Below are positions 1 through 64,000 of a DNA stretch of 64,000 bases, one piece after another. Position 1 is the stretch's first letter, and every line of letters starts with the position of its first letter. A model generated the notes under the pieces. That model made no database searches, was not told the origin of the DNA, and worked only from the letters and a program-made list of their open reading frames with translations. A program made the translations under genes and the position numbers. Origin of the DNA: Candidatus Pantoea edessiphila (GTDB lineage: Bacteria > Pseudomonadota > Gammaproteobacteria > Enterobacterales > Enterobacteriaceae); assembly GCF_002933335.1 (NCBI RefSeq), contig NZ_PDKS01000001.1, positions 310,001 to 374,000 on the forward strand, in the 5' to 3' direction.

Positions 1-412
1 TAAATAAACAACATGTTGTAATTTATATACTATAATTGCATGTTTTCAATAACTGATTATAATTATAAATGAAAAATTGTACGAAAAAATCATTTTAAAT
101 TTATTTTTTTAAAAAATTTAAATGATATAAAATAATCATTTAGTACGAAATATCACTACATGATAATTACACAGTATAACATTATTGATATAAATAATAT
201 CTGCTACATCGATACATTATCAATAATTATTTTTTGTTAAAGTAAACAATAAAATTAATAATTTTTATTAATCAAAAAAATATTTTGATAAGTACTACAC
301 TCACAAGTCGAATGATAAGTAAATCATATAAACTAAATAAGGATAATTCGTAATCTGTATGTATTATTAATAAATGACCTAATTAAATGTTTGCTACAGG
401 AGAAGTAGAATT
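1..412. other. AT-rich spacer, no gene seen
   Basis: I see no credible coding frame or RNA gene here. Near the left edge there is a 12-base perfect palindrome (ACAACATGTTGT, about 10-21). The last bases carry a purine-rich CAGGAG about ten bases before the TTG start of yohD. Confidence 0.6.
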
Positions 413-988
413 TTGCACTTAAATATTAGAGGATTAATAAGTCAATATGGATATTTAGCGCTGTTTATTGGGTCTATAGCGGAAGGAGAAACTTTTACAC
501 TAATAGGTGGTATTACAGTTCATGAAGGATTATTGAATTTTACAGGAGTAATACTATCAACTATGTTCGGAGGCATACTCGGAGATCAATTACTTTATTG
601 GATAGGACGAAAATATGGAACAAGAATAATACAAAAATTAAAAAAATATAAAAACAAAGTAATTAAAGCAAGAAAATTAATAAAAAGACAGCCTGTCTTA
701 TTTGTTATTGGGGTTAGATTTATGTATGGTTTTCGTATTATTGGTCCTATTATTATAGGTGCAAGTCGTTTAAATTCAATGAAATTTTTTATATTAAATG
801 TGGTAGGAGCTGCTATATGGTCAATTATATTTATAACTATTGGCTATTATGCAGGAGGTGTTGTTATACCTTGGGTATATAAAATTGATCAGCATATAAA
901 ATATATATTATTGATATCTGTTGTTATAATATTTTTATCGATAATAAGTTATACTATTTATTCATTGTTTTATAAAAAATATAAATAA
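413..988 (+). CDS. yohD: DedA-family inner-membrane protein YohD
   Basis: This is a 191-residue membrane protein that matches E. coli YohD (192 aa) over its whole length. DedA proteins are inner-membrane proteins linked to lipid-carrier recycling and proton-motive-force homeostasis; the exact substrate of YohD is not established. Visible features are the E-G-E at 24-26, G-D at 57-58, the R-F-M-Y-G-F-R stretch at 102-108 followed by G-P at 111-112, and hydrophobic segments at both ends. The start is TTG, chosen because a CAGGAG lies upstream and the N-terminus then aligns with E. coli. The gene stands alone and away from its E. coli neighbours. Confidence 0.85.
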   Translation: MHLNIRGLISQYGYLALFIGSIAEGETFTLIGGITVHEGLLNFTGVILSTMFGGILGDQLLYWIGRKYGTRIIQKLKKYKNKVIKARKLIKRQPVLFVIGVRFMYGFRIIGPIIIGASRLNSMKFFILNVVGAAIWSIIFITIGYYAGGVVIPWVYKIDQHIKYILLISVVIIFLSIISYTIYSLFYKKYK

Positions 989-1079
989 ACTATTTTATTT
1001 AAGATATCAACTTAAGTATATTTCATTAGTTTTATCAAGTAAAATTCAAAATCATTTTTTTTATTATCTATCATTATAA

Positions 1080-1157
1080 ATGATATCAAACAATATTCAA
1101 AATAACTATGAATATTTAATGATATCAAACAATTTCACAATAACTATGAATATTTAA
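1080..1157. repeat. two-copy tandem duplication, about 39 bp
   Basis: Two adjacent imperfect copies (about 1080-1118 and 1119-1157) both begin ATGATATCAAACAAT and end TAACTATGAATATTTA. They lie in the spacer between the convergent yohD and ybhL genes. This looks like a replication-slippage product. Confidence 0.8.
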
Positions 1158-1210
1158 TGAATAATAGTTAATTATATACAATAAGTTTCATATTTTGAGG
1201 ATAGTTTTAT

Positions 1211-1249
1211 CTCCCTCTCCCCATGTATTTAATTATAGGAGATAGGGAG
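1211..1249. terminator. hairpin between convergent yohD and ybhL
   Basis: CTCCCTCTCC at 1211-1220 pairs with GGAGATAGGGAG at 1238-1249 across a 17-base loop, with a two-base bulge. It is the most GC-rich element in this spacer and sits just downstream of ybhL. It lacks a clear U-tract in either direction, so termination is only inferred. Confidence 0.4.
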
Positions 1250-1258
1250 TACAATTAT

Positions 1259-1966
1259 TTACTTATTACGATCTCCGAAAATTCTAAGCAATAAAGTAAA
1301 TAGATTAATAAAATCTAAATATAAAATAAGAGCACCTACTATCGAATTACGGCGCAAACTGTTGTTATCATTTATATCGATTTGATTAGCAATAATTTTT
1401 AGCTTTTGAGTATCATATGCTGTCAAGCCAACAAATAGTAAAATACTAATACATGTTAAAAGCCAAGTTAATAAAGAATTTTTTAAGAGAATATTTATTA
1501 TTGAAGATATTAAAACACCAATTAGACCCATAATTAATATATTGTTGAAACTACTCAAATCTCTTTTAGTAGTGTAACCATAAATACTCATAGTACCAAA
1601 CATCATGGAAGATATACAAAAGGTAGTAACAATAGAAGAATTAGTATAGAATAAAAAAATGCACGACATGACTAATCCAGTCAGCATAGAATAAAACATA
1701 AACATCCCTGTAGTTACTGCGCTACTAAAGTTAATTATTGAATTAGAAATAAAAATAGATAAAAATAATTGTATAATAACTAATGAAAAAAAAATATTTT
1801 TATTACCAAAAATAAAATTTATTATTGGACTATGAGCAGTTAACCAAGCGACAAAGGATGTTAGTATTAAACCACATGCCATCCATCCATATACTTGAGT
1901 CATATAAATATGTAGTTCTCTTGATGATTGCTGTACAATTGAATCACTTTGTGAGTATCGATGCAT
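1259..1966 (-). CDS. ybhL: BI-1/YccA-family membrane protein YbhL
   Basis: This 235-residue protein aligns end to end with E. coli YbhL (234 aa), a Bax-inhibitor-1-like (UPF0005) inner-membrane protein with about seven transmembrane segments. The family is associated with ion leak and protease (FtsH) modulation; the role of YbhL itself is unknown. The N-terminal soluble stretch, the Y-G-Y-T-T-K-R-D-L loop and the conserved Y-D-T-Q-K-L loop in the C-terminal half are present. As in E. coli it follows moaE on the same strand, which supports orthology. The start ATG is preceded by an AAAGAGGTATAAGTC-type purine-rich leader. Confidence 0.9.
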   Translation of the reverse strand: MHRYSQSDSIVQQSSRELHIYMTQVYGWMACGLILTSFVAWLTAHSPIINFIFGNKNIFFSLVIIQLFLSIFISNSIINFSSAVTTGMFMFYSMLTGLVMSCIFLFYTNSSIVTTFCISSMMFGTMSIYGYTTKRDLSSFNNILIMGLIGVLISSIINILLKNSLLTWLLTCISILLFVGLTAYDTQKLKIIANQIDINDNNSLRRNSIVGALILYLDFINLFTLLLRIFGDRNK

Positions 1967-2355
1967 GACTTATACCTCTTTCAATAAAGATAAAAATATC
2001 ATTGTTAAGTAACAATTTACTTTACTATATAAAGATGAGTTTTCTTTATATAAGATAAACGATTAATAACAATCTTTAATTAAGTGTTATAAAAATTATG
2101 TTGTTTATTAATAGAACAATAATTTGTGAACTAAAGTATCATTTTATTTAACTCCTAATATCAAATGATTTAGATTAATCGTATTATTTTATATTTGTCT
2201 TAAGAAAGAGTTGTCTATTCAACAAATTTTGTATAAAAATAAAATTTTATTATATAAAATAATTGCTGATTATATTAAAAAATAACTTCCACATTGATAG
2301 TTTTAAGGTTATATATAAGTACTAAAGAATAAAATATAATCTCTATATACTATAA
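1967..2355. other. AT-rich spacer, no gene seen
   Basis: This 389-base spacer lies between ybhL and moaE. No open frame, RNA gene or recognisable relic was found on either strand. Confidence 0.6.
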
Positions 2356-2808
2356 TTAATGCCAACGAACTATCGCATCATAATCACTATTACACACATC
2401 AATCCAACGATTACCAAATTCTGTTTTTTCATTTTTCCAAAATAATGCACGAGTTTTTATATGATCTATAATAAATTCCACAGCATTAAAAGCTTCACTG
2501 CGATGAATACTATTGATACCAATAAAAACAATCTCATTACCAGGTATTAGCTTTCCAATACGGTGAATAACCCTAATACGTTGTAAAAACCACCGTTTTC
2601 GGGTGTTATCAATAATTATTTGCAAAACTTTTTCTGTCATACCTGGATAATATTCTAAAGTTAACTCTTTTACTTTATCACCAAGATTATGGTTACGCAC
2701 TTTTCCAATAAAAATCACTGTTGCACCTTCTTCTAAAGAATTACTTAACCAACAATATTCTTTTCCTATATTAAAAGGTTTTTTATTAATACTAATTTTA
2801 GTCTCCAT
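2356..2808 (-). CDS. moaE: molybdopterin synthase catalytic subunit MoaE
   Basis: MoaE is the large subunit of molybdopterin synthase. It adds dithiolene sulfurs from thiocarboxylated MoaD to precursor Z. The 150-residue product matches E. coli MoaE (150 aa) throughout, including G-K-V-R-N-H-N-L-G-D at 35-44, H-R at 102-103, and the active-site lysines in the K-T-R-A (K118) and F-W-K (K125) motifs. One base separates it from moaD, so the two are co-translated as in E. coli. The moaA, moaB and moaC genes that normally precede them are absent here. The reading frame is intact with no sign of decay. Confidence 0.93.
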   Translation of the reverse strand: METKISINKKPFNIGKEYCWLSNSLEEGATVIFIGKVRNHNLGDKVKELTLEYYPGMTEKVLQIIIDNTRKRWFLQRIRVIHRIGKLIPGNEIVFIGINSIHRSEAFNAVEFIIDHIKTRALFWKNEKTEFGNRWIDVCNSDYDAIVRWH

Positions 2809-2809
2809 T

Positions 2810-3055
2810 TTAACCTCCTGTCACTGGTGGGAAAAAAGCTACTTCGTCACCTGAATTAAGAGGATGATTTAAGGAAACTAATGTATGGTTTACTGCTACT
2901 AATAATGTATTAGAATTAAGTGCAATTTTCCAAAAAACACCTTTTTGAGATAATGCTAAAATCAAAGAACTAATATTCTCATGTTTTTCTAATATATTTA
3001 TTGATTTAACTCCTATTAGCTCACGAATTCGAGCAAAAAAAAACACTTTAATCAT
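2810..3055 (-). CDS. moaD: molybdopterin synthase sulfur carrier MoaD
   Basis: This 81-residue ubiquitin-fold protein ends in the Gly-Gly tail (residues 80-81, P-P-V-T-G-G) that is adenylated and thiocarboxylated to carry sulfur to MoaE. Length and sequence match E. coli MoaD (81 aa). It sits one base upstream of moaE in an apparent two-gene operon. Activation needs a MoeB-type enzyme, and precursor Z needs MoaA and MoaC; none of these is in the window. Confidence 0.92.
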   Translation of the reverse strand: MIKVFFFARIRELIGVKSINILEKHENISSLILALSQKGVFWKIALNSNTLLVAVNHTLVSLNHPLNSGDEVAFFPPVTGG

Positions 3056-3511
3056 AAATTAAATCCACTCAATCATGTTTTTGTAATTTGCTGAAATAAA
3101 TTTCAACAAATTACAAACAATTAATTTTTAAATATTATGGCAAATTTTTTAATAAAAATTGACATTAATATTAGATATATTTTAGATAAACATCATCAAT
3201 GAATAATAATATAATATCATATAATTAATTAAATTTTAAACTTAAGTATGCTATATTATATCTCATTATGTTTATGATGATATTTAGAAATACTAATCAA
3301 AACTGAAAAATATTTATTTACTTTTCTGTCATATAAAATCAGATATTTTATAATTGAAATTTATCTCAAAATTCAAAGATAAATATTGTTTTTAAATGAA
3401 ATACTTTATAACATCTGTTATTTGTAATAACAACAAATAATATGCATATATTTTAACATATATTAAATATTAATCTAATTAAAATAATTATAATTATTAT
3501 CTAATAATATA
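3056..3511. other. spacer where moaABC and uvrB would lie; no gene seen
   Basis: In E. coli moaA, moaB, moaC, ybhK and uvrB lie between moaD and bioD. Here only 456 AT-rich bases remain, and I could not recognise coding relics of any of them. The stretch contains an inverted repeat close to moaD. Confidence 0.6.
3083..3114. other. inverted repeat in the moaDE leader
   Basis: GTAATTTGCTGAAA at 3083-3096 is the near-perfect reverse complement of TTTCAACAAATTAC at 3101-3114 (one wobble position), with a four-base loop. It lies about 28-60 bases upstream of the moaD start. No U-tract follows, so a leader structure or an operator is as likely as a terminator. Confidence 0.5.
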
Positions 3512-4189
3512 CTATATTTCTGGAAGTATTAAACAATCATTATAATCTATAGCGTATTCGTTTAATGATTCAAGATAAGGTATTATCCCTAAACATGGTT
3601 TTGGTAACATTTTCATTAGAATGCTAATATAATCATCATAGTATTGATCAGCAGGAATGATGGTATTAGCAATCCATCCTGCAAGTTTTAATTTTCGATA
3701 TTTTATTGCTTCAACAGTAAGAATAGCATGGTTAATACAACCTAGTTTAATTCCAACTACTAATACTACTGGAATTTGTTCTATAGATACCCAATCTGCA
3801 TATGTGTGATTATTAGAAATAGGTGTGTACCAACCACCTGCACCTTCTATAAATATCCAATTAGCTAATTTTTTTAATTCTGACAATCCATTAGATAAAG
3901 TAGAAAACAATATTGGATTGTTTTCTCTAATACTAACTATATGCGGTGAAGTAAGTTCAAGAAAAGGTAATGGATTTATTTGAGAATAATTTAATGATAC
4001 GCTACTATGTTTTTGTAAGATTAGCGCATCATTGTTACGAATTCCTTCTGAAGTAATCTTACAACCACAAGCAATTGGTTTATATCCTGCAGTACAATAT
4101 CCAAAGTTGTTAGCTAGCTGAATTAATAAACTACTTGATATAGTCTTTCCAACTTCAGTATCAGTACCAGTAATAAATAAACATCTCAT
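3512..4189 (-). CDS. bioD: dethiobiotin synthetase BioD
   Basis: BioD carboxylates and closes the ureido ring of 7,8-diaminopelargonate using ATP and CO2, giving dethiobiotin. The product is 225 residues, the same as E. coli. It has the G-T-D-T-E-V-G-K-T P-loop at 8-16, the G-Y-K-P segment, E-G-A-G-G-W and the G-x-K-L-G-C-I-N-H motif. Its start overlaps the end of bioC by four bases (ATGA), which fits translational coupling in a bioBFCD operon. Confidence 0.95.
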   Translation of the reverse strand: MRCLFITGTDTEVGKTISSSLLIQLANNFGYCTAGYKPIACGCKITSEGIRNNDALILQKHSSVSLNYSQINPLPFLELTSPHIVSIRENNPILFSTLSNGLSELKKLANWIFIEGAGGWYTPISNNHTYADWVSIEQIPVVLVVGIKLGCINHAILTVEAIKYRKLKLAGWIANTIIPADQYYDDYISILMKMLPKPCLGIIPYLESLNEYAIDYNDCLILPEI

Positions 4190-4938
4190 AAATCAGTTAC
4201 TCCATAAATTAAATTATAACTAAGCCGAAAACCGTATTTATCACGTGGCCAATATTTTCCTAATTTATCCAAATTATTACGAGTTAATACAATAATATTT
4301 CGACCTTTGTGTACATGTGTAGCTCCTATACCTTTTAATGAACGCATAGCACTAAGTACGGTAGGGAAATGCATAATCACAACTTGCGAATGACATATTA
4401 TATTTTGCATATGACAAATTTTAAATATTTCTTTTCTGCTAAGAAATTGGTTAACATGATTATATTGATCTAAATAGGACCAAGCAATATTTAGTTCTTT
4501 TAAAGAACCATCGCTAATTGTAGAAAACAACATATATCCACTTGGCTTCAATGCTTGATTAAATCTATTTAATACTGTACTTAAATCACTACTCCATTGT
4601 ACAGCTAGATTACTCCACACTATATCTAAAGTACCATTTGCTATTGGTAGGTAATCAATATCACCTGATACGTAATAATTTGCACTGTTTTTTATTTTTG
4701 CTTGTTTCAACATTTCAAGAGATAGATCTAATGCTATTACATATTTCCCTCTATTACGCCAAATGCGGCTATACCAACCAGTTCCACATCCTGCATCAAG
4801 TACTATTCGACCAGAGCAAGCAGGCGCTAACTCTAATAATGCATCTCCACTAAATCTTTGTAGTGATGCATAATTATCATAATTAATTGCTGCTCGATCA
4901 AAAGCTTTTGCTATTGCTTGTTTATTAACGAGCAGCAT
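4186..4938 (-). CDS. bioC: malonyl-ACP O-methyltransferase BioC
   Basis: BioC methylates malonyl-ACP, disguising it as a primer so that fatty-acid synthesis can build pimeloyl-ACP for biotin. The 250-residue protein aligns fully with E. coli BioC (251 aa). The SAM-binding L-D-A-G-C-G-T-G lies at 47-54, and the A-M-R-S-L-K-G-I-G-A-T-H segment near 196-207 is conserved. It overlaps bioF by 14 bases and bioD by four. A BioH-type esterase would be needed to complete the route and is not in this window. Confidence 0.95.
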   Translation of the reverse strand: MLLVNKQAIAKAFDRAAINYDNYASLQRFSGDALLELAPACSGRIVLDAGCGTGWYSRIWRNRGKYVIALDLSLEMLKQAKIKNSANYYVSGDIDYLPIANGTLDIVWSNLAVQWSSDLSTVLNRFNQALKPSGYMLFSTISDGSLKELNIAWSYLDQYNHVNQFLSRKEIFKICHMQNIICHSQVVIMHFPTVLSAMRSLKGIGATHVHKGRNIIVLTRNNLDKLGKYWPRDKYGFRLSYNLIYGVTDL

Positions 4939-6076
4939 GATTTAAAGCCTCCAATAAAATATCTATATCTTCAAACTTATGCACAGCAGATAAAGTAATA
5001 CGTATACGTGTAGTACCAGTTAATACAGTTGGAGGTTTTATTACGTTTACCCAACATCCGGCTTTCGCTAATTTCATGGATATGACTTTGGCATTGCAAA
5101 TATCTCCTATAATCAATGGTTGAATAGCGCTATTTGATGATATTATTTTCCAGGGCGTAGACTTTATGCCCATTTGAAAATACTTTATATTTTCATTAAG
5201 ACGATAACGTAGATATTTACTTTTTTTAACCAAATTCAAAGCTGTTTGTAAAGCAAATGCTTGAGCAGGAGGCATGCAAGTTGAATAAATCAAATGTTTT
5301 GAAAATTGTAAAAAATAATCAGCAGTATCTTTTTCACATAATAAAGCACCTCCGCTGATACCAAATGCTTTACTAAACGATATTGTTAATAATTCAGGTT
5401 TAACACCTTCAGACCAACAACTACCACGTCCTTCATCCCCAATAATTCCAATGCCATGAGAATCATCTACTAGCAACCAACTTTTGCTTTCTTGAGCAGT
5501 TTTATAAATAATTTTCAATGGTGCTTTATCGCCATCCATGCTAAAAATTCCTTCAGTTAATACTAGTTTTTCACCAGCACAAGAAATATTTAAATAAAAC
5601 ATTAAACTTTCCATTATATTATGATTAAAACGATATAACTTAGCAGGGCTATGCGTTACTGCATCAACTAATGAAGCATGAATTAATTTATCAGCTATGA
5701 TATGATCGTTTTTTTTAGCTAGTAAATTAATTACAGCTTGATTAGCATTAAAACCAGAAATAAATAATAAAGCACGTGAATAACCTAGCCAATCAGCTAT
5801 TTGCATTTCCAAATCTGCATGATATTTACTAAAACCAGTGATATGACCAGAAGCAGAGGCACCTACACCTGCTAAAGACATGCCTTGATTCCAACTTTTG
5901 ATTATTAAAGGATGGCGATTAAGTCCAAGGTAATCGTTACTAGAAAAATTAATATAAATTTTTTTTCCTACTCTAAGTAAACGAGTATTATTCTCATCTA
6001 TAATATATCGTTCACGCCATTTGTCAGTAAACATTTGTATAGATAAATATTTATGAATTCTTTGTTCCCAGCTCAT
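4925..6076 (-). CDS. bioF: 8-amino-7-oxononanoate synthase BioF
   Basis: BioF is a PLP enzyme that condenses pimeloyl-ACP with L-alanine to make 8-amino-7-oxononanoate. The product is 383 residues (E. coli 384). The PLP lysine is K236 in S-F-S-K-A-F-G, D-D-S-H-G lies at 204-208, and the glycine-rich G-A-S-A-S-G-H-I-T-G at 72-81 is present. Its ATG shares a base with the end of bioB, so the operon is tightly overlapped. Confidence 0.95.
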   Translation of the reverse strand: MSWEQRIHKYLSIQMFTDKWRERYIIDENNTRLLRVGKKIYINFSSNDYLGLNRHPLIIKSWNQGMSLAGVGASASGHITGFSKYHADLEMQIADWLGYSRALLFISGFNANQAVINLLAKKNDHIIADKLIHASLVDAVTHSPAKLYRFNHNIMESLMFYLNISCAGEKLVLTEGIFSMDGDKAPLKIIYKTAQESKSWLLVDDSHGIGIIGDEGRGSCWSEGVKPELLTISFSKAFGISGGALLCEKDTADYFLQFSKHLIYSTCMPPAQAFALQTALNLVKKSKYLRYRLNENIKYFQMGIKSTPWKIISSNSAIQPLIIGDICNAKVISMKLAKAGCWVNVIKPPTVLTGTTRIRITLSAVHKFEDIDILLEALNHAAR

Positions 6077-7080
6077 TACAATCCCGCATCATAAAATTGT
6101 TTTTTAGTAGATAATGTTAAATTATTATTTTGTTCAAATGTATTATGCTCTGTTTTAAGACCTAATTTGCGAAATAAAACAATATCCTTATCTTCTTTAT
6201 TATTAGATGTTGTAAGTAATTTACAACCATAAAAAATTGAATTAGCTCCTGCCAAAAAACACATAGCTTGAGTTTGCTCATTCATCTGATCACGACCAGC
6301 AGATAGTCTAATATGTGATTTTGGTAGAATAATTCTAGTTATAGCAATAGTTTTAATGAACTCAAATGGGTCAATTTTGTCGTTATTTTCTAGTGGTGTA
6401 CCTTTTATTTTTACAAGCATATTCATTGGTATACTTTCAGGTGGTTCTGGTAAATTAACTAATTGAACCAATAGATTAGCTCGATCTTGAATTGTTTCTC
6501 CTAATCCCAGGATCCCTCCTGAACAAATTTTAATTCCCGCACTACGTATTTTGCTTAGAGTATCTAATCTTTGTTGATATTTTCGTGTAGTTATAATCTT
6601 TTTGTAAAATTCTGGTGAAGTATCTAGATTATGATTATAAAAATCAAGTCCAGCTTTAGCTAAATTTTTTGCTTGAGAATTGCTTAAATTACCAAGGGTC
6701 ATACAAGTTTCTAATCCAATAGCTTTTACCTCTTTTATTATATTTTCTAAATAAGGTATATCGCGATCTTGAGGATTTCTCCAAGCAGCTCCCATACAAA
6801 AACGACTAGAACCAGCAGCTTTAGCTTTTCGAGCAGCGATTAATACTTTTTGTATTTGCATCAGACTTTCAGATTTTAATCGAGTTTTATATCTTGAACT
6901 TTGTGCGCAATATTTGCAATCTTCCGGGCAATTACCTGTCTTAATAGACAATAATGTGCTGATTTGTATTAAAAGAGGATTGAAGTGTTTGCGGTGTATT
7001 AGTTGTGCTTCAAATATTAATTCTATAAATGGCTTATTAAAGAGAGATTCTACTTGTTGTAAATTCCAACGTTGTATCAT
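6076..7080 (-). CDS. bioB: biotin synthase BioB (radical SAM)
   Basis: BioB inserts sulfur into dethiobiotin. The [4Fe-4S] cysteines C51, C55 and C58 sit in C-P-E-D-C-K-Y-C. The [2Fe-2S] ligands correspond to C95 (R-F-C-M-G), C126 (C-M-T-L-G) and C186 (I-C-S-G-G), with the Arg ligand in R-L-S-A-G-R. The 334 residues are slightly shorter than E. coli (346), the difference being in the C-terminal tail. It is first in the bioBFCD operon, divergent from bioA. Reduction would need flavodoxin (fldA) and its reductase (fpr), both in this window. Confidence 0.96.
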
Positions 7081-7169
7081 ATTTTTACTCCAACAGTTAA
7101 CGACTATAATCTATTGATTAATACAGTTATAATAAACTAATTATTTTTTTGTTTTGGTTAAAAACAACG

Positions 7170-8459
7170 ATGTTAATAAAAAACAATTATAATTTTGACC
7201 GTCAGCATATTTGGCATCCTTATTCTTCAATCAAAAAACCTTTTCCATGTTACCAAGTAATAAAAGCTAAAGGATGCAAATTAAAATTAAACAACGGTAA
7301 AACACTCATAGATGGAATGTCATCTTGGCTATCAGCAATTCATGGTTATAACCATCCACGTCTTAATTTAGCTATAAAAAAGCAAATAAAAAAAATGTCT
7401 CATGTAATGTTTGGTGGTCTCACTCATATTTCGGCAATTTCGTTATGTCGTAAACTTATAGAAATTACTCCTTTACCATTAGAATGTATATTTTTATGTG
7501 ATTCTGGTTCGGTATCTATAGAAGTATCTATGAAAATGGCATTACAGTATTGGTTAGGACGCAAAGAAAATCGTCAAAAATTTTTAGCTCTTCAATATAG
7601 TTATCATGGAGACACGTTTGCTGCAATGTCTGTATGTGATCCCAAAAACTCAATGCATAATTTATGGAAAGGATATTTAACCGAAAATTATTTTGCGGAA
7701 GCACCAAAATGTGGGTTTTACGAAAATTGGTCAATAAAAGATTTTGATGATTTTGCCTATCTTATAGAAAAACATCATAAAAAATTAGCAGCAGTTATTA
7801 TTGAACCTATAGTTCAAGGAGCTGGTGGAATGCGCATTTACAATCCTAAATATTTACAATTAGTTCGTGAATACTGTAATCTATACGACGTTTTACTGAT
7901 TGTTGATGAAATTGCCACAGGTTTTGGAAGGACTGGAAAATTGTTTGCTTTTGAATATTCTGATATTGAGCCTGATATTTTATGTTTAGGAAAAGCGCTC
8001 ACAGGAGGTACTATGACACTTGCTGCTACCATTACTACACGTGAAATAGCAGATACTATTAGTAATAGTTATGCAAATTGTTTTATGCATGGTCCAACTT
8101 TTATGGGTAATCCTATGGCATGTGCTGTTGCTGTAGAAAATTTAAACATATTACAAAATAATGATTGGGTTCATCAGGTTGGAAATATTGAAAAACAACT
8201 ATTTAAATTTTTATTACCACTTAAAAATTCACAACAAGTATCGGATATTCGCATACTTGGCGCTATCGGTGTTGTTGAAACTAATAGATCAATAGATATT
8301 GCAGCGATTCAAAATTTTTTTGTGAGACAAGGTGTTTGGATTCGTCCTTTTGGTAAATTAATTTATTTAGTGCCACCATATATTATTAAAGAACATGAAT
8401 TAAAAAAACTGATAGAATCTATTTTTTTAGCAATTGAATATCCTTTAAATTTTCTTTAG
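7170..8459 (+). CDS. bioA: adenosylmethionine-8-amino-7-oxononanoate transaminase BioA
   Basis: BioA uses SAM as amino donor to make 7,8-diaminopelargonate. I chose the ATG at 7170, giving 429 residues exactly as in E. coli. An upstream in-frame TTG at 7149 would add seven residues with no homology. Conserved features are the R-Q-H-I-W-H-P-Y N-terminus, G-M-S-S-W, D-E-I-A-T-G-F-G-R-T-G, and the PLP lysine in G-K-A-L-T-G-G-T near residue 272. It is divergent from bioB over an 89-base gap, the classical bio arrangement. I could not recognise a BirA operator in that gap. Confidence 0.95.
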   Translation: MLIKNNYNFDRQHIWHPYSSIKKPFPCYQVIKAKGCKLKLNNGKTLIDGMSSWLSAIHGYNHPRLNLAIKKQIKKMSHVMFGGLTHISAISLCRKLIEITPLPLECIFLCDSGSVSIEVSMKMALQYWLGRKENRQKFLALQYSYHGDTFAAMSVCDPKNSMHNLWKGYLTENYFAEAPKCGFYENWSIKDFDDFAYLIEKHHKKLAAVIIEPIVQGAGGMRIYNPKYLQLVREYCNLYDVLLIVDEIATGFGRTGKLFAFEYSDIEPDILCLGKALTGGTMTLAATITTREIADTISNSYANCFMHGPTFMGNPMACAVAVENLNILQNNDWVHQVGNIEKQLFKFLLPLKNSQQVSDIRILGAIGVVETNRSIDIAAIQNFFVRQGVWIRPFGKLIYLVPPYIIKEHELKKLIESIFLAIEYPLNFL

Positions 8460-8616
8460 GTTCAATTATTAACAATAATGATCGTTTTAAATCATTGTAA
8501 TAACCAACTGTTATGTTACTTTTATAATACAATGAACTAATGATAAACCTGAATCAAGTAAAATTGTATTACAGCATTGATATGATTCTTATATAAAATA
8601 ATTAAGGGATAATTAT

Positions 8617-9312
8617 ATGAAAATAATTAAACTAGTTCTACTCAGGCATGGAGAAAGTTTATGGAACCAGGAGAATCGTTTTACTGGATGGACAGATATA
8701 GATTTATCTAATAAAGGTCATATCGAAGCTAAAGATGCAGCAAATATTTTAAAAAAAGAAGGGTTCGTATTTGATTTTGGATATACATCCATGTTAAAAA
8801 GAGCGATCCATACTCTTTGGTATATTCTAGATGAACTTGATCAAACTTGGCTTCCTGTAGAAAAATCTTGGCATCTTAACGAACGTCATTATGGAGCTTT
8901 ACAAGGATTAAATAAAATAGAAACAATAAAAAAATATGGTCAAGAACAAGTTGAACAATGGAGGCGCAGTTTTTCAATGTTTCCACCAAAAATAACAAAA
9001 AGTGACAATAGATTTCCAGGATACGATTTAAAATATGCTTCTTTACAACCTGAGCAATTACCTTTAAGTGAAAGCTTGGAATCAACTTTTAATAGAGTAG
9101 TTCCTTATTGGAAAAACAATATTTTACCTTTAGTCAAAAGAGGCAATAAAGTGGTTATTGTTGCTCATGGTAATTCACTAAGAGCACTAATAAAATACTT
9201 AGATAATATAAATGATAAAGAAATCATGAAAATCAATATTCCTACAGCCAACCCTATAATATATGAGTTTGCAACAAATTTTAAAATAATTAAAAGATAC
9301 TATCTAAAATAA
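8617..9312 (+). CDS. gpmA: 2,3-bisphosphoglycerate-dependent phosphoglycerate mutase, C-terminally short
   Basis: GpmA interconverts 3- and 2-phosphoglycerate in glycolysis. The catalytic R-H-G-E-S is at 10-14 with phospho-acceptor H11, the [11 protein letters not shown] segment is intact, and the second active-site histidine sits in A-H-G-N-S near 184. The product is 231 residues against 250 in E. coli. It ends just after F-K-x-x-K-R-Y-Y-L, so the flexible C-terminal tail of about 19 residues is missing. The stop lies inside a 33-bp tandem duplication shared with the 3' end of nadA. All core catalytic residues are present. Confidence 0.94.
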
Positions 9313-9358
9313 TTAGATATTACTTAAAGATACTATCTGAAATAATTAGATATTACTT
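9293..9358. repeat. 33-bp tandem duplication at the gpmA/nadA 3' junction
   Basis: Two copies (9293-9325 and 9326-9358) differ at one base (TATCTAAAAT against TATCTGAAAT). The first copy holds the stop codon of gpmA. The second contains the last codons and stop of the convergent nadA. Confidence 0.9.
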
Positions 9359-10419
9359 TTAACATTACACTTTATTGTTTTTGCAAAATTTAACATGCGA
9401 TTCAGTGGCAATAGTGCTGCTTTTCTCAATTCATTATCAACATTAATTTTATATTTAGAACTACCAAATTCAAGACTGTCTGAGATATTTTTAAGATTAT
9501 TCATTGCCATCCATGGACAATGAGCGCAACTGCGACAGGTTGCACCTTCTCCAGCAGTAGGTGCTTCTAAAAGTTCTTTATCTGGCACAATTTGCTGCAT
9601 TTTATAAAAAATGGCACGATCGGTAACAACTATTAATTGTTTATGAGGCAATTTTTTTGCTGCATTAATTAATTGAGAAGTTGATCCAACAACATCAGCT
9701 AATTCGATTATTGATTGAGGAGATTCTGGATGAACTATAACTGCAGCATTAGGGTATAGATTCTTCAAACGCTTTAATCCACGAGTTTTGAATTCATTAT
9801 GTACTATACAAGTACCCTGCCAATTGATTATATCAGCATTAGATTTTAGCTTGATATATCCACCTAAATTACGATCTGGAGCCCAAATAATTTTTTGACC
9901 TAAATAATTAAGGTGCTCAATTAAATCAACTGCAATACTTGAAGTAACAACCCAATCAGCACGAGCTTTTACTGCTGCTGAAGTATTAGCATAAACTACG
10001 ACAGTACGATCTGGATGATCATCACAAAATGCACTAAATTCTTTTATAGGGCAACTAATATCTAAAGAACATTGTGCTTCTAAAGTAGGCATCAATACAT
10101 TTTTTTCTGGGCTAAGAATTTTAGCTGTTTCTCCCATGAATTTTACTCCAGCTACTAACAAGGTTGTAGCAGGATGTATACTCCCAAATCTAGCCATTTC
10201 AAGTGAATCAGAAACGCATCCACCTGTAATTTCTGCTAATGCCTGAATTTCAGGATTAGTGTAATAATGTGCTATCATCACAGCGTTTCTTGACTTAAGA
10301 AGTTTCTTGATTTTATTAAAATAAAAATCTTTTTCTTCACTACTACGAGTATTTAACGTGGAATGTTTATTCCAAAAAGAATAAGATTTCATCTCAGAAC
10401 CAAATACAGTATTTCCCAT
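9346..10419 (-). CDS. nadA: quinolinate synthase NadA
   Basis: NadA condenses iminoaspartate with dihydroxyacetone phosphate to quinolinate, an early step of NAD synthesis, using a [4Fe-4S] cluster. The 357-residue product aligns with E. coli NadA (347 aa). Cluster cysteines are seen in Q-C-S-L-D, G-T-C-I-V-H and C-R-S-C-A-H-C-P-W. The substrate motifs A-H-Y-Y-T and S-D-S-L-E-M-A-R are intact. It is convergent with gpmA, and its last codons lie in a duplicated 33-bp unit. NadB and NadC are not in the window. Confidence 0.95.
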
Positions 10420-10645
10420 ATTTCACTCATTTTATTAATTAATTAAAATAGTTTTGGTAATTAACGAACTAAAGTAATTAAATCTTTAAATATGATGTTT
10501 GCTAGAATTAGCTGAGAAAAATATTACACATTTTAAATAAAAACTTCATTAAAATATACAGCAAATATCATTTAATTAAATTAAATTATTGTAATAACAT
10601 CATACTAAAAAAACAATATATCTATGATTGTATGTCATATATATA

Positions 10646-11515
10646 TTACAATAAAATAGATTTTACTACTTGGCCTATATCAGTTAATTTATATACAATC
10701 TTAACTCCAGCATTTTCAAGTAAATCTATTTTTGTATCTGCAGTTCCCTTACCACCCGCAATGATAGCACCAGCATGCCCCATACGTTTACCTTTTGGAG
10801 CTGTTACACCAGCTATATATCCTATAACGGGTTTTGTAACATGTTCTTTTATAAAAACAGCTGCTTTTTCTTCAGATACTCCACCAATTTCACCTATCAT
10901 GACAATTGCTTTTGTTTTTCGATCGTCCTGAAACATTTTTATTATGTCAACAAAATCTGATCCAGTAATAGGATCTCCTCCTATACCGACACAAGTAGAT
11001 TGACCATATCCAACATTAGTAATCTGTTTAACTGCCTCATAAGTCAATGTACCAGAGCGTGATACTACCCCTACACAACCTGGACGATGAATATCAGCAG
11101 GCATTATCCCTATCTTACATTCATGTGGAGTAATAACACCTGGACAATTAGGACCAATCATGCGAACGTTTGATTCATCTAATTTTTTTTTAATGGTTAC
11201 CATATCTAAAGTTGGTATTCCCTCTGTAATTGTAATGATTAACTTTACATCTGAGTCGATAGCTTCTAAAATACTATCCATACAAAATTGTACGGGGACA
11301 TATATTACAGTAGCAGTAGCCCCTGTATATTCAATAGCTTCTCGTACTGTGTTAAATACCGGTAAACCTAGGTGTATTGTGCCACCTTTTCCTGGAGTTA
11401 CCCCCCCAACTAATTTTGTTCCATAATCTAGTGCTTGTTTCGAATGAAATGAACCGTGTTTACCAGTAAAACCCTGACAAATTACTTTAGTGTTTTTATC
11501 AATTAAAATAGACAT
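10646..11515 (-). CDS. sucD: succinyl-CoA synthetase alpha subunit SucD
   Basis: SucD with SucC converts succinyl-CoA to succinate with formation of a nucleoside triphosphate. The 289-residue length equals that of E. coli. The N-terminal CoA-binding Rossmann region ([10 protein letters not shown]) and the phosphohistidine motif G-H-A-G-A-I-I near residue 246 are conserved. The start overlaps the stop of sucC by one base. It is the last gene of the sdhCDAB-sucABCD cluster. Confidence 0.96.
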
Positions 11516-12684
11516 TATTTTTGCTCCGCTGCAGAACTAACAGCACACTTAACTGCTTGTGATAAATCTTTTATGACTATAATTTTTAATCGACTATTAA
11601 TTAATTTTTTTTGAGCTAATTCAGAATTATTACCTTCTAATCTTATGATAACAGGTAGCTCTATATTTAAAATATTCATTGCATCGATTATACCATTAGC
11701 TATTAGATCACAACGCACGATACCACCAAAAATATTAACAAGAATAGACTTGATATTAATATCTGACAGTATTATTTTAAAAGCTTCTATAACACGTTCT
11801 TCAGTAACGCTACCACCAACATCAAGAAAATTAGCTGGTTTACCACCATAATATTTAATTATATCCATAGTACCCATAGCTAAACCTGCACCATTCACGA
11901 TACAACCGATATCTCCTTCAAGTGATATATAATTTAATTCAAATTGAGTTGCATATGCTTCTCGTTGATCTTGTTGGGTAATATCATACAACTTATTTAA
12001 TTCAGGATGACGAAATAAGGCATTGCTATCAACTGATAATTTGCTATCTAAACAAATTAAATTACCTTGAAGATTTATTATTAAAGGATTAATTTCAATT
12101 AACATAAGATCAAGTTCTACAAACATATTAGATAATTTCATGAATATATTAGTAAATTGATTTATTTGTTCTCCTACTAATCCTAATTTAAAACCCAATC
12201 CACGACCCTGATAACGCTGTGGTCCAGTAAGGGGATCTATAAATACTTTATAAATTACATTAGGTATTTTTTTGGCAACATTTTCTATTTCAACACCTCC
12301 CTGCATAGAAGCTATGAAAACTATACGACAAGTTTCACGATCAATTGTAGCACTTAAATAAAGTTCCCTATCGATATCTGTCTTTTCTTCAACTAAAAAT
12401 TTATTAACTAGTTGTCCATGTTTATCTGTTTGATCAGTTATAAGACGTTTTGTATGCCATTTTTCAAAAAAAACGCATATTTCTTTGAGATTTTTTAAAA
12501 TTTTTACAGCTCCAGCTTTGCCACGACCGCCGGCATGTACTTGACATTTAATTACCCATGAATGATCATCTATATTAGAACATGCTTCTTGTATTTCTAG
12601 TAAACTAGCACATACATAACCTTTTGGTATGGGTATATTATATTTAGCAAGTAATTTTTTTGATTGATATTCGTGTAAGTTCAC
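11515..12684 (-). CDS. sucC: succinyl-CoA synthetase beta subunit SucC
   Basis: SucC carries the ATP-grasp nucleotide site and the succinate site. The 389 residues align with E. coli SucC (388). Visible are the N-terminal M-N-L-H-E-Y-Q-S-K, the [11 protein letters not shown] loop, E-I-N-P-L near residue 200, and N-I-F-G-G-I near 320. It is coupled to sucD by a one-base overlap and lies 62 bases downstream of sucB. Confidence 0.96.
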
Positions 12685-12746
12685 AATTTTTTATATCCAT
12701 CGATGTTATATTATAATAATTATTATTGTATATACAGAAATTAACA

Positions 12747-13970
12747 CTATAAGTTTAGTAGTAAACGTATTGGATCTTCTAATCCTTCTTTTACTTTAAC
12801 CAAGTAACCAATGGATTCACGACCATCAATTAAACGATGATCATAAGATAAAGCGATATACATCATCGGTAATATGATTGTTTCTCCTTTTAGTGCCATA
12901 GGTCTATCTTTAATAACATGTATACCAAGAATTGCACTTTGTGGTGGGTTAATAATGGGTGTAGACATTAATGATCCAAAAACTCCTCCATTAGTAATAG
13001 TAAAATTACCACCAGTTAAATCTTCTACTTTCAGTTTTCCATCTCTTCCTTTGGCTGCTAATTCTATGATTTTCTTTTCTATATCAGCCATATTCATTTG
13101 ATCAGCATTTCTTATAACTGGGGTTACTAATCCTCTTGGTGTTGATATAGCAATATTAATATCAAAATAATTATGATAGATAACATCATCACTATCGATA
13201 AAAGCATTAATTTCTGGATATTGTTTTAATGCTTCTATAACAGCTTTAACGTAAAATGACATAAAACCCAAACGAACCCCATGACCTTTTTCAAAAAGAT
13301 CTCCATATTTTTTGCGAGTATTTATTACAGATTGCATATTAACTTCATTAAATGTTGTTAACATTGCAGTACTATTTTTTGCATCTATTAATCTTTCTGC
13401 TATACGTTTTCGCATACGTGTCATTGGAACACGTTTTTCAATACGGTCCAAATTTATATTATTTTGAACTATTGTTTTAGTTTCTGTTTCTAGTTTATTA
13501 TTTAAATATGTTTTTATATCTTCAATTGTGATTTGTTTATTTCCAATACAAGATTGCATTTGTGAAATATCGATATCATGTTCTGCAATAAATCGACGAA
13601 TAGATGGGCTAAATATGTCATTTGTTTCTTGTATTAATTTATTATCTTCAACATGTTCTTTTTTATCTTGATTATTCTGTTGATCAATTTTTTGATGATT
13701 TTGTTTTTCAATATTGTCATTAGAATTAACTATGGTATTTAAAAAACCTATAACTTGATGTGCTTTTACAATTGAACCTTGATCTTTTACAATATTCTCT
13801 AGTATACCTTCAGAAATTGCTGGAATTTCTATTATAACTTTATCAGTTTCAATTTCTACTAACACTTCATCTAGATTTACTTTATCCCCTGGTTTTTTAT
13901 GCCAAGTTGCTATTGAAGCGTCAACAACTGATTCAGGTAAATCAGGAACAAGAATCTCTAAAACACTCAT
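12747..13970 (-). CDS. sucB: 2-oxoglutarate dehydrogenase E2 (dihydrolipoyl succinyltransferase) SucB
   Basis: SucB forms the core of the 2-oxoglutarate dehydrogenase complex. An N-terminal lipoyl domain carries K44 in E-T-D-K-V. A variable linker rich in Gln, Asn and Lys follows (about 85-125), then the peripheral-subunit-binding domain ([11 protein letters not shown]), and a catalytic domain ending with [11 protein letters not shown]. The 407 residues match E. coli (405). LipA and LipB, which lipoylate K44, are encoded elsewhere in this window. Only 11 bases separate it from sucA. Confidence 0.96.
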
Positions 13971-13981
13971 TATCTTTCCTT

Positions 13982-16780
13982 TTAATTCAATGCGTTATTA
14001 ATCAGATCTTGCTGCTGTTTATGATGTGTTGATATATGACCTACAGCTGGTGAAGCAGAAGGTGGACGACTTGTATAACGCAATGTAGCATTATATGGTA
14101 ATAATTCACTAAAATAATGATTTACAAAACACCATGCACCTTGATTAAGAGGTTCTTCTTGACACCAAATAAAATCTTTTACATGAGAGTACAATGTTAA
14201 CATCTCTTTTAATTCTTGATATGGAAAAGGATAAAGTTGTTCAATACGCACTATAGCTATATCTTTTTGTTGATTTTTGCTTCGTTGTTCAATTAAATCA
14301 AAATATACCTTTCCTGAACACATTAATACACGTTTGATATTTTTTGAATTTAAATTAAACAATTCACCAATTACTAATTGAAAACTGCCGTCAGCCATTT
14401 CTTTTAGTGTTGATTTAACTAGAGGGTGCCTTAATAGAGATTTTGGGGACATAACAATTAGGGGTCTGCGTATTTTTCTAATAATTTGACGGCGTAACAT
14501 ATGATACATTTGAGCTGGTGTAGAAGGAACACAAACCTGTATATTATGTTCAGCGCAAAGTTGCAAATAACGTTCAAGACGAGCAGAAGAATGTTCAGGG
14601 CCTTGACCTTCATAACCATGGGGCAAGAGCATGACAAGTCCACAAAATCGTCCCCATTTTTGTTCTCCAGAACATATAAACTGATCAATCACTACTTGTG
14701 CTCCATTTGCAAAATCGCCAAATTGAGCTTCCCAAATAGTTAAAACTCTTGGTTCTGTAGTAGCATATCCATATTCAAATGCAAGAACAGCTTCTTCTGA
14801 TAAAACAGAATCCCAAATTTCAAAACTTCCCTTATTACTTGATATACAATTTAAAGGAATATAAGTTGATCCATTAATTTGGTTATGAACAACAGAATGT
14901 CGATGAAAAAAAGTACCTCTACTAGAATCTTCTCCTGAAATACGTATTGAAACACCCTGATCAATTAAAGAAGCATAAGCAAGATTTTCTGCTGCACCCC
15001 AATCAAATTTTTTCTTACCTTCTGCCATTTCTTTTCGATCATTATAAATTTTAGCTACTCTTTCTTGTAATTTTACTTCTGTGGGGATATAGCTAATAAG
15101 AAGGGCCAATTTTTGAAGATGTTTAATATCTACAGAATGCTGGTAATGATCATCGCTATTGATCTTCAAGTATTCTGACCATATTGAACAAAGTAAACCT
15201 TTATTACATATTTCTGGTACAACACATTCGCCTTTTTCAAGTTCAGTACGGTAGGATACCATCATATTATTTAAATCGCTTGCAGAGATGATTTTATTGT
15301 TTATTAAATAATCTGCATAAATTTTACGTAAAGTAGGATGTTGTTTGATTTTCTGATACATTAATGGTTGAGTAACTGTAGGTTCATCAGATTCATTATG
15401 CCCATGACGTCTATAACATACTAAATCTATAAACACATCCTTTTTAAATTGATTTCTATAATCCGTAGCTACTCTGCTAACAAATAATACCGCTTCTAAA
15501 TCATCAGCATTAACATGAAAAATAGGTGCTGATATCATTTTACCAATATCAGTACAGTACTGTGTTGATCGAGAATCTTTAGGATTAGATGTAGTAAAAC
15601 CCACTTGATTATTAATTGTAATACGAATAGTCCCACCTACCTCATATCCACGTGTTTGAGACATGTTTAATGTTTCTTGGACTACACCTTGAGCACTTAA
15701 AGCAGCATCTCCATGTATTGTAATAGGTAAAATTTTATTGTTATCTTTTTTTGTTAATAACCTATCTTGTCTAGCACGCACTGAACCCATAATCACAGGG
15801 CTAATGATTTCGAGATGAGATGGATTAAAAGCTAGGACTAAATGTAATAAACCACCTTCTGTATGTATATCAGAGGAAAATCCCATATGATATTTAACAT
15901 CTCCAGATCTTAGATATTCTTGGTTTCTTCCAGAAAATTCATTAAATAAATCAACCGGTTTTTTTCCTAGTATATTTATTAATACATTAAGACGACCTCG
16001 ATGTGCCATACCTAGTACTATTTCTTGGGTTCCTCTTTTCCCCGAATACTGAATTATCTCATGTAACATAGGAATTAAGACATCTGCTCCTTCCAAAGAA
16101 AAACGTTTTGCGCCAGGAAATTTTGCACCTAGATATTTTTCTAATCCCTCTGCTGCAACTAGATTTTTCAAAAATATTTTTTTCTCTTCTGCTCTAAATA
16201 AATCTACATAATCAGTATATTCAATGCTTTTTTGAATCCAAAGTTTTTCTTCAATACTATCAACATGCATGTATTCTACACCAATAGAACCACAGTATGT
16301 ATTATTTAAACTACGAATTAAATTGGATAGTTTGATTATTCCTGATGATCCGGCATAATCTACTCGAAAACTTTCTTGTAAATCATTCTCAGTTAATTTA
16401 TAAAAAGACGGATTAAGTTCATTGGCTAAATCTTTTTTCCACAAACCTAACGGATCTAAAATCGCATATTTATGACTATATAAACGAAAAGCATTAACTA
16501 ACTGCATCACTTTTAATTGTTTATAATAGCTATTATTAGTAATAACAGAATTATAACGATCTTTATCGTATGATAAACAACGAAAATATTCACGTATATT
16601 AGAATGAAACTGTTCTGATTTGGTATCTTTATTGACTAAATTCTGAAATATTATTTCCCATTCTGTATCAATAGAACTAGGATTTTTTAAAAAATCTTCA
16701 TACAGTTTTTCAAGATAGTAATGATTTACCCCTGCTAACCATGAAGATTCTAACCAAGATTTTACCGCTCTATTCTGCAT
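13982..16780 (-). CDS. sucA: 2-oxoglutarate dehydrogenase E1 SucA
   Basis: SucA is the thiamine-diphosphate E1 that decarboxylates 2-oxoglutarate and transfers succinyl to SucB lipoate. At 932 residues it is essentially full length (E. coli 933). Recognisable segments are the N-terminal [41 protein letters not shown] and [15 protein letters not shown] 176-base spacer separates it from sdhB, the position of an internal suc promoter in E. coli. Confidence 0.97.
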
Positions 16781-16956
16781 TACAATCCCTTAAATTTCCA
16801 CGATACTATAAAGCATTGAGTATATCTTTATTAAGATTATTATTTTGGGAATCCATTTATAATAATTTTAAAGAATAAATCAAATTATACAAAAAATAAT
16901 ACAATTATTTAATAATAATATTAAGAATTTTCTAAGTGCATCGATAAAATTGCATA

Positions 16957-17673
16957 TTAATTGTTATGTTTTAGTAACATTAATTTAATTTCATTGATAG
17001 CTCTTGTAGGATTAAGCCCTTTTGGGCAAACACTTACACAATTCATTATATTATGACAACGAAAAACACTAAAGGCATCATATAAATTATCAAGACGACT
17101 ATTTGTTTCAGTATCTCTACTATCAATTAAAAAACGATATAAAGTTAGCAATCCTGCTGGACCAATAAATTTATCTGGATTCCACCAAAAAGAAGGACAT
17201 GCAGTAGAACAACAGCCACAAAGAACACATTCATATAATCCATCTAATAATTCACGCTGCGCCGGTGATTGAAGATGTTCATGTTCAGGATTGTTTTCTT
17301 CATTATTCAATAGAAAAGGTTTTATTTTTTTGTATTGAGAATAAAAATGATCCATATCTACTACCAAATCACGTATGATTGGTAATCCTGGTAAGGGACG
17401 TATAATTATTTTTTGTTTTTTATTGCTTAATTTTGATATTGGAGTAATACAAGCTAATCCATTTTTACCATTCATATTCATACCATCAGAACCACAAACT
17501 CCTTCCCGACATGAACGACGGAATGATAATGTTGGATCTTTTTCTTTTAAAGCAATTAAAGCATCTAAAACCATTATATCTCTATTGTCTTTGATATCAA
17601 GGAAATAATCTTGCATATAGGGTTTAACATTAATTTCTCTATTATATCGATAAATTGAAAACCAAAGTTTCAT
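16957..17673 (-). CDS. sdhB: succinate dehydrogenase iron-sulfur subunit SdhB
   Basis: SdhB carries the three Fe-S clusters that pass electrons from the flavin to ubiquinone. It has 238 residues, as in E. coli. The [2Fe-2S] ligands C55, C60, D63 and C75 are visible. The C-V-L-C-G-C-C-S-T-A-C-P motif and the later C-H-N-I-M-N-C-V-S-V-C-P-K-G-L-N-P motif supply the [4Fe-4S] and [3Fe-4S] ligands. A 19-bp duplication of the sdhA 3' end lies in the short gap before it. Confidence 0.96.
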   Translation of the reverse strand: MKLWFSIYRYNREINVKPYMQDYFLDIKDNRDIMVLDALIALKEKDPTLSFRRSCREGVCGSDGMNMNGKNGLACITPISKLSNKKQKIIIRPLPGLPIIRDLVVDMDHFYSQYKKIKPFLLNNEENNPEHEHLQSPAQRELLDGLYECVLCGCCSTACPSFWWNPDKFIGPAGLLTLYRFLIDSRDTETNSRLDNLYDAFSVFRCHNIMNCVSVCPKGLNPTRAINEIKLMLLKHNN

Positions 17674-17690
17674 AAGTATTTTTGCTCAAT

Positions 17691-17728
17691 TTAATAAGTA
17701 CGTATCTTTTTAATAAGTACGTATCTTT
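17691..17728. repeat. 19-bp exact tandem duplication at the sdhA 3' end
   Basis: TTAATAAGTACGTATCTTT occurs at 17691-17709 and again at 17710-17728. The second copy, read on the minus strand, encodes the last residues and stop of sdhA. The first copy is an untranslated echo just downstream of the stop. Confidence 0.93.
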
Positions 17729-19476
17729 GGTGGGAAAAAACTACGAAATTTAGGTTCCATATTAACTTTTCGGGTAGTCATACTTTCGGTTTGAGGAAGG
17801 TAAATACTATGACATAACCAATTTTTATCATCTCTGTCAGGAAAATCAAAACGATTGTGTGCTCCTCTACTTTCAGTACGGTAATGAGCAGCTATTGCTG
17901 TTGCATATGCTGTTTCCATTAAATTATCTAATTCAAAACACTCAATACGTTGGGTGTTAAATTCTTTTGAATGGTCATCTAATCTAACTGATTTCATTTT
18001 TTCTCGAATTATCCTTAACTCATCAATACCTTTTTCCATAGATTTTCCCTCTCTGAATACGGAAAAGTTGTTTTGCATGCAGTATTGTAGTTCTTTGCGA
18101 ATCGTTATCGGATTTTCTCCTGTTTTATTTTTTTCCCAACAATTTAGACGTACCATAGCAGCATTAATATCTTCTTTAGAAGCACTACGTAATTCTCCTT
18201 GTTCTTCTATACTATTTGTTAAAAACAAGCCCACTGCTCTACCAAACACTACTAAATCTAATAATGAATTACCTCCTAAGCGATTTGCTCCATGTACAGA
18301 TACGCAAGAAACTTCGCCAACTGCAAATAATCCAGGAACAATAACATCTTCACCTTTCTTGTTTATTCGTATAACTTGACCAGTTATTTTAGTAGGGATT
18401 CCTCCCATCATATAATGACATGTTGGTATTACAGGAATAGGAGTTTTTGTAGGGTCAATATTAGCAAAAGTGCAAGATAATTCAAGAATACCTGGTAACT
18501 GTGATTCGAGAATTTTTTTTCCTAAATGGTCTAGTTTTAGTTTTACATGCGGACCAAGAGGTCCATCAAAACCTCGACCTTCTCGAATTTCTATCATAAT
18601 TGATCTTGCAACTACATCACGACTAGCTAGATCTTTAGCATTGGGTGCATAACGCTCCATAAAGCGCTCACCATGTTTGTTTAATAAATATCCACCTTCT
18701 CCTCTACAACCTTCTGTTACTAAAACACCAGAACCTGCTATTCCAGTTGGATGAAATTGCCACATTTCCATGTCTTGCACAGGTAATCCTACACGCAGTG
18801 CCATACCAATACCATCTCCAGTATTAATATATGCGTTAGTTGTAGATTGGAATATGCGACCAGCCCCACCAGTTGCTAATACAGTAGCTTTAGCTTCGAA
18901 GTAAACAATTTCACCTGTTTCAATTTTAATAGCAATGCATCCAACTATAGCATCATCTACATTTTTTACTAAGTCTAATACATACCATTCTGAAAAAATA
19001 GTTGTTTGGTTTTTTAAATTTTGTTGATATAAAGTATGTAATAGGGCATGACCAGTACGATCAGCAGCAGAAGCTGTACGTGCTGCTTGTTCTTCTCCAA
19101 AATTTTTCGATTGTCCACCGAAAGGACGTTGGTAAATACGACCATTATCTAGACGCGAAAATGGTAAGCCCATATGTTCTAATTCTAAAATTGTTTCAGG
19201 ACCATTTTTACACATATATTCAATTGAATTCTGATCCCCTATATAATCAGAACCTTTTACTGTATCATACATATGCCATTCCCAGTTATCTTTATGTATA
19301 TTACCTAAACTTACGGTTATACCACCTTGTGCTGATACTGTGTGAGATCTTGTAGGAAATACTTTTGATAATAAGGCACAGTTTTTCCCTGATTTGGTAA
19401 TCTGAAGCGCTGCTCTCATTCCTGCACCTCCTGCACCTATTACGACAGCATCAAATTTTCTAACTGGTAAATTCAT
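17710..19476 (-). CDS. sdhA: succinate dehydrogenase flavoprotein SdhA
   Basis: SdhA oxidises succinate to fumarate through covalently bound FAD. The 588 residues equal the E. coli length. G-A-G-G-A-G at 14-19 is the dinucleotide-binding motif, H45 in [10 protein letters not shown] is the FAD-linked histidine, and the substrate and FAD motifs [13 protein letters not shown] and [10 protein letters not shown] are present. It directly abuts sdhD and has no internal damage. Confidence 0.97.
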
Positions 19477-19824
19477 TTACCCTCCACAAACAATAATAAA
19501 TCCGAAAATAGCATATGATAACAATATTATTACAATAATTACCTGTAATATAATACGAATTACCACCCTCTTGACATAATCTGTTAATACCTGCCAAATG
19601 CCAATCCATCCGTGCAATAAAACAGACAATAACATTAAAATAGTAAATATTTTCGTTGTAATATATTCGAAAAATATGTGCCAGGTACAGTAATTTAATT
19701 TATCTACTCTAATCAAAAAAACAAAAAGATAAATAATATACAAAAATATTACAATAGCCGCTACACGTAATATTAACCAGTCTCGAATACCATTACGGCC
19801 TAAAGCCGATGTATCATTTACCAT
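19477..19824 (-). CDS. sdhD: succinate dehydrogenase membrane anchor SdhD
   Basis: SdhD is one of two membrane anchors that bind heme b and ubiquinone. The 115-residue length is that of E. coli. The N-terminal S-A-L-G-R-N-G motif, the heme-ligand histidine in L-L-H-G-W-I-G-I-W-Q-V near residue 71, and the D-Y-V-K quinone-site tyrosine are conserved, with three transmembrane helices. It overlaps sdhC by seven bases. Confidence 0.95.
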   Translation of the reverse strand: MVNDTSALGRNGIRDWLILRVAAIVIFLYIIYLFVFLIRVDKLNYCTWHIFFEYITTKIFTILMLLSVLLHGWIGIWQVLTDYVKRVVIRIILQVIIVIILLSYAIFGFIIVCGG

Positions 19825-20204
19825 ATGAAAACTCCGGCTAATATAGACAGTATTATACTGATAACAAATACTATGTAAGATGATAAAACACCAGATTTTA
19901 GTGTTTCAGATAAAAATCGAAAATCCATTAAAACATGACGAATTCCATTAACTATATGATATATAAAAACAGTCAAAATATTCCATACAATAAATTTAAA
20001 ATAAATATTGTTAAAAAACGACATGACATATTGAAAATTTTCTTGAGAAGAAAGAGATAAATCCAACAACCATAAAAAGATGCCAAATAAAAATAGTATA
20101 ATTACACCAGAAATACGATGCAGTATAGACGATATAGCTGTAATGGGAAAATGAATCGTCGATAATTTTAAGTTGATAGGTCTTGATTTGTTCATTATTT
20201 GCAA
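19818..20204 (-). CDS. sdhC: succinate dehydrogenase cytochrome b556 subunit SdhC
   Basis: SdhC is the second membrane anchor of complex II. The 128-residue protein aligns with E. coli SdhC (129 aa). The R-P-I-N-L-x-L-S-T-I-H-F-P-I-T-A-I motif, S-I-L-H-R-I-S-G at the quinone site and the heme histidine in Y-H-I-V-N-G-I-R-H are preserved, with three transmembrane segments. It is the first gene of the sdh-suc cluster and is divergent from gltA. Confidence 0.95.
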   Translation of the reverse strand: MQIMNKSRPINLKLSTIHFPITAISSILHRISGVIILFLFGIFLWLLDLSLSSQENFQYVMSFFNNIYFKFIVWNILTVFIYHIVNGIRHVLMDFRFLSETLKSGVLSSYIVFVISIILSILAGVFIW

Positions 20205-20766
20205 TAATTTTAATTGAAATCAATTTAATAAATAGTTCATTGGTATAAAAATAATCCTTACAAGTATAAATGGATCATAATGGAGATTACAATTATTCAT
20301 TGAGAATTTTTTATTATTTTTAAATAAATATTGATAATTATCACCTTTTGAAATAGTTATTATGTGTAATATTTATAATATAATCATGTCAAATGAAAAG
20401 ATTTGTTTTTATTTATAATATTACAATATTATTATAGTATTGTAATATTATAATATAAATACTAAAATCGCAATTTCTATTTATAGAATATGGGTAGAAT
20501 ACTAGAAATAGTATGGGTAGAATACTAGAAATAGTAGGTGTTATAAATAATCAATTAGTTATAATTGGTTTACTGAGTAAATATTTTATGTATTCTATAT
20601 TATATCACTTGTCAATTATTAAAATTAAATTTTACGTTTATTTACTTTTACAACATAATTAATATTAATATAAATTAAATGCAATGTTATAAAACAAAAC
20701 AATATTGGTAATTAATTGTGAATTGATCTAAATTAAAATAATATGTCAAAATAATAAGGAATTTAA
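20205..20766. other. sdhC-gltA divergent regulatory spacer
   Basis: This 562-base gap must hold the promoters for the sdh-suc cluster and for gltA. It is almost wholly A/T. I could not assign promoters with confidence. A 23-bp tandem duplication lies near its middle, and an AAGGAATTTAA ribosome-binding site precedes gltA. Confidence 0.55.
20489..20534. repeat. 23-bp exact tandem duplication upstream of gltA
   Basis: Two adjacent copies of a 23-base unit (20489-20511 and 20512-20534) both begin TATGGGTAGAATACTAGAAA. They lie in the shared sdhC-gltA control region. Confidence 0.93.
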
Positions 20767-22047
20767 ATGACTTGTGAAATAATAACACTGACCTTACAAG
20801 GTAAAAGTATTAAACTAAAATTATTAAAAGATGCTTCTGGCAAAAATATAATTGATATAAGAACTTTAAGTTCTGAGGGGTTGCTGACATTTGATCCAGG
20901 ATTTACTTCTACAGCTTCTTGTGAATCCAAAATTACGTTTATTGACGGAGATAAGGGTGTTTTATTACATAGAGGTTTTCCTATTAGTCAATTAGCTACA
21001 AAATCTAATTACTTAGAGGTTTGTTATATTCTTCTAAATGGAGAAATACCTACAAAAAAACAGTTTGCACATTTTTGCAAGACAGTTATCCGACATACAA
21101 TGATTCACGAACAAATAACTAGGTTATTTAATGGATTTCGCAGAGATTCTCATCCAATGGCTGTTATGTGCGGAGTTATTGGTGCATTAGCAGCATTTTA
21201 TCACGATTCACTTGATGTAAATATAGAAAGGCATCGCGAAATTGCAGCTTTTCGTTTACTATCTAAAATGCCAACAGTAGCGGCAATGTGTTATAAATAT
21301 TCTATTGGTCAACCGTTTATTTACCCTCGTAATGATCTATCTTATGCTGGTAATTTTTTACATATGATGTTTGCCACCCCTTGTGAAATTTATAAAGTAA
21401 ATCCTATTTTAGAACGTGCTATGGACCGTATATTAATATTACATGCAGATCATGAACAAAATGCTTCAACTTCTACTGTGCGTACTGCAGGATCTTCGGG
21501 AGCTAATCCTTTTGCCTGTATATCAGCAGGCATTGCTTCCCTTTGGGGACCAGCACATGGAGGAGCTAATGAAGCTTGTTTAAATATGTTGGAAGAAATT
21601 CATAGTGTCCATTGTATAGAAAAATTTATAAAACGTGCAAAAGATAAAAATGATGTTTTTCGTCTTATGGGTTTCGGTCATCGTGTATATAAAAACTATG
21701 ATCCTCGTGCAAAAGTGATGCGTGAAACTTGCCACGAAGTACTTGAAGAACTAGGAATGAAAGATGATCTTTTAGAAGTAGCCATGGAATTAGAAAAAAT
21801 TGCATTAAATGATCCATATTTTATTGAAAGAAAATTATATCCTAATGTAGATTTTTATTCTGGGATTATATTGAAGGCAATGGGAATTCCCTCATCAATG
21901 TTTACAGTTATATTTGCTATGTCTCGTACTGTTGGTTGGATTGCACACTGGAAAGAAATGCATGATAATAATATGAAGATTGCTAGGCCTCGTCAATTGT
22001 ATACTGGATATAATGAACGCGAATTCATTTCTAAATTAATTGATTAG
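20767..22047 (+). CDS. gltA: citrate synthase GltA (type II)
   Basis: GltA condenses acetyl-CoA with oxaloacetate. The 426 residues align with the hexameric enterobacterial enzyme (427). The catalytic histidines lie in [10 protein letters not shown] and M-G-F-G-H-R-V-Y-K, and the catalytic aspartate in N-V-D-F-Y-S-G. An AAGGAATTTAA Shine-Dalgarno precedes the ATG. It is divergent from the sdh-suc genes, as in E. coli. Aconitase and isocitrate dehydrogenase are not in the window, so whether it feeds a full cycle is open. Confidence 0.97.
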
Positions 22048-22115
22048 TACTCAAAATTAAACATTCATAATGTTAATTAATACCAAAATATTCAACTAAA
22101 TATATAATTTTGATT

Positions 22116-22132
22116 AAACCATATTGGTTTTT
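22116..22132 (+). terminator. gltA: short hairpin with T-run after gltA
   Basis: AAACCA (22116-22121) pairs with TGGTTT (22125-22130) across a three-base loop and is followed by TT. It lies about 70 bases beyond the gltA stop. It is a weak but plausible rho-independent terminator. Confidence 0.4.
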
Positions 22133-22266
22133 ATGAAATTTTGGTTTATTTGGATTATTATATAATATTTGAGTTGAGTGATGAAAATAATATAATGTAA
22201 CTTTTCCTGAATCATCACAATTATTAATTGTTATATAGATTAGTAATTTTCTTAATTATACTTAAT

Positions 22267-22298
22267 ATTTTTTAATGTCATTATTTTTTAATGTCATT
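22267..22298. repeat. 16-bp tandem duplication
   Basis: ATTTTTTAATGTCATT occurs at 22267-22282 and again at 22283-22298, in the gltA-fldA spacer. Confidence 0.85.
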
Positions 22299-22338
22299 AA
22301 TGAATTATAAAATACATTATTGTAATAAAGATAATACT

Positions 22339-22420
22339 ACTTATACTTTAGTTCTAGTATACTTATACTTTAGTTCTAGTATGTGCAAAATGTTATAGTA
22401 CTAGTATGTGCAAAATGTTA
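22339..22420. repeat. two nested tandem duplications (22 bp and about 25 bp)
   Basis: A 22-base unit starting ACTTATACTTTAGTTCTAGT is repeated at 22339-22360 and 22361-22382. Overlapping its end, CTAGTATGTGCAAAATGTTA occurs at 22376-22395 and 22401-22420. This suggests two successive slippage events in the same spot. Confidence 0.9.
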
Positions 22421-22829
22421 ATTCAATATATGAAATAATATTAAAATTTGTTGTTATACAATATAGTTGATTTATAAAATATAATTTATATCTAAAAACA
22501 ATTAGTTAAAAGTAGGTAACTTTCTAAATTAGAATTTAATCATTAATCAGTACTAATTATTAGATTAGTAATATAACTTTTAAAAATCAAATAGAATTAT
22601 TTATATTATTTTTTAACTAATACGAAAAAGCATTATATTATCCATGTTAATTTATTTTGTGAATCTTAAACCTTACATAATAAACAAGAAATAATAATTA
22701 TATTTAGAACTAATAATATTAATATATTTAGAATTAAGTTTGATGATTTCAAAGATTAGTACTATCTTACTAAACCAATTATTAAAGTTGTTGACTAATA
22801 TTACTAATTTTAATTAGGGGATTTTTTTC

Positions 22830-23360
22830 ATGACAGACATAGGTATTTTTTTTGGTAGTGATACTGGTAATACAGAAAATATTGCACAAATGATCCAACA
22901 ACAAATAGGCAATAAAGCAACAATTTATGATATAGCAGATATTAGTAAAGAAGATATGGAAATATTTGATATTATTTTAATAGGAAGTCCTACATGGTAC
23001 TATGGTGAAGTCCAATGTGACTGGGATGATTTTCTTCCAACATTAAAAAAAATAAATTTTAAGAATAAAATAGTAGGTTTATTTGGATGTGGTGACCAAG
23101 AAGATTATACAGAATACTTCTGTGATGCTATAGGAATTATACATAACATTGTATTATCTAATAACGCAACAATTATAGGACATTGGTCTAATGAAGGTTA
23201 TAGCTTTGAAGCATCAAAAGCTCTTTTAAATGAAAAAAAATTTTTAGGACTTGCAATTGATGAAGATCGACAGCCAGAACTTACTAAAAACAGAGTAAAT
23301 AAATGGGTTAATCAAGTCTTAAATGAATGTAAAAATACTTTAAATAATATCAATGTTTAA
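22830..23360 (+). CDS. fldA: flavodoxin FldA
   Basis: FldA is the FMN electron carrier for radical-SAM and other reductive enzymes. It has 176 residues, as in E. coli. The FMN phosphate loop [10 protein letters not shown] is at 10-19, the W-Y-Y-G-E-V aromatic loop near 56-61, and G-C-G-D-Q-E-D-Y near 90-97. With fpr in this window it forms the NADPH-to-flavodoxin chain that would reduce BioB, LipA and MiaB. It converges on glnS. Confidence 0.96.
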
Positions 23361-23490
23361 AATAATTTTATTTATAATATTGATCAATCAAAATTTTCAA
23401 TACTATGATGTAAATATTGATTTTTTATACAATCATTAATAAATTTATAATAGTATAATTAATATAAAAATGTGCATAAAAGATATATTT

Positions 23491-25164
23491 TTAACACCTG
23501 GATTTCTTATAAGGGTCTCGTAAACTAACAATACGGTTAAACACTAAATGATCTTTACTAGAATGAATGCTATCTGCACAAAAATATCCATTTCTCTCAA
23601 ATTGATAAGGATTAGTAGCTTCCGCATTTTGAAGATTTTGTTCTACATAACCGTTTTTAATCTCTATTGATTCTAGATTTATATTAGAAAGAAAATCTTC
23701 TTCTATTTCTGGATTTCGAATATTAAATAAATTATGGTATAAGCGGAATTCTGCAGGTATTGCGTGTAATATTGATATCCAATGAATAATACCAACGTTT
23801 TTAATTTTATAACCATAAATATGTTTGTTATCTAGTGTATTTAGATCACATGTACAATATATGCAATTAATATTACCTTTTATATCTTTAGTGATATAAT
23901 CAGAGCGGATAATACATGCATTACGTAGGCGCACTTCATTTCCAAGAATTAAACGCTTAAAATTTTCGGTTCGTTGTTCAAGAAAATCAGATCTTTCAAT
24001 CCAAATTTGATTGCTAAATTTTACCGTACGATTGCCTAGTTCTGTTTTACTAGGATGATTATTCATTAAAATATTTTTTTCGAAATATATTGGTAAATTT
24101 TGAATAATTAACTTTATTGGATCTAATATTGCCATGGCTCGCGGTGCATTTTTATTAAGATCATCACGGATACATGATTCTAATGAACTCATTTCAATAA
24201 GATTTTGTTGTTTAGTAATTCCGATGCGTTGACAAAATTCACGAATTGAAGATGGTGTATAACCACGACGACGCAATCCGGAAATAGTAGGCATACGAGG
24301 ATCATCCCATCCTTCAACATAATTTTTATTTACCAATTGATTTAGTTTTCTTTTTGATAATACTGAATATTCTAAATTTAACCTAGAATATTCATATTGA
24401 TTAGGACGTTTTGAAACGGAAATGTTTTTCAATATCCAATTATAAAGACGTCTATTATCTAAAAATTCTAATGTACATAATGAATGTGTAATTCCTTCTA
24501 AAGAATCAGATATACAATGAGCAAAATCATACATCGGATAAATACACCAATCGTATTTAGTTTGATGATGTTTAAAAAATTTAATTCGGTATAATACTGG
24601 ATCTCTCATGACTATAAAACTAGAAGACATATCAATTTTTGCACGCAAACATGCTTCTCCTTCTTTAAAAAAACCTTTGCGCATATTATCGAATAGCAAT
24701 AGATTTTCTTCCACGGATCTATCACGATAAGGACTATTTTTCCCTGGCTTAGTCCAAACTCCTCGGTAATCTTTTATTTCTTGCATTGTTAGTTCATCTA
24801 CATATGCCAAACCTTTTTTAATAAGTTCAATTGCATATTGGTATATTTGATCAAAGTAATCTGATGTATAGCAAACATTCCCATTCCAACAGAAACCTAA
24901 CCATGATATATCTTGCTTTATAGATTCAACAAAACAATTATTTTCATTTACAGGATTAGTATCGTCAAATCGTAAGTTACAATTACCGTTATAATCTTTT
25001 GCTATACCAAAATTAAGACATATAGCTTTTGCATGGCCAATATGAAGATAACCATTTGGTTCCGGCGGAAAGCGAGTATGTATTTTTTTGTATTTACCCA
25101 AAGATATATCTTTATCTATAGTTTGACGAATAAAATTCGTTGATTGATGTTTATTTTTTTTCAT
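23491..25164 (-). CDS. glnS: glutaminyl-tRNA synthetase GlnS
   Basis: GlnS charges tRNA-Gln. The 557-residue product matches E. coli (554). H-I-G-H lies at 41-44 after P-P-E-P-N-G-Y-L, and the KMSKS-like loop reads L-S-K-R-K-L. The class-I Rossmann fold and the C-terminal anticodon-binding beta-barrels are complete. It lies just ahead of the asnB relic and the tRNA cluster containing its substrate tRNA-Gln, in the E. coli order. The start ATG follows an AAAGGATTTTATACAA leader. Confidence 0.96.
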
Positions 25165-25484
25165 TTGTATAAAATCCTTTAATTAGTCATAAAATAAATA
25201 TTTTAATTACAAAGAGAAATGGATTAAAATTAATATAAAAATATATAATGTAATCGTAGATAAAAATAATTATTTTATACAGCAGTTTTCTTATACTTAA
25301 TAATCAAACTGAAAACATCAACAATTATTAGTGGTTTATGATGTGTAAAAATATAACTATAAAATAATTAAAAATACAAATACACATAATATTGCATAAT
25401 AACTAAAAATCAAAGCTTAAAGCTTATAGATATATAATTTATTATTAACAATCAATTATGATGTAATAAACTCAGGAATAATAT
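25165..25484. other. glnS-asnB spacer, no intact gene
   Basis: This is AT-rich sequence upstream of both glnS and the relic that follows. The nag genes found here in E. coli have left no recognisable trace. A CAGGAATAAT Shine-Dalgarno-like stretch remains at the end, in front of the dead asnB start. Confidence 0.55.
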
Positions 25485-26200
25485 ATGTGTTCAATTTTAG
25501 AATACTAAAGCCAAATACAGATATTAATAATATGTAAAAAAGCACTTTCATACTTCGAGGACAGGATTAATTTAGCATTTATGTATAAATAATTATGTTA
25601 TTTGAGTTCATAACAGTTTATCAATCGTTGATATAAAAATGATACCAACCACAACAGTGTATAACTCTAATAAAATCGATGTACTAGCTTTTAATGCCGA
25701 AATCATTTATATGTAAAAACAATGTTCTTGGATTACTATGTTTGCATGTTAGATTGTTTAATATATTAACAAATGAGGAATTGAAGCGAGTGTTCTTGTT
25801 TATAGATAAAATATTTCTTGATATAGAAACAACTATAAATCCTGCAGATAAAACATAATAGTTTCAATAGCAAAATATAAAAAAGCATAACGTAAATATT
25901 TTTCTTATCATATTCCAGATGTTATATTATAGTTTCAAAAAGAACAATTTTACTGATAGTGTTAAGATATAATTAGAATTTGCTTAAATATATTTTTTAC
26001 ACAATAAGCCAAAATCAAAAAAGCTTATCTATATTGTTCAATATTTACATAATTGTTTCCTTTATCTGTTGCTGCTGAATGTGTTCCGAGAAATAAAATA
26101 TTATATTGTATGTTCATCAAATCATGTAATGCATTGGGATCAATATTTCAAATATATTAACGATTCACTAGATCATTATGTTAATTATAAATTGTCCTGA
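25485..26200 (+). pseudogene. asnB: relic of asparagine synthetase B (asnB), internally deleted
   Basis: Translating all three forward frames recovers ordered islands of E. coli AsnB. They are ATG-C-S-I at 25485-25496 (nucleophile Cys2 still encoded), R-G-Q-D at 25556-25567, L-S-I-V-D through E-I-I-Y at 25618-25710, L-L-C-L-H at about 25733, F-I-D-K-x-F-L-D followed by I-N-P-A-D-K at 25799-25851, and L-F-P-L-S-V-A-A-E-C-V-P at about 26053-26088. Stops and frameshifts separate them. The jump from residue about 81 to about 375 marks a deletion of roughly 290 codons, so 716 bases remain of about 1,665. It lies between glnS and the tRNA cluster, exactly where asnB sits in E. coli. Confidence 0.9.
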
Positions 26201-26322
26201 CATATGAATGATAGCAATATTTATTTTAAATATATTATTAAATAAACATGTTATTTTATTTGAATTATAAGAATAATATAAAATATAAATTTATATCAAA
26301 CAAAAATATTTCAAAAAATTAG

Positions 26323-26350
26323 TTGACGGGAAGTATAATTAAGTTATCAT
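26323..26350 (+). promoter_or_regulatory. sigma-70 promoter of the tRNA operon
   Basis: TTGACG (26323-26328) and TATCAT (26345-26350) are separated by 16 bases and lie 23 bases upstream of the tRNA-Met 5' end. This is close to consensus and stands out from its AT-only surroundings. Confidence 0.65.
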
Positions 26351-26372
26351 ACTGAACTAGTTCATAATATAT

Positions 26373-26449
26373 AGCTACGTAGCTTAGTCGGTTAGAGCAC
26401 AGCACTCATAACGCTGGGGTCACGGGTTCGATTCCCGTCGTAGCTACCA
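26373..26449 (+). tRNA. metT: tRNA-Met (CAU), elongator type
   Basis: Cloverleaf of 77 bases including an encoded CCA. The acceptor AGCTACG pairs with CGTAGCT; relative to E. coli the first pair has changed from G-C to A-U with compensation. The anticodon CAT is at 26407-26409. The anticodon-stem pair next to the loop is A26404 against C26412, a mismatch where E. coli has A-U. Sequence and order identify it with metT of the E. coli metT-leuW-gln cluster. Confidence 0.93.
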
Positions 26450-26451
26450 GT

Positions 26452-26533
26452 GCGGAAGTGGCGAAATAGGTAGACGCACCAGATTTAGGTTCTGGCGCTT
26501 TCGGGTATGCGAGTTCAAATCTCGCCTTCCGCA
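26452..26533 (+). tRNA. leuW: tRNA-Leu (UAG)
   Basis: Class II tRNA with a long variable arm that contains TTCG. The acceptor GCGGAAG pairs with CTTCCGC, the discriminator is A, and the anticodon TAG is at 26486-26488 inside CCAGA...TCTGG. The 3' CCA is not encoded (the next bases are TTA), so CCA must be added by the nucleotidyltransferase. It begins two bases after tRNA-Met. Confidence 0.94.
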
Positions 26534-26571
26534 TTAGAATGCAAGCAAGAAATTTACGAATATAACTTTGT

Positions 26572-26643
26572 TGGGGTATAGCCAAGTGGTAAGGCACCGG
26601 TTTTTGATACCGGCATTCCCTGGTTCAAATCCAGGTACCCCAG
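26572..26643 (+). tRNA. glnU: tRNA-Gln (UUG)
   Basis: The acceptor TGGGGTA pairs with TACCCCA, the discriminator is G, and the anticodon TTG is at 26604-26606 within CCGGT...ACCGG. It is nearly identical to E. coli glnU/glnW. CCA is not encoded (CTT follows). It is the only glutamine tRNA left of a cluster that holds four in E. coli. Confidence 0.94.
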
Positions 26644-26658
26644 CTTTAAATCTAAATA

Positions 26659-26696
26659 TTAAACAAATTGCAAGTTTTTAAACAAATTGCAAGTTT
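26659..26696. repeat. 19-bp exact tandem duplication after tRNA-Gln
   Basis: TTAAACAAATTGCAAGTTT occurs at 26659-26677 and 26678-26696. Confidence 0.92.
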
Positions 26697-26782
26697 GTGT
26701 ATCAGTAATAGATTATAAAAAATTAAGGAAAAATTTGTATTTTCTTTTTTGATATGATGTCTTTATTTCTTGTCTTATTAAT

Positions 26783-26800
26783 CTAGAGATTAATCTCTAG
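26783..26800. repeat. 18-bp perfect palindrome
   Basis: CTAGAGATTAATCTCTAG reads the same on both strands. It could be a protein-binding site or a small hairpin at the end of the tRNA transcript. No U-tract follows. Confidence 0.7.
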
Positions 26801-26965
26801 AACTAGAACATGATAATTTTACTATAGTTAAGTCTTTATATTATCGTGTGATGTTTAATACATGGTTATCTTATAATAATTATACATTTTATTTATGCAA
26901 TAAAAGCATGATTATATAGAATTTAATTATACAAATTATATTCTTATGAAAGAAATTTATACATA

Positions 26966-28312
26966 ATGAAAAAAATATATATTAAAACATGGGGCTGTCA
27001 GATGAATGAATATGATTCATCTAAAATAGTTGATTTGTTAAGCAAAAGTCACGGTTATATTGTGACTAAAAAATCTGAAAATGCTGATATCCTATTACTA
27101 AACACATGTTCTATTAGAGAAAAAGCCCAAGAAAAAGTATTTCACCAATTAGGTAGATGGAAAAATTTAAAAAAAAACAATGTTAATTTAATTATTGGTG
27201 TTGGCGGATGTGTAGCTTCGCAAGAAGGTGAATATATTCTAGAACGTGCACCTTATGTAGATATTATTTTCGGACCACAAACTTTACACCGTTTACCAAA
27301 AATGATTAATAGACTGTATATAGATAAAAATCCCATTATAGATATTAGTTTTCCAAAATTAGAAAAGTTTAGATCATTTCCTCCAACAATATCGAGCTCT
27401 CCAAGTGCTTTTGTTTCTATTATGGAAGGTTGTAATAAGTATTGTACATTTTGTATAGTACCTTACACTAGAGGTGAAGAAACCAGTCGTTCAAGTAACG
27501 AAATATTATTAGAGATTTCTAATCTAGCAGAACAAAGAGTGAGAGAAATTATTTTATTAGGTCAAAACGTAAATGCTTATCGATGGTTCGATACTGATGG
27601 TAGAGTATGTACTTTTGCTAATTTATTACGGCTAGTAGCAGCAATTAAAGGTATAGATCGAATTCGTTTTATTACTAGTCATCCGATAGAATTTGATGAT
27701 GATTTAATTGAAGTTTATAGAGATACACCAAAATTAGTAAGCTTTTTGCATTTACCCGTACAGAGTGGTTCTGATCGTATATTAAATTTAATGAAACGAT
27801 CACATACTGTATCACAGTATAAATCGATAGTTGAAAAATTAAGTAAGGTAAGACCTAATATTCAAATAAGTTCTGATTTTATTGTAGGATTTCCTGGTGA
27901 GACTGAATCTGATTTTGACAATACTATTAATTTTATATCAGAGATGAATTTTGATATGAGTTTTAGTTTTTTATATTCTCCAAGGCCAGGAACTCCAGCA
28001 GCAGATTTACCAGATGAAGTCGAAGAAGAAGAAAAAAAACGTAGACTATATATACTACAAAATCTTATAAATAAACAAGCCAAACTATGGAGTGATCGGA
28101 TGGTTGGAACTACGCAACGTGTTTTAGTAGATAAAATTTTACGTGATGAGTTTGAAACAATATCAGGAAAAACTGAAAATAATCGTGTAGTGATCTTTAA
28201 TGGATCTTACACTAATATGGGAAAATTTGTTGATGTAGAAATTATAGATAGTGGCATTCATTATTTAAAAGGTAAATTGCTAAGCATAGACAACAAAATT
28301 AATTCTTTATGA
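26966..28312 (+). CDS. miaB: tRNA-2-methylthio-N6-isopentenyladenosine synthase MiaB
   Basis: MiaB is a radical-SAM methylthiotransferase that modifies A37 of tRNAs reading UNN codons. Auxiliary-cluster cysteines are C11, C48 and C82. The radical-SAM triad is C156, C160 and C163 in [10 protein letters not shown]-terminal TRAM domain is present. The 448 residues fall about 26 short of E. coli, all from the extreme C-terminus. In E. coli ybeZ (phoL) lies between miaB and ybeY; here the gap is only 150 bases, so ybeZ is lost. Confidence 0.95.
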
Positions 28313-28462
28313 AAGAATATAATGTACATATTAGTATGCATGAGTTTAATGATTTATATTAATTTGCTAAATGTTTATGTTTTACAATTATAATATATTT
28401 CATAATGATGTTGTATATTTTCATCTGACAAAAATCTATAATAATACATAGAAAGTAAGTTT

Positions 28463-28915
28463 ATGACAAAAAATATTCTTAATTTACAAATAATTTGTAA
28501 AAGCAATAATATTCCTAATAAATTAACATTTCAAAACTGGATTAAAACGATATTGTCATATTTTCAAATAAAAGGTCAGATAACTATACGCTTAGTAAAT
28601 GAAAAAGAAAGTTATGATCTTAATTTAAGATATTGTGGAAAAAGTAAGCCAACTAATGTTCTTGCATTTCCTTTTGAAAAACCTTTTTGGATTGAATTGC
28701 CTTTGTTAGGTGATTTAGTTGTTTGTATGCCTATTCTAGAAATAGAAGCTATAGAGCAAGGAAAAAATATTGAATTTCATTTAGCACACATAATAATACA
28801 TGGGACATTACATTTGATTGGTTATAATCATAATAAGCTATCTCAAGCTAAGAAAATGGAAGCTACTGAAATTAAAATAATGTCTATTCTTGGTTATCCT
28901 AACCCCTATATTTAA
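28463..28915 (+). CDS. ybeY: endoribonuclease YbeY (16S rRNA 3'-end maturation)
   Basis: YbeY is a zinc-dependent single-strand RNase needed for 16S rRNA maturation and late 70S quality control. The H-x3-H-x5-H metal site is H113, H117 and H123. The R-Y-x-x-x-x-x-P-T-N-V-L-A-F-P motif near 56-70 is intact. It has 150 residues (E. coli 155). The flanking ybeZ and corC genes of the E. coli operon are gone. Confidence 0.94.
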   Translation: MTKNILNLQIICKSNNIPNKLTFQNWIKTILSYFQIKGQITIRLVNEKESYDLNLRYCGKSKPTNVLAFPFEKPFWIELPLLGDLVVCMPILEIEAIEQGKNIEFHLAHIIIHGTLHLIGYNHNKLSQAKKMEATEIKIMSILGYPNPYI

Positions 28916-30037
28916 TAATATAACTTGTATGATTGAATACCCAATTATGTTAATAAAGATTCTAAAATAAAAAATTATTTTTATAAAAATCGATTTATTT
29001 TAATAAACAGTAAATTGATTACCAATCAATAATATATTAAATATAAATCGTTTGGTTTTATCATTATCATCCTGCACATGTGAAAATTATTAACATTACT
29101 GCTCAACAATTTTATTTAGTGTACTACTTTAATAAAGTTAATCTGTGCACGATATTTATTAATTTTTAAAAATATGTAGAATTTAAACAAATTAGAAGAA
29201 AATATATTCTATTTCAGGTAATATAGTTTTATAGAAATATGTTTTTCTCCTAGTAATTTTTTATAACATTATTAAATAAATTAATATCATTATATGTTTT
29301 TTGATTATTATTAATAAATAAAACATCAAATATTATCTAGATTGAAAAAATCACAATAAGAAATATATCTTATATGATTTCAATAAGAATTTATTTGATT
29401 TTGATGATTGTTTTAGACAATAAAAATCTATATAATTGATTCGAAATTAATAAATATAATATTAATCGTAATAATATTTATGTAAAATTGATCTTTAATA
29501 TGAATTTACATTATTTCATATAACGTATAATTGCGGATTAACTTCTAATGCTATACTAATACAATAGTTATTGTGCAGTAACTAGCTATAAAGTAATTGT
29601 TATTAATATAATCACCTCAATTTAAACATCTATATTTTAATAGTTAATATATCATATACCTATGATGTTAATAGATTGCTCAATGATATTATTTTTATAG
29701 ATATCATAAACAATATCAAAATGTTGCATAAATTCATATAACATTGTAAATTACAATTCTCATATATTTATGAAATAATATATTACTATAACTAATTTAC
29801 GGTAAATATTATGAGTTTAATAATCTACTTTATAAAATTTTATTGTTTATTAAATTGTAACTAAATTTATTTATAGTATCTTTTTATAAAGTGTTATTTT
29901 AATCAATTATAAATTTTAATTAAATATTATAAATATAATATCATTTAATAACGTATTATAAAAACTATTAATAGTTTTTTGAAAAATAATAATTATATTA
30001 TTAGGCAAATTAACTAACTAAGGATTATGTGTTATAA
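28916..30037. other. 1.1-kb spacer where corC and lnt would lie; no gene seen
   Basis: This is the longest non-coding stretch in the window. In E. coli corC and lnt follow ybeY on the same strand. I read both strands and could not recognise either protein, though the stretch may contain heavily eroded relics. The last 20 bases carry the leuS leader with AAGGATTATG. Confidence 0.55.
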
Positions 30038-32632
30038 ATGCAAAAAGAATATATTCCTAAAGATATTGAACTTAAAGTTCAAAATATTTGGGATAAAAAT
30101 AAACAATTTAATGTGACCGAACAGAACAATAAAGAAAAATACTATTGTCTATCTATGTTACCTTACCCTTCTGGGAATATACATATGGGTCATGTGCGTA
30201 ATTATACTATCGGAGATGTAATTGCAAGATATCAACGTTTGCTTGGTAAAAATGTATTACAACCAATAGGTTGGGATGCATTTGGATTACCAGCAGAAAA
30301 TGCTGCTGTTAAAAATAGTACAATTCCTGCAGTTTGGACTTATAAAAATATCAATTACATGAAAAAACAGTTGAAATCTTTGGGATATAGTTACGATTGG
30401 AGTCGTGAATTAACTACTTGTCAACCAGAATATTATTATTGGGAACAATTGTTTTTTATCAGACTTTATGAAAAAAACCTCGTATATAAGAAAACTGCAG
30501 AGGTTAATTGGTGTGAAAAAGATCAAACTGTATTAGCTAACGAACAAGTGATTGATGGTTGTTGCTGGCGTTGTGATACTAAAGTTAAAATTAAAGAAAT
30601 ATCACAATGGTTTATGAAAATTACTGATTATGCAGAAGATTTACTAAATGATTTAGATCATTTACCAGGTTGGCCTGAAAAAGTCAAAGTTATGCAACGT
30701 AATTGGATTGGGAGATCTGAAGGATTGGAAATATTTTTTAAGTTAGCACATCCTAGCAAAGAATCAATAATAGTATATACTACTCGACCAGATACTATTA
30801 TGGGAGTAACTTATATAAATTTATCGATCAATCATCCGTTATCTTTAAAAAACGCAAAAAACAATATTATTGTTGCTAATTTTATAGAAGAATATCATAA
30901 AACTAAAATATCCGAAGCGGATATATCCAAAAGAGAAAAAATAGGAATCATCACTGATTTACTAGCGATCCACCCATTAACTGGTGAATTGATTCCAGTA
31001 TGTATATCAAATTTTATTCAGACAGATTATGCTACAGGTGCTGTAATGTCAGTTCCAGCTCATAATCAACAGGATTGGGAATTTGCTATAAAATACCATT
31101 TACCTATAAAATCAGTTATTCTAAATATTGATGGTAGTAAACCAGATACAAATAAATCGGCAATGTTAAAAAAAGGAATATTATTTAATTCAGGTAAGTT
31201 CAATGGATTAAATTATAAAAATGCAGTTAAAATTATTTCCGAAGAATTAATAAGTAAAAAAATAGCTGAAAGAAAAGTACATTACCGTCTTCGTGATTGG
31301 AATATATCACGTCAACGTTATTGGGGAACACCAATTCCTATGGTAACATTAGAAGATGGAACAGTAAAACCTATGCCAAAAGATTGTTTACCTGTTATAT
31401 TACCTGAAAATATCGAAATGGATGGAATAAAAAACCCGCTTAAAATAGATTTTAAATGGAATAGAATAAATTTAAATAATCAAATTGCTTTTAGAGAAAC
31501 TGATACTTTTGATACTTTTATGGAATCATCATGGTATTACGTACGTTATACATGTCCTAATTACAAAACAGACATGGTCGATTCTTTAGCAGCAAATTAT
31601 TGGCTACCAGTAGATCAATATATAGGAGGTATAGAACATGCTATAATGCATTTAATGTATTTTCGTTTCTATCATAAATTGTTGCGTGATGCTGGTTTTT
31701 TGAAATGTAATGAACCTGTTAAACGTCTTCTTTGTCAAGGTATGGTTCTATCCGATTCTTTTTATTATATTAAAAAAAATGGTGATCGAGAGTGGGTGTC
31801 TCCACTAAATGTTAATATTGAAAGAGATCAAAAAGGTCAAATAATAAAAGCTATTGATAATAAAGGACATCTATTAGTTTATGCTGGTATGAATAAAATG
31901 TCTAAATCTAAAAACAATGGAATTGACCCACAAAGCATAATTGATCATTATGGAGCTGATACTTTACGTCTGTTTATTATGTTTGCAGCACCAGTAGAAA
32001 TGACATTACAATGGAAAGAATCGGGCATAATTGGAGCAAATAGATTTTTAAAACGTCTTTGGAAATTAGTATTTGAACATAAACAAATATCAAATACTGA
32101 TTCAATAATCTTATCTAATCTTAATAATAACCAAAAAGTATTATCAAATTTATTAAATAATACTATTGTAAAAGTAACAGATGATATTGAACGCCGCAGA
32201 TCTTTTAATACAGCTATTGCAGCGATTATGCAATTAGTTAATGCCTTGATTCATAACCTTAGATATGCTATTAGTAAAGAAGATATAGCATTAAGACAAG
32301 AAATATTGTTAGTTGTAACTCGTCTACTTTATCCATTTACGCCCCATATTTGTTACGTATTATGGCAATATTTAGGAGGACATGGAACTATAGATGATTC
32401 ATCTTGGCCTGTTCCTAATAAATTAGTTATCACTAATGATTCGTTTTTAATACTAATACAAGTAAATGGAAAATTAAGGGATAAAATTACGATTACAGAT
32501 AAAAATATCACAGAAGAAGAAATAACAAAGCTGGTTCTGAAAAGACATTCAGTTACGAAACATATAGCAGGATTGATGATTAGTCAAGTTATATACATAC
32601 CAAGTAAACTTATTAACTTTGTTACAAATTAA
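30038..32632 (+). CDS. leuS: leucyl-tRNA synthetase LeuS
   Basis: LeuS charges tRNA-Leu. The 864-residue enzyme (E. coli 860) has the HIGH variant H-M-G-H at 49-52 after P-Y-P-S-G-N-I, the CP1 editing domain with T-T-R-P-D-T, and N-K-M-S-K-S-K-N in the catalytic C-terminal half. It heads the leuS-lptE-holA-nadD gene string and has an AAGGATTATGTGTT leader. Confidence 0.97.
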
Positions 32633-32665
32633 ATTTTTATTACTCATTGAAAACAGGTAAATAAA

Positions 32666-33346
32666 GTGAAAAAATTAGCTAATAAAATATTTATATTAAT
32701 CATGATATTCATGCTAACTAATTGTAATAAGCAAGCAGTTAATGTTTGTCATGCACCATTAGGATTTCAGGAAATAGTAATTAGTGATATGCAAAACTAT
32801 AATCCGATTTTACCTGAATTTTATAAAGGATTATCCTCTAATAATATTAAGGTAGTTGAAGATACTCCAGAAAATCATAAAAAGTATCCTGTGTTAGTTT
32901 TTAATGATAAACAATCTAAATATAATGACCTTCAGGAAACTGAATTATCAAATGGTAAAATACCACCAAATTGTGAATTTATATTTAAGATAAAAGCAAA
33001 TTTTAAATTACCAGGGGATGTTGTTCATGAAATAGATATAGATAGTACAAATTGGTTGTGTAATTATTTAGGAAATTTCAAAAAAAAATATAAAATGGTT
33101 TATGAAATAAACAAACATTCTGCAGATCTTTTGTTAAACCAATTATTTGTTCTTTATAATTTAAATTCTAAGGTTAAAATAACAGAGTTAAATCCAAAAA
33201 CAAAACCGTGCAATACTAATATAGTTCCTCCTGTTAAAAATAAATCACAGAAAACAACTGAACCTACTCATAAAAAAAGTATTCTTGACCAAATACTTTT
33301 TAAAAAGTTTATGATTAGAAAAACAACACCCAAAAAACAACATTAA
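32666..33346 (+). CDS. lptE: probable LPS-assembly lipoprotein LptE (RlpB)
   Basis: LptE plugs the LptD barrel for LPS export. This assignment rests mainly on position between leuS and holA, exactly as in E. coli, plus an N-terminal signal peptide ending at C20. Sequence similarity is weak. The lipobox reads L-T-N-C, with Asn before the Cys where Gly or Ala is usual. The start is GTG. The product has 226 residues against 193 in E. coli, with an extended basic Lys/Thr-rich C-terminal tail. It could alternatively be an unrelated lipoprotein. Confidence 0.65.
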   Translation: MKKLANKIFILIMIFMLTNCNKQAVNVCHAPLGFQEIVISDMQNYNPILPEFYKGLSSNNIKVVEDTPENHKKYPVLVFNDKQSKYNDLQETELSNGKIPPNCEFIFKIKANFKLPGDVVHEIDIDSTNWLCNYLGNFKKKYKMVYEINKHSADLLLNQLFVLYNLNSKVKITELNPKTKPCNTNIVPPVKNKSQKTTEPTHKKSILDQILFKKFMIRKTTPKKQH

Positions 33347-33358
33347 TATAATATTAAT

Positions 33359-34381
33359 ATGATTGAAATTAGCTTAGAAGAACTTAGAATGCAAATTTAT
33401 GATAAATTAAGTAATTCTTATGTTTTAATAGGCAATGAATTGTCACTAATACACGAAAGTGTTGATCTAATAAATACTGTAGCCAAACAAAATGGTTTTG
33501 AAGAATATTTTAATTTTGTAATAGACAGTAATACTAATTGGGGTAATATATTTTCAATTTTTAGTTCAATTGGTTTATTTTGTGATAAAAAAGTTATTAA
33601 TTTACAGTTTATAGACAGTAGTCTAAACTCTACAATTATAAAACAACTTACTATATTAACAAAATTATTACATTCCGATATTCTATTTATTTGTTGTTTG
33701 ACACAATTAACTAAAAGTGATGAATGTAGTGAATGGTTTAAAAAATTTTTTAAATTTAATATTATAGTATCATGTCGGAGGTTAGAAGCAAATAAATTAC
33801 CACAGTTGGTATTAACTAAAGCTAGAAACATTAATTTATCACTAGATCAAAATGCAGTAAAGTTACTTTGCAAGTATTATGAAGGAAATTTATCAGCATT
33901 AATTCAATCTTTAAATGTTTTAAGTTTGCAATGGCCAGATGGTGAGATTACTGAATCTAGAATTAAGAAATCAATAAGCAAATTACAAATTTTTGCATCT
34001 ATTAATTGGATTAATGCGTTATTAGAGGGAAATTTTACTAAAGCAATATATATTTTAAATCATTTGGAAAAAAATAATAGTGAAGCAATAACTTTATTAA
34101 GAAATCTTCAATATGATGTTTCATTATTAATGAAACTGTATTATTATAAAAAACAAAAATCTATCAACATTGTTATGGATGTTTATAATATATGGAAAAC
34201 AAGACGTTATCTATTTTATTGTGCATTGCAAAGGTTAAATTTTACCAAATTGCAAACAATAGTTAGTTTGCTAATTAAAGTTGAATTAGAAATTAGAACT
34301 GAATTCAATAAAGAGATTTGGTTTCAGTTGGAATTGTTGTCTTTGCTAATGTGCGATAATCATTTTTCAATTGATTATTAA
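33359..34381 (+). CDS. holA: DNA polymerase III delta subunit HolA
   Basis: HolA is the clamp-loader subunit that opens the beta clamp. The 340 residues match the E. coli length (343), with moderate similarity. The N-terminal Y-V-L-I-G-N-E segment, the P-x-x-L-x-x-x-x-x-x-x-x-x-L helices, the L-C-K-Y-Y-E-G-N-L motif and the L-L-x-x-L-Q-Y-D region are recognisable. It sits between lptE and nadD, the conserved order. Its stop is one base before the nadD ATG. Confidence 0.88.
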   Translation: MIEISLEELRMQIYDKLSNSYVLIGNELSLIHESVDLINTVAKQNGFEEYFNFVIDSNTNWGNIFSIFSSIGLFCDKKVINLQFIDSSLNSTIIKQLTILTKLLHSDILFICCLTQLTKSDECSEWFKKFFKFNIIVSCRRLEANKLPQLVLTKARNINLSLDQNAVKLLCKYYEGNLSALIQSLNVLSLQWPDGEITESRIKKSISKLQIFASINWINALLEGNFTKAIYILNHLEKNNSEAITLLRNLQYDVSLLMKLYYYKKQKSINIVMDVYNIWKTRRYLFYCALQRLNFTKLQTIVSLLIKVELEIRTEFNKEIWFQLELLSLLMCDNHFSIDY

Positions 34382-34382
34382 T

Positions 34383-35033
34383 ATGTGTTCTAAATTGCAT
34401 GCAGTATTTGGTGGGACCTTTGATCCGATCCATTTCGGTCATTTACTACCAGTAAAAATATTAGCTTCTCAAATTGGTTTGAAATCTGTAATTATAATCC
34501 CCAATAATATACCACCTCATCGTTTACAACCGGAGGCTAGTGCGTTACAACGTGTAAAAATGTTAAAATTTGCTACTAAAAAAGAACCATTATTTAAAAT
34601 CGATACTCGTGAGTTAAGATATAAAATTCCGTCATGGACAGTATATACAATAGAAAATTTACGTGCAGAACTTGGTCATGAAAAATCATTAGTTTTTATC
34701 ATTGGTTTTGATTCATTATTAAATTTAACTAAATGGTATCGTTGGCAAGATTTACTTTCATTATGTCATATAGTAGTATGTAATCGTTCAGAATATTTAT
34801 CAGAAAATCAAGAGATACAATCAATACCTGACGCATTAAAAAAATATATTATAAGTGATATAAAGAAATTATACTTACAACAATCAGGGTATATCTGGCT
34901 GGCTGATACTCCTTATTTTAATATTTCTTCTACTGAAATAAAATTACTTGTTAGCCAAAAGAAAAAATGTGACCATTTACTACCAAAAGCTGTTATTGAA
35001 TATATTTTTAAATGTGGTTTGTATAGCAAATAA
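34383..35033 (+). CDS. nadD: nicotinate-nucleotide adenylyltransferase NadD
   Basis: NadD makes deamido-NAD from nicotinate mononucleotide and ATP. I chose the ATG at 34383, right after the holA stop, which places G-G-T-F-D-P at 10-15 with H-F-G-H following. An upstream TTG at 34371 overlapping holA is also possible. The I-I-P-N-N-x-P-P-H-R and I-S-S-T-E-I motifs are conserved. The length is 216 residues (E. coli 213). Together with nadA it indicates de novo NAD synthesis. Confidence 0.94.
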   Translation: MCSKLHAVFGGTFDPIHFGHLLPVKILASQIGLKSVIIIPNNIPPHRLQPEASALQRVKMLKFATKKEPLFKIDTRELRYKIPSWTVYTIENLRAELGHEKSLVFIIGFDSLLNLTKWYRWQDLLSLCHIVVCNRSEYLSENQEIQSIPDALKKYIISDIKKLYLQQSGYIWLADTPYFNISSTEIKLLVSQKKKCDHLLPKAVIEYIFKCGLYSK

Positions 35034-35148
35034 ATAATAAATTAAACATTTATACAATTATCATTGATAAACTAATAAAATAATGAAGTCATATTTGTTT
35101 GTATTATAAATAATTAACATATCTATATAAATCAACTATAATATAACC

Positions 35149-37014
35149 ATGATATTTAAGAACTGTAGTTTTCATAATCATCTAAGCGGAAAAAAAAAAT
35201 CATCGCATAGAATATTAATTGTTTTTTCTTTTATTCTAATAGTTCTTTTTGCGATATTGATGAACATATATTATTTACAAGTAGTGTTTTTTTCAAAATA
35301 TCAATTACTATCAATTAAGAATCACATTAAATTAATTCCCTTTGCACCACAAAGAGGCATTATATATGACCGAAATGGCATACCTTTAGCAATTAATCGT
35401 AGTTCATATCAATTAGAAATCTCATCTAAAAATCCTAAAATTTTAAATGAAACTATTTCAAATATACGTAAATATATCAATATAACAGATTATGATCTAG
35501 AAAATCTAAAAAAAAATAGTTATACCAATCAATATTTTAATGACATACTTATTAAGTATGAATTAAATGCAAAAGAACTTGCTTATTTTGTCACTAACAG
35601 GTCTCTTTTTCCAGGTATCAACGTAAAAAAATGTGAAAAACGTTATTATCCTTTTGGGAAAACATTATCTCATGTTATTGGTTATACTGCTAAAATCAAT
35701 GATCAAGATGTATCTTATTTAAATAAAAAAGCAAAAACATCCAATTATATAGTAACTAAAAGTATTGGAAAATCAGGCATAGAAGCTTATTATGAAGATA
35801 TGTTACATGGTAGAATTGGTTATGAAGAAATTGAAATTAATGGCAGCGGTAATCAAATAAGAGTAATAAATAAAAAACCACCTATATCTGGTAATGATAT
35901 TTACCTTACTATAGATTTAAAATTACAGCAATATATTGAAAAAATTATTGAAAATAAAGGCAGAATCTCTGTTATAGCTACTGATCCTCAAAATGGTGAA
36001 ATTTTAGCTATGGTTTCTAATCCTAGTTTTGATGCGAATTTATTTGCTCAGGGAATATCTAATAAAAATTATCAAGTTTTATTAGAAGACAAAGATCTTC
36101 CTCTATATAATAGAGTAACTCAAGCTGTTTATCCTCCAGCATCTACAGTGAAACCATATTTAGCACTTACTGCTCTAGAGGCTGGTATGCTTAACAAGCA
36201 TACCAATATATTTGATCCAGGTTGGTGGAAAATACCAGGTTCTAAAAAATATTATAATGATTGGAAAAAACCAGGTCATGGTTATCTTAACATAACAAAA
36301 TCTATAGAAGAGTCTTCAGATACTTTTTTTTATCAAATAGCTTATAATATGGGAATTGATTATATCTCAGAATGGATGATTAAATTTGGTTTTGGGAAAG
36401 GTACGGGTATAGATTTACCTCAAGAAAAAACAGGTAAAATGCCTACACGAGAATGGAAACATAATTATCTTAAAAAATCCTGGTATCAAGGTGACACAAT
36501 ACCAATTGGAATAGGGCAAGGTTATTGGACAGCTACGCCATTACAAATGAACAAAGCATTAATTATTCTAATCAATAACGGTATCATTAAAATACCACAT
36601 ATTTTACATTCTATAGATCAAACAAATGCTAGGATATTTTATAATAAACCTTTTTCCAATAATTCCATTAAATGTAATCCAAATTACTGGCATATAGTAA
36701 AAGATGCAATGTATGGAGTTGCTAATCGTACTAATGGAACAGGATATCAAAGTTTTGCAGATGCTCCATATAAAATTGCAGCAAAATCTGGTACAGCGCA
36801 GATTTTTAGTTTAAAAGAAAGGGAAACTTATAATTCATATACACTTAGTGAAAATTTACGTGATCATAAGTTAATGAATGCATTTGCGCCTTATAAAAAA
36901 CCATGTATAGCAGTAACAATTATTATGGAAAATAGCAATAGTAATTATAAAATAGGAGAAATTATGCGTCATATATTAGATTTTTTCATACTTCATAAAA
37001 AATCAATTGATTGA
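35149..37014 (+). CDS. mrdA: penicillin-binding protein 2 (MrdA), elongasome transpeptidase
   Basis: MrdA cross-links peptidoglycan during cell elongation. It has an N-terminal membrane anchor (about 22-45), the R-G-I-I-Y-D-R-N-G-I-P-L-A motif, and a transpeptidase domain with the active serine in S-T-V-K (after Y-P-P-A), S-S-D and K-S-G-T-A. The 621 residues are slightly shorter than E. coli (633), lacking the C-terminal tail. It overlaps the region upstream of mrdB. The rlmH and rsfS genes that precede it in E. coli are absent. Confidence 0.96.
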   Translation: MIFKNCSFHNHLSGKKKSSHRILIVFSFILIVLFAILMNIYYLQVVFFSKYQLLSIKNHIKLIPFAPQRGIIYDRNGIPLAINRSSYQLEISSKNPKILNETISNIRKYINITDYDLENLKKNSYTNQYFNDILIKYELNAKELAYFVTNRSLFPGINVKKCEKRYYPFGKTLSHVIGYTAKINDQDVSYLNKKAKTSNYIVTKSIGKSGIEAYYEDMLHGRIGYEEIEINGSGNQIRVINKKPPISGNDIYLTIDLKLQQYIEKIIENKGRISVIATDPQNGEILAMVSNPSFDANLFAQGISNKNYQVLLEDKDLPLYNRVTQAVYPPASTVKPYLALTALEAGMLNKHTNIFDPGWWKIPGSKKYYNDWKKPGHGYLNITKSIEESSDTFFYQIAYNMGIDYISEWMIKFGFGKGTGIDLPQEKTGKMPTREWKHNYLKKSWYQGDTIPIGIGQGYWTATPLQMNKALIILINNGIIKIPHILHSIDQTNARIFYNKPFSNNSIKCNPNYWHIVKDAMYGVANRTNGTGYQSFADAPYKIAAKSGTAQIFSLKERETYNSYTLSENLRDHKLMNAFAPYKKPCIAVTIIMENSNSNYKIGEIMRHILDFFILHKKSID

Positions 37015-37049
37015 ATTTTATGTATAATATTTTTAGTGGAATTATAAAT

Positions 37050-38156
37050 ATGTCAATCAAAACATTAAATAAAAAATTAAGAAATAATTCAATGTGGACG
37101 CGTATTCATTTTGATCCATTTTTTATGTTTATAACAATTATATTATTAATTTATGGTACTGTAATTGTTTGGAGTGCTAGTGGTCAAAATGTACATACTA
37201 TGGAGAGAAAACTGATTCAAGTTGTTCTAGGTTTAACAACTATGATAGTTTTAGCTCAATTACCTTCTAAAATTTATGAAATATCAGCATATTACCTTTA
37301 TATAATATGTGTACTGTTATTAATTGTAGTTGACGTTTATGGACAAGTTAGTAAAGGATCACAACGTTGGTTAGATTTAGGAATATTGCGATTTCAGCCA
37401 TCTGAAATTGCTAAAATAGTGGTACCTTTAGCAGTTACAAGGTTTGTTAATCGCGATTTTTACGAGTTACGCATTCAACGAATATTTATTGCCTTGATTG
37501 TTATATTGATACCAACCGTATTAATAGCAATGCAACCGGATCTTGGTACTTCCATTTTAGTAGCTATATCAGGATTAATAGTACTATTTATTTCTGGTAT
37601 CAATTGGAAATTAATTTTTATAGCATTATTATTAATAATTTTGTTGAGTCCTATTTTTTGGTTCTTTTTAATGCAAGATTATCAGAAAGAACGTGTTATT
37701 ATGTTGTTTAATCCTAATAGCGATCCTTTGGGAGCTGGATATCATATCATGCAATCTAAAATAGCTATTGGTTCGGGAGGTGTATATGGCAAAGGTTTAC
37801 TTGCAGGCTCGCAATCTCAACTCAATTTTCTTCCAGAACGTCATACTGATTTTATTTTTGCTGTTTTAGCAGAAGAACTTGGTTTTATAGGAGTAGGTTT
37901 TTTATTTTTTTTATATCTTTTGTTAATTATAAGAGGAGTAATGTTAGCATTAAGAGCTAAAAATTATTTTGGATGTATAATTATAAGCACATTTATTTTA
38001 ATCTTATTTATTTATATAATTATTAATGTTAGCATGGTCAGCGGTATTTTGCCGGTTGTCGGAGTTCCATTGCCGATGGTTAGCTATGGTGGATCATCTC
38101 TTATTATACTAATGGCTAGCTTTGGCATTATGATGTCTATCGATAATCATCGATAG
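37050..38156 (+). CDS. mrdB: peptidoglycan glycosyltransferase RodA (MrdB)
   Basis: RodA is the SEDS glycan polymerase partner of MrdA. It has about ten transmembrane segments and the P-S-E-I-A-K and Q-P-D-L-G-T-S motifs, followed by the F-L-P-E-R-H-T-D-F-I-F segment and the G-V-P-L-P-x-V-S-Y-G-G-S C-terminal signature. I chose the ATG at 37050 (368 aa; E. coli 370). Upstream in-frame starts at 37011 (TTG, overlapping the mrdA stop) and 37020 (ATG) would add residues not found in the family. Confidence 0.93.
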   Translation: MSIKTLNKKLRNNSMWTRIHFDPFFMFITIILLIYGTVIVWSASGQNVHTMERKLIQVVLGLTTMIVLAQLPSKIYEISAYYLYIICVLLLIVVDVYGQVSKGSQRWLDLGILRFQPSEIAKIVVPLAVTRFVNRDFYELRIQRIFIALIVILIPTVLIAMQPDLGTSILVAISGLIVLFISGINWKLIFIALLLIILLSPIFWFFLMQDYQKERVIMLFNPNSDPLGAGYHIMQSKIAIGSGGVYGKGLLAGSQSQLNFLPERHTDFIFAVLAEELGFIGVGFLFFLYLLLIIRGVMLALRAKNYFGCIIISTFILILFIYIIINVSMVSGILPVVGVPLPMVSYGGSSLIILMASFGIMMSIDNHR

Positions 38157-38198
38157 AAAAACAATATTATCTGATTACATAAAAAATAGAAATAACTA

Positions 38199-39113
38199 TT
38201 AAACAATAGGTAATCCCTTATCTTGTATTTCAGCACGATAAGAAGACCTGATTAGCGGACCACAAGCAGCATATATAAAACCCATAGATATCGCTTCTTT
38301 CTTTAATTGTGCAAATTCTTCTTTTGGTACATAGCGTTTTACTGGAAAATGATTTCTGCTGGGTTGTAAATACTGTCCTAAAGTTATCATAGTTACACCA
38401 TGATTACGTAAATCTTGCATTACTTTAATAATCTCATCATTGGTTTCCCCAAGCCCTAACATTAACCCAGATTTAGTGGGAATATGTGAATGATACTTTT
38501 TAAATTTTTCCAATAATTGTAATGATTTTTTATAATTAGCTCCTGGCCGTATCATACGATATATTCTTGGCACATTTTCTATGTTGTGACCAAATACATC
38601 AGGTGGTTCTTGAATTATGATATTTAAAGCATTATTTATACATCTACGAAAATCTGGAACTAATATTTCTACTTTGATTCCGATATTTTTTTTACGTATG
38701 CTTTTAATACAATTAATAAAATGTTGTGCACCTCCATCAATTAAATCATCACGATTTACAGAAGTAATTACTACATAGTTTAATCCAATATTATATATGG
38801 TATTCGCTAATTTTTCAGCTTCATAAGGATCTGGTGGTGTTAAAGGATTTCCATGCTTAACATCACAGAATGGACATTTTCTAGTGCAAACAACACCAAG
38901 GATTATGAATGTTGCAGTGTTATTATTGAAACACTCGACTATATTTGGGCAAGATGCTTCCTCACAAACTGAGTTCACATTATTTTTGCGCAGAATTGAT
39001 TTTATCCGATCGATTCTGCTAGAATTTATAGGTAATTTAATTTTAATCCATTCTGGTTTAGGTAAAATTTCTTGATCGTGCGTTTTTATATTCTTTATTG
39101 CGATTATTTTCAT
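38199..39113 (-). CDS. lipA: lipoyl synthase LipA
   Basis: LipA inserts two sulfurs into protein-bound octanoyl groups. The auxiliary cluster is C50, C55 and C61; the radical-SAM cluster is C76, C80 and C83 in [12 protein letters not shown] near the C-terminus is conserved. It has 304 residues against 321 in E. coli, the shortfall being N-terminal and non-catalytic. It and lipB are inverted relative to mrdA-mrdB, compared with E. coli. Confidence 0.96.
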
Positions 39114-39253
39114 AATGATTAATTATATTATAATAGATGACATGGATGTATTTAACTTGTTATTATATCAGTACAAAAATTAATTAATTATTAAATCAAT
39201 GATAGATGATTTTATTGAATTTACCAAAACAATCCAAATTGTATCAATATGTT

Positions 39254-39892
39254 TTATGATGTCCATAAGACATATTGATAATTCATTAATTTAATAAATT
39301 CAGAAACTAATACCACCCTAACTTTTTTTATGTCAATTTTTGGATTATAATGTTGCATATTTGTCATTTTCATATTAGCAAAACCACAAGGATTAATATC
39401 TAAAAACGGATCTAAATCTACTGTTACATTTAGTGCCAATCCATGAAGAGAACAACCTCTGCTAATTCTTAATCCTAGTGAACATATTTTCTTGTTTTGT
39501 ACATATACTCCAGGTGCATTAAGTTGATTATGAGAATTTATTTCAAAATAACTTAAGGTATTAATGACTGAATATTCCAAAATATTAATTAATTTATGAA
39601 CGCTTACTTTACAGCGTTTTAAATCAATTAGCACGTACATTATTTGTTGACCAGGGCCGTGATAAGTTATTTGTCCACCTCTATCAGATTGAATCACCTG
39701 GATTTTATTAGGATTTAAGATGTGTTTTTTTATACCCAATTTACCCTGAGTAAAAATAGAAGGATGCTCTACTAACCAAATTTCATCATTACTTTCATGA
39801 TTTCGTTGATTTGTATATGTATGCATAGCATGCGATACAGATTGCCAATCACATAAATTTAATTGACGTACTATAATAGAACTAATTATCAT
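39254..39892 (-). CDS. lipB: octanoyl-[ACP]:protein octanoyltransferase LipB
   Basis: LipB moves octanoate from ACP to lipoyl domains such as SucB K44. The 212 residues match E. coli (213). R-G-G-Q-I-T-Y-H-G-P-G-Q is conserved, as are the active-site lysine in N-K-K-I-C-S-L-G-L-R and the cysteine in I-N-P-C-G. It lies 140 bases upstream of lipA on the same strand. Confidence 0.95.
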   Translation of the reverse strand: MIISSIIVRQLNLCDWQSVSHAMHTYTNQRNHESNDEIWLVEHPSIFTQGKLGIKKHILNPNKIQVIQSDRGGQITYHGPGQQIMYVLIDLKRCKVSVHKLINILEYSVINTLSYFEINSHNQLNAPGVYVQNKKICSLGLRISRGCSLHGLALNVTVDLDPFLDINPCGFANMKMTNMQHYNPKIDIKKVRVVLVSEFIKLMNYQYVLWTS

Positions 39893-40097
39893 TATTAAAA
39901 AGCCTGTTTGTAAATTAACAACAGATTAATTTAGAAACTAGTTAATATATCATATTATGATTAAATTTATTAACAATAATTAAACTGAATACAGCAGATA
40001 TAATTGTATTTTTAAACAGTTCACATAAAACAATTTGTATGTTTTGCTATATAATTATACTATATAATTATATTATTATTAATAAATTTAATATAAA
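39893..40097. other. AT-rich spacer between lipB and the ybeD relic
   Basis: No gene is seen. The sequence has simple AT repeats near 40050-40080 (a duplicated CTATATAATTATA). Confidence 0.5.
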
Positions 40098-40350
40098 ATG
40101 AAAAATATTAAAAATATAAAGTTCATTTATAAAAACTAATTATTATTAATTTAATTATAAAAAGATCTAATCAACAAATCATAGGATTAATTGAAAACAC
40201 AATCAAAGCGCTAGTATGCGAATACACAGGAGAGAATAAACTTTATCTTCAAATCAGTAGAAAAAATTTTATAGTTCTATAAATATCATATCCAATGCTA
40301 ATCAGATTGAAAACATAAAAGAAATATTTGGAAAAGTCAAAACAGCATAA
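40098..40350 (+). pseudogene. ybeD: relic of ybeD (lipoate-associated regulator, UPF0250/DUF493)
   Basis: Three forward frames together recover YbeD in order. M-K-N-I-K-N-I-K-F begins at 40098. Next comes an open stretch from about 40163 with L-I-E-N-T-I-K-A-L-V-C-E-Y-T, matching V-V-E-V-V-Q-R-H-A-P-G-D-Y-T of E. coli. Then N-A-N-Q-I-E-N-I-K-E-I-F ends at a TAA at 40348, matching N-A-T-H-I-E-Q-V-E-T-L-Y. The total of 253 bases is close to the 264 of an intact gene. In E. coli ybeD lies directly upstream of lipB on the same strand; here it is on the opposite strand to lipB. Confidence 0.7.
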
Positions 40351-40454
40351 CTTGTATTATAATCATAATAATACGGACAGTATTTTTATTATTCAATAAT
40401 TCTTATCAATTACACACTAATCAATATTAATTTCATTTTTATTATATAGCAATC

Positions 40455-40491
40455 GAACCAACACTCGTCTAAAACAGACGGGTATTGGTTC
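40455..40491 (-). terminator. cspE: stem-loop downstream of cspE
   Basis: GAACCAACACTCGTCT (40455-40470) pairs with AGACGGGTATTGGTTC (40476-40491) through a five-base loop, with one mismatch and one wobble. It sits 11 bases past the cspE stop and is unusually GC-rich for this window. A clear U-tract is missing. Confidence 0.55.
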
Positions 40492-40502
40492 TTACTGTTA
40501 AC

Positions 40503-40712
40503 TTACAAACTGATAACGTTAGCAGCAGATGGGCCTTTCGCGCCATCAGTAATTTCGAACTCAACTCTCTGACCTTCCGCTAGAGTTTTGAATCCATTGC
40601 TCTGAATAGCAGAGAAATGCACAAATACATCCTTGCTACCATCTTCAGGAGTAATGAAACCGAATCCTTTTGATTCATTAAACCATTTAACATTACCTTT
40701 GATCTTAGACAT
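40503..40712 (-). CDS. cspE: cold-shock-like RNA chaperone CspE
   Basis: CspE is a nucleic-acid-melting chaperone and transcription antiterminator. The 69-residue protein differs from E. coli CspE at only about three positions, making it by far the best-conserved protein here. RNP1 K-G-F-G-F-I and RNP2 V-F-V-H-F are intact. Base composition is much richer in G+C than its neighbours, typical of a strongly constrained, highly expressed gene. Confidence 0.97.
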
Positions 40713-41300
40713 CTAATATTACCTTTACATAAAGAAAATAACACTACTACTGTATTGGTATTCATTACAGCAATTATAGAAAACAGCATATAACTTAAAT
40801 TTACTTACACTTTAACATTACCAATGTATTATCGTAATATTTTATACCTCCTTTTTCTGAATTTTATAGTAGGCGATATGCCTACTCATAAGCTTAATTA
40901 TTTTTTCAGAATTACCACTATTACACAAAAAAACATTTAATTCAAATAAAATATTAATATTATTTTAAATATAATATCTCATATCTAACAGCAAGTATTA
41001 TATCATATATTAACAGTAAATGTATTCTACTAAAATAAAAAATTATTAATTATATATAATTTTATTATATAACATAAAATCAAATTTGTTTTAAGTAATG
41101 TTCAAATTGTTATCGTCTTATATTTGCATTTTAATTAAAATAATTGTTATTTAATAACATAATTATATTATTAAACTTCAATATACTATTTATAATACAC
41201 TGATTATTAAAGTGTATATTTATAATATTTTATGTAAATTTTTTATAAACTCATTATAGTTTTACTTAAATAATCACATATCATAGAACAATTGTTAAGA
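40713..41300. other. spacer upstream of cspE, no gene seen
   Basis: This 588-base region contains the cspE leader on the minus strand. It has a TATAAT-like box (40773-40778, minus strand), an unattached Shine-Dalgarno and a small hairpin further upstream. The rest is featureless AT-rich sequence down to sdaC. Confidence 0.5.
40841..40886 (-). promoter_or_regulatory. hairpin plus consensus Shine-Dalgarno upstream of cspE, without an ORF
   Basis: On the minus strand a perfect 7-bp stem (AGTAGGC/GCCTACT, plus-strand 40868-40886, five-base loop) is followed by AAAAAGGAGGTATAA. That is a full anti-16S match, yet no ATG, GTG or TTG frame of any length follows. It may be a leader element or a remnant of a lost gene. 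Confidence 0.4.
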
Positions 41301-42590
41301 CTAATAAAAAATTGAATAAAATATAGCAGATATTGCTATAAATCCAATCAACACGATAAAAAAATCACTTATATTATTGAAATATTTATTCATGACCGAA
41401 ACTTTTCTAATTGCATACATGGGCATTAAAAATAGAATTATTGCAATAATTGGTCCCTCTAGTGTTTCAATCATTTTTAAAATATTTGGATTTAAAGTAG
41501 CTGCAAACCAAGCTGTTAATAAAATAAATGAGGAAGTAATAAAATTTAGTTTCGTATGTACTATATTTTTACCTAAATTATGTAATATTTTATTTAATAT
41601 GCTGTTAAGTCCTTCTTTAGCACCTAAATAATGCCCAAGAAATGATTTAGTAATTGCAATAATAGCAAGTGGAGGACCCAACCAATCTATAACTGGTACG
41701 TTAAAATGATTTGCTAGATAAGACAATATAGTAATATTTTGTTTTTTAGCAATATTCAGATCTTGAGGAGAGAGACTTAATACACAACTAAAAACAAAAA
41801 ACATTACAGTGACAACCATTAATAAATTTGAATAAATAAGTATACGAGAACATTTTTTTTCTGCATAGTCACCATATTCCATTCGCTTTACTAATGCAAA
41901 AGATGATATGATAGGTGAATGATTAAAAGAAAATACCATAACTGGAATAGCTAACCATAATGTAACCCATAAATTGTTATTAGATTTGCTAATATTTAAT
42001 GTTTCTAATATAGCTCCTTGCCAATGAGGTATTAAATAAAATGCTATTAAAATTAAAGCAATAATAAAAGGATATACTAATATACTCATTATTTTTATTA
42101 TTATTTTTTCGCCAAAACAAATTATTATCATCATCAAAACAATTAAAAACAATGAAAGTATTACACGTGGAGGAGGTATTAATTGTAACTGATTTATAAT
42201 AAAGCTATTTAATGTATTAGTCATTGCAACACTATACATCAGTAAGGTAGGATATATTGCAAAAAAATACAATAGAGTTATAAGATTTCCTGCTTTAGGA
42301 CCAAAGTGTTCTTCTACAACTTCACTAATACCTCCATAAGGATCACTGCCGGATAGGATAAATCGCGTTAAAGCCCGATGAGAAAAAAAAGTTAGAGGAA
42401 ATGCAATTATGGTCATAACAATTAATGGAATTATACCTCCAATGCCTGCATTTATAGGTAAAAATAATACTCCTGCACCAATTGCTGTACCATATAATCC
42501 TAATAACCAAATAGTGTCATTTTTATGCCACTCTTTTTTATTAGCTATTGCATTAATATTATTTAATATACTTATTTGAGTGGGTTTCAT
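41301..42590 (-). CDS. sdaC: serine/proton symporter SdaC (HAAAP family)
   Basis: SdaC imports L-serine with protons. The 429 residues equal E. coli SdaC, and similarity runs end to end, including W-L-L-G-L-Y-G-T-A-I-G-A-G-V-L-F-L-P-I, F-S-F-N-H-S-P-I-I-S-S-F and A-I-T-K-S-F-L-G-H-Y-L-G-A. About eleven transmembrane helices are visible. It is not next to sdaB or sdaA as in E. coli. Serine supplied here could feed CysE, encoded about 2 kb away. Confidence 0.94.
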   Translation of the reverse strand: MKPTQISILNNINAIANKKEWHKNDTIWLLGLYGTAIGAGVLFLPINAGIGGIIPLIVMTIIAFPLTFFSHRALTRFILSGSDPYGGISEVVEEHFGPKAGNLITLLYFFAIYPTLLMYSVAMTNTLNSFIINQLQLIPPPRVILSLFLIVLMMIIICFGEKIIIKIMSILVYPFIIALILIAFYLIPHWQGAILETLNISKSNNNLWVTLWLAIPVMVFSFNHSPIISSFALVKRMEYGDYAEKKCSRILIYSNLLMVVTVMFFVFSCVLSLSPQDLNIAKKQNITILSYLANHFNVPVIDWLGPPLAIIAITKSFLGHYLGAKEGLNSILNKILHNLGKNIVHTKLNFITSSFILLTAWFAATLNPNILKMIETLEGPIIAIILFLMPMYAIRKVSVMNKYFNNISDFFIVLIGFIAISAIFYSIFY

Positions 42591-43206
42591 TTATACTCCG
42601 ATAAAAGTCCTTAAATGTTATTAAGATTGTTCCATTAATGAATGTAATTAATTTCATCATTATTAATGATTGACAATATTAAAATATGCATTTAAATAAA
42701 ATATAATAATATTATTGACATTATTTTTCTAAAGTATTTAAATAATGCATTTAGAAATGCTATATATATAATATATCGATGATATCTTGTTATTTAATTA
42801 ATAATTTGATACATTAACAATTTAACAAGTAACTTTATTTCATTATAATAAAATAATGCTGTTAATCTTAATTTGATATCACTTTTAATAAAGTTGATAT
42901 TAAACAATATAATCAAATAATTAAGATGGACACTATTAATTGTAACTAGATAATATCTAATTATATTAAATAATATTTTAATATAACTATAATATAATAA
43001 TTATATTCTTAACGATATTATTTGGTTTTTAATAGTTATAAATAATAAAATTTTCTAATTATAGTTATCGATAATAAAAAATATTTTGTATTATTTGTAT
43101 TATTATACAATAATATTTTAAAAGTGATATAATATCATAATAAAGTATTAAGTTATTATTTAACTAATTAAATTAATGAATTTTTAATAACTATTGAGAA
43201 CAATGA
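42591..43206. other. spacer between sdaC and the grxC relic
   Basis: This is 616 bases of A/T-dominated sequence. No coding frame, RNA gene or relic was recognised. Confidence 0.55.
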
Positions 43207-43470
43207 GATGTTGAAAATTTAAAGGTAGAAATATATACAAAAAAGACATGCAACTATTATATTAAGGCAAGAATATTACTAAATATAATAAGTGTTGTTT
43301 TTCAAGAAACTTTTATTGATAAGTATAAAAATAAATACCAGGAGGTAGTATTGCGTAGTAGTTATAGAACAGTATCTCAAATGTTTATTAGTGGGAAATT
43401 TATTGGTGGTTTTGATGAGTTATTAGAGCTTGATAGAAAAAATACATTTAATTTCCTACAAGAATTTTAA
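43207..43470 (+). pseudogene. grxC: decaying glutaredoxin 3 (grxC) without start codon or active site
   Basis: The frame open from 43207 to the TAA at 43470 aligns along its length with E. coli GrxC (V-E-I-Y-T-K-K-T-C, F-I-G-G-F-D-E-L). It has no ATG, GTG or TTG before the conserved region. An ATG at 43208 is one base out of frame and stops after four codons, which points to loss of one A in AAAA. The C-P-Y-C redox site reads C-N-Y-Y and the cis-proline T-V-P reads T-V-S. An internal in-frame TTG at 43351 follows GGAGG but would give only a fragment. It lies directly upstream of secB as in E. coli. Confidence 0.85.
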
Positions 43471-43492
43471 TATATTTATAAGGCATATCTAA

Positions 43493-43948
43493 ATGCTAAA
43501 TTATAATGCTAATGAAATAGAATTTCAAATTATGCGTATATATGTAAAAGATATTTCATTAGAAGCTCCTAACATACCTCAAATCTTTCATAAAGATTGG
43601 AATTCTAAATTAGAATTCAGTATAAATACTAGCTTTTGTCAATTATCTGAAGGAGTATTTGAAGTAGTGTTAAATGTAACTGTAACCTGTCATTTAGATA
43701 AAGATATTGCTTTTCTTTGTGAAATTAAACAAGCTGGTATATTTAGTATAAATAAAAATAAAATTGACGATTTACAGATAACGCATTTTTTATCAACTTA
43801 TTGTCCAAATATGTTGTTTCCTTATGCTAGTGAGTGTATTAATAACTTAGTTGCACGTGCTTCTTTTCCCTTAATACATTTATTACCTATTGACTTCTAT
43901 GAAATTTTTAATAAAAATTTGCAAAAAGACCTAAAAAACACCTATTAA
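43493..43948 (+). CDS. secB: export chaperone SecB
   Basis: SecB keeps preproteins unfolded and hands them to SecA. The 151-residue protein aligns with E. coli SecB (155). R-I-Y-V-K-D-I-S-L-E-A-P-N, F-L-C-E-I, G-I-F-S-I and Y-C-P-N-M-L-F-P-Y-A are conserved. The acidic C-terminal tail that helps contact SecA is replaced by a short basic tail ending K-N-T-Y. The last codons form one arm of a strong terminator hairpin. Confidence 0.95.
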   Translation: MLNYNANEIEFQIMRIYVKDISLEAPNIPQIFHKDWNSKLEFSINTSFCQLSEGVFEVVLNVTVTCHLDKDIAFLCEIKQAGIFSINKNKIDDLQITHFLSTYCPNMLFPYASECINNLVARASFPLIHLLPIDFYEIFNKNLQKDLKNTY

Positions 43949-43989
43949 TAAATTAGTAATAACAAAACTAATTTATTAATAGGTGTTTT
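43935..43989 (+). terminator. secB: 23-bp perfect hairpin overlapping the secB 3' end
   Basis: The left arm (43935-43957) begins AAAACACC and includes the last secB codons and the stop. The right arm (43967-43989) ends GGTGTTTT and is its exact reverse complement. The loop is nine bases, and a T-rich tail follows. It is the most convincing rho-independent terminator in the window and could work in both directions. Confidence 0.85.
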
Positions 43990-44467
43990 ATTTTATAATA
44001 TTATTATCTAATTATTGTAATATAGATCAATAAATATTTAATTATATTTCCTTTCATGTTTTTCAAATAAGAATGAATATAATAACATATAATCATAATT
44101 TATTAATACATTTAAAATATAAACTCACTTTACCATCAATCATTAATGTTAAAATAAAGTTTACTTTTCAATATTTTTATGTTTTTTTGTTAAAAAAATT
44201 TACAAATATATTAACACTCAAAATGTTAAATTAAATATAAATCATTATAGTATATTATTGTAAGTATTAATAAAAATATATAATAAAATTTATTATATTG
44301 AATATTTTAATTATTTGTTTTATTTTTTTATACTAATTTAAGTGTGTCATGCTGAATATTTAGTCGTCAATTTGTATGGTGTTTTAATAAGATAATTAAT
44401 AAAAAACTATATTTAATAAATTATATAATTAATAATACATAATAATAGTTTACAGGAAACAACATGA
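43949..44467. other. spacer where gpsA would lie; no gene seen
   Basis: In E. coli gpsA lies between secB and cysE. Here 519 AT-rich bases remain. Beyond the terminator arm I could not recognise any GpsA segment. Confidence 0.55.
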
Positions 44468-45292
44468 ATGTTTTTTAATAAATTAGAATTAGTTTGGAGT
44501 CAAATGAAAAGAGAAGCTCATATTATATCTAATTCAGAACCGCTGTTAGCTAGTTTTTATCATGAAACATTACTTAAACATGCAAATTTAAGTAATGCTC
44601 AAAGTTATATTTTATCAAATAAAATTGCTAATGCGTTTATGCCTGCTATTAATGTTCGTGAGATCTTAGAGGAAGCTTATAGTAATGATTTATCTATTAT
44701 CACTTCTTCTGTATATGATATACAAGCCATAATTCAACGTGATCCAGCGGTTAATGAATATTCTATACCATTACTTTATCTTAAAGGGTTTCAAGCTTTA
44801 CAATGCTATCGTATTAGCCATTGGTTATGGAATCAAGGTAGAAATGCACTTGCGATTTATTTACAAAATGAAATTTCAGCTTATTTCGGAGTGGATATTC
44901 ATCCTGCAGCAAAAATTGGTAAAGGTATTATGTTAGATCATGCAACAGGAATTGTTATAGGAGAAACAGCTGTTATTGAAAACGATGTTTCAATTCTACA
45001 ATCAGTTACATTGGGAAGTACTGGTAAAGTAATAGGGGATCGTCATCCAAAAATACGTGAAGGAGTCATGATTGGCGCAGGTGCTAAAGTACTTGGTAAC
45101 ATCGAAATAGGCAAAGGCGCGAAAATTGGAGCAGGTTCTGTAGTATTGAAAAACGTACCACCAAATACTACTGCTGCAGGAATTCCTGCTCGTATTGTTG
45201 GAAAAACAAATAGTCAAAAAACTCAAAAAACCTCAATGGAAATGGATCAATATTTTAATAGTTTGGTTTTTCAACTTGGTGACGGTATATAA
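44468..45292 (+). CDS. cysE: serine O-acetyltransferase CysE
   Basis: CysE acetylates serine to O-acetylserine, the committed step to cysteine. The 274 residues match E. coli (273). The N-terminal helical domain (S-E-P-L-L-A-S-F-Y-H) is followed by a left-handed beta-helix of hexapeptide repeats with the catalytic H-x-x-x-G-I-V-I-G-E and D-R-H-P-K-I segments. The start is the ATG at 44468; an ATG four bases earlier is out of frame and stops at once. Confidence 0.95.
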   Translation: MFFNKLELVWSQMKREAHIISNSEPLLASFYHETLLKHANLSNAQSYILSNKIANAFMPAINVREILEEAYSNDLSIITSSVYDIQAIIQRDPAVNEYSIPLLYLKGFQALQCYRISHWLWNQGRNALAIYLQNEISAYFGVDIHPAAKIGKGIMLDHATGIVIGETAVIENDVSILQSVTLGSTGKVIGDRHPKIREGVMIGAGAKVLGNIEIGKGAKIGAGSVVLKNVPPNTTAAGIPARIVGKTNSQKTQKTSMEMDQYFNSLVFQLGDGI

Positions 45293-45493
45293 TATAAAGT
45301 AAAAAACACGTTTAATCTTTAAACTATTAAATGAATATTACTTCATCTATGTATTAATTATGTGTTAATAACGATTCTAATGTTAATTAATGATATTATT
45401 AATAATATATAAATAAAATCAATCATCTTTAAAAGATAGTTTTATATTAATTACTATACATATCTTATGTAGTATACAATTAAGGAGCTTGAA

Positions 45494-46378
45494 TTGCAAC
45501 AATCTTATTGCCAGCTAGTTAAGCTAGCTGCATTAGTAACAACTGTTTTTGCTTTTATATTTTTAATCATAAAAATTTTTTCTTGGTGGTATACAGAATC
45601 AGTAAGTTTACTTGCGGCTCTAATTGAATCAATTGTAGATATTACTGCTTCCCTGATTAACTTATTAGTTATACGTTATTCTTTACAACCAGCTGACTCT
45701 GATCATACATTTGGACATGGTAAAGCTGAATCTTTGGCAGTTCTTGCACAAAGTATGTTTATTTCTGGATCTTCTGTTTTACTTTTTCTTACTGGAATTA
45801 AATATTTGATCAATCCAACTATTGTTCATTCTCCAATGATAGGAGTTGTTGTAACTATTATTTCACTAATTTCTACTATAATCTTAGTATCCTTTCAGAA
45901 ATGGGTAGTAAAACAAACTAGTAGTCAGGCAATTCGTGCTGATATGTTACATTATCAAGCAGATGTTATTATGAATGCAGCTATTCTAATAGCTCTTATC
46001 TTAAGTAGTTATAATTTTGTACACGCAGATGCTTTGTTAGCATTAGCAGTTGGGATTTTTATTCTTTGTAATGCTTTAAAATTGGGCTATAATGCGATTC
46101 AAGTATTATTAGATGGAGTATTGCCAAAACAAGAACGAGATAAAATTTTAAGAATTCTAGATCAATGGCCCAATATAAAAGGTATTCATGACTTGCGTAC
46201 CCGACAATCTGGATCTACTAGGTTTATTCAATTTCATTTAGAGTTAGAAGATAACTTGCCACTTTTACAAGCACATGATGTAGCTGTCAGACTTAAAAAA
46301 GCATTACTTACAGAATTTCCTGGTTCAGACATAATTATCCATCAAGACCCCTGTTCTTCCAGAAATATTGGAATATAA
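45494..46378 (+). CDS. fieF: cation diffusion facilitator FieF (YiiP)
   Basis: FieF exports Zn(II)/Fe(II) against protons. The start is TTG with AAGGAG eight bases upstream, and the N-terminus then aligns exactly with E. coli. It has 294 residues (E. coli 300), six transmembrane helices and a cytoplasmic C-terminal domain with D-L-R-T-R-Q-S-G. Of the transport-site residues D49, H153 and D157 are kept (V-D-I; H-Y-Q-A-D), but D45 is replaced by Glu (codon GAA at 45626-45628). It lies just ahead of pfkA, as in E. coli. Confidence 0.95.
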
Positions 46379-46469
46379 AATCCAATAAATTTGTAGTTAT
46401 TAGATTTTAATAATCTTGTTTACAAAACAATAAATTATTTTAAAAAATTAATAAAGGCGATCAAAGATC

Positions 46470-47432
46470 ATGATTAAAAAAGTAGGAGTTTTAACAAGTG
46501 GAGGAGATGCACCAGGTATGAATGCAGCTATTCGTAGCATTGTACGTTCTGCATTGAGTGAAGGGTTAGAAGTTTGTGGAATTCAAGATGGTTATCTAGG
46601 TCTATATGAAAATAGAATAATTAATTTAAATCGTTATAGTGTGTCAGACATGATAAATCGCGGTGGTACTTTTCTCGGATCTGCTAGATTTCCAAGATTT
46701 CTAGATAAGCAAGTTAGAAAAGATGCTATAGAAAACATGAAAAAATCTGGTATTGATGCATTAGTAATTATAGGGGGTAATGGCTCTTATATGGGTGCTA
46801 TTAAAATAACTGAGATGGGATTTCCTTGTATTGCCCTACCGGGAACTATTGATAATGATATAGCTGGTACTGACTATACCATAGGTTATTTTACTGCACT
46901 TGAAACTATAGTAGAAGCAATTGATCGTTTGCGCGATACCTCTTCTTCACACCAACGTATTTCCATAGTTGAAGTTATGGGCCATTATTGTGGAGATTTA
47001 ACATTAGCATCTGCAATTGCGGGAGGATGTGAATTTATAGTACTACCTGAAATAACATATAATAGAGAAGAATTAGTAAAAGCAATAGAACAGGGCATAA
47101 ATAAAGGGAAAAAACATGCTATAGTTGCAATTACAGAGCATATTTGTAATTTAGATGATTTAGCATGTTTTATAGAAACAAAAACTAAAAGAGAAACTCG
47201 CATAACTGTATTAGGTCATATCCAAAGAGGAGGAGCACCTTGTGCATATGATCGTATTCTAGCTTCTAGAATGGGTAATTATTCTATTAAATTATTAATT
47301 GAAGGATATGGAGGTCGCTGCATAGGAATACAAAATGACAAAATGGTGCATCATGATATTAACGATACTATTACATACATGAAACGTTCATTCAAAATTG
47401 AATGGTTAAACATTGCCAAACAACTTTATTAA
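46470..47432 (+). CDS. pfkA: 6-phosphofructokinase PfkA with altered active-site residues
   Basis: PfkA phosphorylates fructose 6-phosphate. It has 320 residues, exactly as in E. coli, without indels. The catalytic D-N-D in G-T-I-D-N-D, H-Q-R and the G-H-I-Q-R-G-G signature are present. Two normally invariant positions differ: G-G-D-G-S reads G-G-N-G-S (residue 104 counting Met, Asp103 of E. coli, the Mg-ATP ligand; codon 46779-46781), and M-G-R-Y-C-G reads M-G-H-Y-C-G (residue 172, Arg171; codon 46983-46985). The frame is otherwise intact, so the gene is expressed or only recently relaxed. Confidence 0.93.
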
Positions 47433-47511
47433 CATTCAAAATTACTATTGTCTGTCTGCTTTTATTATTAATAATAATATAAATTTACTTGTGATATTTA
47501 TTTTTGACGAT

Positions 47512-48273
47512 TTAAATACTGTTCATTACAGCTAATTTAACTATTTTTGAGAATATTTCAGCATTTAAAGAAGATTTGCCTACTAATAAGCCATCTACAT
47601 CTGGTTGACTAATAATTTCAGCAGTATTATCTATATTAATAGACCCACCGTATTGGATAATTACAGTTTTAGCAACAATTTTATCTTGTTTTTCAAGATA
47701 ACTTCTAATAAATCTATGAACGTGTTGTATTTGTGTAGGAGTTGCTGCTTTTCCAGTCCCAATAGACCAAACAGGTTCATAAGCAATAACTGAGTTTTTG
47801 AATATTTCTATTCCTTGATTATTAATAATGGATTTTATCTGAAATTCACAGACCTCTCTAGTTTTACCTTGTTTTTTTTCTAATGCATTTTCACCAATGC
47901 ATAAAATAGGTGTTAAGTTAAAGGATTTAATTAATGCAAATTTTTTTGCTATATGTTTATTGGTTTCTTTATGATAAATACGTCGTTCAGAATGACCAAC
48001 AATAACATATTGTGCACCTATTTCTTTTAACATTTTAATCGAAATATCACCCGTAAACGCTCCTGATATATGAACATCAACGTTCTGAGCACATATTTTT
48101 ATTTTACTAGATATAATTTTTTTTATCATATCAAGATATAATAAAGGAGGCGCAATTGCTACTTGACATTTATCTACACTATGTATTTTCTCATTAAGTT
48201 CACTAATTAAGTTTCGTATTGTTAAAAAACTTCCATTTAACTTCCAATTACCTATAATCAGTATATTTTTCAT
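47512..48273 (-). CDS. tpiA: triosephosphate isomerase TpiA
   Basis: TpiA interconverts dihydroxyacetone phosphate and glyceraldehyde 3-phosphate. The product has 253 residues (E. coli 255). The catalytic lysine is K11 in G-N-W-K-L-N-G, the histidine is in V-G-H-S-E-R-R, and the glutamate is in Y-E-P-V-W-S-I-G-T-G. The phosphate loop reads L-V-G-K-S-S-L instead of L-V-G-G-A-S-L. It converges on pfkA. Confidence 0.96.
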   Translation of the reverse strand: MKNILIIGNWKLNGSFLTIRNLISELNEKIHSVDKCQVAIAPPLLYLDMIKKIISSKIKICAQNVDVHISGAFTGDISIKMLKEIGAQYVIVGHSERRIYHKETNKHIAKKFALIKSFNLTPILCIGENALEKKQGKTREVCEFQIKSIINNQGIEIFKNSVIAYEPVWSIGTGKAATPTQIQHVHRFIRSYLEKQDKIVAKTVIIQYGGSINIDNTAEIISQPDVDGLLVGKSSLNAEIFSKIVKLAVMNSI

Positions 48274-48398
48274 TGGTTTTCCAATATAATAATATGATAT
48301 TATTAAATTGATTTTAAATAATTATTTTAAATAGTCATTATCTAAATGATTTTACTGAATATTAACAAATAAATTAATACTTAAAAATATTATTCTAT

Positions 48399-49145
48399 TT
48401 ACCAATAATTCTCACTAGTTATATGTCCTGGTTTACTTTTTAAATTTATTTGCATTCCTCGAGTATTTTTTAGTAGTTGCTGTGTTTCATGTACCATTCC
48501 TGGATTTCCACAAAGCATAACATGACTATGTTGCGCATTTATATCTAACTTTATTGCATTTTCTAATTCACTATTGCTAATCAGATAAGGGATACGACCA
48601 CACAAAGACTCAGGTGTTTTTTCTCGGCTTACTACTGTTTGAAAATGCAATTTTCCAATGTACTTTTTTTGTAAATTTTTTATTAAGCTTGAAAAGCTCA
48701 AATCAGCAGAATATCGAGTAGCATGAACTAATATGATATTTTCAAAACGATCTAAATCTTTCCCATATTGTAAAATTGAAAGATATGGTCCAATAGCAGT
48801 ACCTGTTGATAACATCCATAAATTTTTGCACTGAGGAATTGAATCTAGAACGAAAGATCCGCAGGCTTTTTTGGTTATCATCAATTTTTTACCTGGTTTT
48901 AATATATGTAAATACGGACTTAATTTACCTTCAGGCACTATAGTTAAATAAAACTCTAATATTTCATCATCTGGAGAATTGACATAAGAATAAGCACGTT
49001 GGATACGTTTACCATCTAACTCCAATGCTATCTTTGTAAATTGACCTGCTATAAATGGACAAATTGGAGCCTTAATACGAAGACTAAACAAATCATTTGT
49101 CCAATTTTTTATTTCGTGAACTTGAGCATTAACCCAATCAGACAT
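48399..49145 (-). CDS. fpr: ferredoxin/flavodoxin-NADP+ reductase Fpr
   Basis: Fpr passes electrons from NADPH to flavodoxin. The 248 residues match E. coli Fpr in length and end in the characteristic Trp. The FAD motif R-A-Y-S-Y-V-N-S-P, the NADP-binding S-T-G-T-A-I-G-P-Y and H-V-M-L-C-G-N-P-G-M-V are present. Flavodoxin is encoded about 25 kb away. The glp and menA genes that lie between fpr and hslU in E. coli are gone. Confidence 0.95.
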   Translation of the reverse strand: MSDWVNAQVHEIKNWTNDLFSLRIKAPICPFIAGQFTKIALELDGKRIQRAYSYVNSPDDEILEFYLTIVPEGKLSPYLHILKPGKKLMITKKACGSFVLDSIPQCKNLWMLSTGTAIGPYLSILQYGKDLDRFENIILVHATRYSADLSFSSLIKNLQKKYIGKLHFQTVVSREKTPESLCGRIPYLISNSELENAIKLDINAQHSHVMLCGNPGMVHETQQLLKNTRGMQINLKSKPGHITSENYW

Positions 49146-49633
49146 ATTTTAAGCCTTTCAAATTTTTATTTGTTAATATATAAATAAATTGGTTAATTTA
49201 ATATTAAGTTAATAACTAAAAATCAAAATATTTTATTTATAATAAATAGTAAAACATCGATTTTATATTTTACTATGGTAAAAACTAATAAAATTTAATA
49301 TTGTTGATATAACAGTTAATATTTCATTTGCAAATAACATATTTTATGTATCATATTTTATTATATTAAATAATAAAACAATTGCTATGTTCTGAAAATA
49401 TATTTTTATTGCAATAATTATAAATGTATATCAAAATTTTGTTTATATTAAAATTTTATCCATGCACCGTTAATGTTAGATTTTAATCTTTCATTAATTC
49501 AAAAGCAAAAAATTTACCTGCTTAATATTTTATACAAATAATTTTATTACCAATTGATTTTAAATTAACAAAATTAACAATTTTAAAAGCCCAACTAAAT
49601 AAAGCTAGGCTTACAGTAATTTACTTTATGTAA
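49146..49633. other. spacer between hslU and fpr, no gene seen
   Basis: This is 488 AT-rich bases. Apart from a weak terminator next to hslU, nothing was recognised. Confidence 0.55.
49581..49612 (-). terminator. hslU: probable hslVU terminator
   Basis: On the minus strand AAGCC (plus-strand GGCTT at 49608-49612) pairs with GGCTT (plus-strand AAGCC at 49587-49591) and is followed by TTTTAAAA. It lies just beyond the hslU stop. The stem is only five pairs, so confidence is limited. Confidence 0.45.
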
Positions 49634-50974
49634 TCATAATATAAAACGACTAAGATCTTCATCAGAAATTAATTGATCTAGATGTTTACCTACATAGTCT
49701 GCATCAATAATTACTGACTCACCTGTACGCTCACTAGCATCATAGGAAATATCTTCCATTAGACGTTCAAGAACAGTATGTAAACGACGAGCGCCAATAT
49801 TTTCAGTTGTTTCATTAACATGCCAAGCAGCTTCTGCAATTTTACATATGCTATCATCAGTAAAATTTATAGTTACTCCTTCAGTATTTATTAAAGCCTT
49901 ATATTGCATGGTTACAGATGCATTAGGTTCAGTCAATATCCGTTTAAAATCTTCCACAGTTAAAGCTTTCAGTTCAACACGTATTGGTAGCCTCCCTTGA
50001 AGTTCGGGTATAAGATCAGAAGGACTTGCTATCTGAAACGCACCTGAAGCAATAAATAAAATGTGATCGGTTTTAACCATTCCGTGTTTAGTAGAGATTG
50101 TGCATCCTTCCACTAAAGGCAATAAATCTCTTTGTACACCTTCACGAGATACATCTGGACCGCCAACATTTTGACCACCATATTTACAAATTTTATCTAT
50201 TTCATCAATAAAGACAATACCATGTTGCTCAACTGCTTCGATAGCATCTTGTTTTAATTCTTCTGGATTAACTAATTTAGCTACCTCTTCTTCTATTAGG
50301 AACTTCATGGCTTCTTTAATTTTTAGCTTTCTAGATTTTTGTTTCTGAAAACCTAAATTTTGAAATATAGATTGTAATTGGTTTGTCATTTCTTCCATGC
50401 CAGGAGGTGACATAATCTCTATTCCTAAAGATGCTACTGCTATATCGATTTCAATTTCTTTATCAGCCAATTTCCCTTCACGCAATTTTTTTCTGAAAGA
50501 TTGTCTAGTAAAAGAAGGTTCTTTGTTTTGTTCTGTTTGTTGACCCCAATTATTTTTCATGGGAGGAACCAGAACATCTAAAACACGTTCTTCAGCTAGT
50601 TCTTCAGCTCGATGTTTGTTTTTTTCTATCGCTTGACTACGTACCATCTTAACAGCTGAATCTGTTAAATCACGAATAATAGAATCAACCTCTTTTCCTA
50701 CATAACCCACTTCTGTAAATTTCGTTGCTTCAACTTTAATAAAGGGAGCATTAGCTAATTTAGCTAATCTACGTGCTATTTCAGTTTTTCCTACACCTGT
50801 TGGTCCAATCATCAGAATATTTTTAGGAGTTACTTCATGCCGTAGTTCTTCATTTAGTTGCATCCGTCTCCATCTATTACGCAATGCAATAGCCACAGCT
50901 CTTTTAGCACTATCTTGCCCTATTATAAAACGATTTAATTCTTTAACAATTTCACGAGGAGTCATCTCGGACAT
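49634..50974 (-). CDS. hslU: HslU ATPase of the HslVU protease
   Basis: HslU is the AAA+ unfoldase that feeds HslV. The 446 residues match E. coli (443). Walker A G-P-T-G-V-G-K-T lies at 57-64, Walker [10 protein letters not shown], the pore motif is in the E-V-G-Y-V-G-K segment, and the I-domain and the C-terminal tail ending L-S-R-F-I-L that docks into HslV are complete. It follows hslV after 11 bases in one operon under a heat-shock promoter. Confidence 0.97.
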
Positions 50975-50985
50975 AATTAAAATCC

Positions 50986-51516
50986 TTACGTCTTAAACAT
51001 TAATTCTTCGAAATTAACGTTATGATTAGTATAGATGCAGATATCACCAGCTATATCAAGTGCTTTTTCAACTATATTGCGTGCATCTAATTCAGTATTT
51101 TCTAGTAAAGCACGTGCTGCAGCTTGTGCAAACGCACCTCCAGAACCAATAGAAATTAAATCATTTTCCGGTTGTATTACATCTCCATTACCACTAATAA
51201 TAAGAGATGCTGATTCACCTGCTACTGCTAACATAGCTTCAAGGCGGCGTAGAATTCGATCATTACGCCAATCCTTTGCTAATTCAACAGCTGCCTTAAC
51301 TAAATGACCTTGATAAGTTTCTAATTTACGTTCGAACAACTCAAATAAATTAAAAGCATCTGCAGTACTGCCTGCAAATCCAGCAATCACCTTGTCATTG
51401 TAAAGACGACGTACTTTTTTAACATTACCTTTCATTATAGTATTACCAAGAGTAGCTTGACCATCACCGCCAATTACTACTCGGCCGTTACGTCGTACAC
51501 TTACTATTGTTGTCAC
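50986..51516 (-). CDS. hslV: HslV peptidase subunit
   Basis: HslV is the N-terminal-threonine peptidase of HslVU. I chose the GTG at 51516, which gives 176 residues as in E. coli, exposes T-T-I-V-S-V after initiator removal, and has AAAGGAAAT just upstream. A longer in-frame ATG at 51564 would bury the catalytic threonine behind 16 extra residues and lies within the hairpin leader. G-D-G-Q-A-T-L-G-N and M-K-G-N-V-K-K are conserved. Confidence 0.95.
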
Positions 51517-51553
51517 AGATGGATTTCCTTTTACACACAAGAAGGACCCTGAA

Positions 51554-51578
51554 CCACATAGCACAGAGCATTATGCGG
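51554..51578 (-). promoter_or_regulatory. hslV: 5'-terminal hairpin of the hslVU mRNA
   Basis: In the minus-strand transcript CCGCAUA pairs with UAUGUGG (seven pairs, one G-U) around an 11-base loop. The hairpin begins where transcription from the adjoining sigma-32 promoter should start. A similar 5' stem-loop that stabilises the message is known for E. coli hslVU. Confidence 0.6.
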
Positions 51579-51894
51579 AAAGATATGGGGTGAAGTTTAA
51601 TATGTTTCAATCCCCTGTATGTCAGATATTAATAATACATTTATAAAAATTTAAATCAGTTATTTATTGTATTTATTGTTACTAAAGATAACATAATAAC
51701 ATTAGTAAGTGCATAATGATAATATATTTTTAATAATTTTACTAGTTTATTAGTCTTAATAATTAAATAAATATTGATTTTAAATAATATAAACCGCTAA
51801 ATATTAACGAGATTTTAAAATTACAATCGTTTACAATAACGAATATTTTATGTTTGTTACAAACATATACTTTTACCTATCTCCTTTTTAAAGG
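51565..51894. other. hslV-priA spacer with the heat-shock promoter
   Basis: In E. coli ftsN and cytR lie between hslV and priA; neither is recognisable here. The hslV-proximal part holds the promoter and leader hairpin. The remainder is featureless AT-rich sequence. Confidence 0.6.
51583..51610 (-). promoter_or_regulatory. hslV: sigma-32 (heat-shock) promoter of hslVU
   Basis: On the minus strand TTGAAA (plus-strand 51605-51610) is followed after 14 bases by CCCCATAT (plus-strand 51583-51590). This matches the sigma-32 consensus (CTTGAAA, then CCCCATnT) at proper spacing. It lies about 67 bases upstream of the hslV GTG. The GC-rich -10 box is conspicuous in this AT-rich genome. Confidence 0.85.
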
Positions 51895-54108
51895 TTAAAA
51901 TTCGTTAGGATCAATATCTATAATAAATTTAACTTTTCGTGATTCTGGCACTAAATCATAAATTAATGGTAAAGATCTTTTAATTAATTGTTGTAAATAT
52001 TTGCGTGAAGGATGCTGTATTAGAAGATGCCATCGCCAACGTTTGTTTTTTTTATGCTGTAATGAAGGCGATGGTCCCATAAACCATATAAACTTGTCTT
52101 GAGAAGATATATTTTCTAATAAATCACGTGATTTTTGAAGCATTTCTACTACTTTTTTACTATCATAATCTTCTGCTCTTAATAAAATATGGCTAGTCCA
52201 TGGTGGCAATAATAATGTTTTACGTTCTAATAATATTTGATTTGCAAAAGAAAAGTATCCTTTATTTAATAAAGTTTTAAGTAATGGATGTTTAGGATAA
52301 TATGTTTGTAATAATACTTCTCCTTGTTTGTCAGCACGTCCTGCTCGTCCTGAAACTTGAGTATAAAGTTGAGCAAAACGTTCTGTAGCTCTAAAATCTG
52401 ATGAAAATAAAGCTCCATCAACATTTAATAAGGATACTAAAGTTACGTTTGGAAAATGATGGCCCTTTGTAATCATTTGAGTTCCAATTAAGATACAGGG
52501 TTCTCCTCTATTTATATTATCTATATACTTCTTTAAAGAATCTTTATTGCGAATTGTATCTTGATCTATGCGTATTATTTTTATGCTAGGAAATAAATTA
52601 CTTAATTTATCTTCTATTTGTTCAGTACCTATTCCTACTGGTATTAAATTTTTTACATTACAACGAGGACACATATTAGGGATTATCTCTTTGTGGTTAC
52701 AATAGTGACATCTTAATTGGCTTTTATATCGGTGTAATGTATATTTATGATCGCAATTTTGACATTCAGCAATCCAACTACATTCATGGCATAACAGTAA
52801 AGGTGCAAAACCTCTTCGGTTTAAAAACAATAAAACTTGATTTTTTGCATGAAGATGACATTTAATTTTATTAATAAGTACTGGTGATAAACCTCCAATA
52901 AGTGTTGCTCCTTTTATGTCTATTACTTGTTGTATTACTAATTTAGCATTACCAGCACGGTGTAATAAATTCAATTGGCGATATTTTCCTATAGAAACAT
53001 TATATAATGTTTCTATAGCAGGTGTTGCGGATCCCATAATAATTGGTATGTTTTCTTTATAAGCCCTATAGACTGCTAAATCACGTGCTTGATATCTCCA
53101 TCCATCTTGCTGTTTGTAGGAGCTATCATGTTCTTCATCAATAATGATTATACCTGGTCTTGCTAGTGGGGTAAACAATGCAGAACGAGTGCCAATTATA
53201 ATAGCATTTTCACCGCGTCTAGCCCTTAACCATACAGCAAGTCTCTCTTTATTATTTAGCGCTGAATGCAGTAAATCTATAGGGGCATTAAAACGTTCAC
53301 GAAACACATTGACAGTTTGAATTGTTAAACCAATTTCTGGTACTAAAATTAATGCTTGTTTACTTCTTATCAGTATGTTTTCTACTATCTGAAGATATAC
53401 TTCAGTCTTTCCTGAACTAGTAATACCTGCTAATAACCAAGGGGAATATTTTTTATCTTCTTTTCTTATAGTATTAATAGCTATAATTTGTTCTTTATTT
53501 AATTTTGGTTTTTCACCTTTAATGATAAAATTATCAGACCAATTTTGTAATGAAAAATAATTTTTCTTAAGAGTACAAAGACCTTTGCTATGCAAATTGT
53601 GCATGATTTTATTGGTTATATCATGATTTTTTTTAATATTATCGCAAATTATTGGTCTTTGTCTTAATAATTTAAGAGCTTTTTGTTGTATAGGAGCATT
53701 TTTAAGACTTTCAATTCTGGTGAGGTTACCCTTTTCAGTGAGTTTCCATAACCATTTTAAATCGTAATTAATAGATTTACCCTGTCTTAATAATACAGGA
53801 ATAGCATGGCTTAAAACTGCTCCTAAAGGAGCATGATAATAATCAGCAGCCCATTGTAATAATTTCCATAAAGAACTAGAAAACAAAGATTCTTCATCTA
53901 AAATATCTTCGATATTTCTTATTTTTTTGTCTTGTAAATAATCAAGATTATTATTTTCATATAATGATACAATGATGCCAATCATTTGTCTATTACAAAA
54001 AGTTACTCTTACTCTACTACCTATAACTGGTTTAACATCTTCAGGGTATATGTAGTTAAATAAACGATTTAATGGAACTGGCAAAGCAATTTGAACTATA
54101 GACATCAT
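51895..54108 (-). CDS. priA: primosomal replication restart helicase PriA
   Basis: PriA recognises stalled forks and reloads the replisome. The 737 residues match E. coli (732). An N-terminal DNA-binding domain starts I-A-L-P-V-P-L. Walker A reads G-I-T-S-S-G-K-T and the DEAH-type box D-E-E-H-D-S-S-Y-K-Q-Q. A zinc region with eight cysteines (C-H-E-C through C-P-R-C) and the helicase motif G-T-Q-M-I-T-K-G-H-H-F-P are complete. It is divergent from rpmE, as in E. coli. Confidence 0.96.
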   Translation of the reverse strand: MMSIVQIALPVPLNRLFNYIYPEDVKPVIGSRVRVTFCNRQMIGIIVSLYENNNLDYLQDKKIRNIEDILDEESLFSSSLWKLLQWAADYYHAPLGAVLSHAIPVLLRQGKSINYDLKWLWKLTEKGNLTRIESLKNAPIQQKALKLLRQRPIICDNIKKNHDITNKIMHNLHSKGLCTLKKNYFSLQNWSDNFIIKGEKPKLNKEQIIAINTIRKEDKKYSPWLLAGITSSGKTEVYLQIVENILIRSKQALILVPEIGLTIQTVNVFRERFNAPIDLLHSALNNKERLAVWLRARRGENAIIIGTRSALFTPLARPGIIIIDEEHDSSYKQQDGWRYQARDLAVYRAYKENIPIIMGSATPAIETLYNVSIGKYRQLNLLHRAGNAKLVIQQVIDIKGATLIGGLSPVLINKIKCHLHAKNQVLLFLNRRGFAPLLLCHECSWIAECQNCDHKYTLHRYKSQLRCHYCNHKEIIPNMCPRCNVKNLIPVGIGTEQIEDKLSNLFPSIKIIRIDQDTIRNKDSLKKYIDNINRGEPCILIGTQMITKGHHFPNVTLVSLLNVDGALFSSDFRATERFAQLYTQVSGRAGRADKQGEVLLQTYYPKHPLLKTLLNKGYFSFANQILLERKTLLLPPWTSHILLRAEDYDSKKVVEMLQKSRDLLENISSQDKFIWFMGPSPSLQHKKNKRWRWHLLIQHPSRKYLQQLIKRSLPLIYDLVPESRKVKFIIDIDPNEF

Positions 54109-54297
54109 GAATCTCTTGATTAATAAAAGATAGGATATTTATATTATTTATTTAAATAATAAAGATATCATTCTTAATAATAAAAACACCTTTATTCTGC
54201 ATTTAAGATATATAATTATAAATCCTAATAATTGGGATTGATTGTATTTAAAAATATTAATTAAATAACATAATTTTAACTTTAAAAGGGGATTTTC

Positions 54298-54513
54298 ATG
54301 AAAAAAGGGATTCATCCTAAATATCAAGCCATCACAGCTCATTGTACTTGTGGCAATATAATTAATATTTATTCTACTTCAGAACAGAAATTAAACCTAG
54401 ATGTCTGTAGTCAATGTCATCCATTTTATACTGGTAAACAGAGAGACGTGTCAACTAAAGGTAGAGTTGATCGCTTTAATAAAAGATTTTCATTAATTAG
54501 TAACAATAAATAA
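54298..54513 (+). CDS. rpmE: 50S ribosomal protein L31 (zinc-binding form)
   Basis: L31 is a 71-residue ribosomal protein. The zinc ligands C16, C18, C37 and C40 are all present, so this is the RpmE rather than the YkgM type. [15 protein letters not shown] and R-V-D-R-F are conserved. A GGGGATTTTC leader precedes the ATG, and a ten-base-pair hairpin follows the gene. Confidence 0.96.
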
Positions 54514-54528
54514 ATATAATATTGACAG

Positions 54529-54561
54529 TAGGAATGCTTATTTGAAGATTTAGCATTCCTA
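54529..54561 (+). terminator. rpmE: rpmE terminator hairpin
   Basis: TAGGAATGCT (54529-54538) pairs perfectly with AGCATTCCTA (54552-54561) across a 13-base loop, 15 bases after the rpmE stop. An AT-rich tail follows. Confidence 0.65.
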
Positions 54562-54755
54562 TAATTATTGCTATATCAAATAACTTCAACAGTTATAGTA
54601 ATATTAGTAATTTTAATAACTTAATTTTGAGTATTATTTCATAAATTATAATTATAAAATATAGCATTCAACTAAAATTTAATATAAATATAGTGAACAA
54701 AATTAGAGCAAAATATTTCAGATTCAAGTGATTTATAATTATTAGGGTTAACAAT

Positions 54756-55919
54756 ATGGATCTCAAAAAAGCAACAATTGCTGTTCACAGTGGTTTAAAC
54801 AATGACATACAATACGGTTGTGTATCACCTCCTATTTATCTGTCTAGCACTTATAATTTTATTGGTTTCAATGAACCTAGGTTTCATGATTATTCTCGTC
54901 GCAGTAATCCAACGAGAGATATAGTTCAAAAAGCTTTATCTGATTTAGAAGGAGGGGTTGGTTCTGTCTTAACCAATACTGGTATGTCAGCAATTCATCT
55001 TGTAACAATGTCTTTTCTCAAACCAGGTGATTTGTTAATAGCACCTCACGATTGTTATGGAGGTAGTTATCGTTTATTTCAAAGCATGCATAATAATAAT
55101 TTATATAAGGTAAAATTTATTAATCAGAGTAATTTATTAGAATTACAGGCAGCTTTTAATGAAAAACCCCGATTGATATTTATTGAAAGCCCGAGTAATC
55201 CTTTATTACGAGTTGTAAATATTTCAATGATTTGTGAATTAGCACATAAAACAGAAACTATTAGTGTAGTGGATAATACATTTATGACCCCAGCATTACA
55301 AAATCCGATATATTTAGGAGCAGATATCATTGTTCATTCTTGTACTAAATATATTAATGGTCATTCTGATGTATTAGCAGGTATTGTTATTTCAAAAGAT
55401 CCAACTCTGATAGATCATTTATCTTGGTGGGCTAACAACATAGGGGTTACTGCTGCAGCCTTTGATAGCTATTTATTATTACGTAGCATACGCACTTTAT
55501 TACCTAGAATAGATATAGCTCAAAATAACGCTCTAGCAATAGTTGATTATTTAAAACAACAAAAATTAGTAAAAAAGATATATCATCCATCTTTGGTAGA
55601 AAATATCGGATATAAATACGCAGTTAAACAACAAAAGGGATTTGGAGCTATTCTCAGTATGGAAATTGATGGAAATAAAGAAATATTGAAAACTTTTTTA
55701 AAATCATTAAAGTTATTTACTTTGGCAGAATCCTTAGGAGGAGTTGAAAGTTTGATATGTCATGCTGCTAGCATGACACATGCAAGTATGTCTTATGAAG
55801 CAAGAAATAGAGCAGGTATTTCGGATATGTTGTTACGTATTTCAGTAGGTATAGAAGATAAACAAGATTTAATTAGTGATTTAGATAGTGCATTTAAAAT
55901 TGCTTCAGATAACATTTAG
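54756..55919 (+). CDS. metB: cystathionine gamma-synthase MetB
   Basis: MetB joins O-succinylhomoserine and cysteine to cystathionine. The 387 residues match E. coli (386). The PLP lysine is in H-S-C-T-K-Y-I-N-G-H-S-D, with Y-S-R-x-x-N-P-T-R and the C-terminal R-I-S-V-G-I-E-D present. In E. coli metB is followed by metL; here 363 empty bases follow and metL is missing. No MetJ operator repeats were recognised upstream. Confidence 0.95.
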   Translation: MDLKKATIAVHSGLNNDIQYGCVSPPIYLSSTYNFIGFNEPRFHDYSRRSNPTRDIVQKALSDLEGGVGSVLTNTGMSAIHLVTMSFLKPGDLLIAPHDCYGGSYRLFQSMHNNNLYKVKFINQSNLLELQAAFNEKPRLIFIESPSNPLLRVVNISMICELAHKTETISVVDNTFMTPALQNPIYLGADIIVHSCTKYINGHSDVLAGIVISKDPTLIDHLSWWANNIGVTAAAFDSYLLLRSIRTLLPRIDIAQNNALAIVDYLKQQKLVKKIYHPSLVENIGYKYAVKQQKGFGAILSMEIDGNKEILKTFLKSLKLFTLAESLGGVESLICHAASMTHASMSYEARNRAGISDMLLRISVGIEDKQDLISDLDSAFKIASDNI

Positions 55920-57179
<1,260 letters not shown>

Positions 57180-57248
57180 TATAATAGATACATTCAACCA
57201 AAATATTTGAATATCATTCATTATTTTTTTATAACTAAAATAGTTTTT

Positions 57249-58394
57249 TTAATTGCAAAAATGATTTATTATGCGATGAATACTATTATAGGTAGGTTTA
57301 ATATATGACATATGCATAAATTCATTTGGTTGATGAGCTTGCTTAATTGATCCAGGGCCAAAGACCACAGTTGGGCACAATTGCTGTATAAATGGAGCTT
57401 CTGTACAATAATTAACTACTTCTAAATTTTTATTTAGTAATTTCTGGATTTTTTTAATAAAAATATTATCAGTAGAACACTTGTACGCAGGAATAGGGGG
57501 ATATAATGTTTCTATAGTTATTCTATTGCCCCATTTAATTGTAATCGGTTTTAATACCTTGTTCACGAGCTCATTAACATCATTTATCGTTATGCTAGGG
57601 ATGAAACGAATATCTAAGTGTAATTCACAATAAGAACATACGCGATTTGCTACATCTCCTCCTTTAATACAACCAAAATTAACAATTAAATGAGGTTTTG
57701 TAAATTTATTATATTTATTTTTTTTAAAAAAATCTCTTAATTTTATTAAGTTGAATATTACTTTTTGCATTAATTCAATAGTATTTATATCACTATAGAA
57801 GATACTAGAATGGCCAGATTTACCGCTAACACGGATTATACTTGAAATGTATCCTCTATGTTCACAAACTGGTTTAAGAGATGTAGGTTCACCTATTATA
57901 GCAAAATCTGGACGCAACTTTGTTGATCTTGAAAAGATATTGGCTCCGATCATAGTTGTTTCTTCATCAGCAGTAGCCAAAATATATAGAGGTTTTTGTA
58001 ATTTTTTTATGTTAATATCACATAATACATCTACAACAAATGCAAAAAAACCTTTCATATCTACTGTACCTAAACCATAAAGTTTATTATTAAATTCAGT
58101 TAAAGTAAAAGGATCATATTTCCAAAAGATTGGGTCGAAAGGTACAGTATCAGTATGGCCTGTTAGCATTAAACCACCTAACTTATCTCTAGTTTTTGCT
58201 AATAGATTAAATTTGTTGTTTGTATTAGGAATAGAATTTAATTCTACTTTTAAACCTAGATCATCAAACCAGTTGGCTAGTACGTTAATTAAAATTTTGT
58301 TGCTACAATCTAAAGATCTATCAGTGGAACTAACAGATGGGATAGAAATTAATTTTCTATAACATTCAATGAAAGACGGTAGTTTGTTTTTCAT
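57249..58394 (-). CDS. argE: acetylornithine deacetylase ArgE
   Basis: ArgE hydrolyses N-acetylornithine to ornithine. I chose the ATG at 58394 (381 aa; E. coli 383), because M-K-N-K-L-P-S-F-I-E then matches E. coli and AAGGAA lies just upstream. A further ATG at 58424 would add ten unmatched residues. The metal-site motifs G-H-T-D-T-V-P-F-D, D-E-E-T and G-P-G-S-I-x-Q-A-H-Q-P are intact. It is divergent from argC. Confidence 0.95.
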   Translation of the reverse strand: MKNKLPSFIECYRKLISIPSVSSTDRSLDCSNKILINVLANWFDDLGLKVELNSIPNTNNKFNLLAKTRDKLGGLMLTGHTDTVPFDPIFWKYDPFTLTEFNNKLYGLGTVDMKGFFAFVVDVLCDINIKKLQKPLYILATADEETTMIGANIFSRSTKLRPDFAIIGEPTSLKPVCEHRGYISSIIRVSGKSGHSSIFYSDINTIELMQKVIFNLIKLRDFFKKNKYNKFTKPHLIVNFGCIKGGDVANRVCSYCELHLDIRFIPSITINDVNELVNKVLKPITIKWGNRITIETLYPPIPAYKCSTDNIFIKKIQKLLNKNLEVVNYCTEAPFIQQLCPTVVFGPGSIKQAHQPNEFMHMSYIKPTYNSIHRIINHFCN

Positions 58395-58422
58395 TTTTAT
58401 ATTCCTTGTATTAATTAAATTC

Positions 58423-58470
58423 ATAAATAATATGTTGTTTATTAATATAAATAATATGTTGTTTATTAAT
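58423..58470. repeat. 24-bp exact tandem duplication in the argE-argC control region
   Basis: Two adjacent 24-base copies (58423-58446 and 58447-58470) start ATAAATAATATGTTGTTTAT. They occupy almost half of the 104 bases between the argE and argC starts. Confidence 0.93.
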
Positions 58471-58498
58471 ATATTAACCTTAATAGTGATTAATTCTT

Positions 58499-59503
58499 AT
58501 GTTAAATACATTAATAATTGGTGCTAGTGGATACACTGGTGTAGAATTAGTACTTATTTTAAGTCGCCATCCCTACATAAATATAGTTGGCTTAGTAGTT
58601 TCAGAAAAAAGTCCAAATATAGGAAAATCTTTATCTGAAGTTCATCCAAGAACGAAAAATATAATAGATTTGCCATTACAAGATATCAAAAATTTACTAA
58701 TTAACAAAAATAAAATAGACGTGGTTTTTTTAGCCACCTCTCACGATATCAGTCATGAATTAGCACCAAAATTACTTAAAAATGGCTGTATTGTATTTGA
58801 TCTTTCAGGAGCATTTCGTGTTAAAAATAAAAATTTTTACAAAAATTTTTATGGATTTCAACACAAAAATGAAGAGTGGTTAAATAAAGCAGTATATGGT
58901 TTAGCAGAATTTCAAGTAAAAGAGATTAAAAAAGCACAATTAATTGCAGTTCCAGGATGTTATCCTACTGTTTCACAGTTAGCTTTAAAACCATTATTAG
59001 ATGCTAATTTAATAGACAGAACTCAATACCCGGTAATTAATGCTGTTAGCGGCGTCAGTGGTACTGGACGCAAAGCAAGTATACAATCCCATTTTTGTGA
59101 AATTAGTTTAGAACCTTATGGAGTTTTTAATCATCGTCATCATTTAGAGATCGTTGAACATTTAGGTATCGAAGTGATTTTCATTCCTCATATTGGAAGT
59201 TTTTCCCGTGGAATTTTAGCAACTATTGTTTGTTTAATAAAAACTGGAATTGATTCCGAAACTATTAGTAGTGTATTTAATGATACTTATTGTGATAAAC
59301 CATTAATTCGTTTATATAAAAAAGGTTTTCCTTCTTTAAAATATGTGGTCGGTTTACCTTATTGTGATATTGGTTTTGCATTAAAAAACGAACATCTTAT
59401 TGTTATAGCAGCTGAAGATAATTTACTTAAAGGAGCAGCGTCTCAAGCAGTACAGTGTATGAATATTCATTTTGATTTTCCTGAAACACTATCAATCTTA
59501 TAG
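58499..59503 (+). CDS. argC: N-acetyl-gamma-glutamyl-phosphate reductase ArgC
   Basis: ArgC reduces N-acetylglutamyl phosphate to the semialdehyde. It has 334 residues, as in E. coli. The N-terminal G-A-S-G-Y-T-G is the NADP site, and the catalytic cysteine lies in P-G-C-Y-P-T near 155. V-S-G-V-S-G-T-G-R follows. It heads argCBGH; argB starts 12 bases after its stop. Confidence 0.96.
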
Positions 59504-59515
59504 AAATAAATTATT

Positions 59516-60295
59516 ATGATAAAACCATTAGTGATTAAATTAGGTGGCAATATTTTAAAAAAAGAAGCAGCATTAAATAATCTATTTACAACTTTAGCAA
59601 ATTATCTCAATATCTACAACAATAGATTCATAATGATTGTACATGGTGGAGGTTATATAGTGGATGATTTAATGAAGAAATTATCACTAAGTATAATAAA
59701 AAAAAACGGATTGCGTATTACTCCTCATGATCAAATTGATATAGTTGTTGGAGCATTAGCAGGTATTGCTAACAAAAAATTACTTGCTTGGGCAAAAAAA
59801 CATAAAATTAATGCAATAGGTTTATGTCTGAGTGATGGCAATATAGTGAATTCATTACAGATAGATAAAAAATTAGGAAATGTTGGTCATGTATTTCCTG
59901 GAAATTCATCTTTATTGAACATTTTGTTTGATAGTCAATATATACCAATAATTAGCTCTATAGGTATTGACGACAACGGAAATTTATTAAATATTAATGC
60001 TGATGAAGCTGCAGCAGCTTTAGCTTTAACTACAGATGCTAATTTAGTATTGTTATCTGACGTAAATGGTATTAAAGATAACAAAGGTAATTTTATTAAA
60101 GAAATTAAAAAACATGAAGCAGAAAGGTTGATATCTAACAATGTCATTCAACATGGTATGGTCATTAAAGTACGAGCTGCATTAAAAGTTGCTTTTATTT
60201 TAAATCGACCGGTAAATATAGCTAGTTGGGAATATATTGATCAGTTAAATGCTTTGTTTAATGGATATTCCATTGGTACCAGAGTACACAATTAG
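59516..60295 (+). CDS. argB: acetylglutamate kinase ArgB
   Basis: ArgB phosphorylates N-acetylglutamate. The 259 residues match E. coli (258). K-L-G-G-N at the N-terminus, H-G-G-G-Y, the N-I-N-A-D-E-A-A-A-A-L-A substrate loop and L-L-S-D-V-N-G are present. The N-terminal helix typical of arginine-inhibited forms is absent, as in the enterobacterial enzyme. The gap to argG is 27 bases. Confidence 0.96.
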   Translation: MIKPLVIKLGGNILKKEAALNNLFTTLANYLNIYNNRFIMIVHGGGYIVDDLMKKLSLSIIKKNGLRITPHDQIDIVVGALAGIANKKLLAWAKKHKINAIGLCLSDGNIVNSLQIDKKLGNVGHVFPGNSSLLNILFDSQYIPIISSIGIDDNGNLLNINADEAAAALALTTDANLVLLSDVNGIKDNKGNFIKEIKKHEAERLISNNVIQHGMVIKVRAALKVAFILNRPVNIASWEYIDQLNALFNGYSIGTRVHN

Positions 60296-60322
60296 TATTG
60301 TTTTAACAAAAGGATCATATAA

Positions 60323-61543
60323 ATGAAATCAAAAAACGTACAAAAAATAGTCTTGGCTTACTCTGGCGGACTTGATACATCTGCTATTATACCGTGGTTA
60401 AAAGAAAATTATAAATCTTGTGAAGTAATTGCTTTTGTAGCTGATATTGGACAACCTAGTAAGTCGTTATTAAATATAGAGAAAAAAGCAAAGCTATCTG
60501 GTGCTTCATCATGCTATATTATTGACTTAAAAGAAGAATTCGTTAGAAATTATATTTATCCAGTTTTACAAACAGGTGCAACATATGAGGGTTTTTATCT
60601 TATGGGTACTTGTATGGCAAGACCTATTATAGCTAAAGCACAAGTTGATTTAGCTATTAAAACAAATGCAGATACTTTATGTCATGGTGCAACAGGTAAA
60701 GGTAACGATCAAGTTCGTTTCGAAACTGCTTATGCTACATTAGCACCGCATTTACAAGTAATTGCTCCTTGGCGAGAATGGCATTTAAGCTCTCGAGAAT
60801 CTATTTTACAATACTTAAAAGATAAAAATATTCCTACTGATGTATCTATAAGAAAAATATATAGTCGTGATGAAAATGCATGGCATGCTTCAACAGAAGG
60901 TGGAATATTAGAAGATCCATCACAATTAGCAGAAAAAGATTGTTGGATTTGGACTAGTGACCCAATAGATGCTCCAGATCAACCTGAAAAATTAGTAATC
61001 AATATTGAAAAAGGAGAAGTAATTGCTATAAATAATGAAAGATTAACTCCTTTACAATGTTTAAACAAACTGAACATAATTGGTGCTAAACATAGCATAG
61101 GACGAGTAGATATGATAGAAAACCGCCTAATAGGAATTAAATCAAGAGGATGTTATGAAACACCAGGGGGAACTATAATATTTAATGCATTAAGGGCGCT
61201 AGAGCAATTAGTTTTAGATCGTGAGAGTTTTAAATGGAGACAACAGCTGGGTCATGAGATGTCATATGTAGTTTATGAAGGTCGATGGTTCACTCCTTTG
61301 CGTAAATCTATACAATATGCTGCTAAAGTTTTAACAGAAGAATTAACAGGTGAAATAACTATACAAATTTATAAAGGGAATGCAATTGCTATAGAAAAAA
61401 AATCTATTAATAGTTTATATTCTAAAGATTATTCTACCTTTTCAAAAGACAACGTATACAACCATAAAGACGCAGATGGTTTTATTAAATTGTTTTCCCT
61501 TTCTTCTAGAATTAGAGCGCTAAAAAAACAAAACAAACCATAA
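60323..61543 (+). CDS. argG: argininosuccinate synthase ArgG (short form)
   Basis: ArgG joins citrulline and aspartate. The 406-residue protein belongs to the short class (Y-S-G-G-L-D-T-S near the N-terminus, [13 protein letters not shown]), not the 447-residue form of E. coli K-12. Its place between argB and argH differs from E. coli but is seen in other enterobacteria with an argCBGH operon. An AAAGGATCAT leader precedes it, and argH follows after 41 bases. Confidence 0.96.
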
Positions 61544-61584
61544 TGTATTTTGTTTTTTTTAATAAAACTTAAATAAGGATACAT

Positions 61585-62985
61585 ATGTCACTTTGGGGTG
61601 GAAGGTTTAAAGAGTCGACAAATCAAATGTTTAAAAACTTTAATGATTCATTAAAGTTTGATTATAGACTAGCGGAACAAGATATTATCAGTTCTATTGC
61701 ATGGTCTAAAGCATTAATGACAGTAAATATTTTAAATTCAAAAGAACAAAAACAATTAGAGCAGGAATTGAATATTTTATTAGATAAAGTTAGAATCAAT
61801 CCTAAAGAGATTTTATCTAGTCAAGCAGAGGATATTCATAGTTGGGTTGAAAATGAATTAATTTTAAAATTAGGTGAATTAGGTAAAAAATTACATACTG
61901 GACGTAGCAGGAATGATCAAGTAACAACAACCTTAAGATTATGGTGCAAAGTTAATATTAAACAATTATTACAAAATATCTTTGAATTAAAAAAGATACT
62001 AATATTAACGGCTGAGCGCAACCAAGATGTTATAATGCCAGGTTATACACATTTACAACATGCGCAACCAATAACTTTCGCGTATTGGTGTTTAGCTTAT
62101 TTAGAAATGTTCATACGTGATGAAAATCGTCTAAAAGACACTCTAAAACGCTTAGATTATAGTCCATTAGGTTGTGGATCTTTAGCAGGAACCACATATA
62201 ATATTGATAGGTATCAATTAGCTAATTGGTTAGGATTTAAATCTATTACTAATAATAGTCTAGATACTGTATCTGACCGTGATTATGTTATAGAATTTAT
62301 ATCTAATGCAGCAATTAGCATGATACATTTATCTAGATTCGCTGAAGATATGATTTTTTTTAACAGTCATGAAGTAGGATTTATAGAATTATCAGATGAA
62401 GTAACATCTGGTTCCTCTTTGATGCCGCAGAAAAAAAATCCAGATGCTCTAGAACTTATTCGCGGTAAATGTGGTCGAGTACAAGGTGCTTTAGCTGGAA
62501 TGATGATGACATTAAAAGGTTTACCTTTGTCTTATAATAAAGATATGCAAGAAGATAAGGAATGGTTGTTTCATACCGTTGATACTTGGAATGAGTGTAT
62601 AACAATATCATCTCTAGTCTTAAAAAAATTAACAGTAAATAAAATTCGTTGTAGAGATGCTTTAAAACAAAGCTACTGCAACGCAACTGAATTAGCAGAT
62701 TATTTAGTATCTAAGGGGATACCATTTCGTACAGCGCATTGTATTGTTGGTAAAATAATATTAGAGGCAATTAATCAAAAATCTACTCTAGAAGATTTAG
62801 ATTTAAATCAATTAAAAAATTTTTGCTCCTTTATCACAGAAGATGTATATTCTATTTTAGATTTACAATCTTGTATTAACAAACGGAATTCACAAGGAGG
62901 AGTTTCTTTTTTGCAAGTTATGCATGCTATTAAATCTGCAAAAAAAAATTTATCTAAATCTTTTAAGGAATTAAAAAATTTTTAA
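61585..62985 (+). CDS. argH: argininosuccinate lyase ArgH
   Basis: ArgH splits argininosuccinate into arginine and fumarate, ending the pathway. The 466 residues match E. coli (457). The N-terminal [16 protein letters not shown]-x-Q-x-A-Q-P-I-T and the catalytic-loop [12 protein letters not shown] are all conserved. A few extra lysine-rich residues extend the C-terminus. A hairpin lies 38 bases after the stop. Confidence 0.97.
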
Positions 62986-63022
62986 ATAAAATTCTTAATA
63001 TTGATTTTTACTTTAAAATATA

Positions 63023-63056
63023 ATTATTATTAGACGTCAAGATATCTAATAATAAT
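63023..63056 (+). terminator. argH: AT-rich hairpin after argCBGH
   Basis: ATTATTATTAGA (63023-63034) pairs perfectly with TCTAATAATAAT (63045-63056) through a ten-base loop. It is placed as a terminator for the arg operon but has no U-tract, and perfect AT stems arise easily in such sequence. Confidence 0.4.
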
Positions 63057-63180
63057 AGTAGAAAATATAATTGATTATCATTAAATAAATCAGTTCAACA
63101 GAATACATTTTAATATTGTATTAATATACTATATATTAATTTAGCATAGAATATGCATAAATATATTTAAATACATATAT

Positions 63181-64000
63181 ATGATTTATATACATAATAC
63201 AAATATGATTAACTCATCAGTAATTAAAGATAATTTAAGACCTATAATACTTATTTTCGACTCTGGTATAGGCGGAATTTCAGTGTATAATGAAATCAAA
63301 AAACAAATTCCTGATCTTTATTATATTTATGTTTTTGACAATGCAGGTTTTCCTTATGGAAATAAAACCAAACTATTTATTATTAAACGCATTATTAATA
63401 TAATAAAAAAAATTTCCAGCAAATATTTAGTATCTTTAGCTGTTATAGCCTGTAATACAGCAAGCATTATTGCACTTGTTGAATTACGTAAATATTATAG
63501 TTTTCCTATTGTAGGTATAGTTCCGGCTATAAAACCTTCAGTTAAAATCACAAAAAACGGAATAATAGGATTATTAGCTACATATAATACTATTTCCAGC
63601 AAATATATACGTCAATTAATACTTACATTCGGTGAAAATCACAAAATTCTAACCATGACAGCTAGTGAATTAGTATATATAGCAGAATCAAAGTTTTTGG
63701 GAAAAAAAATTTGTCTAAACAAAATACATAACGTATTACAACCGTGGTTAAAGAAATCAAAAATACCTGATACTATTATTTTGGGTTGTACTCATTTTGT
63801 ATTATTACGTGAAGAATTAAAACAGATATTGCCTACAAATACATTTTTAATTGATTCTAGTTTAGCTATTGCTTGTCGTGTCAATTATTTATTAAGAAAT
63901 ACACAAGTTAAAATAGGATTCTTAGAAAACAATATAGCATTTTGTACTTCGATAAATAATACATCAATGCAATTATCTTTAATTTTAAAACAATACGGTT
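63181..64000 (+). CDS. murI: glutamate racemase MurI, cut by the window end
   Basis: MurI supplies D-glutamate for peptidoglycan. The frame is open to the last base and covers about 273 residues of an expected 285. F-D-S-G-I-G-G, F-P-Y-G and the two catalytic cysteines in A-C-N-T-A-S (C91) and G-C-T-H-F are present. I used the ATG at 63181 because the N-terminus then has the E. coli length; an in-frame ATG at 63205 is equally possible. Neither has a clear Shine-Dalgarno. It follows the arg genes; E. coli murI lies in the same region. Confidence 0.93.
   Translation, partial: MIYIHNTNMINSSVIKDNLRPIILIFDSGIGGISVYNEIKKQIPDLYYIYVFDNAGFPYGNKTKLFIIKRIINIIKKISSKYLVSLAVIACNTASIIALVELRKYYSFPIVGIVPAIKPSVKITKNGIIGLLATYNTISSKYIRQLILTFGENHKILTMTASELVYIAESKFLGKKICLNKIHNVLQPWLKKSKIPDTIILGCTHFVLLREELKQILPTNTFLIDSSLAIACRVNYLLRNTQVKIGFLENNIAFCTSINNTSMQLSLILKQYG

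What the first reader, a model, noticed from the sequence alone, without database searches (positions are those of the whole stretch)
46779..46985. PfkA has lost two active-site residues (D103N and R171H) in an otherwise perfect frame
The G-G-D-G-S Mg-ATP motif reads G-G-N-G-S, and the Arg of M-G-R-Y-C-G is His. Both positions lie in the active site of E. coli phosphofructokinase-1. Length and the rest of the protein, including the G-T-I-D-N-D catalytic aspartate, are unchanged. Either glycolytic flux through PfkA is reduced or lost in this symbiont, or the enzyme tolerates or compensates for the changes.
Basis: partly seen in the sequence, partly recalled or inferred. Interest (0 to 1): 0.6.

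Follow-up and report, generated by a model that had tools for sequence, protein, structure and literature searches.

The report
Symbiont phosphofructokinase missing two active-site residues
The only phosphofructokinase found in a stink-bug symbiont has swapped two amino acids of its active site, the same two that other reduced-genome bacteria have repeatedly lost one at a time, yet the gene is strongly conserved and no substitute was found, so the enzyme most likely still works, probably more slowly.

Summary
pfkA (46470-47432, +) encodes N at E. coli position 103 and H at 171. It is not a private error: five of six genus genomes share N103+H171; the sixth has D103 with N171. Across 177 related PFKs the two positions stand out among active-site residues: D103 changed in 17 (about 7 events), R171 in 9 (about 5), all in AT-rich genes; of 13 other active-site residues 12 never changed and R243 changed once, in a broken gene. 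In that set only this clade lost both. The gene is not decaying: omega 0.03, second lowest of 13 genes, though weaker selection in the N103 clade (0.036 against 0.009). The genomes keep PTS EI, a PTS IIC, pgi and transaldolase; PfkB/FruK gave no hit over cut-off, G6PDH and two FBPases none. R171S in E. coli reportedly costs about 75% of kcat. Best reading: an ATP-type PfkA still active but slower. No activity was measured. PEP synthase, in five genomes but not matched in the sixth, keeps a split-glycolysis rival open.

The parts
46470..47432 (+). pfkA, ATP-dependent 6-phosphofructokinase, 320 aa plus stop
   Evidence: ORF; TIGR02482, NF002872 over cut-off; 1pfk, full length
46779..46781 (+). 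codon AAT = Asn at literature position 103 (Mg-ATP motif GGNGS, 46773-46787)
46983..46985 (+). codon CAT = His at literature position 171 (MGHYC, 46977-46991)
46842..46859 (+). GTIDND, with G124, T125, D127 (catalytic base) and D129 intact
   Evidence: role of Asp127 from PMC12203962 (passage)
47512..48273 (-). tpiA, triose-phosphate isomerase, next gene; comparator for selection
   Evidence: TIGR00419
45494..46378 (+). fieF, cation efflux pump; comparator for selection
   Evidence: NF007064
44468..45292 (+). cysE, serine O-acetyltransferase; comparator for selection
   Evidence: NF008349

Best explanation
This is the only PFK found in, and most likely a still functional ATP-type PfkA of, an Edessa stink-bug symbiont ('Ca. 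Pantoea edessiphila' group). Two tolerant positions of its active site were replaced by G->A changes, the direction favoured in AT-rich lineages: R171 first (now H, or N in the sixth genus-mate), D103 later (now N). Shown: the changes, their sharing, purifying selection, retention of the other examined catalytic residues, and no PFK substitute, G6PDH or FBPase found in the searches made. Inferred: the order of events; that catalysis goes on with D127 as base and T125, D129, R72, G11, R162, R243 and R252 holding the substrates; that Asn103 still offers an oxygen to the Mg-water shell and His171 part of the lost charge, so binding persists while kcat falls; that a slow symbiont tolerates this; and that losing opposite charges together may partly compensate.
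For: N103+H171 in 5 of 6 genus genomes, the sixth D103 and N171. omega(pfkA) 0.0315 over six genomes, second lowest of 13 genes (hslU 0.022; the other eleven 0.057-0.114); lnL -3242.8 against -3778.4 for omega = 1. 4 of 127 family-invariant sites changed. In 177 PFK rows (176 distinct DNA sequences) D103 changed in 17 and R171 in 9; G11 (one gap), R72, G102, G104, T125, D127, D129, R162, M169, G170, E222 and R252 in 0; R243 in 1. Among 107 AT-rich sequences a G->A replacement step was open in all gap-free rows at D12, D127, D129, R72, R162, R252 and E222, and no residue changed there. In the six genus genomes: PfkB/FruK family none over cut-off, zwf 0 of 6, fbp 0 of 6, glpX 0 of 6; ptsI 6 of 6, PTS IIC 6 of 6, pgi 6 of 6, tal 6 of 6. 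In the window genome the IIBC is PtsG, and Crr and an HPr lie beside ptsI. R171S in E. coli: KM negligibly changed, kcat down nearly 75%; the R171K strain grows 81% faster than the R171S strain (PMC11808435 citing Hellinga & Evans 1987 and Rajpurohit 2023; passages). All eight effector-site residues examined are kept in the genus. Predicted fold intact: AF2 pLDDT 85, TM 0.93 to 1pfk.
Against: No activity of N103+H171 or of D103N was seen in any call. Selection is weaker in the N103 clade (0.036 against 0.009, p = 0.0006, about 0.007 after correction for 12 genes). In the same E. coli study R171S cut mevalonate yield from 0.20 to 0.05 g/g, so even the single change has a cost. The five N103 genomes keep PEP synthase while the sixth shows no match, so a PfkA-poor metabolism is conceivable. 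19 of 392 family genomes have no detectable PFK, so reduced genomes can lose it. The PfkB-family search did give sub-cut-off matches in 5 of 6 genomes (24-81 bits, cut-off 216.4), which I take for other sugar kinases without having tested them. Tree-wide dS of 6-8 means saturation, so omega values are rough. What D103 loss costs rests on recall of D103A only.
Confidence: 0.72

Rival explanations
1. Fully compensated enzyme: the paired loss of one negative and one positive side chain, perhaps with changes elsewhere (K110I in the five; A269N in the whole genus), restores near-normal activity.
For: D103N and R171H are the only non-conservative changes at family-invariant sites in the window protein; purifying selection stays strong; the two lost side chains have opposite charge.
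Against: In the 177-row set every other D103 loser keeps R171 and every other R171 loser keeps D103, so the two are not obligatorily coupled; few clade-specific changes could serve as partners; selection is weaker in this clade.
Confidence: 0.15
2. Catalytically dead PfkA in a split glycolysis: the glucose PTS feeds the hexose-phosphate half, PEP synthase feeds the triose half from pyruvate, and the pfkA frame persists by inertia or for another role.
For: ppsA (797 aa in the window genome, TIGR01418 1146.9 bits, cut-off 739.75) is in the five N103 genomes and no such match was reported in the D103 genome; weaker selection on pfkA, ptsI and tal in the five.
Against: omega 0.036 in the five and D127, T125, D129, R72, R162, R243, R252 intact in all; pfkA has lower omega than tpiA, pgi, tal and the four PTS genes tested; R171S alone is reported to keep about 25% of kcat. 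The absence of ppsA from the sixth genome rests on cross-hits of one EI-family search of a 30-contig draft.
Confidence: 0.1
3. Change of substrate or phosphoryl donor (PPi, or sedoheptulose 7-phosphate as proposed for clostridia without transaldolase).
For: D103 lies in the Mg-ATP motif; a PFK-based route replaces transaldolase in cellulolytic clostridia (PMC7029132, title and start of abstract seen in the listing).
Against: Transaldolase is present in 6 of 6; G104 and G124, which I recall as the ATP-type signature, are kept; TIGR02482 is over cut-off and the PPi models listed are under theirs.
Confidence: 0.03

Closest known systems
E. coli PfkA (PFK-1; 1pfk, 2pfk)
   Same: Same length, predicted fold, and all examined catalytic and effector residues but two; locus order fieF-pfkA, tpiA, fpr, hslU as I recall it for E. 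coli
   Different: D103N and R171H
PfkA of genus-mate G003 (fits SoBr, the Brachystethus symbiont, by contig number)
   Same: Same neighbours, 81% identity; also lost R171
   Different: R171N, D103 kept; no PEP synthase match
Other PFKs of reduced genomes with one of the two changes
   Same: D103N/E/G in six further genera (g39, g45, g120, g161, g89, g137) or R171H/C/K in three (g48, g124, g19)
   Different: Only one of the two residues is lost in each
Distant PFK paralogues L070, L074 (Anaerolineae MAGs; GGWNA with MGHYC)
   Same: Differ at both positions and carry MGHYC
   Different: 28-33% identity, dropped before the 177-row count; in L070 the TIDND motif reads SINNN, so the base is lost too, and L074 has no aligned motif there; they look non-catalytic

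Membership tests
ATP-dependent PfkA (TIGR02482 / PFK-1) | Whole-protein score over the curated cut-off | tested here: met
   396.8 bits, cut-off 371.35
ATP-dependent PfkA (TIGR02482 / PFK-1) | Catalytic base D127 with T125 and D129 | tested here: met
   GTIDND intact; T125, D127, D129 in 177 of 177 rows
ATP-dependent PfkA (TIGR02482 / PFK-1) | Mg-ATP motif GGDGS with D103 | tested here: not met
   GGNGS; D in 160 of 177 rows. Descent is not in doubt; the feature is lost
ATP-dependent PfkA (TIGR02482 / PFK-1) | R171 of MGR | tested here: not met
   MGH; R in 168 of 177 rows
ATP-dependent PfkA (TIGR02482 / PFK-1) | Fructose-6-phosphate and effector residues | tested here: met
   R162, M169, E222, R243, H249, R252 and R21, R25, R54, D59, R154, E187, K211, K213 kept in the window protein
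ATP-dependent PfkA (TIGR02482 / PFK-1) | PFK activity with ATP and F6P | not testable with these tools
   needs an assay
PPi-dependent PFK | Score over PPi-PFK cut-offs; Asp104/Lys124 (recalled signature) | tested here: not met
   the PPi models listed are under cut-off; G104 and G124 kept
Pseudogene | Frame breaks or loss of purifying selection | tested here: not met
   no stops inside in 6 of 6 genus genomes; omega 0.03

The most novel reading that the evidence does not exclude
Reduced-genome symbionts have run a natural mutagenesis of PFK: D103 and R171 form a dispensable rate-tuning pair, and the Edessa clade shows that a PFK can be the indispensable gate of glycolysis without either, using a charge-neutral Asn/His active site and a different Mg arrangement, possibly tied to a partly split glycolysis fed by PEP synthase.
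Probability: 0.2. Interest if true: 0.65.

Novelty: new variant of a known kind. Interest (0 to 1): 0.42.

Why it matters
It marks which residues of a textbook active site can be given up while the enzyme is kept: in this sample the changes at 15 active-site positions fell almost wholly on two (12 of 13 inferred events). It warns against reading loss of a 'catalytic' residue as loss of function in reduced genomes, and it gives a direct test (one enzyme, two residues, four combinations) of how a symbiont's glycolytic gate may be throttled.

Tried and rejected
Sequencing error: rejected, five separate genome records share both residues. Recent pseudogene: rejected by omega and conservation. PfkB, FruK or oxidative-pentose rescue: no hit over cut-off and 0 of 6; the sub-cut-off PfkB-family matches were not followed up. 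Sedoheptulose role for want of transaldolase: transaldolase is in 6 of 6. PPi donor: not supported. Decay in the window's own branch only: omega of the WIN tip 0.037 against 0.031 elsewhere, 2dL 0.29. Strict coupling of the two losses: not supported, other lineages lost one only.

Papers: Berger & Evans 1992 is not held; that its D103A keeps F6P binding with lower activity is recall. Hellinga & Evans 1987 was not looked up; it is cited through PMC11808435. Passages only were seen of PMC11808435, PMC12203962, PMC12889660, PMC7728854 and PMC8032781. PMC12203962 and PMC12889660 hold none of Asp103, D103, Arg171, R171. No paper on N103/H171 in symbiont PFKs appeared in the listings, of which one search showed 20 of 78 papers and one search showed 12 of 94. 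The pentatomid symbiont paper PMC8032781 has no 'glycolysis' or 'pfk' in its main text.

Not done: aldolase, gapA, pgk, eno, pyk, edd/eda, gnd and pckA were not searched (all 12 genome searches used). The structure model gave no coordinates, so no distance between positions 103 and 171 was measured. Residues were read in 69 of the 107 other genomes with a match, in the 80, in 8 more, and in the 44 loci; the remaining, mostly large, genomes were not read. Event counts come from one gene tree (FastTree), where long branches may cluster.

Full report
WHAT IS THERE. The window holds an intact pfkA, 46470-47432 on the + strand, 320 aa, between fieF and tpiA. It is over the cut-off of TIGR02482 (ATP-PFK) and under those of the PPi models listed. 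Codon 46779-46781 is AAT and codon 46983-46985 is CAT, so literature position 103 (Met-numbering 104) is Asn and 171 (Met 172) is His. Against E. coli PfkA the alignment has no gap.

WHERE IT COMES FROM. The genome is 840,997 bases in 11 contigs. Its five held genus-mates include G001, G002 and G004, whose pfkA contigs have the same lengths (378,824, 30,344 and 365,863) as records titled Candidatus Pantoea edessiphila SoEE, Pantoea sp. SoEX (Edessa oxcarti symbiont) and Candidatus Pantoea edessiphila SoEL. Size and contig number of the window genome fit SoET, the symbiont of Edessa sp. 2 (0.841 Mb, 11 scaffolds, coverage 172x), and G003 with about 30 contigs fits SoBr, the symbiont of Brachystethus rubromaculatus (0.843 Mb, 30 scaffolds), in Table 1 of PMC8032781 (passages). 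Both identifications are inferences from these numbers.

IS IT FIXED. The five Edessa-type genomes (window, G001, G002, G004, G005) carry AAT at 103 and CAT or CAC at 171; G003 carries GAT (D) and AAT (N). The six form one clade in a PFK tree, support 0.986, and the five within it 0.963. From CGT, CAT is one step and AAT two, so an early R171H with a later change to N in G003, and D103N after the split, is the simplest order (inference). D103N and R171H are both G->A changes if the ancestral codons were GAT and CGT.

HOW UNUSUAL. I took 201 PFK-like frames from the loci, dropped 3 duplicate records and 22 distant ones (45% identity or less, all) and aligned the remaining 176 with the window protein: 177 rows, 176 distinct DNA sequences, since L034 and L218 are the same gene. 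Of 15 active-site residues, all invariant in 67 high-GC sequences (three high-GC rows at 60% identity or less are in neither set), D103 is changed in 17 of 177 (N 11, E 5, G 1), R171 in 9 of 177 (H 6, N 1, C 1, K 1), R243 in 1 (a broken gene, L207), and the other twelve in none, one row having a gap at G11. All 21 rows with a change at 103 or 171 are in the AT-rich set. On the tree that is 7, 5 and 1 changes. Changes at D103 occur in seven genera by handle (g1, g39, g45, g120, g161, g89, g137) and at R171 in four (g1, g48, g124, g19). Chance of 12 of 13 events falling on two of 15 positions is about 4e-8 after allowing for the choice of pair; this takes the events as independent, which shared descent within genus g1 may break. 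Mutational access does not explain it: in the 107 AT-rich sequences the codons at D12, D127, D129, R72, R162, R252 and E222 offer a G->A replacement in every gap-free row, and no residue changed there. The AT-rich set is defined by gene GC of 0.455 or less and includes a few species that are not insect symbionts (L043-L045 by their titles). Against a special status: 201 of 320 sites change at least as often as D103 on the same tree, whose median is 12 changes; the two positions are labile only by active-site standards. Within the 177 rows only the Edessa clade and G003's genus-mates at R171 are involved in this genus, and only the five Edessa-type rows lost both residues; of the 22 distant rows dropped, L070 and L074 differ at both (GGWNA, MGHYC), and L063 and L071 read otherwise at 103 in the pairwise alignment.

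IS THE ENZYME STILL SELECTED. A codon model (own script, GY-type, F3x4, six genomes, fixed tree) gives omega 0.0315 for pfkA, against hslU 0.022, cysE 0.057, fieF 0.061, ptsG 0.068, ppsA 0.069 (five genomes), pgi 0.074, fpr 0.075, crr 0.076, ptsI 0.077, ptsH 0.084, tpiA 0.087 and tal 0.114. omega = 1 is rejected for pfkA by 535 log units. The five N103 genomes have omega 0.036 against 0.009 on the G003-plus-stem branch (2dL 11.74, p 0.0006); ptsI (p 0.003) and tal (p 0.04) move the same way; the other nine of 12 genes tested are not significant, and cysE leans the other way (p 0.067). So the gene is under strong but somewhat relaxed purifying selection. Tree-wide dS of 6-8 in six genes means saturation; I trust the order of genes more than the values.

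DOES THE CELL NEED IT. In the six genomes the 1-PFK/PfkB family (which I take to cover FruK) has no hit over its cut-off of 216.4 bits; five genomes have weaker matches (24-81 bits) that I did not identify. G6PDH is found in 0 of 6, class I FBPase in 0 of 6, GlpX in 0 of 6. Present in 6 of 6: PTS EI, a PTS IIC, Pgi and transaldolase. In the window genome the IIBC is PtsG (829.6 bits, cut-off 647) and Crr, over its cut-off, lies beside ptsI; the HPr there passes the HPr family model but not the E. coli-type equivalog. Glucose thus probably enters as G6P, becomes F6P, and on this gene set can reach triose phosphates in quantity only through PfkA (inference from known pathways; the lower glycolytic genes other than tpiA were not searched, nor was gluconate entry). 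One finding cuts the other way: PEP synthase (797 aa in the window genome, TIGR01418 1146.9 bits) lies in the five N103 genomes and no such match was reported in G003, so PEP and trioses could be made from pyruvate.

MECHANISM. Asp127 is the general base that activates the F6P 1-hydroxyl (PMC12203962, passage); it is intact, as are T125, D129, R72, R162, R243 and R252. R171S in E. coli PfkA is reported to leave KM nearly unchanged and cut kcat by nearly 75%, and the R171K strain to grow 81% faster than the R171S strain; in that study's own cultures R171S lowered mevalonate yield from 0.20 to 0.05 g/g (PMC11808435, citing Hellinga & Evans 1987 and Rajpurohit 2023 for the first two; passages). 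I recall, without having been able to read it, that D103A keeps F6P binding with reduced activity (Berger & Evans 1992, not held). Both residues thus look like rate residues rather than residues on which binding or the base depends, which matches their being the two that drift. The likeliest result is a slower PfkA with ordinary binding and regulation; all eight effector-site residues examined are kept in the genus, while four of them (R25, R54, D59, K211) change in 22-32 of the 107 AT-rich sequences. An AlphaFold2 model (pLDDT 85, pTM 0.83) matches 1pfk at TM 0.93; it says nothing about catalysis.

VERDICT. Real, shared by a clade, part of a wider pattern, most likely a tolerated slowing of an enzyme that cannot easily be spared. 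It stays a member of PfkA by descent and score, with two defining residues lost. Activity is unproven.

Noticed in passing
L207-L210 (genomes G335, G263, G395, G154, genus g137): In these 300-kb genomes PFK is only about 50% identical to the window's, carries D103E in all four, and has internal stops in two (G335, G263): PFK at the edge of loss.
   Followed up: partly
107 AT-rich rows of the alignment (effector-site columns): The allosteric site erodes in AT-rich sequences (R25 changed in 22, R54 in 30, D59 in 30, K211 in 32 of 107), while the window genus keeps all eight effector residues.
   Followed up: partly
L227:680-3073 (-), genome G000: PEP synthase is kept in the five N103 genomes; G003 gave no such match. 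Its fate may be linked to PfkA slowing.
   Followed up: partly
family survey: 19 of 392 family genomes, from seven reduced-genome genera plus one incomplete 3.1-Mb assembly, have no detectable PFK.
   Followed up: no
window 49146-49633, between fpr and hslU: Only about 0.5 kb remains where, as I recall, E. coli has glpX-glpK-glpF and other genes; glpX is found in 0 of 6 genus genomes.
   Followed up: partly
L144 (genome G430, genus g45): Position 103 is Gly (GGA) in an otherwise intact PFK frame, while the four other members of that genus read keep Asp.
   Followed up: no
L115 (G003:C3:50394-51179): A PfkB-family protein (80.9 bits to TIGR03168, under the cut-off, 475-aa open frame) was reported at this strength only in G003; not identified.
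   Followed up: no
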